The position numbers and the translations under genes are program-made. Positions 1-39,539 of a stretch of DNA of 39,539 bases are shown here, in pieces. Under the pieces are notes generated by a model, which worked only from the letters and a program-made list of their open reading frames with translations, ran no database searches and was not told the origin of the DNA. Numbering within the stretch: position 1 is the first letter of the stretch; the number at the start of each line of letters is the position of its first letter. Source of the stretch: a virus. The stretch is from the IMG/VR virus record IMGVR_UViG_3300043436_002696, positions 1-39,539 of that record. One strand, given 5' to 3'.

Positions 1-16
1 TCATAACCTTAAACCA

Positions 17-91
17 TCACTCAATCATCTTATCATCTTGATATGGAAATTGCTGGTCAGAGGATAGCATCCACTTTAAATCGTTTGTCAT
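17..91 (-). CDS. Possible 24-residue peptide (last reading frame on the left edge)
   Basis: A 24-codon reading frame beginning MTNDLKWML and ending in TGA. Its ATG at 91 is preceded by AAAGGATTAAA, a good ribosome binding site about six bases upstream. It lies just downstream of the promoter-like site at 131-159. The peptide has no recognisable domain. It could be a genuine small late protein, a leader peptide for the next gene off the edge, or chance. The RBS is the only positive evidence, and a second start overlapping its stop dies at once (ATG GTT TAA). Confidence 0.3.
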   Translation of the reverse strand: MTNDLKWMLSSDQQFPYQDDKMIE

Positions 92-124
92 TTTAATCCT
101 TTTGTTTATGCCAAAAAATGGCAG

Positions 125-153
125 TACCCCAGTTTATCAAAGTCACTGGGGTA
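125..153. repeat. 9-bp inverted repeat (operator-like or hairpin)
   Basis: TACCCCAGT at 125-133 and its exact complement ACTGGGGTA at 145-153 are separated by 11 bases. Half-site centres are 20 bp apart, about two helical turns, which suits a dimeric repressor. Read as RNA it would be a hairpin, but the nearest U-run (118-113) is about seven bases past the stem and lies inside a second small hairpin (TGCCA-A5-TGGCA, 109-123). It is therefore a poor classical terminator. Confidence 0.5.
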
Positions 154-159
154 TGTCAA
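131..159 (-). promoter_or_regulatory. Candidate sigma-70-type promoter overlapping an inverted repeat
   Basis: On the minus strand TTGACA (159-154) is a perfect -35 hexamer. Exactly 17 bases downstream is TAAACT (136-131), matching four of six -10 positions. The 9-bp inverted repeat at 125-153 sits across the spacer and -10, as an operator would. A transcript would start near 124 and reach the 24-residue frame at 91 and whatever lies off the left edge. The site follows the last tail-region gene by seven bases. Confidence 0.4.
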
Positions 160-165
160 TAGCTT

Positions 166-606
166 TTAGACTGGTTTTCCCTTGCCAATAGCTAGGTAAT
201 TAATTGTAATTGGTGTTGATTTTTTCTTATCAATAGGTGCAAATCTTTTTACTCTAATAGTGCAACCAGATTCGTTAATATTTGTAACCCAAGCCGTTGC
301 ATAAATTTCTTCTGCATTATTTCTAAAGTTAATTGCTGGAATAACTAAAACATCAGAAGAAGCAAAAGGTGTGGAAAAAGTAACAAGAGTCTTATCAATG
401 CTTTCTTTACCTGCAAGATTAACAACTGTTTTTCCAGTTAACATTTGAACATAGGTTGTTGATGCCATATGATCAGCAATCATGTTAATTTTGGATTTTC
501 CAGTTACCGACTTTACATCTTTTGATGTTTGATTAATTTCGGCAACTAAATCATTCAACCAGTTATATGTTAAAGGATTTCCATCACTTAGTTCGCTTAC
601 AGCCAT
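166..606 (-). CDS. Small tail-region protein with an H-type-lectin-like domain
   Basis: This 146-residue protein probably belongs to the tail tip or fibre complex. Residues 1-70 are polar and include a short helical stretch. Residues about 72-142 follow the spacing of the H-type lectin fold: a V-x-F-x-x-P-F opening strand, a middle A-W-V-T-N-I strand followed by S-G-C-T-I, and a closing I-N-Y-L-A-I-G strand. H-type lectins bind sugars and occur in some phage tail proteins, so host-surface glycan binding is a plausible role. The ATG overlaps the stop of the preceding coiled-coil gene (TAATG), implying translational coupling. No signal peptide or membrane segment is visible, so it is not an obvious holin. 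Family assignment rests on pattern memory only. Confidence 0.6.
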   Translation of the reverse strand: MAVSELSDGNPLTYNWLNDLVAEINQTSKDVKSVTGKSKINMIADHMASTTYVQMLTGKTVVNLAGKESIDKTLVTFSTPFASSDVLVIPAINFRNNAEEIYATAWVTNINESGCTIRVKRFAPIDKKKSTPITINYLAIGKGKPV

Positions 607-788
607 TACTTAGATTTTTCCTCTTTGGCTGGAGTTTGAAGAGATGCAATCTCTGCATCTTTTGCTTCAATAGCCTGTTGTGCCTGTGCTTTAAGTACAG
701 CCATTTGTGTTTCATATTGGCTAGTAATTTGACCAATACGATTCTGTAGTTCTTGAACAACTAGTTCAAGGGTCTTATCTTGTGACAT
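606..788 (-). CDS. 60-residue coiled-coil protein
   Basis: A short acidic/basic protein whose residues 5-50 form one continuous helix with heptad-like spacing (leucine, valine, isoleucine and methionine at a/d-like positions, many Gln and Ala). The end is charged (A-K-E-E-K-S-K). It begins at an ATG with a strong AAAGGAG ribosome binding site and has its own extended -10 promoter candidate in the gap before it. It lies between the giant tail fibre and the H-lectin-like gene. Similar miniproteins downstream of fibres can act as fibre trimerisation or assembly helpers, but that is inference. It is too short to assign to a family. Confidence 0.65.
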   Translation of the reverse strand: MSQDKTLELVVQELQNRIGQITSQYETQMAVLKAQAQQAIEAKDAEIASLQTPAKEEKSK

Positions 789-813
789 TATTTCTCCTTT
801 GTGTCTTTTGTAT

Positions 814-822
814 ATTATAGCA
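814..822 (-). promoter_or_regulatory. Extended -10 promoter candidate (TGCTATAAT)
   Basis: TGCTATAAT starts immediately after the TAA stop of the fibre gene. It matches the extended -10 consensus TGnTATAAT perfectly, so no strong -35 is needed. A start about seven bases downstream would give a short leader containing the AAAGGAG ribosome binding site of the coiled-coil gene at 788. It would let the two small genes be expressed independently of the long tail operon. Confidence 0.45.
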
Positions 823-3800
823 TTATGATTCTAATGCTGCAAGCCTATTTTCTAAATCTTCAATCTTTTTAATAGATTCCTGTAAGGCTCCAACTAAATA
901 AGGAAGCATTCTAACTTGCATAATATGCTGATAATCTGGATCTCCGTTTTCATTTATGGCATCCTTTTCCCCCTCAATAGCCTCTGGAATAATTTCCTGT
1001 ACCTCATGAGCAATAAAACCTAGTTGGTTTGTGTTTTCTTTGACAGCTATTTCGTCAAATCTTACTAATCTTAAAGAAGAAATTTTATTTATAAAGTCAT
1101 CATCTGCGGTTCTTATATTTTCTTTAAGTCTGTAATCTGAACCAGCAGCAAAAGATGGGGCAACTGTTGTGCTTAGTGGAACAGAAATGTATCCAGTGTT
1201 TGACATAGTTGCATTAGCAGTTAATGATCTAAGGAACTGTATACCTCTCCATGCACCAGCAACATAACCAGAGGTAGCAAAAATAGAAGAGTTGCTTGCT
1301 GTTCCGTTTCTATGAGCCCAAACCCAGCCAGTGTTATTTATTACAACTCCAGCAGTTAAATCAGCTGCCGTTCCAGATGTTCTATTCCCTACATATAAGG
1401 GTCCTCCAAGCTCTGTGCCACCACCACCTGGTTGAATATACATAACATCTGGAGAACCATCGATTGCTGAAACAGCAGATAATCCAACATCACCTAGTCT
1501 TGTTTTACCCAAAACAATGTTTGGACCAGCAGAACTTCCATATTCTAAACCTACGTCAGATGTGACTGAAGTAAATACATAATTCTCAATGTTACCAGTG
1601 TCCGTGTAAGCTGTTGAGTCTGCAATTAAATATGGAGTGCTTAATGGACCAATAGTTCCAGACTGTAAGCCATATGTTCCATTAGCTATTGATGTATTAT
1701 AATTTGTAACAGTAATTGTTGTTGAGGTTGTAGAGCTTACTACAACGTCCATTGTATTTAATGGAGCCACATCTGCAGATAATCCAGAAATTGTTACTGA
1801 ATCACCAGCAGATATTTGTTCTGGATTTGGATTTACAGTATAAATGATTGTTTTCCTTGGTGCATTTCCTGAGATAGCAACGGAGGTAATAGTTACTGGA
1901 TAAGATAAAGTATAACCAAGTCCTGTAGAATATATTGCATAGCTTCCATCCGATGAACTTGGTCTTGTCTGGTAACTTGTTTCAACTACATTTATTCTAT
2001 TAAAAACCCCTATAGAGTCAAGGGTACTGTCTAATGTAAGCTTTTTTATTCCAGTGTCTAATTGGGTTAGTGTTGATTCAAGTCTGTATGGGTCATTAGA
2101 TGGTATATTAAAACCTCCAATATTTCCACTTGTTGCAGTAATTGCACCAGTAATATTTGCATCAGTTGCAGTAAGATTTCCAAAGTAATCAACTTTAAAT
2201 GGAGCTAATTGTTTTTCTTCTGATCCTGCATATATTGCATAACTTGAAACAGCTGCAGTTCCAGATAAAGTTCCAATACTTAATTTAGATAAAGTAAGTG
2301 TATATGGACCAGAGCCTGAAACCGCAGTAATATATGCTCCTGGAGCAATATTAGTGCCTGTGATTGACATATTTGTAGCTGGAACAAACCCTGTTGTTGT
2401 TAATATTGCAGAGTTAACTGATACTGCAAGCCCTGATGTAAATCCTGCTAAAGCAGTTGCTTTATTTGCTACTGTAAAAGTATTTGTAGCAGCTGCAGTA
2501 ACAGTAAAGGTTCCATTATACGCTGCTGCGTTTGATCCAGAAATTACAACTATATCTCCAGGAATAAAGGAATGTCCTGTTGCGGTATATACAGCAGTTT
2601 TAACTGTTGTAGTTGTTCCAATACCCGTTGTATAAGTTCCAGAAGCTACTGATGCTTGAGCAGTAAAAGTAAATGTTGTTGGAGTTGGAACAGAAAGAAT
2701 ACGCCTATTTCCATTTAACTTAACTTGCTCTGCTCCAACCGCACCAGATATGAAAATATCGTCTCCAGCAACTAAACCATGATTTGTTGCAGAAGTTCCT
2801 GTTGCTGTAGTTGTTCCATCTCCAATATAATTTGTCATTGCTATAGCTGTTTGTGGAGATGAAACTGCTGTTACTGCATTAGTTTTAGAAGAAACAGTTC
2901 CTATTCCAGTTGTAAATGCTGAAATAGGTGCAAATAAACCAACGGTTCCATTACTTAATAGGCTAGAGGTAATATTCCATCCAGACGCTGTTCCACCAAT
3001 ATATCCAGATGTTGCTTTTATTTCTCCAGTAAAGCTTCCAGTAGCAGCAGATAGAGAACCAGCAAATGTTCCAGTAGCAGCAGATAGAGAACCAGCAAAT
3101 GTTCCAGAGGTTGCAGTAATTTTTCCAGTTATATCCGCATTTGATGCCTTTAGATATCCATCATGACCTACAAAAAATGGTGCAGAGCTTCTAGTATTTA
3201 AATTGCTTCCTGCAAAAAATGCTATCTCAGATATTTCTGACTCGGAAAGTCCTGGCTCTCCTAGCCATCTAGCTGGAGCAAATCCCTCATATCTAGTGTC
3301 CCCATCAAAATAAGTGGGAGAATAATAATTGAACACTGACTCAACTACTAATCCATCAACCAGTATTTTCTTTCCAGCAGTACTAAGATCTCCTGATGAA
3401 GTTACTATACGAGGGACGAAAGATGCACGATTACTGGCTGCTGTTACGGAGTGAATTAATCTTATCCATCCATTTGCGTTAGTTATGGTTGTTGCACCGT
3501 TGTTACTTCCCTGAAGAACTAAGTTGCCCAATGAGTCATAGTAGTCTACAGATAGAACCATTCTTGTGTTTTCTCCACCTGATGGAACTTTAACGAATAC
3601 AGCAAAAGTATACTCTTTTGTAAAAGTTAAATTCTGAGTAAATGAAGAAGTTACATTTTTTGTAAGAGCAACCCTATTTCCTGAAACTCCAGAAACTAAT
3701 GTTCCAGACTCTACATACAGTTCCCCAGTTACCTTCATTCCGATCTCTATACCTGTTGAGTCTGTAACCTCTACCCAACCCTCGTCAATAGGTGAGGTTC

Positions 3801-6800
3801 CTGCAGTTGCAAAAACTACAACTGGTGGATTAATGGGGTATCTATTTCCAGATTTTTGATACATAGCAACACCAGATCCAATAGATCCAGACTTAGTAAT
3901 TTCTAATGAATAAGACCCAGAATATGCATCAGTGTTTACTCTTGCTATTGTTGTACCTGCTCCATAAGCGACATACCCAGCTGAACTTATTTCTAATGAT
4001 GGGTTTTGTATAATATTTTTTCTTAGTCCCACAGATTTATTGGATGTAGTTAAGCCAACATTTTTATAAACTCCACCAATCAAGTATCCGTAAGCATCTG
4101 TAGATGATACTGCTTTAGACCCTATCTGCCAACCGCCATAAGCACTAGATCCAATAAATCCTTGCGTTGCATTAATAGTTCCACTGAATGATCCAGATGT
4201 TGCTGTAACTCTTCCAGAAATATCTGCATTTGTTGCAGTAAGGTTTCCTAAATAGTCAATCTTAAATGGTGAAAGTTGTCTTGTTTCGTTTCCTGCATAT
4301 ATTGCATACTCGGAAAGAGTAAAGGTTTGACCAAGATTAGTAAATAAAAATGGCTTAGAAAGAGTTAAGGTATATGTTGGGGATGTTCCAGTAACGGATA
4401 TAATATAAGTTCCTCCAGAAAGAAGGCTATCGTTAATAATTGCCATTCCAACCCTTGGAACAATCGTTGAAGTTCCCGATGTAGTTGAAAAACCAGCAAC
4501 TCTTGGAGTGTTATCTGCCTGAAATGTTCCAGTTCTTACACTTGGAGCATAAAAACCAACACTTGAGTTGCTTAAAAGATCAGACTGAATAAGCCATCCA
4601 GATGTTGTACCGCCAATATATCCTGCAGTTGCATTAATTGTTCCAGTTACTGAAAGATCTGTTCCACTCCAAGTAACATTTTTTGTTGAGTTTCCAAGTT
4701 TAAATTTATCTCCAACAAACCAGTAATTGTTTTCATCTAACTTTAATCCAACACCAGATGGAGCACCTCCAGAAACAGCATTAAAGTATCCGATAGCCAT
4801 TCTATCAGATGCTGCAACAGCAACAATGTCGGTGGTTACATAACCAGAAAGAATACCATTAACCGTAAGCTTTGAAGATGCAGTATCCCAACTAATTCCT
4901 CCATCACCAAGGCTAAAGTCTCCAGTAGTAGCATTTATAAAATCTCCAGTTTTTGACATATATAATCCTGGACTACCAGAACCACCAGGAATAGCCGTTG
5001 GAGACATAATCATTTGATTTGGAGATGTTCCAACAGTTAAAGATGTTGTTGTTAGCCCACCTTCAATAATAACATCTGAAGTAATTTTTACATCTGTTCC
5101 ATCAAAGTATATCTTTTTAGTTCCAGATCCAAGAGAGAATTTTCCATCATCATACCAATAGTTTGTTGAATTTATATATACACCATCATTTGTGCTTTCT
5201 ACATCTTTACCAATTTTCATATTTCCTGCGGTAACAAATCCAGTAAAGTTACCTGCACTTGCATTAATTGTTCCAGTTACCGTTAAATTACCTGTGTCAG
5301 TAAATGTTAATTTGTCTTTAAGACTAAACCTTCCTGAAGCATCCATAAAGAAACCAGTATCAGTTTCTCCATAATTACCTGCACCTGCAAAAATAGCAGA
5401 TGTTTGAGAATCACTAGTTCCAGTAATTGTAATTTCATTTGCTCCATAACCAACAAAAATTGTTCCATCGGACTCTTCTCCTTTTTCTACAGAACCAACA
5501 GGAGAAACTGGTGTAGAAACAACATTTGTAGCAGTTTTACTATAGCTAAAACTTTCTCCAGTTTGAACAGAGCTAATGGTATAGGTTCCATTAAATGTAG
5601 CATCTACACCAGACACAACAACAACGTCTCCAACAGTAAGACTATGGATACTACTTGTTGTAAGAGTAGCAACATTATCAATCAGTTGTTTATTTGATAT
5701 TGAATACCTAAGACTAGGATCTCCAACCCTTAAAATATTTGTAAAGTTTCCAGAGTTAGCATTTATTCTTCCAGTAACAGTAAGTGCTCCAGTATAAGAG
5801 TTATAGCTCATAGAATTGTCATTATCGCCGACCTTAAACTTATAATTTGGATCATATCTTACAATTTCACCAACTCCTGTTGTGTATGTTCCAGCAACTA
5901 CTCTTGGTACAGTTATTGTTGCATAGTCATAGTCGCTACCAGAAACTACTGTTAAGGAGGAAATAATGTATGGTCCATTGATTGGCAAGGCTGCATTTGT
6001 TATTGCACTTAATTCAAGCTCTCCACCTTGAAAAAAGTTTGTAGTGTAAATGTTTTCAAAGTATACATTGGCTGTTGAAACATTTTCGTTAGTTACTACA
6101 TTTGTAAGACTTAACTGTGTTATTTGTTTAATCTCATCAAGAGCATATGAGTCTGCCAACAAGGAAACTGTTATTGGATTTGTTCCTGGAGAAAGTATTT
6201 CTTTTTGATAATAAACGGTAAATGTATCGTTTGTTATTTCTCTTACTTGCAAAACACTGTCTAGCTCTAAGAACTTATCGTCTTCAAATCCAGATATATA
6301 AACTTTATCATTAAGAGATAGTGTGTGTCCAGCCAAAGTAAATGTTGCTTTTCTTAAAATAGATTCTTGTGTACTGTTTGTAACAACTATAGATGAAATA
6401 GGAATACTAGATGAAATCTCATAGCCAAGCAGGTAATTATTTTTATTAAGGAAAATTCCATTATGCTCCGATGTAATTCCTTCAAAAGAAGCAGTTCCAA
6501 AAATATCTTTTCCAATAGTTACAAGAGGATTTCCTTTGTTAGTATCCCCAACGGTTAAAATTCCATCAATTTTTCCAGATGTTGCCTCTATTGCTCCTCT
6601 TACAAATACATTTGAAAATACTGCATTTCCTTGATTTGTTAACATCCACCCATTATTGCCAAGAGATATAGTAGAAAGATCATCTTTTAAAACATAAAAT
6701 ATATGGTTTTCTGAAAATGATCCATTTTCATTTTCTGCTCCATAAACATAAGGTTCTTCTAAATCATTTTCTCCAAGATAATATAAAAAATATGTAAGCT

Positions 6801-7056
6801 CTTCTACATCATTAACAACTATGTTTTCAGTTCTTATATTTGTAATAAAAATAGAATTATCTCCTGATGATGGATCAGTGTCAAATATTGTTTCTCCAAC
6901 AACTAGGTCGGGGGCTTGAACCACTATGTTTTCTCTTGGAATGAAGCCGTCAAAATTTAAAGACGACAACCTACTTGAAATCAAGGATATCGTATCTTCA
7001 CCAGAAGATATTGCTTTAATAACTGTATTTGGCTTTCTTCCATCTAAACTAGCCAT
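823..7056 (-). CDS. Giant tail fibre with C-terminal S74 intramolecular chaperone
   Basis: A 2077-residue host-recognition fibre or tail spike. The C-terminus is a Peptidase_S74 chaperone (residues about 1973-2077). It shows the S-D-Y-R-L-K motif with Ser1973 and Lys1978 as the expected cleavage dyad, then G-F-I-A-H-E-V-Q-E and a final coiled coil. The family trimerises the fibre and then cleaves itself off. The shaft is built of modules separated by about a dozen copies of a G-x-I-x-A-T-S-G-x-F-x-G motif. Between them are several beta repeats of the type H-x-L-x-x-G-D-x-V-x-I-S-G. Residues about 1010-1245 resemble a carbohydrate-binding module (N-P-S-L-E near the start, then a jelly-roll-like stretch). 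Two roughly 300-residue shaft blocks, each with S-G-W and S-x-L-L-S-N and ending with Y-A-I-Y-A-G, look like paralogous duplicates. Start overlaps the previous stop (TAATG); AGAGG lies upstream. Confidence 0.9.
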   Translation of the reverse strand: MASLDGRKPNTVIKAISSGEDTISLISSRLSSLNFDGFIPRENIVVQAPDLVVGETIFDTDPSSGDNSIFITNIRTENIVVNDVEELTYFLYYLGENDLEEPYVYGAENENGSFSENHIFYVLKDDLSTISLGNNGWMLTNQGNAVFSNVFVRGAIEATSGKIDGILTVGDTNKGNPLVTIGKDIFGTASFEGITSEHNGIFLNKNNYLLGYEISSSIPISSIVVTNSTQESILRKATFTLAGHTLSLNDKVYISGFEDDKFLELDSVLQVREITNDTFTVYYQKEILSPGTNPITVSLLADSYALDEIKQITQLSLTNVVTNENVSTANVYFENIYTTNFFQGGELELSAITNAALPINGPYIISSLTVVSGSDYDYATITVPRVVAGTYTTGVGEIVRYDPNYKFKVGDNDNSMSYNSYTGALTVTGRINANSGNFTNILRVGDPSLRYSISNKQLIDNVATLTTSSIHSLTVGDVVVVSGVDATFNGTYTISSVQTGESFSYSKTATNVVSTPVSPVGSVEKGEESDGTIFVGYGANEITITGTSDSQTSAIFAGAGNYGETDTGFFMDASGRFSLKDKLTFTDTGNLTVTGTINASAGNFTGFVTAGNMKIGKDVESTNDGVYINSTNYWYDDGKFSLGSGTKKIYFDGTDVKITSDVIIEGGLTTTSLTVGTSPNQMIMSPTAIPGGSGSPGLYMSKTGDFINATTGDFSLGDGGISWDTASSKLTVNGILSGYVTTDIVAVAASDRMAIGYFNAVSGGAPSGVGLKLDENNYWFVGDKFKLGNSTKNVTWSGTDLSVTGTINATAGYIGGTTSGWLIQSDLLSNSSVGFYAPSVRTGTFQADNTPRVAGFSTTSGTSTIVPRVGMAIINDSLLSGGTYIISVTGTSPTYTLTLSKPFLFTNLGQTFTLSEYAIYAGNETRQLSPFKIDYLGNLTATNADISGRVTATSGSFSGTINATQGFIGSSAYGGWQIGSKAVSSTDAYGYLIGGVYKNVGLTTSNKSVGLRKNIIQNPSLEISSAGYVAYGAGTTIARVNTDAYSGSYSLEITKSGSIGSGVAMYQKSGNRYPINPPVVVFATAGTSPIDEGWVEVTDSTGIEIGMKVTGELYVESGTLVSGVSGNRVALTKNVTSSFTQNLTFTKEYTFAVFVKVPSGGENTRMVLSVDYYDSLGNLVLQGSNNGATTITNANGWIRLIHSVTAASNRASFVPRIVTSSGDLSTAGKKILVDGLVVESVFNYYSPTYFDGDTRYEGFAPARWLGEPGLSESEISEIAFFAGSNLNTRSSAPFFVGHDGYLKASNADITGKITATSGTFAGSLSAATGTFAGSLSAATGSFTGEIKATSGYIGGTASGWNITSSLLSNGTVGLFAPISAFTTGIGTVSSKTNAVTAVSSPQTAIAMTNYIGDGTTTATGTSATNHGLVAGDDIFISGAVGAEQVKLNGNRRILSVPTPTTFTFTAQASVASGTYTTGIGTTTTVKTAVYTATGHSFIPGDIVVISGSNAAAYNGTFTVTAAATNTFTVANKATALAGFTSGLAVSVNSAILTTTGFVPATNMSITGTNIAPGAYITAVSGSGPYTLTLSKLSIGTLSGTAAVSSYAIYAGSEEKQLAPFKVDYFGNLTATDANITGAITATSGNIGGFNIPSNDPYRLESTLTQLDTGIKKLTLDSTLDSIGVFNRINVVETSYQTRPSSSDGSYAIYSTGLGYTLSYPVTITSVAISGNAPRKTIIYTVNPNPEQISAGDSVTISGLSADVAPLNTMDVVVSSTTSTTITVTNYNTSIANGTYGLQSGTIGPLSTPYLIADSTAYTDTGNIENYVFTSVTSDVGLEYGSSAGPNIVLGKTRLGDVGLSAVSAIDGSPDVMYIQPGGGGTELGGPLYVGNRTSGTAADLTAGVVINNTGWVWAHRNGTASNSSIFATSGYVAGAWRGIQFLRSLTANATMSNTGYISVPLSTTVAPSFAAGSDYRLKENIRTADDDFINKISSLRLVRFDEIAVKENTNQLGFIAHEVQEIIPEAIEGEKDAINENGDPDYQHIMQVRMLPYLVGALQESIKKIEDLENRLAALES
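3038..3103 (-). repeat. Exact 33-bp tandem duplication inside the fibre gene
   Basis: Two identical 33-base units (3038-3070 and 3071-3103) encode two consecutive copies of an 11-residue fibre motif of the form F-A-G-S-L-S-A-A-T-G. The identity reaches a little beyond the unit. Exact nucleotide identity, against the diverged motif copies elsewhere in the fibre, marks a recent duplication or slippage event that would lengthen the shaft by one turn. Confidence 0.9.
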
Positions 7057-8459
7057 TATTCAAGTGCCTCTGGTAAAGAAAGGATATCGTCTGCTGTTTT
7101 AGCATTAAGGGGAAGCCATTGACCTGACCACCCTGATGTAGTTTTTGTATATCTTGCTAGTGCAAATCGAACAATAATAGGTCTTTTAAGGTCTGGGAAT
7201 GCTTCTGTATTTCGTTCCACTAGTGAAGAGTCATAAAATAATATTCTCCCAGAAGTTCTATCAAAAGTTTTAGTATTTGGACTTGTTACATCATCTGGAG
7301 CATTTGGAGGTTTGCTTGGACTAAACTTAATTGTTCCAGTTAATGGGGTATTTCCAACTGCAGCAGTAATTTTTCCATAATTTCCAAAATAATAATAATC
7401 ATCTTTTTTTGCGTTATCTGCAATAACAAAATATATATAATCTCTTACAGTATCTTCCCAGATTAATGACTCTAAAACATTTGGATTGTTTACAGAAGAA
7501 GTAATATAGTTATTTTGGCTAAATGTATATTTGCTTGTTACAGTTGGTGCTTTCCACTCAGCAAAAGTTTGGTGTTCAAATATTGGAAAACCACTTGTAT
7601 ATACTTTTCCAGTCTTGTCTCCTTTTTTTGAAAGGTCTTGTAAATTTTTTAACTTTGTATAGGTTTCTCCACTAAAATCATTGGCTTCCTCAAAAACAGT
7701 TTTAAAAAAAATACTTTTAGGTAGACTAACGGCTTCTCCAGCTTTTGATCCAACTGAAATATATACATCGTTGCCAGATGGAGCTTTTCCAATAACAACA
7801 GCACCTTTACCAAAAACATTAAGATTTTTAGCAGTATATACAGTAATTTGAGTTAATCCTGGCACAAAAGATTTTGGTAATTTATCTATTTTAATTATTG
7901 TGTCACCTTTTTTAATAGCTTCTTTTAAGGCTATAGTATCATTAACGGTGCTAGTTGTTGTTTGTCTTTGTGAACTAGAATCAACGTCAGCTAAAGTTAG
8001 AGAAACCTTTAAAGTTTTTCCAACAGCCCTATAATCCGTTCTGTTATTTAAAACAGACAAATATCCCGTAAATCCACTTATTGTGTACCCCATCATTTTG
8101 GGCTCAGATGCCAGCCCTATTGTAAAATCTAAAAGAACATCGTTTGGGGTAGAGTTTAGCTCTCCTTCACTAAAGGATCCACTTTTTATTATATTTAATT
8201 TTACACTTGTAACTTTTATTTCTACTGAACTACCACCTACAAAGCCTCCGTCCTTATATGAATCCTTTTTTTGAACAGCATCTGGCTTTTCTGTTATCTG
8301 AGAAAATGCCGAATAATTTGGAGTATTAATATTATAAAGTTTTGGAACCTGAGTTTGAAAAAATCTTAAAGTATCTACAGTCTTATTTCCCTGTTTAATA
8401 TTAAAAGAAACATTATATATTTCATTTGGCTCTAGATCTAGTTTTTTTAAACTACCCAT
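7056..8459 (-). CDS. Minor tail protein of unknown family
   Basis: A 467-residue protein between the fibre and the other tail-tip genes, overlapping both neighbours by one base (TAATG at each junction), so it is probably translated by coupling and assembled with them. The sequence is beta-rich, with many Ser/Thr/Lys residues and no membrane segment. Residues about 75-150 contain regular hydrophobic strands (I-K-V-T-S-V and L-L-D-F-T-I), and the central part has repeated I-x-V-Y-T and V-Y-I-S strands. I do not recognise a named domain. Position and composition support a structural tail-tip role, possibly the adaptor that anchors the S74 fibre. No catalytic motif is visible. Confidence 0.7.
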   Translation of the reverse strand: MGSLKKLDLEPNEIYNVSFNIKQGNKTVDTLRFFQTQVPKLYNINTPNYSAFSQITEKPDAVQKKDSYKDGGFVGGSSVEIKVTSVKLNIIKSGSFSEGELNSTPNDVLLDFTIGLASEPKMMGYTISGFTGYLSVLNNRTDYRAVGKTLKVSLTLADVDSSSQRQTTTSTVNDTIALKEAIKKGDTIIKIDKLPKSFVPGLTQITVYTAKNLNVFGKGAVVIGKAPSGNDVYISVGSKAGEAVSLPKSIFFKTVFEEANDFSGETYTKLKNLQDLSKKGDKTGKVYTSGFPIFEHQTFAEWKAPTVTSKYTFSQNNYITSSVNNPNVLESLIWEDTVRDYIYFVIADNAKKDDYYYFGNYGKITAAVGNTPLTGTIKFSPSKPPNAPDDVTSPNTKTFDRTSGRILFYDSSLVERNTEAFPDLKRPIIVRFALARYTKTTSGWSGQWLPLNAKTADDILSLPEALE

Positions 8460-9406
8460 TATGTTACCATTTCCATTTCGAGTAAGTACTGAACATCAAT
8501 CACCGATCCAGATGGCTTTTCAATAGCCGTAGGGTTATCTCCAGTTGTAGTTAATACCGCTCTTGATACAAGACCCTCTACAGAATCTAAGGTTCTATAT
8601 TTTTTAACTCTTAAACCATCTAGAATGGTTGTCCCACTAGCTGAATTAACAATAGTAATTGATGTTATTTTTGACCAGTCAACAGCTGCATAGCCAGTTG
8701 CATCATTTTTTTCTCTTGATATTACTTTGTATCCAGTACTAGCTGAGGCAAAAGAATAAGTTGCGTTATTTGTTCCGTCTGAAAATGTAACATTTACACT
8801 ATAGGCTCCACTAAAATGTGCAGCTAAAACAAAATTATCAAATGGAGCAACATAACTCATATCCAAAACTGAATCATTAAAGGTTACAGTATCTTGCTGA
8901 GTAAGTCTTAAAGCACCGTCACCAATTCTATAATTAGAAAGGTCTGAAACAAAATATGGGGTGTTAACCAAAGACGTATCAGAGGTTACATACGATCCGT
9001 CCGATAGCTTTAATGGGTCTCCAGATTCAAAGTTAAAGATAACTCTATTATCATTATCAAATCCAGAAGAAAGTTTATTTGAATATAACCCAATCTCAGT
9101 TATGTAGTATCTTGAGGGATCGGTAATTCTAGCAGTATATACTAAAACATCTTCATCGGTATTAGTTCCTAAACTTGCTGCGGTAACTGGATATCTTCCA
9201 ACTGAAAAGTCTAAATCTGACATATCCAAATATTCTCCAGTGCTACCATTTGATTTTGAAGATATACCAATTCCCATAGAACCAGCAAATGAAGGAACAA
9301 GACCAAGCATTGTTTTAAGGGCATTTGATCTACCTAAAAGAGTTAGTTTATTTTTTTGTTCCGCTACAAGTTCTCCGTCAATAAAGACTTTATAAATACC
9401 ATTCAT
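8459..9406 (-). CDS. Tail fibre/collar-like minor tail protein
   Basis: About 315 residues. The stretch around S-R-Y-Y-I-T-E-I-G-L-Y-S is the I-T-E-I-G-L-Y signature found near the N-terminus of many phage tail-collar and fibre-adaptor proteins. The second half is beta-rich and could be a jelly-roll (D-N-F-V-L-A-A-H-F, then S-V-N-V-T-F). I chose the ATG at 9406 because the longer versions (TTG 9463 or ATG 9460) add a tryptophan-rich stretch that is only an off-frame reading of the acidic end of the previous gene. However, no start here has a strong ribosome binding site. The stop overlaps the next start (TAATG). Probably a baseplate or fibre-attachment component. Confidence 0.65.
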   Translation of the reverse strand: MNGIYKVFIDGELVAEQKNKLTLLGRSNALKTMLGLVPSFAGSMGIGISSKSNGSTGEYLDMSDLDFSVGRYPVTAASLGTNTDEDVLVYTARITDPSRYYITEIGLYSNKLSSGFDNDNRVIFNFESGDPLKLSDGSYVTSDTSLVNTPYFVSDLSNYRIGDGALRLTQQDTVTFNDSVLDMSYVAPFDNFVLAAHFSGAYSVNVTFSDGTNNATYSFASASTGYKVISREKNDATGYAAVDWSKITSITIVNSASGTTILDGLRVKKYRTLDSVEGLVSRAVLTTTGDNPTAIEKPSGSVIDVQYLLEMEMVT

Positions 9407-9422
9407 ATTGTATATTTTACCA

Positions 9423-10424
9423 TTAAATTCGATCAAAGCGTATCTCCACATCCAAATCATCAAATTCTTCTGGTAAATCTATGTAAAAGTCAACCTTGTT
9501 TTCTGTTGGTATACCTTTATTAAAATTACTTCCTTTAATACTACCATAATATTCTAATTTATCCTTAAAGGGTGCAGATGTAGAAATCTTATCCTCTATA
9601 TATGTTATAAGCCTATTGGCTAATTCTATATCGTCTGAAGACTCACTTTCATCAATTACCGTTTCAAGATACTGTGATTGATCTGTTTGCTGAAAAACAT
9701 CTGCAGCATTTTTATATTCTCCAGTTGATGTCTTTACTTCAATATCAACATCTGGAAGAAAGTCAATACTTTCATATGTATAGTTAGTTAATAAATCATC
9801 ACCTGATTCAACAAGTTGCATAGATAGTCTATCTATTTCTTCTTGATAAGTTTTTGTATAATCAAGCGAATTAAATAATAAATCATAGTCTTGTGCAACT
9901 TTTTTCATTACTGGTTTTGGTGGTTTTGTATATTTTGGACTCCCCCAATTAGGTGGATTTATTCGGGCTGGAGTAATAATTGGAGGTGTATACGCAGTAG
10001 GCTTTATTTGAGAAGAAAAAGGTTTTTCGCTATCTTTTATGCGTCCTGCAGTTTGCAAAACAAAAACATACGGAGTAGCAGCCCAAGATTGATCTTGATA
10101 TAGTCCTGGTTTTCCAGAAACAGGTGTAAGTTCACGCCCATTTGCCCATCTTGTTGCATCTTCCATATTATTAGCAATATGTGGATTTGTTGCAGCACCA
10201 CCACTTACATAGTTAGCACTATTTTGTTGATTGTAGATAACCCCTTTAGAGTGCATTCCTGTTTTATTTAAAGACTCAATACCGCCAAAAACTACCTTTT
10301 GTTGCAAGATAGTATAAAGTGTTCTTTCTTCTGGAGTATTATTAACTGATGGATTATAATTTGCATAAAAACTATATTCATTTCCAGAAATAGTTTTAGA
10401 TACTGGACCTGAATTTTCACTCAT
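9423..10424 (-). CDS. Minor tail protein with a proline-rich linker
   Basis: A 333-residue protein of unknown family. Residues about 140-175 form a proline-rich linker (repeated P-P, K-P-P-K-P) separating an N-terminal domain from an acidic C-terminal domain that ends D-V-E-I-R-F-D-R-I. The start is the ATG at 10424. It overlaps the previous stop (TAATG) and has AAGGGAG eight bases upstream. A GTG nine bases earlier would abut the ribosome binding site and is unlikely. It lies between the hub and the collar-like protein, so a tail-tip structural role is inferred. No enzymatic motif is seen. Confidence 0.65.
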   Translation of the reverse strand: MSENSGPVSKTISGNEYSFYANYNPSVNNTPEERTLYTILQQKVVFGGIESLNKTGMHSKGVIYNQQNSANYVSGGAATNPHIANNMEDATRWANGRELTPVSGKPGLYQDQSWAATPYVFVLQTAGRIKDSEKPFSSQIKPTAYTPPIITPARINPPNWGSPKYTKPPKPVMKKVAQDYDLLFNSLDYTKTYQEEIDRLSMQLVESGDDLLTNYTYESIDFLPDVDIEVKTSTGEYKNAADVFQQTDQSQYLETVIDESESSDDIELANRLITYIEDKISTSAPFKDKLEYYGSIKGSNFNKGIPTENKVDFYIDLPEEFDDLDVEIRFDRI

Positions 10425-13400
10425 TAGACACACTCCCTTATTTCAATATTCATAGTTGGACCACTATTAGAAATGGTATGAGAAATAGAAGATATGGTGT
10501 AGGTTTTTGTTGAGTCATTATATAGTTTATCTGAATACAAAAGACCAACCTTGTCTCCAAGTTCTAATATTGGGTTTGGAAAAATGCTCAAAGTTATAGA
10601 CTTTCTTTCTTTAGATAAATTATCAGAAATCCAAGTTGCAAGAGATCTTGCTTGCTCCAAGTTATTAATAAACTCTCCAGACAACATAATTTCTTGCTTT
10701 CCATAAATATTTCTATTTATAGTATATCTATCATTATCTTCTTTAGCATATTCTTCTTTTTCTACAAGCTTGCTTGACTGTACAGTTCCAGGATTTATAT
10801 TTTTTAAAGAAAATGCTGAAATCCAAAGTGGGGTTTGTGACGATTCATCTATTTGAATAGGACCACTTGCAGTATTATATAACCAAAAGGATGCCCCAAA
10901 AGATGAAGGCTGAAACTCTGATACAAAGTAGTTTGGATTAACATCTGACAAACTAATTAAACTTGCATTAAGAGAAGGATACTCAAACCTAGCATCAAAC
11001 TTTTTAACTTCTCTAGCATATCTCCCAAAGTCTTCAAAGTACACAAGAACCTTACTGTTATTTATTGTTTGCATTAGCGTGTCTGGTAACATTCCACGAC
11101 TTGCAAGACTTGATAATTTTTGATCTTTGCTCTTTGTCAAAATAGATGATTGTTTTGGAATGACAATATCGTCTGGAGAAGAAGAAACATAAAGGTATTC
11201 ATATATTGCTGAGGACTGACCTCTTGTAATAAAGCCAGCAACCGATGTTTCATTACTTGGCTTAGTCTCTGATGCTTCAATTACTTGCTGATCATCCCAA
11301 TATATTTCGTAGTATCTTCTAGATCCTTTGTCTCTAATAACCACCTCTAAGTCAAAGATTTGGGCATAAGTTTTGCCACCGCCTTTTGCATCTGTTAGTG
11401 CTGTACCCATATCTGGGGCAATAGAAGGAGTAGATGATACATTTACCCAAGCATTTCTAATTATCTTTGGCACATGTTTTCCATCTTCAAAAACAACCTT
11501 ATAAAATCTTAAATTTCTATAGTTTTCACTAAGCAAAGACTGAGCATCTATTTTTCCAACATCTTCTATTTCTACAAAGTATCCAGTAATACCAGATCTA
11601 CTTGAAGTGCTTGTTGTTTTTATATTCCAGCCAATACCTGCAATACAAGAATCTTTAATTAAGCTCTCTCCTGCATCCACATTTTTAGGAACATCTGAAA
11701 CAAGTCTCATTCTTGTTCCAATTCTTCTGACAGGAATCTTGCTTCCCTTTACTTTTATAGTTTTAAATATTCCAGAAACAATTTGCTCTGACACATTCTC
11801 AATAGGCAAAAAATCTGAAATATTTGAACCAAATACTACTTCTCCGTTTGTTGTAGCTGTTGGAGTAATTTTAACCTTTGTGCTAGATATAATACTTTCT
11901 ACTTCGGTCTCTGCTCCAAATACTCCAGTTCCAGACACCTTAGTTAACCTAGATCCAACAGATAGCCTTAATCTATTTTCCTCAGATACTGTTAGGGTTG
12001 TTCCATCACTCAAAGTTCCAGAAATTGATGATCCAGGTCTTTTTCTGCTTGGAATATTTCCTGATGATCTTGCAGAACTAACTCTAATATATCCAGGAAT
12101 TGATTTTGAAGTCATTAAAGCACCAGTTGTTTTATTAGAAATAAAATTGTCTATTCTGTTTGTTACAGTTAAAGATTTAATAATTGATGTTGGAACTGCT
12201 CTTTTTGGTCCCCAAAGCTGAACACCATATTTTTGCCAATCATCAGCAGCCCTATCTTGCATAAACTCTTTGCTTGTATCTACTGCTTTATGGGCGGTAA
12301 TCTCTGTTTTATTTTCACCCCTACCATCTGAGATAATGGTATAAATATTTTTGCTTGGATCCGATGTATCGATATCTGTTTCTAAATCAAGGTGGATAAT
12401 TAATGCTTCTGGCTCAATAGACCCACCTTGTCTAAGTTTTGACTTTTCAAAGTTATACTCTTCTTGGCTAAACAAAATTTTCTTTTTAAATATCTTTTCT
12501 CTTGGATTACTCATAAAAAACAAAATACCGTTATATTTAATAATTTCAGTATCTATCATTACATATCCACTGTAGGTATTTATAAAGGTATTAATCATTT
12601 CTTTGTCTAGATTAACACAAAGACTTACTTTTGCTCCATCATCTCTAGAATAAAATTGTCTAATTGCATCTTGCTTTGTATTTGCAGACTCTGTTAAGTC
12701 TGATAAACGGTTTACGTCAATAGGGTTAACATTTTTAAAATACTCATAAGGTGTTCTCTCTGGAATATCTTTTATAATTGCAGCAGCAGCTAAATAATTA
12801 TCTGATTTACCTTTATCGTTTCCTGTCTGCCACACAATATCTAAAGTATATCTTAAGTCTTTGTTTACAAAAGATGCACCAAAGTTTGGTGACTCTAAGT
12901 GCTGTTGTTTTTTATCATCATTATTAGTTACCAAAGACAATGATTTCTTTTCTAAACCAAGACCATTATAGTCAACACTTACATCAGTAATTGGGGGTTC
13001 AGACGATTCATTAAATGTTTGTATATTAGAAATATATGGAATATTATCTTTTGTTGTTGTTCCGTCATTCCCAATAAACCAAAAATCTTTATTTTCTGGA
13101 GAAATCATTTTTTCTTTTGTCATAGCAATCAGTTCATTATCTACATCCATATAGATAGATGTTTGTGTAGATATGGCAACTGCTTCAAGAACCTCAAGTA
13201 CCGTCTGTTCTTTCTTTGAATAAAAGAAGTCCATAACTACATCTTCATAGTCGTTGTCATTGCTTGTTTTTTCAAACCTAAATCCAGTAAACCCAACATT
13301 GTCTAGCATCATTAACAAAGCAACAGAAGTTGGAACACCAGTATTATTTGCAATCATTAGGTCTGGTGCTGCTGCCTCTCTAAAAAACTTAAAATAATCT

Positions 13401-14638
13401 TCAAGACTTGTTGTTACAATAAGGGAGTCTGCATCTTCCCAAATACCAGAGTACATTGTTTTTAAGGGGAACCTGTAAAGGTTACTTCCAATAGTTAATT
13501 TTTGATAAATTTTTATTTCAACATTGGGCTTTAAAATATTTTGTAGGATAGAGTCGTTATTATTCTTGTTAAAGAAAGAGTCATAATCTGATAATGATAT
13601 TGAACCATTTGAAGATACTACACTTCCAATCGGCAAACCATATGCAGAGTTTCCAACAGAAGACCTTATATCCAAACTGGTAACATTATTTGTAATATCT
13701 GCAACAAGTCTTGGGCTTAGCTCAATAACCTCTACTGGTATGCTTGGCTGAGACATTTTTTGAACAAGGAATCTAATTCCTTTTAGACTTACAATGTTGC
13801 TATCTAAAGAAGACTTGCTAAAAGAAGTTACAACCTTTTCATTTGGAGCATCAATTACTGCGGTGTACTCAGACCAAACGCCACCACCTTGATGATAAAT
13901 ATTTAATACTCCATCTTGTAGGACATTAAGATTTGTTGCGGTATAAAGGTCTGTCCAAGTTCCTGAAATCAGCCCTTGTATCTTAAAAGTTTTTGCATAT
14001 CCCTGATGTTTTTGTGTCTTAACAACTATCTTATTAACGTATATAGTATCTTCATAAATAATAAATGGGGAAGCATTTGAAATAGCATATTCACCGCTTG
14101 ACTCTGTTGAAGAGGAAACTCCAATAGTAGTACCGTTCTTTTTTCTAATAGAAGACCAGTATTTAAATGGGGAGTTTTTAGAGATAGGATAAACCCTTGT
14201 GTCTTCTGAAATAAGATTAAATATTCTAGTTATAGCCAATGAATCACCATCTCCATTAATTGGCTTGGGGGTACCTGCTTTAGGTTTACCATCAGGATAG
14301 TTACCAGCATAGGCATCGTAAACCAACTTTGTGTTTGCAACACCATGAACAATTCCTGGATTCGGTCTATTTGTTTTAAAGATATCTTTTAAAGGAGTGT
14401 ATTTGATTCTATCAATATCAGTATTCGTTACTGGGGCATCACTGCCTACGGTATATGTATAATTTTGATATCCATCATCTGTTCCTCCACCACTTAGTAA
14501 GCATCCAATACTAGAGTATGGAACATAGGCATTATAATTCCATTCAGCAATGACTTGGTGGGTGGATTTTAAGGAAGAACTATTAGCAAGTTCTGTTTTA
14601 ATAGCTGCATTTAATTCAGTATTTCCAGTACTAAGCAT
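10424..14638 (-). CDS. Baseplate hub / tail-associated (Tal-like) protein
   Basis: A 1404-residue protein directly after the distal tail gene, the usual place of the hub that closes the tail tube. The last 100 residues (N-L-E-Q-A-R-S-L-A-T-W-I, then P-N-P-I-L-E-L-G-D-K-V and T-I-S-S-I-S-H-T-I) match the C-terminal beta-barrel pattern of gpP/gp27-like hub proteins as I know it. Residues about 1040-1160 look like a concanavalin-type jelly-roll insertion (D-L-E-V-V-I-R-D with R-R-Y-Y-E-I-Y-W-D). A galactose-binding-like discoidin stretch may lie near residues 190-300 (K-T-F-K-I-Q-G, W-T-D-L-Y). No lysozyme or M23 peptidase motif is visible, so cell-wall digestion is not evident here. ATG overlaps the previous stop by one base; GGTGGAAG lies upstream. 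Confidence 0.75.
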   Translation of the reverse strand: MLSTGNTELNAAIKTELANSSSLKSTHQVIAEWNYNAYVPYSSIGCLLSGGGTDDGYQNYTYTVGSDAPVTNTDIDRIKYTPLKDIFKTNRPNPGIVHGVANTKLVYDAYAGNYPDGKPKAGTPKPINGDGDSLAITRIFNLISEDTRVYPISKNSPFKYWSSIRKKNGTTIGVSSSTESSGEYAISNASPFIIYEDTIYVNKIVVKTQKHQGYAKTFKIQGLISGTWTDLYTATNLNVLQDGVLNIYHQGGGVWSEYTAVIDAPNEKVVTSFSKSSLDSNIVSLKGIRFLVQKMSQPSIPVEVIELSPRLVADITNNVTSLDIRSSVGNSAYGLPIGSVVSSNGSISLSDYDSFFNKNNNDSILQNILKPNVEIKIYQKLTIGSNLYRFPLKTMYSGIWEDADSLIVTTSLEDYFKFFREAAAPDLMIANNTGVPTSVALLMMLDNVGFTGFRFEKTSNDNDYEDVVMDFFYSKKEQTVLEVLEAVAISTQTSIYMDVDNELIAMTKEKMISPENKDFWFIGNDGTTTKDNIPYISNIQTFNESSEPPITDVSVDYNGLGLEKKSLSLVTNNDDKKQQHLESPNFGASFVNKDLRYTLDIVWQTGNDKGKSDNYLAAAAIIKDIPERTPYEYFKNVNPIDVNRLSDLTESANTKQDAIRQFYSRDDGAKVSLCVNLDKEMINTFINTYSGYVMIDTEIIKYNGILFFMSNPREKIFKKKILFSQEEYNFEKSKLRQGGSIEPEALIIHLDLETDIDTSDPSKNIYTIISDGRGENKTEITAHKAVDTSKEFMQDRAADDWQKYGVQLWGPKRAVPTSIIKSLTVTNRIDNFISNKTTGALMTSKSIPGYIRVSSARSSGNIPSRKRPGSSISGTLSDGTTLTVSEENRLRLSVGSRLTKVSGTGVFGAETEVESIISSTKVKITPTATTNGEVVFGSNISDFLPIENVSEQIVSGIFKTIKVKGSKIPVRRIGTRMRLVSDVPKNVDAGESLIKDSCIAGIGWNIKTTSTSSRSGITGYFVEIEDVGKIDAQSLLSENYRNLRFYKVVFEDGKHVPKIIRNAWVNVSSTPSIAPDMGTALTDAKGGGKTYAQIFDLEVVIRDKGSRRYYEIYWDDQQVIEASETKPSNETSVAGFITRGQSSAIYEYLYVSSSPDDIVIPKQSSILTKSKDQKLSSLASRGMLPDTLMQTINNSKVLVYFEDFGRYAREVKKFDARFEYPSLNASLISLSDVNPNYFVSEFQPSSFGASFWLYNTASGPIQIDESSQTPLWISAFSLKNINPGTVQSSKLVEKEEYAKEDNDRYTINRNIYGKQEIMLSGEFINNLEQARSLATWISDNLSKERKSITLSIFPNPILELGDKVGLLYSDKLYNDSTKTYTISSISHTISNSGPTMNIEIRECV

Positions 14639-15171
14639 TACACTTCCACCAAGCTAAGATCAATATTCCAAAGATCTAAATCCGAACCTCTTTCAAGCAC
14701 ATTATAGGAAAAGCTTTCAAAAAATACATTTACAACTTCAACATTCTTTTTTATATCAGCTGTTGCTACTGTGCTGTCTACGTCATATACCAATAGCATC
14801 CAAAAATCTCCAGTATGGTCTTCATACCATTTAAGCATTTCCTGACCACCTGCAAACTTATTTCTTGTATCAGCATTATATTCAGTTACTTGGGTCTTTC
14901 TAGAAGGAAGCTTTTCCCAAGATGTAGAAAAATTCTTCTTATCTGCAACGTGATACGATCTCATTGTTCCATTAATCATTCTTTGTTTATACTCAATACG
15001 TTCAAAAGATACTGCAAGCTCTGCTCTATTGTTATCTGAGATATACAAGTAGTTTGTTCCTAAGTCCCATTTACCTACATTTGGAGATGTTGTACCAAGC
15101 TCTGGCTCATCTTCTGACCAAATAATTAAAGATGGTCTTAAATATTTTTGTGCAAGTGTTTCAAAAGCCAT
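14638..15171 (-). CDS. Distal tail-like minor tail protein
   Basis: A 177-residue protein between the tape measure and the hub, where siphophages encode the distal tail protein that links the tube to the tip. It is compact and rich in aromatic residues (W-K/W-E/W-Y/W-M), with a central strand pair around L-A-V-S-F-E-R-I-E-Y-K-Q-R. No cysteines. The ATG follows the tape measure stop by two bases, with AGGAG about twelve bases upstream inside the tape measure's end. Assignment rests mainly on position and size; the sequence itself is not diagnostic to me. Confidence 0.65.
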   Translation of the reverse strand: MAFETLAQKYLRPSLIIWSEDEPELGTTSPNVGKWDLGTNYLYISDNNRAELAVSFERIEYKQRMINGTMRSYHVADKKNFSTSWEKLPSRKTQVTEYNADTRNKFAGGQEMLKWYEDHTGDFWMLLVYDVDSTVATADIKKNVEVVNVFFESFSYNVLERGSDLDLWNIDLSLVEV

Positions 15172-15173
15172 TA

Positions 15174-18100
15174 TTAACCGATTCTCCTAGAATTACTACT
15201 AATTCTACCACCAACAGCTTTATTAACGTGATGCATAACCATATCCATACCTGCACCGTTAAAGTTCATAACTGGGCTAGAGTTAACATTTGAAGAATTT
15301 GAGTTTACCTGTCCACCACGAGCCATTTTTGCAATAGGTGACGGAGACATTCCTCCACCTGCGGAAGGAACATTGTATTTAGGAGTTGATGGTGCAGATA
15401 TAGTTGGCATAGGAATACTTCCACCACCAGCAAAACCTGGAGCAGATGACATTGCTGGCATTGATCCAACAAGACCTCCCATAGCAAATCCAGCAGCACC
15501 CATATTATTAATTTGATCTAGCTTTGCTTTTCCAATTCTTCTTACAGCTTCTGCTTTAACTATATATTCTCCATTTGATGCCATAATTGGAATTGAATCA
15601 GATGTTCCTGTTCCTGGACCTGATATGGCTCCACCAGATGCCATAGGTGTCCAGCTTCCCCACGGAATATTATCTCCTAGAAGAGTGTCCATTGGCTTAG
15701 TTTTTTGACCAGCAGAAGATAACCAAACATTACCTGCTCCAAGCCTCCACCATAAACCTGAAGAGTCTTGATACCAATTATTAGCATCTCCATTTTTTGG
15801 AATAGGTGGTTTTCCATCAGGAGTACTGGAGTTAGAAGAAGCATTAGAATCTTTTGAACCTTTACCATCTTGATTAGTAATAGGATCACCATCAAGAGTG
15901 TTTTGGTCCTTATTATCAACAGTTCCATACTTAAAGGCTTGAATTGCTTCAGATACTGTAGGGTCTAGCGGTGTCTGTAAAGTTTTAAATAAATCCGTAT
16001 AAGCCTGTGATGTAGAAGGATCAAGATCAAGGCTTTCAAAAACATTTTTAGCAATTTCAGAAGCAGCATTAAGTCTGTCAACTGCATCTGTTGTATCACC
16101 TGTAATAATTTTTAAAGCATCCCCAAGAGATTTTGATGCTGAATCAATTCTTCCTTGAATATCTTTATCTGGAGAAGATATATTTAATTCTTGCATTACT
16201 TGCTGTCCAGATAAACCTGCTGTTTCTGCTGCTTGTACCGCATCTGTGACTGCTTGCTGGTATCCCTTATCTCCAGGAGACATAGCCATAGCTTTTTCAA
16301 GAAGCTTAGTTGCCTTATCTATACCACCAACAGTAGCAGACTGCTTCTTTTGTAAAAACTCTATTTCTGTATTGATATTTGCAATTTCTTGCTCGTGCCT
16401 TGCAGATTCTGCTGCTTTTCTATTATCAATATTTCTTAGGTCTTCATCTAGTTTCTTTTGACCAGCATCAGCAGTTTCTTGTATTGCTTGTATTGAACGG
16501 TCTCTGCCAAACTGATCAGCACTTGATGCTGCATCCATTTGAGCACCAATGAATCCAAATACATCTCCACCAGAAATTGCTTTAAGACCAGATAAACCAG
16601 TCTTTCTTTGATTGGCATAATAGTCTTCTGCTTGCTTTTCTCTTTCAAGTTCTTTAATGTAGTAGTCAGTATTTCTTTGAAGAATATCTTTTTTATCTGC
16701 AATACGTTTTGCTTCATCATCAAGGTTTTTTATTGCTTTTTCATGACGCTTATCTTCAATTTCTAGTTCTTTTTGTTTTGCTTCTATTGCTACAGTAAAA
16801 GATTGTTGGATTGCAGTTTTTAGTAATTCCATTTGAGCCATAGAATCTTTAAGCTGAATATCTACTTCCATATCAATCGCATTTAGTGCTAAGTTTTGTG
16901 CTGCTATACCACCAAGTTTGTCCCAGTCAATAGATTCCCAGCTTTCAGTAAGCATTTTTTCAAATTGGGGACCAGCACCAGCATTTATTACAGATAGAGC
17001 AATAGTTTGCTCTCTTTCACCAAGATTTTTAAAGGTATCACTTTGAACGAACTGTCCAATTTGAGATAAATCTCCAAATCCTTTTTCTTCTGCAATTTTT
17101 GAAAGTTCTTCTTTTGCTTTGTCCCAATCTACTGAATCAAACTGGGCAACTAGCATTCTTAAAGCCTCGTTAGATGCTGTTGGATTATCTGCTGCTATAG
17201 AAAATACAGATTTTATTGTTGCGCCAAGTTGGGCAGCCATTTGAGTTTTTATTGTTTTATCTGCAAGATAACCTCCAAGTACTTGGGCTAGAGGGTTTCT
17301 GTCAAGACCTGTTCCTCTTAGTGCCTTTTTCCAAAACTCATCTCCCTGTACACCAAAAAATTCATTAACCGCATCGGCTCTAAGATCTGAAGATTGTGTT
17401 TTTAGTGGTCCACTTCCAAGTGCTGCACTAGCACCCCTTGCAAGTATGTTCATTCCTGGGACCATAGAGGCTACTCCAAGAGCACCAGACGCAAGATCTT
17501 TTCCACCTACACTTGTAGCAAGATCCCTTCTGTCTTCAAGTATAGTCATTTGGCTCTGGAAAGTTTCAAGTTGTGCTTTTACAGCATCTTTTGAATCCTT
17601 AATATTGTCTAGTGATCCAGAAACCTTAGTAAACGCACCCATTGCTTCTGCTTGACGAGCAATTTCTGCAGTTAACTCCTTGGCATTCTTAGGGTCAAAC
17701 CCTCTTTGAATAAGATTAGAATAAACATTTGTAAGTTGATTTAGTTGCTCTTGTTCTGTTTTTGCTTTACCAATTATTGTAATTAGATCCTGATAGTCTG
17801 TTTTAACAACTTTTTCAAATGCTTTATCGTATGAACCTTTACCCTGTACACCAAAAATTTTCTCTGCTGACTTTCCAAGTTTTTCTGAACCTGCAGTTAA
17901 AGATTTAAGTTCAATTCCTAAAAGTTTTGCACTTTCAGTTGGCTCTCCAAATGCAGCATTTCCAGCCTTCTTAGCATTTTCCATAGTTTTTTGATACATT
18001 TCAATACCTTTATTTACAGCCATTATTCCAACCTGTAGTCCTATCTGCATTGCTGGATTTCCTAAAAAGTTTGCTGCTTTTCCAAGTCCAGCCATTGCTT

Positions 18101-21100
18101 TTCCAAGACCAGATGACATCTTTGAAGGATTTACACCTGCAGCTTTTCCATATATTGGATTTCCTTTTTCATCCATTAAAGGCTGGTTGGTTTGAGGATC
18201 TATTTTCATTTCTAGACCTTGTTTTTGTTTACCTTTTGCTATTAGTGAACTTCCGCCACCCTGTCCAATCATTTGTGTTGCAGTAAGTGCAAGATTCATT
18301 GAAGCTACCCATTTAGATGTACCATTGCTTGTTTCAGATGTAAACTGATTCATTGCAAATCTCATTTGATCTACTGCACCAACCATCATCATCATTCTTC
18401 CAGCAAACTTATCCATTCCTCCACGAGCAACTGGTTGATCAAATACGGGTTCTATTACTTGTTCTTTAGTGGCTGGTACTTGGTCTTCTACAATATCAAG
18501 ACCACTTGAAACTCCACTTGTACCAGCAAAGCCTTTAAGTCTTTTTTGTTGGAAGTTCTTTCCACGCATTAATGCTGTTCCCATAGGATGAACAATCTTG
18601 CCCCTAGCTTCATCTCCTGGAGATGTTACACCTGCAATACCACCGTTCGGTCCGATTGCAAGAAGTTCCTTGCTAGATACTGCAATAGGCTGACCTGTAA
18701 TAGTATTTGCAACCATATCATCAATGCCATTTGACAATACATTACCCATTCCATCAACCTTAACTGTTGCACTTGTTCCTGTTCCACCAGATTGACCCTT
18801 AACTCTTGATATAAATGGTCCAGTATTAGGAGTGTTTCTATCAAAAGACATAAAAGGTTTTTTAGGTTGAGTTGGATTAACAACTCTTCCCATACTATTT
18901 ACCTTCATCAAAGTCAATTTAATAGCTTGCTCGTCAGTCATCGGTTGTTTTTTATGAAGGTAGCATCTTTCACCAAGATTATCAACTGGGTTACTACAAG
19001 GTCTTCCAGAAGCGATTGTTCCACCAGAATCACCACAGGTAGCACGTCTAGAACCTTGATATTCTTTTATTTGTTTTTGATGTTTTCTGTAATTCTTTTC
19101 GTAAGAAACTTCATCTTTTAATGCTTTATAAACTTTTCCTGCAAGCAATCCACCAAGACCAACAGCAAGTGCTGCTGCAGCTATTGGATCTCCTCCAAAA
19201 GTAGGCAAAAACTCAAATCCACCTGCTGCTGATGGGATACTCTGAATGTTTGGCATTACGATTCCTGGTCTAATAGCTCCAGATGGCATTACAATGCCAC
19301 TAGAGGCTGTTCTAGAGCCTTGTGTAGTAGATGTTGGTGCTCCAGTACCCTTTGGATCATATGCTCTTACAGTTGTATTTGGAAGGCTTGAAGGTAATGC
19401 TCTTTGTCCAAGAGTGTCATAGAAATTACCTTGTAGTCTTGCACCCATACCTGCTGCAACAGCGATTGGCATTCCTGGAGAAGTTCTTGATGGGAACATT
19501 CTTGCAAGTGTCATCATGACCTTTGCACCGTTTGCGGTATTTGGATGAACACCATCTGCAATCTTTGTTAATTCTGCTTGAACTAATGGCATAGCTAATC
19601 CAGATGCACTTGCAACTCTTGAGACGGTAGAAGGATTTAATAATCCACCAATATCTTTTCTTGTTCTAAGAGTCTCAAGGAATACATTGTAAACTTGAGA
19701 GTCTTTCATCAAGTTGGCTGCTGACCATACCTTTTCATATATTCCATTAGCATTTGTGGTGGATGGATTAATATGTGCAAGTACATCTTGAATATAGAAT
19801 GATGCAAGTCTATCTGAATCAGGAACACCTGCTGCTCTAAGTGCTTCAACGATTGCCTGATATTCATTTGGCTTTGTAGCCCAATTAGGAATACCCTGTA
19901 GCACACCTGCATATGCTTTAGGTGCTGCTGCTTTCTTTGCCCAAGAAGTTGTTTCAGTTGCATATCCATTTATACGACCACCTGATTGCATTCCAAGATA
20001 TGATTGCTCTAACCAAGACATCTTGTCTTTAGTGAATGGCTCTCTTGAGTTTATTGTGTCTGTACCAGAGCTATATCCAAGAGACTTCTTTGTTTTTGGA
20101 TCTTTATAAGCAACATAGCTACTTCTCTTCTGCTTTAAAATTTTCTTTCCGTCTTTAGTAAATCCAGTTACTTCTCCGTTTTTACCTAATAGAGGCTTCC
20201 AGCCATCTCTAATTAATCCTTCATCAGATATTCTTGACCTAGCATCATAAAGTTTTCCAGACTGTAAATATTCTTGAAATCTTTTATTAATTGCAGGTAT
20301 AGTTTTTGCTTGATTATAAACGTCTTGGTCTCCAATTTTTCCTTTAAGCATTCCAACTTTATTAGCAATGCTAGATTGAATATTTTGAGCAAGTCCACCT
20401 GGATCCTTTTCTTCATAAATTCCAAGAACTTGAGCCATTCTTTCTTCTGCAATATCTGCTCTAAAATATTCTGCAAGTTGTTTTGGATCCACATCTTTAT
20501 TTTGTGCAAGCCTACTGTTTATTTTTGTAGGAATAGATAAGCCAAATGGAAGAGTAACAAGACCCTGACCACTTCTAACTGGATTAACAATATGTGCAAA
20601 TGCATATCCGCTTGGAACAGTTCCTCCAAACCTACCAGTCTTATCTGCATATCCATTAACTCTTCCACCTGATTGGTATCCTTGAATATGGAATATCGGT
20701 TTCTTTGTTTGAGTATCAGATGAGACACCAGTAATTCTTCCAGATGCTGAAGACAGAATTGTTTCTTGCATAGCGTCAAGTCCCATTACTCCAGTATTAA
20801 TACCCTTTGTGTTTTTACCAGCAATAAAATCAAAGAATGCTCCAGAGTACCCTGCTGGTCCTACCTTCAATCCGCTTGCTATTGCTTTTTCTAAAGATCC
20901 AGACTGACCAACAGCACTATATGGAGCAAGGGCATTTTCCATAAATCTACTAATAGGATATGAGTTTTGAACAGAATACTGTTCACCAATAGGGTTTTCA
21001 GAGAAGGAGCTAAGACCTCTAAAGTTTAATTCTTTTCCAATAATAGATGAATAGTCGCCAGACTGAATAGCAGATAAAAGCATAATTTGTTGTTCTGCAG

Positions 21101-24100
21101 AAAGTTCTTTTGAAAGTCCTGGATTTAGAACAGTTCCTCTACCAAGCCTAGTTCCTGCAGGAACAGGTGCGGATTGTTTTGTTAACTCTTGGTATTTATA
21201 AAGATTACTTCTAACACCCTTCATTCCACCTGATGTCCATTCACCAAGAACCTTTGATTTATCAGCATAGCCCTTAATGCGACCACCCATTTGCTTACCT
21301 TGCATGTGAATAATTGGTTGACGTGATTGGATATCTGAAGATACCCCAGTAATTGATCCCTGTGCTCCATATGTAAGGATTTCATTAATACCATCTGGTA
21401 CATCAGATACCCATCCTTCATTATATTTTGGATACGGTGCTCCTGTTGATGGGTCTCCCATCGAAATATCCCTACCTTGAGTGTTTGGTCCTGCTGTAAA
21501 ATCATACATAACTGGGGAAGCACCATATTTTGATTCTTTTCCAGTAGCCCTTTGACGTTCAATGTCATCAAAGAACCTACCGCTTTCAGTATCTCTACTA
21601 TGCACACCTCTGTATAACTTGTTGTATGCGACCTGTGAAAATTCACTTACTCCCTTAACTCCTCTAGGACCATACTGTTCACCCATAAAGTTTGAAGCAA
21701 AAGATGCAAAATCACTAAATGAAACTTCCATTCCATAAAGACTTCCATAATCACCAGTTTGAATAGCAGTAAGCATTGCAAGTTGGGTTTCTTTAGACAT
21801 CTCTCCAGACATTCCTGGATTAAGAACAGAGCCTCTCATCATTCGTGTTCCCTCTGGAACAGAACGCATTACGCCAAGAAGTTGCTGATATCTTTCTGCG
21901 TCAAACTTTTCAGAATCGGTCCAGCGACCCTTTACATTCTTTCTTTGTCTAAAGTAATCAAGTTCTCCAGAAATCCACTTGTAAACAGTTTCATATTCTT
22001 TGTCTGTCTTTTGGAACGGTGCTCTAAATGATTCATCTTGATGGCTTTGTATTCTACCGCCCATTTGCTTCTTTAAAGGTATACTCTTTTGTTTTAAAAA
22101 TTCTTTTTTCCAGTTTGGCAAAGGATCTATTTTTTCTACTGTTTCATCTTGCCCTCTTTTATTTGGCTTGAAGCCTTTAACAAACTTAAGAGAGGCTGTT
22201 ATAGCCGCTTCCGCAGTTTGTTTAGTTGAAATATTTCGCTGAACACCTTCTTCTGGATCTTTACCATCCAAAAAGTCTTGCATAGTATATTCATTAGCAT
22301 CAGATAGTTGTAATTTTTCTTCTTCTGAGAATGAGATTAGACCCATTCTTTCTGCTGCTAAAAGCATAGGTGCACTAAAAGTAGAATAACTTCCTTCGTT
22401 CTTAATTGCCCTTATAGATAAGTCTCCACCTTGTTCTTGAACCATTTTTCTTGCTTGTACCATTAATTCAACTATTGCTGTTTGAGGAGCACCACTAGAG
22501 AATGCCTTATCTATTAACCATCCATTTTTAACAACATCACTTGGTCTAAGAGTTACTGATGCTCCAGCACCCTTTCCATAGTCTCGTATTAATTCAAAAT
22601 AGTCATGTCCTTCTGGTTCATAACCGCTATATCCTATTTTGTAGGTTTCAAAGGCTTCACTTAAATCTTTTGATTCTTCAGCATGACTTTGTACTCTACC
22701 ACCCTTTTGCATAAGATCAATAATGTAATTTTTTGTACCCATATCTTGGCGGATACCAGAAATAGTTCCAGATGGATTATTTAATACCCATTCTTTTTCA
22801 TCAACAGGGCTTCCCATAACTTCTTGAACCATAGCTTTTGAAGATATGTTAAATCCAGTTTGTCCTCTAGCATTTGCAAGTCTAAATATAACTGGAAGCA
22901 TTTCCATACTTGCTAGTTGTCTATCTGCTGCCTTCTTTGAATTAGTATTTGAAGGGTTTGTCCAAGACTCAATAAACTTAGAATAGTTTGCAATATCTGG
23001 AATAGTAGAAAATGATTGCATATCTGACCATTGGATTTTCTTTCCCATAGCCTTTTCAAACATTCCATGCTTGATATACATTAGAAGTTCTCTAGCACCC
23101 ACACCTGAAAATTCATTAGCACCCTTTTCTTTAAGAACCGTTCCTCTAAATAAAGGAATATTTTCAGATATCGGAGACATACTATTAAGCATTTGCTGGC
23201 GATGACCTTCCATATCAAGTCTTTTCATAACACCAGTTCCAGCTCTAAACTGATTTGTATTATGTCCAGCTATCCAGTCTGCATATGCCTGTTGTTGTGG
23301 ATCATTAATACTTCTTGCAATATTAGAAGTTTTTGATCCACCTTGATTAGCACCAAAAGTTGTACTATTTAATGTAGAAAATACACCTGCTTCTTGTTCT
23401 GTTTTAAAAGGATACCCATAAACATTGCGAGATCCACCTACTCCTGCTCTGCCCATTGCTTGATAAGAAACTTGAGGAAGTGGACCAACAAAGGGATTTT
23501 CATCACCAAGACGGTATCTCAAACTAGGTTCATATTTTTCGTTAAGATATGGATTCATATCGTCTCTCATTAATACAGGTAATCTTCCACCTTGAGAGGA
23601 AATTCTATCATAGTCAGCCTTAAGCATAACTTTTCCATTAGCAAGAACTAAATGTTTTGATTGGTCAAGTTTAAATCCCTCGTATGGATAGGTTGCATCA
23701 TAATTAAATTCTGTTGATGTATTTGCATATCCTGGCATTCTTCCACCTTTTTGAAAGCGTGGTGCAGATTGAAAATTAATTTGATCTAATGTTCCAGAAT
23801 ATTTAGCTGCTGCTTTTTTATTTACAACATATTCTCCTGGCTCAAGCATTGCAGGAACTTTATCTCCATCTCCAGAACCTGGAACCCAAGCAGAACCACC
23901 TCTTTGCATTTGTGCTGTTGGAGTAGATGCTGGAAGGGAAGGCATCTGTCTATTTACAAATGCTGGATTTAAACTAATTGCGTCTACAAGGTTTTGTCTA
24001 TAAATACCAAGTGCTTGGTTAAGTCTTTCAACACTTGATCTTTCTGTGTCAAAAGATCTTGCTAATTGCTCTGTTGCTTTCTGAGCCATAATTTGAGTAT

Positions 24101-25889
24101 CAGTAAGCATCTCAAACTTTTGAACTGGTATACCTGCCATACGTCTACCAAGGTTAACCATACCCATAGCACCCTTACCAATATAGCCAAGGAAGTTAGA
24201 GAAAATACCAACCATCATAATAATTGGACCAGCGATAGCAGTTAAACCTGTTGCTACCTTAATAAATGACTTAACTGGCTTTGGAAGATTTTGAAAAAAC
24301 TCAATAGCTTTTTGAATTTTTCCAGTTACGTTTTCAAGAATTGGGGTAATTGACTCAGTAATGGACTGACCTATAGAAATAAACTGTGCTTTAATTGCCT
24401 CAATAGCTCTTTGAAAACGCTTTGAAGAACTATTCATCAAAGTATCCATTTCCTGATATGCAGTTGCTGCAAGTTCTTTACTTGACTTACCCATCAAACC
24501 AAGAACTGCATTTGTCTGTGAAGCACTTGCGTTTAAGTTATCAAACAAAGCAGAGAGGCGAGCAAACTGGTACTTACCAAAAACATTTTCAATAACTTGT
24601 GCTTTTCCAAAATCATCTAGAAGTTCTAGCTGTTGCTGAAAAGCCATAATTGTTGGCATAAGCTGTCCACGATTTGCTTGAACTATTGCATTAATATCAA
24701 TTCCATACTGCTTTGCGGTTGCAGAAGCCTGTTTTGTTGGATTAATTAAAGATGCCATACCAGACTTTAAAGCATTAGCACCTTCAGCTGCTGAGATACC
24801 ACCTTCTTTTAGTGCTACCATCAAAAGCGATAAGTCTTTAACGTCACCACCCAAAGACTTAATAACTGGTCCAGCTTTTGGAATTGCAGTTGTTAAGTCC
24901 TGTAAAGAAAGGGAAGTTTGGTTTTCCACTGCGTTAAGGAAGTTAACAGATTCAGCAAGTTCATCAGTACTTATCTTAAATGCGTTTTGTAGAGACAGGG
25001 TTGTTTTCATAGCGTCTTGGTTTGAAACATCACCAAGAACAGCAAGACGAGTTGTTTCTCTTAGTGATGCAAGAAGCTTTTGTCCTTCTAAGCCAGTTGC
25101 TGCAAGATCAGCAGCTAGGGAGGCTGTTTCTTTTGCTGCAATACCAAATGACTTTGAAAATTCTATAGCAAGATTACGAACATCATTAACCATTTGATCT
25201 GTAGCATCTGATGTACTATTCATTAAGTCACTTCCATAAACTTTCTGGAAGCGTGTAAGTTCTGCATCTACTTCACGGAAAATTTTAGATACTGTATTTC
25301 CATAAATAGTTAAAGGAACGGTAAGACCAACGGTAATCTGACGACCAGCCCACTGAGTATTCTTACCAAAATTAATTAAATGTGTTGTTCCATCTTGAAC
25401 AAGGTTATTGAATATAGACCACTGTTTTTGAGATACAGCAAGTTGAGTATTAAAATCTTTTAAGTTAATAGTTGCAGGGGTAATCATCATACCCATTTGC
25501 TTTCCATCCATGCCCTTGCCAAGATTTACAAGCTGAGACATTTCTCTGGATACTTCACGAACAGCAAGTTTATGTGCATTAGATGACTTGCTAAATGCAC
25601 CAATAGCTTCTTGTGCATATTGCTTTAGAGTAAGTTTTTGCTTTAGAAGGGATTGCCCAAACTGATCAACAGAATCAGTAAGTTCAACCATCTTGGCATT
25701 CCAGCCACCAATTTTTCCAATATCAGATGCAAATGCACCTGCAAGGTTTGACTTTAATCCTACGGACTGCTTGTCAAGATTTTGTAATGTATTATTTAAT
25801 AAGTTTGCTTCAGCAGTGAGCTTTTGCATTTGCCCAATAACTGGACCAAAGTTGGCTGAATAATTAAATTGAGCATTAATATTAGCCAT
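15174..25889 (-). CDS. Tape measure protein with embedded ADP-ribosyltransferase-like modules
   Basis: A 3571-residue tape measure setting tail length and ejected at infection. Residues about 100-620 are a TP901-type core (conserved A-A-D-L-A-A-T-G and G-I-S-A-A-E-G-A-N-A-L-K stretches) with a hydrophobic segment near 545-575. Near 670 is the L-E-P-G-E-Y-V-V-N-K-K motif common in tape measures; a relative (S-N-G-E-Y-I-V-K) recurs near 3440. Residues 717-1972 are an unusual block cut by six Q-x-G-G-R linkers (Arg 717, 1065, 1279, 1537, 1743, 1972), with three ART-like segments. A C/C/C/H zinc-binding-like motif lies at 2285-2312, hydrophobic glycine-rich segments near 2230-2250, and a long coiled coil at about 3020-3190. 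ATG overlaps the GT chaperone stop by eight bases. Several modules are unrecognised. Confidence 0.93.
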   Translation of the reverse strand: MANINAQFNYSANFGPVIGQMQKLTAEANLLNNTLQNLDKQSVGLKSNLAGAFASDIGKIGGWNAKMVELTDSVDQFGQSLLKQKLTLKQYAQEAIGAFSKSSNAHKLAVREVSREMSQLVNLGKGMDGKQMGMMITPATINLKDFNTQLAVSQKQWSIFNNLVQDGTTHLINFGKNTQWAGRQITVGLTVPLTIYGNTVSKIFREVDAELTRFQKVYGSDLMNSTSDATDQMVNDVRNLAIEFSKSFGIAAKETASLAADLAATGLEGQKLLASLRETTRLAVLGDVSNQDAMKTTLSLQNAFKISTDELAESVNFLNAVENQTSLSLQDLTTAIPKAGPVIKSLGGDVKDLSLLMVALKEGGISAAEGANALKSGMASLINPTKQASATAKQYGIDINAIVQANRGQLMPTIMAFQQQLELLDDFGKAQVIENVFGKYQFARLSALFDNLNASASQTNAVLGLMGKSSKELAATAYQEMDTLMNSSSKRFQRAIEAIKAQFISIGQSITESITPILENVTGKIQKAIEFFQNLPKPVKSFIKVATGLTAIAGPIIMMVGIFSNFLGYIGKGAMGMVNLGRRMAGIPVQKFEMLTDTQIMAQKATEQLARSFDTERSSVERLNQALGIYRQNLVDAISLNPAFVNRQMPSLPASTPTAQMQRGGSAWVPGSGDGDKVPAMLEPGEYVVNKKAAAKYSGTLDQINFQSAPRFQKGGRMPGYANTSTEFNYDATYPYEGFKLDQSKHLVLANGKVMLKADYDRISSQGGRLPVLMRDDMNPYLNEKYEPSLRYRLGDENPFVGPLPQVSYQAMGRAGVGGSRNVYGYPFKTEQEAGVFSTLNSTTFGANQGGSKTSNIARSINDPQQQAYADWIAGHNTNQFRAGTGVMKRLDMEGHRQQMLNSMSPISENIPLFRGTVLKEKGANEFSGVGARELLMYIKHGMFEKAMGKKIQWSDMQSFSTIPDIANYSKFIESWTNPSNTNSKKAADRQLASMEMLPVIFRLANARGQTGFNISSKAMVQEVMGSPVDEKEWVLNNPSGTISGIRQDMGTKNYIIDLMQKGGRVQSHAEESKDLSEAFETYKIGYSGYEPEGHDYFELIRDYGKGAGASVTLRPSDVVKNGWLIDKAFSSGAPQTAIVELMVQARKMVQEQGGDLSIRAIKNEGSYSTFSAPMLLAAERMGLISFSEEEKLQLSDANEYTMQDFLDGKDPEEGVQRNISTKQTAEAAITASLKFVKGFKPNKRGQDETVEKIDPLPNWKKEFLKQKSIPLKKQMGGRIQSHQDESFRAPFQKTDKEYETVYKWISGELDYFRQRKNVKGRWTDSEKFDAERYQQLLGVMRSVPEGTRMMRGSVLNPGMSGEMSKETQLAMLTAIQTGDYGSLYGMEVSFSDFASFASNFMGEQYGPRGVKGVSEFSQVAYNKLYRGVHSRDTESGRFFDDIERQRATGKESKYGASPVMYDFTAGPNTQGRDISMGDPSTGAPYPKYNEGWVSDVPDGINEILTYGAQGSITGVSSDIQSRQPIIHMQGKQMGGRIKGYADKSKVLGEWTSGGMKGVRSNLYKYQELTKQSAPVPAGTRLGRGTVLNPGLSKELSAEQQIMLLSAIQSGDYSSIIGKELNFRGLSSFSENPIGEQYSVQNSYPISRFMENALAPYSAVGQSGSLEKAIASGLKVGPAGYSGAFFDFIAGKNTKGINTGVMGLDAMQETILSSASGRITGVSSDTQTKKPIFHIQGYQSGGRVNGYADKTGRFGGTVPSGYAFAHIVNPVRSGQGLVTLPFGLSIPTKINSRLAQNKDVDPKQLAEYFRADIAEERMAQVLGIYEEKDPGGLAQNIQSSIANKVGMLKGKIGDQDVYNQAKTIPAINKRFQEYLQSGKLYDARSRISDEGLIRDGWKPLLGKNGEVTGFTKDGKKILKQKRSSYVAYKDPKTKKSLGYSSGTDTINSREPFTKDKMSWLEQSYLGMQSGGRINGYATETTSWAKKAAAPKAYAGVLQGIPNWATKPNEYQAIVEALRAAGVPDSDRLASFYIQDVLAHINPSTTNANGIYEKVWSAANLMKDSQVYNVFLETLRTRKDIGGLLNPSTVSRVASASGLAMPLVQAELTKIADGVHPNTANGAKVMMTLARMFPSRTSPGMPIAVAAGMGARLQGNFYDTLGQRALPSSLPNTTVRAYDPKGTGAPTSTTQGSRTASSGIVMPSGAIRPGIVMPNIQSIPSAAGGFEFLPTFGGDPIAAAALAVGLGGLLAGKVYKALKDEVSYEKNYRKHQKQIKEYQGSRRATCGDSGGTIASGRPCSNPVDNLGERCYLHKKQPMTDEQAIKLTLMKVNSMGRVVNPTQPKKPFMSFDRNTPNTGPFISRVKGQSGGTGTSATVKVDGMGNVLSNGIDDMVANTITGQPIAVSSKELLAIGPNGGIAGVTSPGDEARGKIVHPMGTALMRGKNFQQKRLKGFAGTSGVSSGLDIVEDQVPATKEQVIEPVFDQPVARGGMDKFAGRMMMMVGAVDQMRFAMNQFTSETSNGTSKWVASMNLALTATQMIGQGGGSSLIAKGKQKQGLEMKIDPQTNQPLMDEKGNPIYGKAAGVNPSKMSSGLGKAMAGLGKAANFLGNPAMQIGLQVGIMAVNKGIEMYQKTMENAKKAGNAAFGEPTESAKLLGIELKSLTAGSEKLGKSAEKIFGVQGKGSYDKAFEKVVKTDYQDLITIIGKAKTEQEQLNQLTNVYSNLIQRGFDPKNAKELTAEIARQAEAMGAFTKVSGSLDNIKDSKDAVKAQLETFQSQMTILEDRRDLATSVGGKDLASGALGVASMVPGMNILARGASAALGSGPLKTQSSDLRADAVNEFFGVQGDEFWKKALRGTGLDRNPLAQVLGGYLADKTIKTQMAAQLGATIKSVFSIAADNPTASNEALRMLVAQFDSVDWDKAKEELSKIAEEKGFGDLSQIGQFVQSDTFKNLGEREQTIALSVINAGAGPQFEKMLTESWESIDWDKLGGIAAQNLALNAIDMEVDIQLKDSMAQMELLKTAIQQSFTVAIEAKQKELEIEDKRHEKAIKNLDDEAKRIADKKDILQRNTDYYIKELEREKQAEDYYANQRKTGLSGLKAISGGDVFGFIGAQMDAASSADQFGRDRSIQAIQETADAGQKKLDEDLRNIDNRKAAESARHEQEIANINTEIEFLQKKQSATVGGIDKATKLLEKAMAMSPGDKGYQQAVTDAVQAAETAGLSGQQVMQELNISSPDKDIQGRIDSASKSLGDALKIITGDTTDAVDRLNAASEIAKNVFESLDLDPSTSQAYTDLFKTLQTPLDPTVSEAIQAFKYGTVDNKDQNTLDGDPITNQDGKGSKDSNASSNSSTPDGKPPIPKNGDANNWYQDSSGLWWRLGAGNVWLSSAGQKTKPMDTLLGDNIPWGSWTPMASGGAISGPGTGTSDSIPIMASNGEYIVKAEAVRRIGKAKLDQINNMGAAGFAMGGLVGSMPAMSSAPGFAGGGSIPMPTISAPSTPKYNVPSAGGGMSPSPIAKMARGGQVNSNSSNVNSSPVMNFNGAGMDMVMHHVNKAVGGRISSNSRRIG
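18954..19037 (-). other. Zinc-binding-like C-C-C-H motif in the tape measure
   Basis: Cys2285, Cys2298, Cys2309 and His2312 follow the pattern C-x12-C-x10-C-x2-H with S-G-R-P-C-S-N in the middle. This resembles a small treble-clef-like motif (C..T..G..C.N....C..H) that I recall from many phage and actinobacterial proteins. It could bind one zinc ion. It lies after the modular block and a hydrophobic glycine-rich segment, before the coiled-coil end. Confidence 0.5.
20715..21161 (-). other. ART-like module 3 of the tape measure (catalytic Glu-minus-2 missing)
   Basis: Residues about 1577-1725. The Arg motif is L-G-R-G-T-V-L (Arg1584), the Ser motif S-S-F-S-E (Ser1628, Ser1630) and the Glu motif M-Q-E-T-I-L (Glu1709). 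It aligns with module 2 along its whole length (N-P-G-L/M-S, I-Q-S/T-G-D-Y, G-E-Q-Y, F-x-A-G-x-N-T, I-T-G-V-S-S-D). The residue two before the glutamate is Met rather than Glu or Gln, so transferase activity is doubtful. NAD-glycohydrolase or a purely structural role is possible. Confidence 0.5.
21330..21857 (-). other. ART-like module 2 of the tape measure (degenerate)
   Basis: Residues about 1345-1520. Arg motif M-M-R-G-S-V-L (Arg1352), Ser motif A-S-F-A-S (Ser1396, Ser1399, with Ala where modules 1 and 3 have Ser) and Glu motif I-N-E-I-L (Glu1503). The spacing between the three motifs is close to that of module 3, and the two are clear paralogues. The altered Ser motif and missing ExE suggest an inactive or substrate-divergent copy. 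Confidence 0.5.
22755..23177 (-). other. ART-like module 1 of the tape measure (full R-S-ExE signature)
   Basis: Residues about 905-1045. It carries P-L-F-R-G (Arg915), S-F-S-T (Ser961-Thr962) and D-E-K-E-W-V-L (Glu1031-x-Glu1033), in the order and spacing of the R-S-E class of mono-ADP-ribosyltransferases (about 46 residues Arg to Ser, 70 Ser to Glu). In that family Arg binds NAD, the Ser motif shapes the pocket and the ExE glutamates catalyse transfer. No homology search was possible; the call rests on motif order, spacing and the repeat of the pattern in modules 2 and 3. Confidence 0.55.
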
Positions 25890-26561
25890 TTACATCCGCC
25901 AATCCTATTGTTTGATACCCAAGACCATCGCTTGAACTTATGCCAAATTCTAATGCATATGCAGAATCTTGGCTTCCGCCCAGTCTTCTTTCTGCTCTTG
26001 CCGTTACCTCTGCAAGACTTGCTGGTGCATCTGGTCCAGAACTAGCAGAACTATTTTCAGACAAGTCAATTCCTTGGATGGCAGCTAAAAACTTATTTTG
26101 ACGATTTTCTTTTTCATGCATCGCACCTAATGTAGCTATCAATTCTTGCATAGAAAGACTTGACTCAAGTTCATCATAGTCTTTCCAGTGACCCAGAAGG
26201 AAAACTTCCGATTCTAGGGCAGCTAGGTCTAGTTCATTCCAGCTAGTTCCTGAGCTGCCGTTAGCAGGTTTGGGTCGTTAAGCTTGATATCTGCAGCAAC
26301 CTCCAATATTTTATACATAGATTGAAGATCTAAAGCCTCTTCTAGCTTTTCCTTTTCAGAAATCTCTGGTGCGAATTGTTTCATTGCAATAGATGTGCAA
26401 TCAAGTAGGAGGTCTAGAAACTCGTCCTCTGTAGTCTTTGTTTCTACTTCTCTCCATTTCGTCATAACCTGACGTAGGTTCTTTAAGTTTAATGGTTTTA
26501 CAGTGATGATTGTTCCATCTTGTAGTTCCATTTCGATTGATTCGTAAATTTTGGTAGCCAT
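25882..26561 (-). CDS. Tail assembly chaperone GT (-1 frameshift product)
   Basis: The long form of the tail assembly chaperone, made by slipping back one base at CCCAAAC (26274-26268). It consists of 98 residues of G, then 39 residues in the new frame (P-A-N-G-S-S then W-N-E-L-D-L), then an 89-residue stretch starting at an in-frame Met (26151), 226 residues in all. In lambda and most siphophages G and GT coat the tape measure and recruit tube subunits, with a fixed G:GT ratio set by the slip. The new-frame segment is open from a TAA at 26280 to the stop at 25884, which overlaps the tape measure ATG. A gene caller unaware of the shift would report only 25882-26151, which has no good ribosome binding site. 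Confidence 0.85.
26229..26561 (-). CDS. Tail assembly chaperone G (short form)
   Basis: A 110-residue protein with the usual short-form features: an early strand with L-Q-D-G-T-I-I-T-V-K-P-L, then a helical acidic middle (W-R-E-V-E-T-K-T, F-L-D-L-L-L-D-C). It stops at TAG (26231-26229). It keeps the tape measure soluble while the tube polymerises. The start has a strong AGGAG ribosome binding site and follows a terminator plus a TATAAT box, so the tail operon may restart here. The last 12 codons after the slippery site are specific to the short form. Confidence 0.85.
   Translation of the reverse strand: MATKIYESIEMELQDGTIITVKPLNLKNLRQVMTKWREVETKTTEDEFLDLLLDCTSIAMKQFAPEISEKEKLEEALDLQSMYKILEVAADIKLNDPNLLTAAQELAGMN
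26268..26274 (-). promoter_or_regulatory. Programmed -1 frameshift site CCCAAAC
   Basis: CCCAAAC fits the X-XXY-YYZ rule exactly in the G reading frame (C CCA AAC). The -1 frame has a TAA a few bases upstream and then stays open through the chaperone extension to the tape measure start. It is therefore the only canonical heptamer in the short window where a slip would work. No strong downstream hairpin was obvious by eye. Confidence 0.85.
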
Positions 26562-26587
26562 TTTTCTCCTATGTTGTTCCTTTGTCC

Positions 26588-26593
26588 ATTATA
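26588..26593 (-). promoter_or_regulatory. Possible -10 box (TATAAT) before the chaperone genes
   Basis: A perfect TATAAT in the gap between the tail tube terminator and the AGGAG site of chaperone G; predicted start near 26581. No convincing -35 at 16-18 bases: TTGCTT lies 20 bases upstream. In AT-rich DNA such boxes can arise by chance. Confidence 0.35.
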
Positions 26594-26610
26594 GCCTACT
26601 ATTTATTATA

Positions 26611-26647
26611 TAAAAGCAATATGGTGGGTATTTCTACCCACCATATT
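26611..26647 (-). terminator. Intrinsic terminator after the tail tube gene
   Basis: A 13-bp stem (26618-26630 with 26635-26647) around the four-base loop GAAA on the minus strand, with a G+C-rich core (GGTGGGTA/TACCCACC), followed at once by GCTTTTA. It starts 21 bases past the tail tube stop. It would cut transcription after the abundant tube gene and lower expression of the chaperones and tape measure. Confidence 0.8.
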
Positions 26648-26667
26648 ACACGATATTTAGTTATAGA

Positions 26668-27366
26668 TTACGCTGCTGTGTAAACACGATCAATGATCTT
26701 GCCGTAGATAGCGTTGTTATCTTGTGATGTTGCTACGTTAGATGGAAGCAAACGGAATGTTACAGGGAATACTGTAGCTTCGTTACGCTTAATACCAACA
26801 GAAACAGTTTCCATCGAAAGAGCACGATATCCAACGTATACACGTTCTACCGCAGTTCCTCCATTAAGACCACCATTTTCCAATAGTTGTTCTGGACCTG
26901 GACCTACGATTAGGATGGATCTTTCTACTGGGGAGTAACCAAGAGCACCACCGTTAAGGTCAAGTGTCTTTGTGTATCCTGATGTAGAAGCAACTGAAGA
27001 TCTTAGATCTCCTTGATTGCCTGTCTTTCCACCAAGAACAACAAGGAAGTTCTCTAGAGTTGCCTCTGTAAGAGTGGTTTTAACCATAACTTTCTGACCT
27101 TGCTTGAAAATCTTAGCAACGTCAAGAAGCTGATCAACCTGAACTTCACCAAAGTCTGGTTCGAAAGAAAAGTCCACACCTTCGGATGTGTACCCAACGT
27201 GTGTCCATTCTGCAGACTTTACGTTTGTTGTCTTCTGGTAAGAACCAAGTGTGTTAGCTTCAAATGTTCCAGTTGAAGGAATATCTTGAATTGTCTTTTC
27301 ATCTTCGTCTGCACCGATGTAAAGAACACCAGCACCAACGATAATATTTTTTGAATTATTAGCCAT
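26668..27366 (-). CDS. Major tail tube protein
   Basis: A 232-residue protein in the standard place, after the tail terminator gene and before the assembly chaperones. It shows the beta-rich tube pattern: an N-terminal I-I-V-G-A-G-V-L-Y-I-G strand, W-T-H-V-G-Y-T-S-E-G-V-D-F-S-F with acidic residues, and a C-terminal F-P-V-T-F-R-L-L-P strand followed by Y-G-K-I-I-D-R-V-Y. The gene looks richer in G+C than its neighbours, as expected for a highly translated gene. It has a very strong AGGAGGTG ribosome binding site, a promoter-like TGGTAAAAT upstream and its own terminator. Its 77-base leader is one of the longest gaps in the window. Hexameric rings of this protein form the tail tube. Confidence 0.85.
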   Translation of the reverse strand: MANNSKNIIVGAGVLYIGADEDEKTIQDIPSTGTFEANTLGSYQKTTNVKSAEWTHVGYTSEGVDFSFEPDFGEVQVDQLLDVAKIFKQGQKVMVKTTLTEATLENFLVVLGGKTGNQGDLRSSVASTSGYTKTLDLNGGALGYSPVERSILIVGPGPEQLLENGGLNGGTAVERVYVGYRALSMETVSVGIKRNEATVFPVTFRLLPSNVATSQDNNAIYGKIIDRVYTAA

Positions 27367-27426
27367 TTTATTTTTTGCACCTCCTGCTTTTTGTTGATTT
27401 AGCTTTCGGGGGCTTCCTCAATATCT

Positions 27427-27435
27427 ATTTTACCA
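27427..27435 (-). promoter_or_regulatory. Extended -10 promoter candidate before the tail tube gene
   Basis: TGGTAAAAT fits TGnTANAAT on the minus strand, nine bases past the tail terminator gene's stop. A start near 27420 would give a roughly 54-base leader to the tail tube gene with the AGGAGGTG site in it. No -35 is apparent. Confidence 0.35.
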
Positions 27436-27443
27436 CAAATCTC

Positions 27444-27932
27444 TTACGAGCGTGAATACTCATAGGTTACATATAAGGTTGAAAGATTTAGCCCAGATTC
27501 CAAGCCAACTGGCTTTTTCTCATCTAGGGCATATTGTTCTTGACGAACCTTGATGTATTTAAAGTTAATTCCAGTATCTCTAATATGGTTATTTATCTCA
27601 AATGCTGAGATATCAAACTTACTCAGGGCATCGTAGATGAAGTTCTTTAGTGGGTATAGTTTATTCCAAGGTCCAACAATAGTAAGGGTAGCTTCTTCTT
27701 TAATCAAAGGGAAGCATTTTAAGTCCACCCCAGTATATAGGAAGTCATATAGGATATATGGACTTGGGTTAGTTATGGCATTTGAATCATTGATAGCAAA
27801 TATTGGCTGAACGGTATACGCATCTGTATCCCAAACAGCAGAAGGAAGTTGGGTGCTTCCATTAACATCACCTTTAGCTAAATCCCAAAGATAATTACCA
27901 ATAAGGATAACTGGCAACTTTGTATAATCCAT
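27444..27932 (-). CDS. Tail terminator / tail completion protein
   Basis: A 162-residue protein immediately before the tail tube gene, the usual place of the protein that caps the growing tube and joins it to the neck. The fold looks alpha/beta (an N-terminal Y-T-K-L-P-V-I-L-I helix/strand, a middle L-T-I-V-G-P-W strand, a Y-D-A-L-S-K-F helix and a final L-Y-V-T-Y-E-Y strand), compatible with the lambda gpU-like family. AGGAG lies about eleven bases before the ATG. The preceding stop is two bases upstream. The call is mainly positional. Confidence 0.65.
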   Translation of the reverse strand: MDYTKLPVILIGNYLWDLAKGDVNGSTQLPSAVWDTDAYTVQPIFAINDSNAITNPSPYILYDFLYTGVDLKCFPLIKEEATLTIVGPWNKLYPLKNFIYDALSKFDISAFEINNHIRDTGINFKYIKVRQEQYALDEKKPVGLESGLNLSTLYVTYEYSRS

Positions 27933-27934
27933 TA

Positions 27935-28609
27935 CTACTTTGATCTCCTAGCGATTCTATTTGCTGACTCTTTAGCCATTCCAGAGCCATTAAGGTTCCC
28001 AGAAGAAATTCTTGACAAGCTAACTTCTGACTCTTTTAATATCTCTCTGTTAATTTTATCATAAAATCCAACATCTTCTAGCATCCTAGAAGCCTGTCTA
28101 TTCATATAATCTTCAAATGCTCTTTGAAAAGATCCAGATACCTGTATACCTCCAGGATTTGGAACATATGATTGTTTTGTAAATACTTTTTCACCATCAA
28201 CATCAAATACTAGAAATTTTCCAGATCTAGGTCTAATGGTAACTGGATTGCCTTCTTCCATTATGAAGGCTTTCTTACGAAACACCTGCCCACTGTTCTC
28301 AGGAGCGGTAGCGTCTCTAAATGAGTATTGTATACTTGGAGCACCAGCACTTCCTGAAATTGTATAATAAAATAATCTAGCATTTCTTTGACCTGTTTTA
28401 TCTTTTTCATAGACGTGGTGAAATGACGCACTATCTCTTCTTGCAATATTGTCCATATAGAATCCAAAATATTCACCAACCATTTCAAGGGCATTTCTAA
28501 TTATTAGGTTTTTGTTGGTTGGAGTATTATGAAGTTCTGAAAGTGTTCCAGTATGATATTGTGCTGTAGCTACAATCTTTTCAGCCATCTTACCAGTATC
28601 TACTGCCAT
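27935..28609 (-). CDS. Neck / head-tail joining protein
   Basis: A 224-residue basic protein between head closure and tail terminator. The first 60 residues are helical (K-M-A-E-K-I-V-A-T-A, then L-I-I-R-N-A-L-E-M-V). The centre is a beta core around K-A-F-I-M-E-E-G-N-P-V-T-I-R-P and F-L-V-F-D-V-D-G-E-K-V-F, and the C-terminus is a basic helix with Y-M-N-R-Q-A-S-R. This resembles neck proteins of the HK97 gp10-like/Ne1 type in actinobacterial phages. The ATG follows the previous stop by one base. Confidence 0.65.
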   Translation of the reverse strand: MAVDTGKMAEKIVATAQYHTGTLSELHNTPTNKNLIIRNALEMVGEYFGFYMDNIARRDSASFHHVYEKDKTGQRNARLFYYTISGSAGAPSIQYSFRDATAPENSGQVFRKKAFIMEEGNPVTIRPRSGKFLVFDVDGEKVFTKQSYVPNPGGIQVSGSFQRAFEDYMNRQASRMLEDVGFYDKINREILKESEVSLSRISSGNLNGSGMAKESANRIARRSK

Positions 28610-28610
28610 A

Positions 28611-29054
28611 TTAATCTACTTCTAGTGACTGTATTTCTTGACGCTTTAATACCGTTTCGTATTCTATTATTTTTCCAGTATGGTCAAGAAGGGGTGTTGT
28701 TCCACTTGGTTCAAATATAGTTGCATTATCTAATCCACCCTCACTATTTTGAATATAGTCTTCTGTCCAAATAACACCATCACTATTTTTAATTGAAACT
28801 ACACGAAACTCGCTGGATATTGGAGCTGCTGTTCTAATTTTTACAAAGTCTTTTGAGTTAATTAAATAATCTTTTAGGTCTACCTGTGCTGAGTTTCCAC
28901 CAAGTTGTGATCCAAGAATACCACGAGCATAACAAGGCACTGTTTTTTGAAGAGCCCAAGATTTTGTTACCATACCATTTGTTGCATCACGGGTGGTGGT
29001 TGGCTCATAAATGTCTGCTTGCATTGTGTAGGTAGAATGTGCCAAACAAGACAT
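28611..29054 (-). CDS. Head closure (stopper) protein
   Basis: A 147-residue protein in the slot of the SPP1 gp16-like head-tail stopper, which closes the portal channel below the adaptor. It is beta-rich, beginning C-L-A-H-S-T-Y-T-M-Q-A-D-I-Y-E-P, where short stopper proteins typically have a Y/D-I-Y-E/R-P strand, and has K-D-Y-L-I-N-S-K-D-F-V-K-I-R in the middle. It starts directly after the previous stop (TAA ATG), with AAAGGCG about eight bases upstream. Assigned by order, size and the N-terminal pattern. Confidence 0.65.
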   Translation of the reverse strand: MSCLAHSTYTMQADIYEPTTTRDATNGMVTKSWALQKTVPCYARGILGSQLGGNSAQVDLKDYLINSKDFVKIRTAAPISSEFRVVSIKNSDGVIWTEDYIQNSEGGLDNATIFEPSGTTPLLDHTGKIIEYETVLKRQEIQSLEVD

Positions 29055-30233
29055 TTAAATCGCCTTTAAATTCCAAGACTTATATGGAGAAAGCAATGAG
29101 TCTACATATAGGTTTCCAGTACCATTTAGCATTCCATCTGCAAACTGAATGTTAAAGGAATCGTTATTAATTGACTTTAAGCCCTTATTTCTATAAATAG
29201 AATCGTTGCACAAAAAGTCATTAATAAGTTCGTATACTGCAATTTTAATATCTTCTGGAACTGCCTTCCATCCGTATTCTCCACGAACTAAATATGCAGA
29301 GTCTTTTCCAAAATATGAAGGGTTTTGTAAAGGATTTTGATCTACCCATTCAGTAATATTTACACCTTCTGCAACAACTTTTATAGAAAACTTACTTGGT
29401 GCTACTGCTAGGGTTACATCAAGTAAATCAACAACTGGTTCTTCTGTAGAGTCATATATCAAATAGTCATCAAATATAATCTTATCAAATGATTCAATTC
29501 TTTGACCTAAGTGCAAAAGGTCGGTATTTTGTCCATAAGCACCTACTGTCTTATATTCAAACTTAAACTCTGAGTTTATATAAGCATTAATTAAATACCT
29601 TGCTTTTCTTTCAAGCTTTTCAATAAAAGCATCTGGTTGACCATTAAGTATACTAACAGCACCATTTGCACCATTTTGAAAGTAATTTTTTATTTCAGAT
29701 ACTGTGGCGTATGGTCTTTTAATAGTGACATCAATGCTATCTGTTGAATATCCATTTACTTGAATTGACTGTATTTCTATTACTAAAGATCTATCATATT
29801 TGCAACTATCTGCATTTAAAGTAATATTAAATGATTGACCACCTTGATCTATAATCTTATGCACTCCTGATTGAGTTCCACTTGTATTAACTAAAGATTT
29901 TGGAGAAGTTGTATATATATTAAACTTATTTGCATCTGGAGTTGTTTCAACATAATAGGTAGTTGAGGTGTTTATTCCTGTTGGCAGAGACCCAGTTGTG
30001 GAAAACTTAATAGCATCTCCATCAATATAATCATGATTTGCCTCAGTAATTAGTGCAGGACTAGCAATACTTATTGTGGCTACTGTTCCAGGATCTTCTG
30101 CAAAATTAATTTCTTCATATTGAATATATGTGTCATTTGTATTATCATAAACACTATATACTAGGCTAACTGTATTTTGTGGGGCAGTATATTCAAAACT
30201 AGCAGTTCCCAAATCATTTACTAAAACTTCCAT
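29055..30233 (-). CDS. Head-tail adaptor with an N-terminal beta-domain extension
   Basis: A 392-residue protein. Residues from about 175 onward are helical (S-E-I-K-N-Y-F, K-L-E-R-K-A-R-Y-L-I-N-A-Y-I) and end in an adaptor-like V-P-E-D-I-K-I-A-V-Y-E-L-I-N-D motif. This fits the connector that binds under the portal. The first 170 residues are extra. They include a segment (62-118) with the G-D-A-I-K-F-S-T-T-G-S-L-P-T-G-I and T-Y-Y-V pattern of the FCCH-type beta domain frequent in phage surface proteins. Ordinary adaptors are 100-200 residues, so this one may also display a domain on the neck. It starts directly after the previous stop (TAA ATG). Confidence 0.7.
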   Translation of the reverse strand: MEVLVNDLGTASFEYTAPQNTVSLVYSVYDNTNDTYIQYEEINFAEDPGTVATISIASPALITEANHDYIDGDAIKFSTTGSLPTGINTSTTYYVETTPDANKFNIYTTSPKSLVNTSGTQSGVHKIIDQGGQSFNITLNADSCKYDRSLVIEIQSIQVNGYSTDSIDVTIKRPYATVSEIKNYFQNGANGAVSILNGQPDAFIEKLERKARYLINAYINSEFKFEYKTVGAYGQNTDLLHLGQRIESFDKIIFDDYLIYDSTEEPVVDLLDVTLAVAPSKFSIKVVAEGVNITEWVDQNPLQNPSYFGKDSAYLVRGEYGWKAVPEDIKIAVYELINDFLCNDSIYRNKGLKSINNDSFNIQFADGMLNGTGNLYVDSLLSPYKSWNLKAI

Positions 30234-30650
30234 TTAAACACCATAGAAAGATTCTACTTCTTTCTTGGTAGCCTCCCTTACTTCATCTGCTTGGTTAGCT
30301 AATATTTGCTCTGCCAGCGATTTATTAACAAGCACAAATGGCTCGTCCATATCAAACTTAACACCATTTCCAGCGTAATATCCACCACGCTTAATAGCCA
30401 TAGTTAAAAGAACTTTTTCTTCTTTTTTAGATTCTACTTTTGCTTCTTGTATTTTTACTTTAACTTCTTCTTTTGTAGGACCGTCTTCATAGTCAAACAA
30501 TGATTTTGATGATTCTTCATACATTTCCCAAGTAACTTTAGCCTCTTCAATAGCTTCAATAATATCTTGTTTTCTTGCATTCTTTGATATTTCAATATCA
30601 AATGATAGACATAAACCCTTAAGGTCTCCGATTGTTTTACTAGATAACAT
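30234..30650 (-). CDS. Connector-region protein with an N-terminal SAP-like helix pair
   Basis: A 138-residue protein right after the capsid terminator. Residues 4-36 (T-I-G-D-L-K, then N-A-R-K-Q-D-I-I-E-A-I) resemble the SAP/LEM-like or Rho-N-like helix-extended-loop-helix often seen in the small protein following the capsid gene. A charged linker (about 55-78) leads to a small C-terminal part with K-R-G-G-Y-Y-A-G-N-G-V-K-F and P-F-V-L-V. A role in head completion is inferred from position. It has a strong AGGAGGA ribosome binding site and a TATAAT box upstream, so it probably starts the neck transcription unit. Confidence 0.6.
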   Translation of the reverse strand: MLSSKTIGDLKGLCLSFDIEISKNARKQDIIEAIEEAKVTWEMYEESSKSLFDYEDGPTKEEVKVKIQEAKVESKKEEKVLLTMAIKRGGYYAGNGVKFDMDEPFVLVNKSLAEQILANQADEVREATKKEVESFYGV

Positions 30651-30668
30651 AAATCCTCCTAATTATTA

Positions 30669-30674
30669 ATTATA
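30669..30674 (-). promoter_or_regulatory. Possible -10 box (TATAAT) after the capsid terminator
   Basis: TATAAT within GTGTATAATTAA, just past the U-run of the capsid terminator and about 13 bases before the AGGAGGA site of the next gene. The same TGTATAATTAA string occurs before the protease gene at 33617. The -35 region would fall in the terminator stem and is not recognisable. Confidence 0.4.
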
Positions 30675-30677
30675 CAC

Positions 30678-30716
30678 TAAAAAGAAGTAAGGGTCGGACA
30701 AAAATCCGACCCTTAC
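30678..30716 (-). terminator. Strong intrinsic terminator after the major capsid gene
   Basis: A perfect 12-bp G+C-rich stem, GTAAGGGTCGGA (30716-30705) with its complement at 30698-30687, around a six-base loop. It is followed on the minus strand by CTTCTTTTTAG. It begins 15 bases past the capsid stop and lacks a T-run in the other direction, so it acts on the minus strand. Confidence 0.88.
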
Positions 30717-30731
30717 CAAGATAGCTTGTAA

Positions 30732-31796
30732 CTAAGCAGTTGGTACTGCGTAGGCTACTGCTGACTTTTCTTCTAGTGCTACACCCATACGGACGTAGAC
30801 TGTGTACTCTACAGAGTCCTTTCGTGGTTGGAACTCACGATGTACTGTAACATCTCTCTGGAAACCCCAAATGCGGTTTGAAGGAAGAGTTAGGTCTACA
30901 TAGTCTTCTGGATACAAAGGAACTTCTTGAACTGGAAGACCGAAGATGGTGTATTGAGCACCAGCTGGACCGCCAATTCTAGGAGTAACTCCGTCAATTA
31001 CACGAGTAGCAACATCGTAAGGAACTGAGGTTCCGTCAGTTGTATTAACTGTGCGAAGCTCTGTTAGCAATTCCTGAATATGCTTGCTATTCATGTAGAA
31101 CTTAAGATCCTGACGGCGAGCCTTGAACTTACGAGGCATTGCATTATAGATTGCTTCGATTGCATCAAGAGTCAACTTTGCGGAAGATCCATCGCCTGAA
31201 TCAGGAGTAGCTTCCCAAATGCTTGTCATAGTTGCAGCAGCTGCTGCAGCTTCGTGAGCACCTGCGTAGTTAGTATCCTTGATCTGACGGATAAATCCTG
31301 CAAGAGTATTGTCATATGTACCGTTACCAGATTCTCCTGGACGACCATTAATTGCAATATCTTCCAAGTCGTTTCCGAATTGAGTTGCCATCAAACGTAC
31401 AACGTGATCCTCTAGAGACGCACCTTCAATAGAGTCCTCTAGGGATTCTGTTGATAGTTCGTACTGTAGACGGAACTTTGTTGTTGTAAGTTCGATCTTT
31501 GTGAATGCTGGAGCACTGTTTGCACCTGTATCATCAGCCTGTGTAGCTTTTGTTACAAGACGTGAACCAACACGGATCTTATCCAATTCCATAGTATTTC
31601 CACGCATCGTTACCTTGCGACCATCGTTAGCTAGAACCATCTGATCAAAGATGTATTCGATAAACTGTGTAGATTGTGTTGGGTTAAGAACACCACCTGC
31701 GTCACCAGAGTTTCCTAGTGCTGTCATAGCACCAGGAGATGTTAGTGGAGAAAGAACTGTGCCACTTGCTGTGGCTTTTTCTAAAATATCACTCAT
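30732..31796 (-). CDS. Major capsid protein (HK97 fold)
   Basis: A 354-residue protein directly after the protease/scaffold. Residues about 1-40 are a flexible N-terminus. Then come the E-loop-like R-V-G-S-R-L-V-T-K-A-T stretch, the spine helix region (S-L-E-D-H-V-V-R-L-M-A-T-Q-F-G-N-D-L-E-D-I-A-I-N-G) and the P-domain/A-domain (F-Y-M-N-S-K-H-I-Q-E-L-L, then F-G-L-P-V-Q-E-V-P). It ends with F-Q-R-D-V-T-V-H-R-E-F-Q-P and V-Y-V-R-M-G-V-A-L-E. Base composition is richer in G+C than most neighbours, a sign of high expression. GGCAGGTGA lies about ten bases upstream of the ATG. A strong terminator follows. It forms the icosahedral shell. Confidence 0.93.
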   Translation of the reverse strand: MSDILEKATASGTVLSPLTSPGAMTALGNSGDAGGVLNPTQSTQFIEYIFDQMVLANDGRKVTMRGNTMELDKIRVGSRLVTKATQADDTGANSAPAFTKIELTTTKFRLQYELSTESLEDSIEGASLEDHVVRLMATQFGNDLEDIAINGRPGESGNGTYDNTLAGFIRQIKDTNYAGAHEAAAAAATMTSIWEATPDSGDGSSAKLTLDAIEAIYNAMPRKFKARRQDLKFYMNSKHIQELLTELRTVNTTDGTSVPYDVATRVIDGVTPRIGGPAGAQYTIFGLPVQEVPLYPEDYVDLTLPSNRIWGFQRDVTVHREFQPRKDSVEYTVYVRMGVALEEKSAVAYAVPTA

Positions 31797-31823
31797 TTTT
31801 ATTTTTCACCTGCCTTTTATTTT

Positions 31824-32396
31824 CTAATTTAAGTATTGCGAGGAACTGAGGAAGCGTCCCCCCCATACAGAATCTGACTTCTGTATAGTTGTTTCTGCGG
31901 AACTCTCAAGTTCCCCAGACTTTTTTACAGCGGTATCGTTTTCTACAGATTCCAATCTTCCATTAATTGTTTGTACTGCATTTACGATATCCGCCAAACC
32001 TTTGTTGATCTCTTCTAAACGAGAATCATTTTCTACAAGCTTATCGGTTAAAGCTTTTGTTACTTCTGCAACAGTGTTTACAACACCATTAACTGCAGCT
32101 GCATTTGTTTCGCCACTCTTTGTAAGAGCCTCGCCAACAAAATTTTTGATTTCACTAAGAGTCTTTTCAAGGTCAGTCGCCTCACCATTATCGGTGGAAG
32201 CGTCATCTGCAGATCCCTCTGTATCTACGGATGTTTCGACTGTTTCTTCTGCTACTTCAACTTCATCAGACTTTGCAATTTCTTCTTCTGCTGGAGCTTC
32301 TTCAGCTTCAACAATTTCATCAACTACAACTTCTTCTGCTACTTCTACAATTTCTTCAACTGTAGCGTCTTCTGCAACTTCGTTATTTTCAGTCAT
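31824..32396 (-). CDS. Nested in-frame scaffolding protein (internal start)
   Basis: An internal ATG (32396), in frame with the protease gene at codon 403, is preceded by AAGGAGGTG at 32410-32402, one of the best ribosome binding sites in the window, followed by five bases. It would make a separate 190-residue protein sharing the protease's C-terminus: an acidic Glu/Val/Ala-rich half (403-480) then a helical coiled-coil half with D-K-L-V-E-N-D-S-R-L-E-E-I. This mirrors lambda, where scaffold Nu3 is made from an internal start in protease gene C. The product would be an internal scaffold that guides capsid assembly and is then digested by the protease. Confidence 0.75.
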   Translation of the reverse strand: MTENNEVAEDATVEEIVEVAEEVVVDEIVEAEEAPAEEEIAKSDEVEVAEETVETSVDTEGSADDASTDNGEATDLEKTLSEIKNFVGEALTKSGETNAAAVNGVVNTVAEVTKALTDKLVENDSRLEEINKGLADIVNAVQTINGRLESVENDTAVKKSGELESSAETTIQKSDSVWGGRFLSSSQYLN

Positions 32397-33602
32397 ATCA
32401 ACACCTCCTTCATTTATTTGGGTGGCAACTAACTCTACGTCATTTGCCTCATTCACTACTGTGTTAGGTAGAGAAACTTCTGTTTGTACGCCAATAGATT
32501 TAAGGACTTTAACTGTCCAAGATCTAAGTGTACTCATTCTATGTCCTACAACTGTTTTAGATGGCTTCCAAGAGTCTCCGTCTTTTTCGTAAACTCTAAT
32601 AGCCACCGCTGGGTCTTCTGGTGTTCCTGTAATTGTAACACTAGAATTTGGTACTTTAATTTTACCATTAGTTACTACTCTTGTTACTTTACCTCTTGCT
32701 GTTCCACCTGAAGAGCCCCACTGAACAAAATCTCCAGTGGAATATTCTCCTGCTTTTTTAATATATTTCTTTTTCTTTTTAGGATCTTCTTCAGTCTGAA
32801 TATCTGAAAATCTTGGATTTTGCTTAGGATATTTCTTTGGAACATCATCACTTGTAATCGTTCCAGGATTAACTGCTTTATGCATTTCAATTATCTTTGA
32901 CATTGCATTTTCAACATTTGCTTTTGTAATTTCGTCAATCCATCCAATAGATGAAAGCTCTGAACTGCAAGAAGCACACGAATATTTTTCTTCATTTGAA
33001 AGATACGCCATTTCTTCTTGTTCACACCAGAATACATTTTGGATATTGGACTTGGAAAACATACCGTCAACAACATCACCATCTAGTGTTTTTTGAATAG
33101 AAAAGATATTGGCAAACTGATTAGCAGGTGAATCAACAAGTGATAGTTCTACTAAATCATATTCTTTAATAACACGAACTGTTTTATTTGATTCTTCATC
33201 AAGTTCGTTATCTGTGTCTTTAATTGCACCGCCGATTGAAAAACCAGTGAGTGTACCATCAAGAACCATCTCCCAGATGTCTTGAGCACCCTTAGAAACA
33301 TAAGCATCTACAAAAACTCCTGTGTACTGCTTCTTTGTTTCTGGGTCAAAAAATGTGTCTGATCTAAAAGAAACAACCTTTCCTGCTGGAATAGGTTGAT
33401 GCATCAATCTTACGTTACCACGAAAGTTTGCAAAAGCTTTTTCTGATGCTTCTGGAAGCACTCTATCGCCTTGTTTATCAATATTATCAAGTGTTGCAAA
33501 GCCAGAAACAATACGCTTTTCTTCATCAATCTTAGAAATAGGCATGGTCAAGTTGACGCTGTTACCATTCATAGAAAGCGATGCTTTTTGTAAATTAATC
33601 AT
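31824..33602 (-). CDS. Prohead protease fused to a Tudor-like domain and an acidic scaffold
   Basis: 592 residues in three parts. Residues 15-170 are a U35/S78-type prohead protease: L-M-H-Q-P with likely catalytic His68, T-G-F-S-I-G-G with likely Ser122, and V-E-L-S-L-V-D-S-P-A-N at 151-161. Residues 190-215 hold Cys193, Cys209 and Cys212, a possible partial zinc site. Residues about 286-362 (G-D-F-V-Q-W-G-S-S-G-G-T-A-R-G-K-V) look like the HVA1/DUF2945 Tudor-type domain seen in some actinophage proteases. From 403 an acidic low-complexity stretch and a coiled coil form a scaffold-like tail. It cleaves scaffold and capsid N-termini during head maturation. The ATG has no good ribosome binding site but a TATAAT nine bases upstream; M11 is an alternative start. 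Confidence 0.88.
   Translation of the reverse strand: MINLQKASLSMNGNSVNLTMPISKIDEEKRIVSGFATLDNIDKQGDRVLPEASEKAFANFRGNVRLMHQPIPAGKVVSFRSDTFFDPETKKQYTGVFVDAYVSKGAQDIWEMVLDGTLTGFSIGGAIKDTDNELDEESNKTVRVIKEYDLVELSLVDSPANQFANIFSIQKTLDGDVVDGMFSKSNIQNVFWCEQEEMAYLSNEEKYSCASCSSELSSIGWIDEITKANVENAMSKIIEMHKAVNPGTITSDDVPKKYPKQNPRFSDIQTEEDPKKKKKYIKKAGEYSTGDFVQWGSSGGTARGKVTRVVTNGKIKVPNSSVTITGTPEDPAVAIRVYEKDGDSWKPSKTVVGHRMSTLRSWTVKVLKSIGVQTEVSLPNTVVNEANDVELVATQINEGGVDMTENNEVAEDATVEEIVEVAEEVVVDEIVEAEEAPAEEEIAKSDEVEVAEETVETSVDTEGSADDASTDNGEATDLEKTLSEIKNFVGEALTKSGETNAAAVNGVVNTVAEVTKALTDKLVENDSRLEEINKGLADIVNAVQTINGRLESVENDTAVKKSGELESSAETTIQKSDSVWGGRFLSSSQYLN
32402..32410 (-). promoter_or_regulatory. Internal ribosome binding site deciding the scaffold start
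   Basis: AAGGAGGTG embedded in protease codons for N-E-G-G-V, five bases before the in-frame ATG at 32396. It is stronger than the start signal of the full-length protease, which predicts more scaffold than protease, the stoichiometry capsid assembly needs. Confidence 0.75.
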
Positions 33603-33624
33603 AACACTTTAATTATACAGTGTT
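33603..33624 (-). promoter_or_regulatory. Promoter-like TATAAT inside an inverted repeat before the protease
   Basis: The gap between portal stop and protease ATG holds AACACT (33624-33619), TGTATAATTAA, then AGTGTT (33608-33603), a 6-bp inverted repeat flanking a perfect TATAAT (33617-33612). The hexamer ends nine bases before the ATG, the spacing of leaderless actinobacterial promoters. Alternatively this is a weak hairpin or an operator. Confidence 0.35.
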
Positions 33625-33631
33625 TTTCTTG

Positions 33632-35269
33632 TTACGGTTGTTGTCTACCTTCGCCTTGTGCATTTCTTGCACCAGTTTGACCTTCATCTGCCTGATTGTT
33701 CTGACGCTCTTGGTCTCTTAATCTATTTCCAGATGCTTGTGCTGTTTGCTCTGCAGCCTGTTGAGCGTTGAGTTTAACTGGCTCATCTCCTCCAGGAATA
33801 CCAGACATTCCCATTCTAGACCTAACTTCGTTAGGAAGAATTACCTGCATTCTTAGATAACGCTCGTCAATCTTAGATTGAGTATCTTCATCTGTAAGAG
33901 TAAGTTCATTAAAGTTAAACTTAAACATATCTGTCTTTTCAGAGATAATTGCAGTAATTCTTTTTTCCAAAGCATCCTGTGCTGGGCGAGTAACTTGTTC
34001 CTTAAAGCTCTTGTCTGCTTCTTTAGCAGCAGCAAGTGAAAGACCTTCACCTGCACCAACCTTTGTCATTGGAACACGGTGTGCCATAAGGATTTCTTGA
34101 AGATTAGACTTACGATATTTGTCAAATGATCCGTCCTGAATACCGTTTTCAACTGGCTCCATCTTAACTTCAACCTTAGAACCTGCTTCATCTCCAGGAA
34201 GAGGAACAATAAGTGTTCTATGTGATTGACCACGAAGGTTGTTTTGGAAAAACTCAAATAGCTTTGATTCTGCATCTCTTGAAAGCTTTGCTCCCTTAAT
34301 CCAGAAAATATAGCGTGGTGTGGCTTTGTTTTCAAAGTATTCTAAGTTAAACTTTGAAGCAAACTCGTTACCTGCCATAGCATTTTTTGCAGGAACAATA
34401 GCAGGAACACCATAATAAGTATTTGTTGGTGTGTAATCTGCAAGATGAATAATTTCATTTGGTCTTGGATCTATTCCAACTGGAATTATTACTTCTTCTT
34501 CACCGTGAAAATTCTTAAAGAATGAAACTTTACCGCCAACAATCTGAACAAACCCATCACGAAGTCTTCTAACACGCATTGTAGCAGCAGGAATATGACC
34601 AATATATCCAACCTCACCAGTAGTTTTTCTACCGATTTCGATATATCCGTTTCCTGTTGTTGCATAGTCAAGGTAGACTTTTGTTAGTGTTTCAGTAAAT
34701 GTATCATTGTCGTTACGAGTATCTAGCCACTCTAAAATTTCTGCTTTTGCACGTTCTAGCTTTTTTCTACTTCTGTTAAGTTTTTCTGGATTATCTGCTA
34801 AATCTTCTAGCATCTGCTTAACCTTTAAAGACAACTGTAAGTCATATCCAAGACCAACAATGTTAGTAACCTTTGCATTAATAGCAGCATAGTTTGCAGC
34901 TGAAACCTCATAAGTTTTACCTAATGAGATTAAGTTATATGGAGGCTCTACAACATCAAAAAGACCATAGCCATATTGAAGATAAACAAGTTGCTTTGAC
35001 TCTGCGTCATCACCGCTAAAACCATTAATTGGGGTTGCATAGGTTGCAGATGAAGAACCTACCTGTCCAGCTTTTTCAAGCTTTCTTTTAGCATTACGCT
35101 TAAAGTTTTGATTAAGTCCACGATACTTTAAAAGTTCTGTAGAAGGTGTCATAAAGTCATCAGTAGGAACTATTTCTACTGATTTCTGTAAACTATCAAT
35201 AGCAATGTCTCTACCAAAAATTATCTGTTGGCTTTGTGGGTTATCGTTATCTTGCACTCTTTCGCTCAT
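33632..35269 (-). CDS. Portal protein (PBSX/HK97-like family)
   Basis: About 545 residues. It shows the phage_portal pattern: a helical N-terminal clip region, T-T-G-N-G-Y-I-E-I-G-R near residue 200, H-I-P-A-A-T-M-R-V-R-R, a region with E-I-I-H-L-A-D-Y-T-P-T-N-T-Y-Y-G-V-P-A-I-V-P-A, and the wing/crown with F-F-Q-N-N-L-R-G. The last 60 residues are Gln/Arg-rich and disordered. I chose the ATG at 35269 (M-S-E-R-V-Q-D-N) with GGAAGGA eleven bases upstream. An ATG at 35305 gives 12 more residues and a 59-base overlap without a ribosome binding site. A dodecameric ring forms the DNA channel. Confidence 0.9.
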   Translation of the reverse strand: MSERVQDNDNPQSQQIIFGRDIAIDSLQKSVEIVPTDDFMTPSTELLKYRGLNQNFKRNAKRKLEKAGQVGSSSATYATPINGFSGDDAESKQLVYLQYGYGLFDVVEPPYNLISLGKTYEVSAANYAAINAKVTNIVGLGYDLQLSLKVKQMLEDLADNPEKLNRSRKKLERAKAEILEWLDTRNDNDTFTETLTKVYLDYATTGNGYIEIGRKTTGEVGYIGHIPAATMRVRRLRDGFVQIVGGKVSFFKNFHGEEEVIIPVGIDPRPNEIIHLADYTPTNTYYGVPAIVPAKNAMAGNEFASKFNLEYFENKATPRYIFWIKGAKLSRDAESKLFEFFQNNLRGQSHRTLIVPLPGDEAGSKVEVKMEPVENGIQDGSFDKYRKSNLQEILMAHRVPMTKVGAGEGLSLAAAKEADKSFKEQVTRPAQDALEKRITAIISEKTDMFKFNFNELTLTDEDTQSKIDERYLRMQVILPNEVRSRMGMSGIPGGDEPVKLNAQQAAEQTAQASGNRLRDQERQNNQADEGQTGARNAQGEGRQQP

Positions 35270-35588
35270 TTGCAAAAATTTCCTTCCAGTTGTCTGTATC
35301 TCCATAAGGGGTTAAGCCCTCAGCCATTCTTCCAATATCTTCTGCTGCTTGTTCATCAGTTACTCTACCAACTCCAGGCATAAATTTTGCTACCCCGTCT
35401 GGTTTTCCCCAATACGCTGCTGCTTTTCCTAACAAGTTCATGTTTCTAATATCATGCTTCATTGAAGGAATGTTTAGAGTATTACCATCATCGTCTTTAA
35501 ACGGCTCTCCGTTTGGCAGGATCCAGACATAAATGCCATATTCTGCACTTGACTCAACCGCCTGTACACCTTGTTTCATATTATTCAT
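35247..35588 (-). CDS. Small protein upstream of the portal, unknown function
   Basis: A 113-residue protein overlapping the portal start by 23 bases, so the two are probably translationally coupled. Features are an aromatic strand region Y-G-I-Y-V-W-I-L-P-N-G-E, then D-I-R-N-M-N-L-L-G-K-A-A-A-Y-W-G-K-P and a helix with E-Q-A-A-E-D-I-G-R-M-A. No cysteines or membrane segment. I do not recognise a family. The start could be either Met1 (35588) or Met4 (35579), neither with a clear ribosome binding site. A head-assembly or portal-associated role is inferred from position only. Confidence 0.6.
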   Translation of the reverse strand: MNNMKQGVQAVESSAEYGIYVWILPNGEPFKDDDGNTLNIPSMKHDIRNMNLLGKAAAYWGKPDGVAKFMPGVGRVTDEQAAEDIGRMAEGLTPYGDTDNWKEIFANERKSAR

Positions 35589-35606
35589 ACCACTATGATA
35601 CCATTT

Positions 35607-38600
35607 TTACTCTGTTATTGCATACTGCGGTGCAGACTTATAAGTTACTTTTCCTACCGCTGTTGTACTGGAAGCACTTGTAGGGGTAAGCTTAGCATCA
35701 GAATATAGATACTTTTTATTTCCAAACTCATAAATTTCATTTTCTGATAATTCTTCTTTAGTAAAAGTTACAGAATAAGTTACTGCTTTACTTGATAAGA
35801 TATTTGTAGCATCATTTAAGTCAGATACTGTATACAAGAAATATTTGCTTGATGTGTCATTAATTACTAGTATTTTTTCTCCAGGCTTAATAAATTTTCC
35901 ACCAGAAATTATGAGCTTTTGTCTCTCTGTCAAGTTTTCATAATGAACCTTGTCTCTAAAATATATATCAGTTGCTTTGGCAATCTCTGAAGTTAAATTA
36001 GCAACCATTGCAATTTTTAGGTATGGCTCTTCAGCAATAAAATATGCTTCTTGACCAACAGCTTTAATTAATCCATAGCCCCTATTAGTTTTAGTTGCTG
36101 GAGGAACATAGTTCTTATTTTTAACACCAAACTTAATGGTTACAACATTTCCACTCACAGCTGAAATTACTGCTCCAGGATCAAAGTAGTTCTCTGAGGT
36201 TGCATTTCTATTCTTAACCATATCTGCAACCTGAACACCTGATGCACTCTTTAAAGTTACTTTTGTTGACCAAACATCAGATTTTCTTTCACGATTTATA
36301 GTTCCAGAGCTACCTTTAAAAGTTTGCACCGTTCTTATGTTTCTTACTGAGTCCAAACTAGAAACTGTGCCAAGAATTGTTTTGTTATCTTTGTCAACTC
36401 TAACAGAACCAGCCATCAAATATTTTGTGTCTGTTACAGGTATAACTTTTTGTGAAACAACAGCTTTAGCTGCCACTTTTTTTGTGAGTAAGGCATTTCC
36501 ACTAGATGCACCATAAGAAATTGAAAGTGTTTCTGTTTCAGCTCCACCAATTAATTCATTATATATAACTCCAGAAGATAACAAATAATCACATTTTACT
36601 GAGGTATAGTTTTCTACTGTAACATTTTGTTGATCAATTAGCTTAACCTCTGTTGATTTAGTTGACTTAAAGTTACTTGGAATATTACCAATAAAATTAT
36701 TATATAAATTATCTAGCGAACCAAGTCCATTATTTGTAGTAAGTTTTTTATCAAATATCATTAATTGATCTATATAAACACTTGTTACAAAAGCAGATTC
36801 TGGGTCTCCAAGAATTATTTCAACTGGTGATCCTTCAACTATTGAGAAAGGATTTGTAAAAACAAGTGTTATCATTTGCCATTCATTTGTTTTTACTGGA
36901 TTATCTATTGCATGATATACTGCTCCATTAACATATGTTGTAGCATCTGCAAGGGTTTTTGCTCCAGAAAAATTATTCACACTAAATTGTTTGTTTCCAA
37001 CTTTTATAATCTTTAAAGAGTTTCCCGAACCTGAACCTTTTTCAATATAAGCCATAAAGGATACTGTGCTAATTCCAGATGTTAATTGCATAACACCTGC
37101 TGTACCGTCTGGTAACTGTGTTGTAGCATTTGCTTCTGTAACATAAGATCCATTTGGAGAATAACCTGTAAGTGTTATGTTGTTTCCAGATGAAACTGAA
37201 ACAACTTTTGAGTCACATGAAAATGGGGTGGTTCCTTGTGTTCCTTGAATTTCAGAAACGGATACTGTATCTCCAACAATAAACGGATTATCGTCTAATG
37301 TATATACTCCACCAGAAACATTTGTTATTTGTGCAAACTTTTGAACACTGGTAAAGTCATGACTAATCTTTGCATATGATTCTTTTAATTTAAGACCAGA
37401 CTTGTATCCATTATAAAAGAATGGCATTTCAATAAGGTCTGGGATATTACATTCATTAGACTTTAAATATATCTTTGCTGGATTACCGCCAGGACTTGAG
37501 TTATTTAAAACATAATCTGCACCATCATTGTTTAACGCATATGAAGCAACTCTAAAATAGTTCAAGTACGGTGGCTGGTCTGTTAAGTCATCTGTATAAA
37601 AATTAAATGTAAAAGACAGTGCATCTACTGGGTTTGTTGTAGAATTTTCGGTCTGTGTGGTTTTTTTATTTAGCCAAGATCCTGAAGTAATAACTCTTTC
37701 AAGATTTTCATTTGTATAAATATTTGTTGATAACACTTCAGATCCGCCAGAATATTTCTTTTCATCTAAAGACATGAATAATGAATGAGAATAAGCTGGA
37801 TGTCCAACCTCAACACGACAAGCACCAGTTACTTCAGAAAGCGGTGGGCATAAAAACTGTTGATCTACATCAATAATAGCCTGTGCATATGACTTAATCT
37901 TAAATCTACGCTCTTCTGTGTTTGGAATTGCCGTGTAGTAATGTTTAAAGTTTTCTCCCTCTATTTCACCATATGTATCATATAGCGATGCATTATCTTT
38001 ATGAATACCAACAATTTTTAATAATTTAGAATCTGATATTGCATTACTAACTTCAAGCTTTCTAGCATCTTCACCATCAAACCATGTGTTATCTGAACCA
38101 AATCTTGCATAAGCAGAAGGTATTTCAGGAAGTGTTAGTGGTGTAACTACTTGGCTACCATTAGTTAAAAAGAAAACATTAGATGTTCCAGTAATATCTT
38201 TATAGTATCCAACATAAAATTCTGTAGATAGTGTGTGACCTTCTTTTAAGGTTGTTACCGTTCCATTAATATCTACCTTTATTTTATTAACTGTTGACTC
38301 TGTTATTGTATAAAACTCGATATAATTTTGTGAGGACTTAGACCCAATGCTTAATAAAACTTTTTTAGTTAAATCATATGTTCCGTTTTTAAACTTTGCT
38401 GCCCAACCACCAATAGATTCTGGAATAATTGAATTAATGTTTTCAATTTCTAAATAAGAACCGTTAAGAAAAGTATATGTATCCAATGCATCTAATTTGG
38501 TAAACAAGGAAGTATCTAAAATAGATGTATTTTCTGAAAAATATGTTCTTGGCTCTTGTTTGTTTTTTATAGTAAGCAGTCCATTGTTAATTAAACAGTT

Positions 38601-39539
38601 ATTTGCTTCTGTAATACTCCAAGCAGTTCCTGGACCCATATCATATTTATTAATTTCTTTATGACCATCCATAGAAAAATTATAAAAAACTCCACCATTA
38701 GAGTTAACTATTTCGGACGGTAGACTGTAACCTGTTCCATAAATAAAATGCTTTAATGCTTTTTCTCTTTGAAGTTGATAAGAATATAAAGATATACAGT
38801 CATACTCAACTATTGCTACTAAATCTGGTTTTGAGAAATAAAAATACTCATCATCTGGATCATATGCTGGAAACAAAGAATCTGGATTAGTAATTCTTTT
38901 TGTTCTACTAACACCATTTACAATAAGAGTAATTGCATCTGAAGAATAGATAGCAACAATATGAAGTGGCTTATTAGTTGTATCAATAGGGGTAGACACT
39001 TCATAATACTTTGTTGCAATTCCTAGCCTAAATACAATATAATCATTTTTAACATATATAGATGTTGCATAGTCGTCTAATGCAGAATTATCCACATCTT
39101 TTTTATACATAAGAGTTGACATTTCATTACTAGATGAACTTAGTTTTACCCAAAACTCTAAAGATGAAGAATTTCTGGAATCTTTTAAAGACATCTTATC
39201 TAAAGAAGGTACTCTAATATATCCAGAATCACTTGTTATTTTAATAGATTGCTTTCCACCATAAATTAAAGGAAGCCCAGTTGCTATAACATTTGAATAC
39301 GTTCCAGTATAATAGGTTCTAGTAGTGCTATTGGTGTAAGTTTTATACAAAAAAGAATCTGGTCTTACTATTAAATTATATTTTCCACCAGTTCCAGCAA
39401 CATTTGTAAAACCTGTACCAGAGGCAGTAAAGGTATATGCTCCAGAAGTTCCTCCAACAGCAGTAACAGTAACAACCTGATTATAGTTACCACCAGAAAC
39501 ACCTTGAATGTTTATTATTTGACCAATTACAAATATCTG
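35607..39539 (-). CDS. Giant LamG/jelly-roll adhesin-like structural protein (5' end outside window)
   Basis: At least 1310 residues, open to the right edge, so the true start lies beyond 39539. An apparent TTG start at 39350 is internal: the frame upstream encodes a beta module with repeated G-G and V-T-V-T like those in the tail fibre. Three LamG/concanavalin-like jelly-roll segments are visible at about 39240-38890 (I-R-V-P-S-L, F-W-V-K-L, H-I-V-A-I-Y), 38490-37990 (Y-L-E-I-E-N, G-W-A-A-K-F) and 37110-36680 (V-S-F-M-A-Y-I-E-K, W-Q-M-I-T-L-V-F). Such folds bind glycans or form surface decorations. No protease or lysin motif is visible. Its place before the portal, not in the tail-tip cluster, is odd: it may be a head or neck fibre or a displaced receptor-binding protein. 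Stop is 18 bases before the next start. Confidence 0.8.
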   Translation of the reverse strand, partial: QIFVIGQIINIQGVSGGNYNQVVTVTAVGGTSGAYTFTASGTGFTNVAGTGGKYNLIVRPDSFLYKTYTNSTTRTYYTGTYSNVIATGLPLIYGGKQSIKITSDSGYIRVPSLDKMSLKDSRNSSSLEFWVKLSSSSNEMSTLMYKKDVDNSALDDYATSIYVKNDYIVFRLGIATKYYEVSTPIDTTNKPLHIVAIYSSDAITLIVNGVSRTKRITNPDSLFPAYDPDDEYFYFSKPDLVAIVEYDCISLYSYQLQREKALKHFIYGTGYSLPSEIVNSNGGVFYNFSMDGHKEINKYDMGPGTAWSITEANNCLINNGLLTIKNKQEPRTYFSENTSILDTSLFTKLDALDTYTFLNGSYLEIENINSIIPESIGGWAAKFKNGTYDLTKKVLLSIGSKSSQNYIEFYTITESTVNKIKVDINGTVTTLKEGHTLSTEFYVGYYKDITGTSNVFFLTNGSQVVTPLTLPEIPSAYARFGSDNTWFDGEDARKLEVSNAISDSKLLKIVGIHKDNASLYDTYGEIEGENFKHYYTAIPNTEERRFKIKSYAQAIIDVDQQFLCPPLSEVTGACRVEVGHPAYSHSLFMSLDEKKYSGGSEVLSTNIYTNENLERVITSGSWLNKKTTQTENSTTNPVDALSFTFNFYTDDLTDQPPYLNYFRVASYALNNDGADYVLNNSSPGGNPAKIYLKSNECNIPDLIEMPFFYNGYKSGLKLKESYAKISHDFTSVQKFAQITNVSGGVYTLDDNPFIVGDTVSVSEIQGTQGTTPFSCDSKVVSVSSGNNITLTGYSPNGSYVTEANATTQLPDGTAGVMQLTSGISTVSFMAYIEKGSGSGNSLKIIKVGNKQFSVNNFSGAKTLADATTYVNGAVYHAIDNPVKTNEWQMITLVFTNPFSIVEGSPVEIILGDPESAFVTSVYIDQLMIFDKKLTTNNGLGSLDNLYNNFIGNIPSNFKSTKSTEVKLIDQQNVTVENYTSVKCDYLLSSGVIYNELIGGAETETLSISYGASSGNALLTKKVAAKAVVSQKVIPVTDTKYLMAGSVRVDKDNKTILGTVSSLDSVRNIRTVQTFKGSSGTINRERKSDVWSTKVTLKSASGVQVADMVKNRNATSENYFDPGAVISAVSGNVVTIKFGVKNKNYVPPATKTNRGYGLIKAVGQEAYFIAEEPYLKIAMVANLTSEIAKATDIYFRDKVHYENLTERQKLIISGGKFIKPGEKILVINDTSSKYFLYTVSDLNDATNILSSKAVTYSVTFTKEELSENEIYEFGNKKYLYSDAKLTPTSASSTTAVGKVTYKSAPQYAITE

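What the first reader, a model, noticed from the sequence alone, without database searches (positions are those of the whole stretch)
20715..23177. Three tandem ADP-ribosyltransferase-like modules inside a tape measure protein
Within the 3571-residue tape measure, three segments repeat the order Arg motif (x-R-G-T/S-V-L), Ser motif (S-F-S/A-x) and Glu motif at ART-like spacing: R915/S961/E1031-x-E1033, R1352/S1396/E1503 and R1584/S1628/E1709. Only module 1 has the complete R-S-ExE signature; modules 2 and 3 lack Glu/Gln two residues before the catalytic Glu, and module 2 also alters the Ser motif. Tape measures are ejected through the tail before the genome, so an embedded ART could modify host proteins (for example RNA polymerase or translation factors) from the first moment of infection, like T4 Alt but carried in the tail rather than the head. 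The motif order and repeats are seen; activity and delivery are inferred. To my knowledge this placement is not a standard annotation.
Basis: partly seen in the sequence, partly recalled or inferred. Interest (0 to 1): 0.87.

Follow-up and report, generated by a model that had tools for sequence, protein, structure and literature searches.

The report
ADP-ribosyltransferase cassettes in phage tape measure
An uncultured phage, probably of Actinobacteria, carries three related protein-modifying-enzyme domains inside the protein that sets the length of its tail, in a stretch where close relatives swap different enzyme-like domains in and out; this suggests the tail itself carries a changeable set of weapons into the bacterium.

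Summary
The 3571-residue tape measure protein (TMP) has three repeats with an R-S-E order; the aligned serines are S959, S1396 and S1628 (S961 is wrong for module 1), giving R-to-S spacing of 44 residues in all three. The three modules are homologous. The AlphaFold model of module 1 (moderate confidence) retrieves only R-S-E ADP-ribosyltransferases (ARTs) among the 50 best PDB matches, and mainly ARTs among viral models, though TM-scores are low. R, S and E are invariant in 17 homologous modules; module 1 also keeps ExE. All modules are under purifying selection.

The modules sit in a cassette zone (residues 715-1969) cut by repeated 'GGR' linkers. Relatives with 87-95% identical N-termini gain, lose or swap cassettes there: ARTs, a cytidylyltransferase, kinase-like domains and unidentified ones. 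Divergence switches at linkers. WhiB genes in relatives point to actinobacterial hosts.

Best explanation: the TMP doubles as an exchangeable effector carrier that releases ARTs into the host at DNA entry. Homology and modularity are shown; activity, delivery and targets are inferred. Virion-borne ARTs (T4 Alt, MuF-VIP2), polyvalent proteins and TMP-embedded hydrolases are known; I found no report of ARTs in a TMP.

The parts
15174..25889 (-). tape measure protein gene, 3571 aa
   Evidence: PF10145 PhageMin_Tail E 5.9e-29; PHROG tape measure families, best E 1.8e-107; tail and head genes around it
23745..25889 (-). conserved TMP N-terminal part (residues 1-715); residues ~140-600 homologous to TMPs of Streptomyces/Rhodococcus phages
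   Evidence: ~36-38% identity to Streptomyces phage TMPs
19983..23747 (-). cassette zone, residues 715-1969, bounded and divided by GGR-type linkers at residues 715, 1063, 1277, 1535, 1741 and 1970
   Evidence: linkers seen; zone content differs between close relatives; no such linkers in the corresponding stretch of the cultured relative Gilson (by inspection)
22704..23372 (-). module 1, ART domain (residues 840-1062)
   Evidence: AlphaFold + Foldseek: only R-S-E ARTs in top 50 PDB hits; viral ARTs/VIP2
23145..23147 (-). R915 codon, predicted catalytic Arg of module 1
   Evidence: invariant in A4
23013..23015 (-).
   Evidence: invariant in A4; codon checked
22791..22799 (-). E1031-K1032-E1033, ExE motif of module 1
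   Evidence: E192 K193 E194 invariant in the 8 module-1 homologues
22062..22703 (-). unidentified cassette between ARTs 1 and 2 (residues 1063-1276); relatives in L001, L003, L055
   Evidence: no Pfam or PDB match, weak phrog_3819 match E 0.0011
21288..22061 (-). module 2 cassette, ART-like (residues 1277-1534): R1352, S1396, E1503, no ExE
   Evidence: hhalign to modules 1 and 3; R/S/E invariant; dN/dS 0.07-0.23
20670..21287 (-). module 3 cassette, ART-like (residues 1535-1740): R1584, S1628, E1709, no ExE
   Evidence: hhalign to modules 1 and 2; R/S/E invariant; dN/dS 0.30
19983..20669 (-). unidentified cassette (residues 1741-1969, FAHIV motif); in L001 its place is taken by a cassette that starts with a cytidylyltransferase domain
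   Evidence: alignment; L001 replacement

Best explanation
The tape measure protein of this siphovirus-type phage doubles as an effector carrier. Three ADP-ribosyltransferase domains of the R-S-E class, related to one another by descent, are strung in the middle of the protein between repeated glycine-rich linkers. They would be threaded through the tail tube and leave it with or just before the DNA; module 1 (complete R-S-ExE) would refold and ADP-ribosylate host proteins in the first minutes, as T4 Alt does from the head. Modules 2 and 3 keep the NAD-site residues but lack the ExE residue linked to arginine transfer, so they may act on other acceptors or as NAD hydrolases. The linkers are swap points: related phages exchange ARTs, a cytidylyltransferase, kinase-like domains and others there. 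Shown: homology of the three modules, ART fold of module 1 (model-based), conservation, purifying selection, cassette exchange. Inferred: catalysis, delivery, targets.
For: TMP identity. Module homology. Foldseek on the module 1 model: 62 PDB matches with E<=0.001; the 50 listed are all ARTs (C3, C2-I, VIP2, iota, Certhrax, Vis), prob 0.99-1.00, best E 3.2e-5; viral library: VIP2, Alt-type and head-associated ARTs, best E 6e-6. R, S and E invariant in 17 modules and in L055. dN/dS 0.14-0.42 (module 1), 0.07-0.23 (module 2), 0.30 (module 3). Cassette gain, loss and replacement among close relatives: L016 lacks modules 1 and 3, L002 and L003 lack 2 and 3, L004 and L005 lack 3. In window versus L001 the third-position difference is 0.15-0.40 over residues 1-660, 0-0.13 over 661-1500, unrelated over 1741-1980. 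Other enzyme cassettes in the same zone: cytidylyltransferase E 1.9e-24, kinase-like with invariant K, E, D, N, D. WhiB in 10 of 17 relative records.
Against: No sequence-level match to any ART family: Pfam, PDB profile search, PHROGs, hhalign to T4 ModA/ModB. TM-scores of the module 1 model to ARTs (normalised to the query) are only 0.33-0.42 with 8-12 A rmsd; the model is partly low-confidence (pLDDT 64.5). Modules 2 and 3 could not be folded. Nothing shows that the domains pass the tail tube, reach the cytoplasm or are active. No protease domain that would free them was found.
Confidence: 0.6

Rival explanations
1. The ART domains act in the infected cell that makes the phage, as part of the newly made TMP late in infection, and not by injection.
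For: The TMP is made in the producing cell before assembly (general knowledge); nothing here separates the two times of action.
Against: A transferase in late lysis has less to gain than at entry; a separate small gene would do the job without burdening the tail. Placement inside a virion protein, repeated with several enzyme types, fits delivery better.
Confidence: 0.15
2. The ART domains are catalytically dead leftovers kept as length spacers or structural parts of the tail.
For: Modules 2 and 3 lack ExE; in other phages TMP length sets tail length, and removal of a 114-residue motif from TM4 TMP shortened the tail by about 20 nm (PMC1796659), so inserts can count in the ruler.
Against: R, S and E are invariant in all 17 modules while identity between modules drops to about 25%; E1031-K-E1033 invariant in all module-1 homologues; close relatives differ by hundreds of residues in the zone, which a strict ruler would not tolerate easily.
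Confidence: 0.13
3. The enzymes act in or at the cell envelope, or against rival phages (superinfection exclusion), because the TMP stays in the membrane.
For: Ejected TMPs are described as inserting into the cell membrane (PMC13277306).
Against: ARTs and nucleotidyltransferases need NAD or NTP, which are cytoplasmic (general knowledge); the cassettes are mid-protein.
Confidence: 0.06
4. The R/S/E motifs are chance resemblance and the modules are not ARTs.
For: No sequence family match; low TM-scores.
Against: Shuffling, exclusive ART hits in the best 50 PDB matches, ART-dominated viral hits, invariance of exactly the three residues.
Confidence: 0.06

Closest known systems
T4 Alt / ModA / ModB (R-S-E phage ARTs that modify host RNA polymerase and other proteins)
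   Same: R-S-ExE logic; T4 ModB has L-Y-R-G at R73 and E-Q-E-W at 171-174, resembling P-L-F/Y-R-G and E-K-E-W of module 1 (by eye). Alt is virion-borne and injected (PMC5512222).
   Different: Alt travels in the head; here the ART is inside the tail ruler, in three copies. No significant profile match to ModA/ModB.
MuF-VIP2 fusion proteins of actinobacteriophages (e.g. Microbacterium phage Percival, PMC7302621)
   Same: An ART fused to a virion structural protein in an actinobacteriophage; VIP2 proteins are among the best viral fold hits.
   Different: The carrier is a MuF-like head protein with one ART; here it is the TMP, with three, in a cassette array.
Polyvalent proteins (Iyer et al. 2017, PMC5512222)
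   Same: Multi-domain proteins with ARTs, GNATs and other effectors, predicted to enter the host with the DNA; ARTs sometimes in multiple copies.
   Different: Their ARTs are of the H-Y-D clade, not R-S-E; peptidase domains are pervasive in them; the paper does not mention tape measure proteins.
TMP-embedded hydrolase motifs of mycobacteriophages (TM4 mt3, Rpf-like motif 1; PMC1796659)
   Same: Enzymatic motifs inside TMPs of actinobacteriophages, differing between phages.
   Different: They open the cell wall; those here would act inside the cell.
Sle1-type and Tme effectors of Streptomyces contractile injection systems (PMC13277306)
   Same: TMP-related protein with an interchangeable effector domain loaded in a tail-like tube in actinobacteria.
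   Different: Bacterial, not phage; one C-terminal domain, not an internal string; no ART reported in the sections read.

Membership tests
R-S-E class ADP-ribosyltransferases | ART fold, module 1 | tested here: met
   AlphaFold model, best 50 PDB hits all ART; query TM-scores only 0.33-0.42, so met at the level of fold recognition
R-S-E class ADP-ribosyltransferases | ART fold, modules 2 and 3 | tested here: inconclusive
   Homologous to module 1 but the model failed
R-S-E class ADP-ribosyltransferases | conserved Arg, Ser and Glu in order | tested here: met
   R915/S959/E1033, R1352/S1396/E1503, R1584/S1628/E1709, invariant in 17 modules
R-S-E class ADP-ribosyltransferases | E/Q two residues before the catalytic Glu, module 1 (marks arginine- and asparagine-type transferases, not the whole class) | tested here: met
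   E1031, invariant in module-1 homologues
R-S-E class ADP-ribosyltransferases | E/Q two residues before the catalytic Glu, modules 2 and 3 | tested here: not met
   I1501 and M1707; modules 2 and 3 are therefore called ART-like by homology, with no acceptor type claimed
R-S-E class ADP-ribosyltransferases | NAD-dependent transferase activity | not testable with these tools
   needs biochemistry
Siphophage tape measure proteins | TMP N-terminal domain and position in the tail gene cluster | tested here: met
   tail tube protein gene nearby
Polyvalent proteins (Iyer 2017) | several distinct effector enzymes in one injected polypeptide | tested here: inconclusive
   Three ARTs plus unidentified cassettes in the window; cytidylyltransferase and kinase-like domains in relatives; injection not shown
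Polyvalent proteins (Iyer 2017) | ART of the H-Y-D clade | tested here: not met
   R-S-E here; H-Y-D in PMC5512222
MuF-VIP2 fusions | MuF domain in the same protein | tested here: not met
   Pfam finds PhageMin_Tail and no MuF domain
T4 Alt | packaged in the head and injected | not testable with these tools
   virion location not testable; a TMP is expected in the tail

The most novel reading that the evidence does not exclude
The siphophage tape measure protein is a general, recombining effector-delivery scaffold in a large group of uncultured actinobacteriophages: host-modifying enzymes (ARTs, kinases, nucleotidyltransferases) are stored in extended form in the tail tube between standard linkers, swapped at those linkers between phages, and released into the host ahead of or with the genome.
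Probability: 0.45. Interest if true: 0.9.

Novelty: new variant of a known kind. Interest (0 to 1): 0.76.

Why it matters
Phage effectors that act at the moment of entry are known from the head (T4 Alt) and from other internal proteins. If the tail ruler also carries them, then a gene annotated everywhere only as 'tape measure' is a hidden store of host-takeover and counter-defence enzymes, and the variable middle of long TMPs becomes a place to look for them. It also makes an open question directly testable: whether enzymes can be carried through a siphophage tail inside the ruler, and whether such inserts count toward tail length.

Tried and rejected
Sequence searches for ART identity (Pfam, PDB by phmmer and profile, PHROGs, hhalign to T4 ModA/ModB) found nothing. 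A second AlphaFold job on residues 1063-1740 gave pLDDT 33 and was not used. A genome-collection scan with the ART profile found no relative in bacterial genomes, but the scan depends on short conserved peptides. tblastn of the modules against 50,697 phage records found no relative. A PF19804 DUF6287 match over residues 1603-1618 (16 residues, below cut-off) was rejected as a short local match. The kinase-like reading of the A16 family has only motif support and one weak HipA_2 match (E 0.022). An acetyltransferase reading of residues 1063-1276 was considered by eye and not supported by any search. Pfam and NCBIfam scans of 41 TMP cassette zones gave no convincing enzyme family.
Full report
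What is there. The finding lies in a 3571-residue ORF on the minus strand, window 15174-25889. It is a tape measure protein (TMP): Pfam PhageMin_Tail E 5.9e-29, fifteen PHROG tape-measure families, best E 1.8e-107, and about 36-38% identity over residues ~170-600 to TMPs of Streptomyces phages such as Gilson and Karimac. The neighbouring genes include portal, prohead protease, tail tube and a large protein with a Peptidase_S74 chaperone domain, and a capsid protein about 41% identical to those of the same group of Streptomyces phages. The window is an IMG/VR virus record, 36% G+C. Ten of seventeen related records carry a WhiB gene, which points to actinobacterial hosts (WhiB is characteristic of Actinobacteria and their phages; general knowledge).

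The observation. The serine of module 1 should be S959, not S961: in the alignment of the modules S959, S1396 and S1628 are the same column, so R-to-S spacing is exactly 44 residues in all three; S-to-E is 74, 107 and 81. Of 20,000 shuffles of the protein 15 held the ordered pattern once and none more than once, against three in the real protein.

Three homologous modules. Profile comparison gives module 1-3 probability 94.7 (E 6e-8), 1-2 80 (E 1e-5), 2-3 99.6 (E 2e-24). Across 17 modules from the window and relatives, at identity down to about 25%, only about 20 columns are invariant, and they include R915, G916, S959, F960 and E1033. E1031-K-E1033 is invariant in the module-1 homologues. Modules 2 and 3 have I and M in place of the first Glu. 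A more distant relative, L055 (77% identical TMP N-terminus), has one clear ART-like cassette with R, S and E, cut by the contig end, and two weaker ones.

The fold. AlphaFold with the 17-row alignment gives module 1 pLDDT 64.5 and pTM 0.62, with the core better than the N-terminal part. R915 lies on the first core strand (model residues 74-81), S959 on the strand 118-122, E1033 at the start of the strand 194-198, the order expected of an ART. Foldseek against the PDB returns 62 matches with E<=0.001; the 50 listed are all ARTs of the R-S-E class, probability 0.99-1.00, best E 3.2e-5. Against viral models the list holds VIP2 proteins, Alt-type RNA polymerase ARTs and head-morphogenesis proteins. 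Caution: query TM-scores are 0.33-0.42 and rmsd 8-12 A, so the overall superposition is loose, and no sequence search supports the assignment. I rate module 1 as an ART at about 0.88. Modules 2 and 3 rest on homology because their model failed.

Selection. dN/dS (Nei-Gojobori) is 0.14-0.42 for module 1, 0.07-0.23 for module 2, 0.30 for module 3, against about 0.07-0.12 for the TMP N-terminus: all constrained, none decaying.

A cassette zone. Residues 715-1969 are divided by linkers such as GGRVQSHAEES, GGRIKGYADKS and GGRVNGYADKT, at 715, 1063, 1277, 1535, 1741 and 1970. Close relatives (N-termini 88-95% identical) keep the linkers but differ in what lies between: modules 1 and 3 are absent from L016; modules 2 and 3 are absent from L002 and L003; module 3 is absent from L004 and L005. 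In window versus L001 the third-position difference is 0.15-0.40 over residues 1-660, 0-0.13 over 661-1500, about 0.13-0.27 over module 3, unrelated between the linkers at 1741 and 1970, and 0.07 again from about 2041; synonymous divergence is 0.084 in module 1 against 0.50 in the N-terminus. The middle of the protein has thus been exchanged more recently than its frame, and the clearest replacement starts and ends at linkers. The cultured relative Gilson has no such linkers in the corresponding stretch (by inspection).

Other cassettes. In L001 and L003 one cassette begins with a cytidylyltransferase-family domain (phrog_3041 E 1.9e-24; motif GRMNPPHAGH). In L003, L004 and L016 another has a kinase-like GNADTHxGNxGI signature. 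A third, kinase-like family with invariant K, E, D, N and D occurs, besides L002 and L003, in 37 TMPs of related loci with 50-67% identical N-termini. The two cassettes of the window not assigned (1063-1276 and 1741-1969) have no convincing match.

Most likely mechanism. The TMP lies in the tail lumen and leaves with the DNA (established for siphophages in general). Domains in its middle would have to be carried in extended form and refold in the cell. Module 1, with the full R-S-ExE set, is the best candidate for ADP-ribosylation of host proteins at entry, as T4 Alt does from the head. Modules 2 and 3 may modify other residues or cleave NAD. Every step after 'ART domain in a TMP' is inference.

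Precedents. ARTs in virions: T4 Alt, and MuF-VIP2 fusions in Microbacterium phages (PMC7302621). Multi-effector injected proteins: polyvalent proteins (PMC5512222), whose ARTs are H-Y-D, not R-S-E, and whose description never mentions tape measures. Enzymes in TMPs: the TM4 peptidoglycan hydrolase motif, whose 114-residue deletion shortens the tail by about 20 nm (PMC1796659). Interchangeable effector domains on TMP-like proteins of bacterial injection systems: Sle1 (PMC13277306). Literature searches for ARTs in tape measures found no report, within an open-access library. I therefore file it as a new variant of a known kind (virion-borne ARTs / polyvalent effectors), carried in a new place.

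Length puzzle. At about 0.15 nm per residue (17 nm for 114 residues expected in PMC1796659) the 1255-residue cassette zone would add about 187 nm of tail, and near-sibling phages would differ by about 80 nm (3571 versus 3021 residues). Either these tails are very long and variable, or cassettes are not counted. This is directly testable.

Noticed in passing
TMPs of L058, L059, L062, L064, L076 and 32 further related loci; also L002:7945-8943 and L003:3320-4315: A kinase-like domain family (invariant K, E, D, N, D; weak HipA_2 match) is embedded in the TMPs of many related uncultured phages; no match in cultured phages by tblastn.
   Followed up: partly
L001:5647-6270 (TMP residues 1750-1957); L003:4316-4940: Cytidylyltransferase/NMNAT-like domain inside a TMP that in L001 also carries three ARTs; it could in principle act on NAD metabolism.
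   Followed up: partly
window ~18951-19037 (TMP residues 2285-2313): Small Cys/His cluster resembling a zinc finger (CGDSGGTIASGRPCSNPVDNLGERCYLH) inside the TMP, present in L010 but in a segment missing from L001.
   Followed up: no
L055 TMP residues 842-946 and 990-1069: Two weaker ART-like cassettes, one with an ExE-like NEGETVLPGG motif but no clear Arg motif.
   Followed up: no
window 35607-39539: 1310-residue ORF open at the window edge, upstream of the portal gene, with a Laminin_G_3 (lectin-like) match E 2e-6.
   Followed up: no
window 31824-33602: Prohead protease gene with extra C-terminal sequence and a Hva1_TUDOR match (E 3e-7).
   Followed up: no
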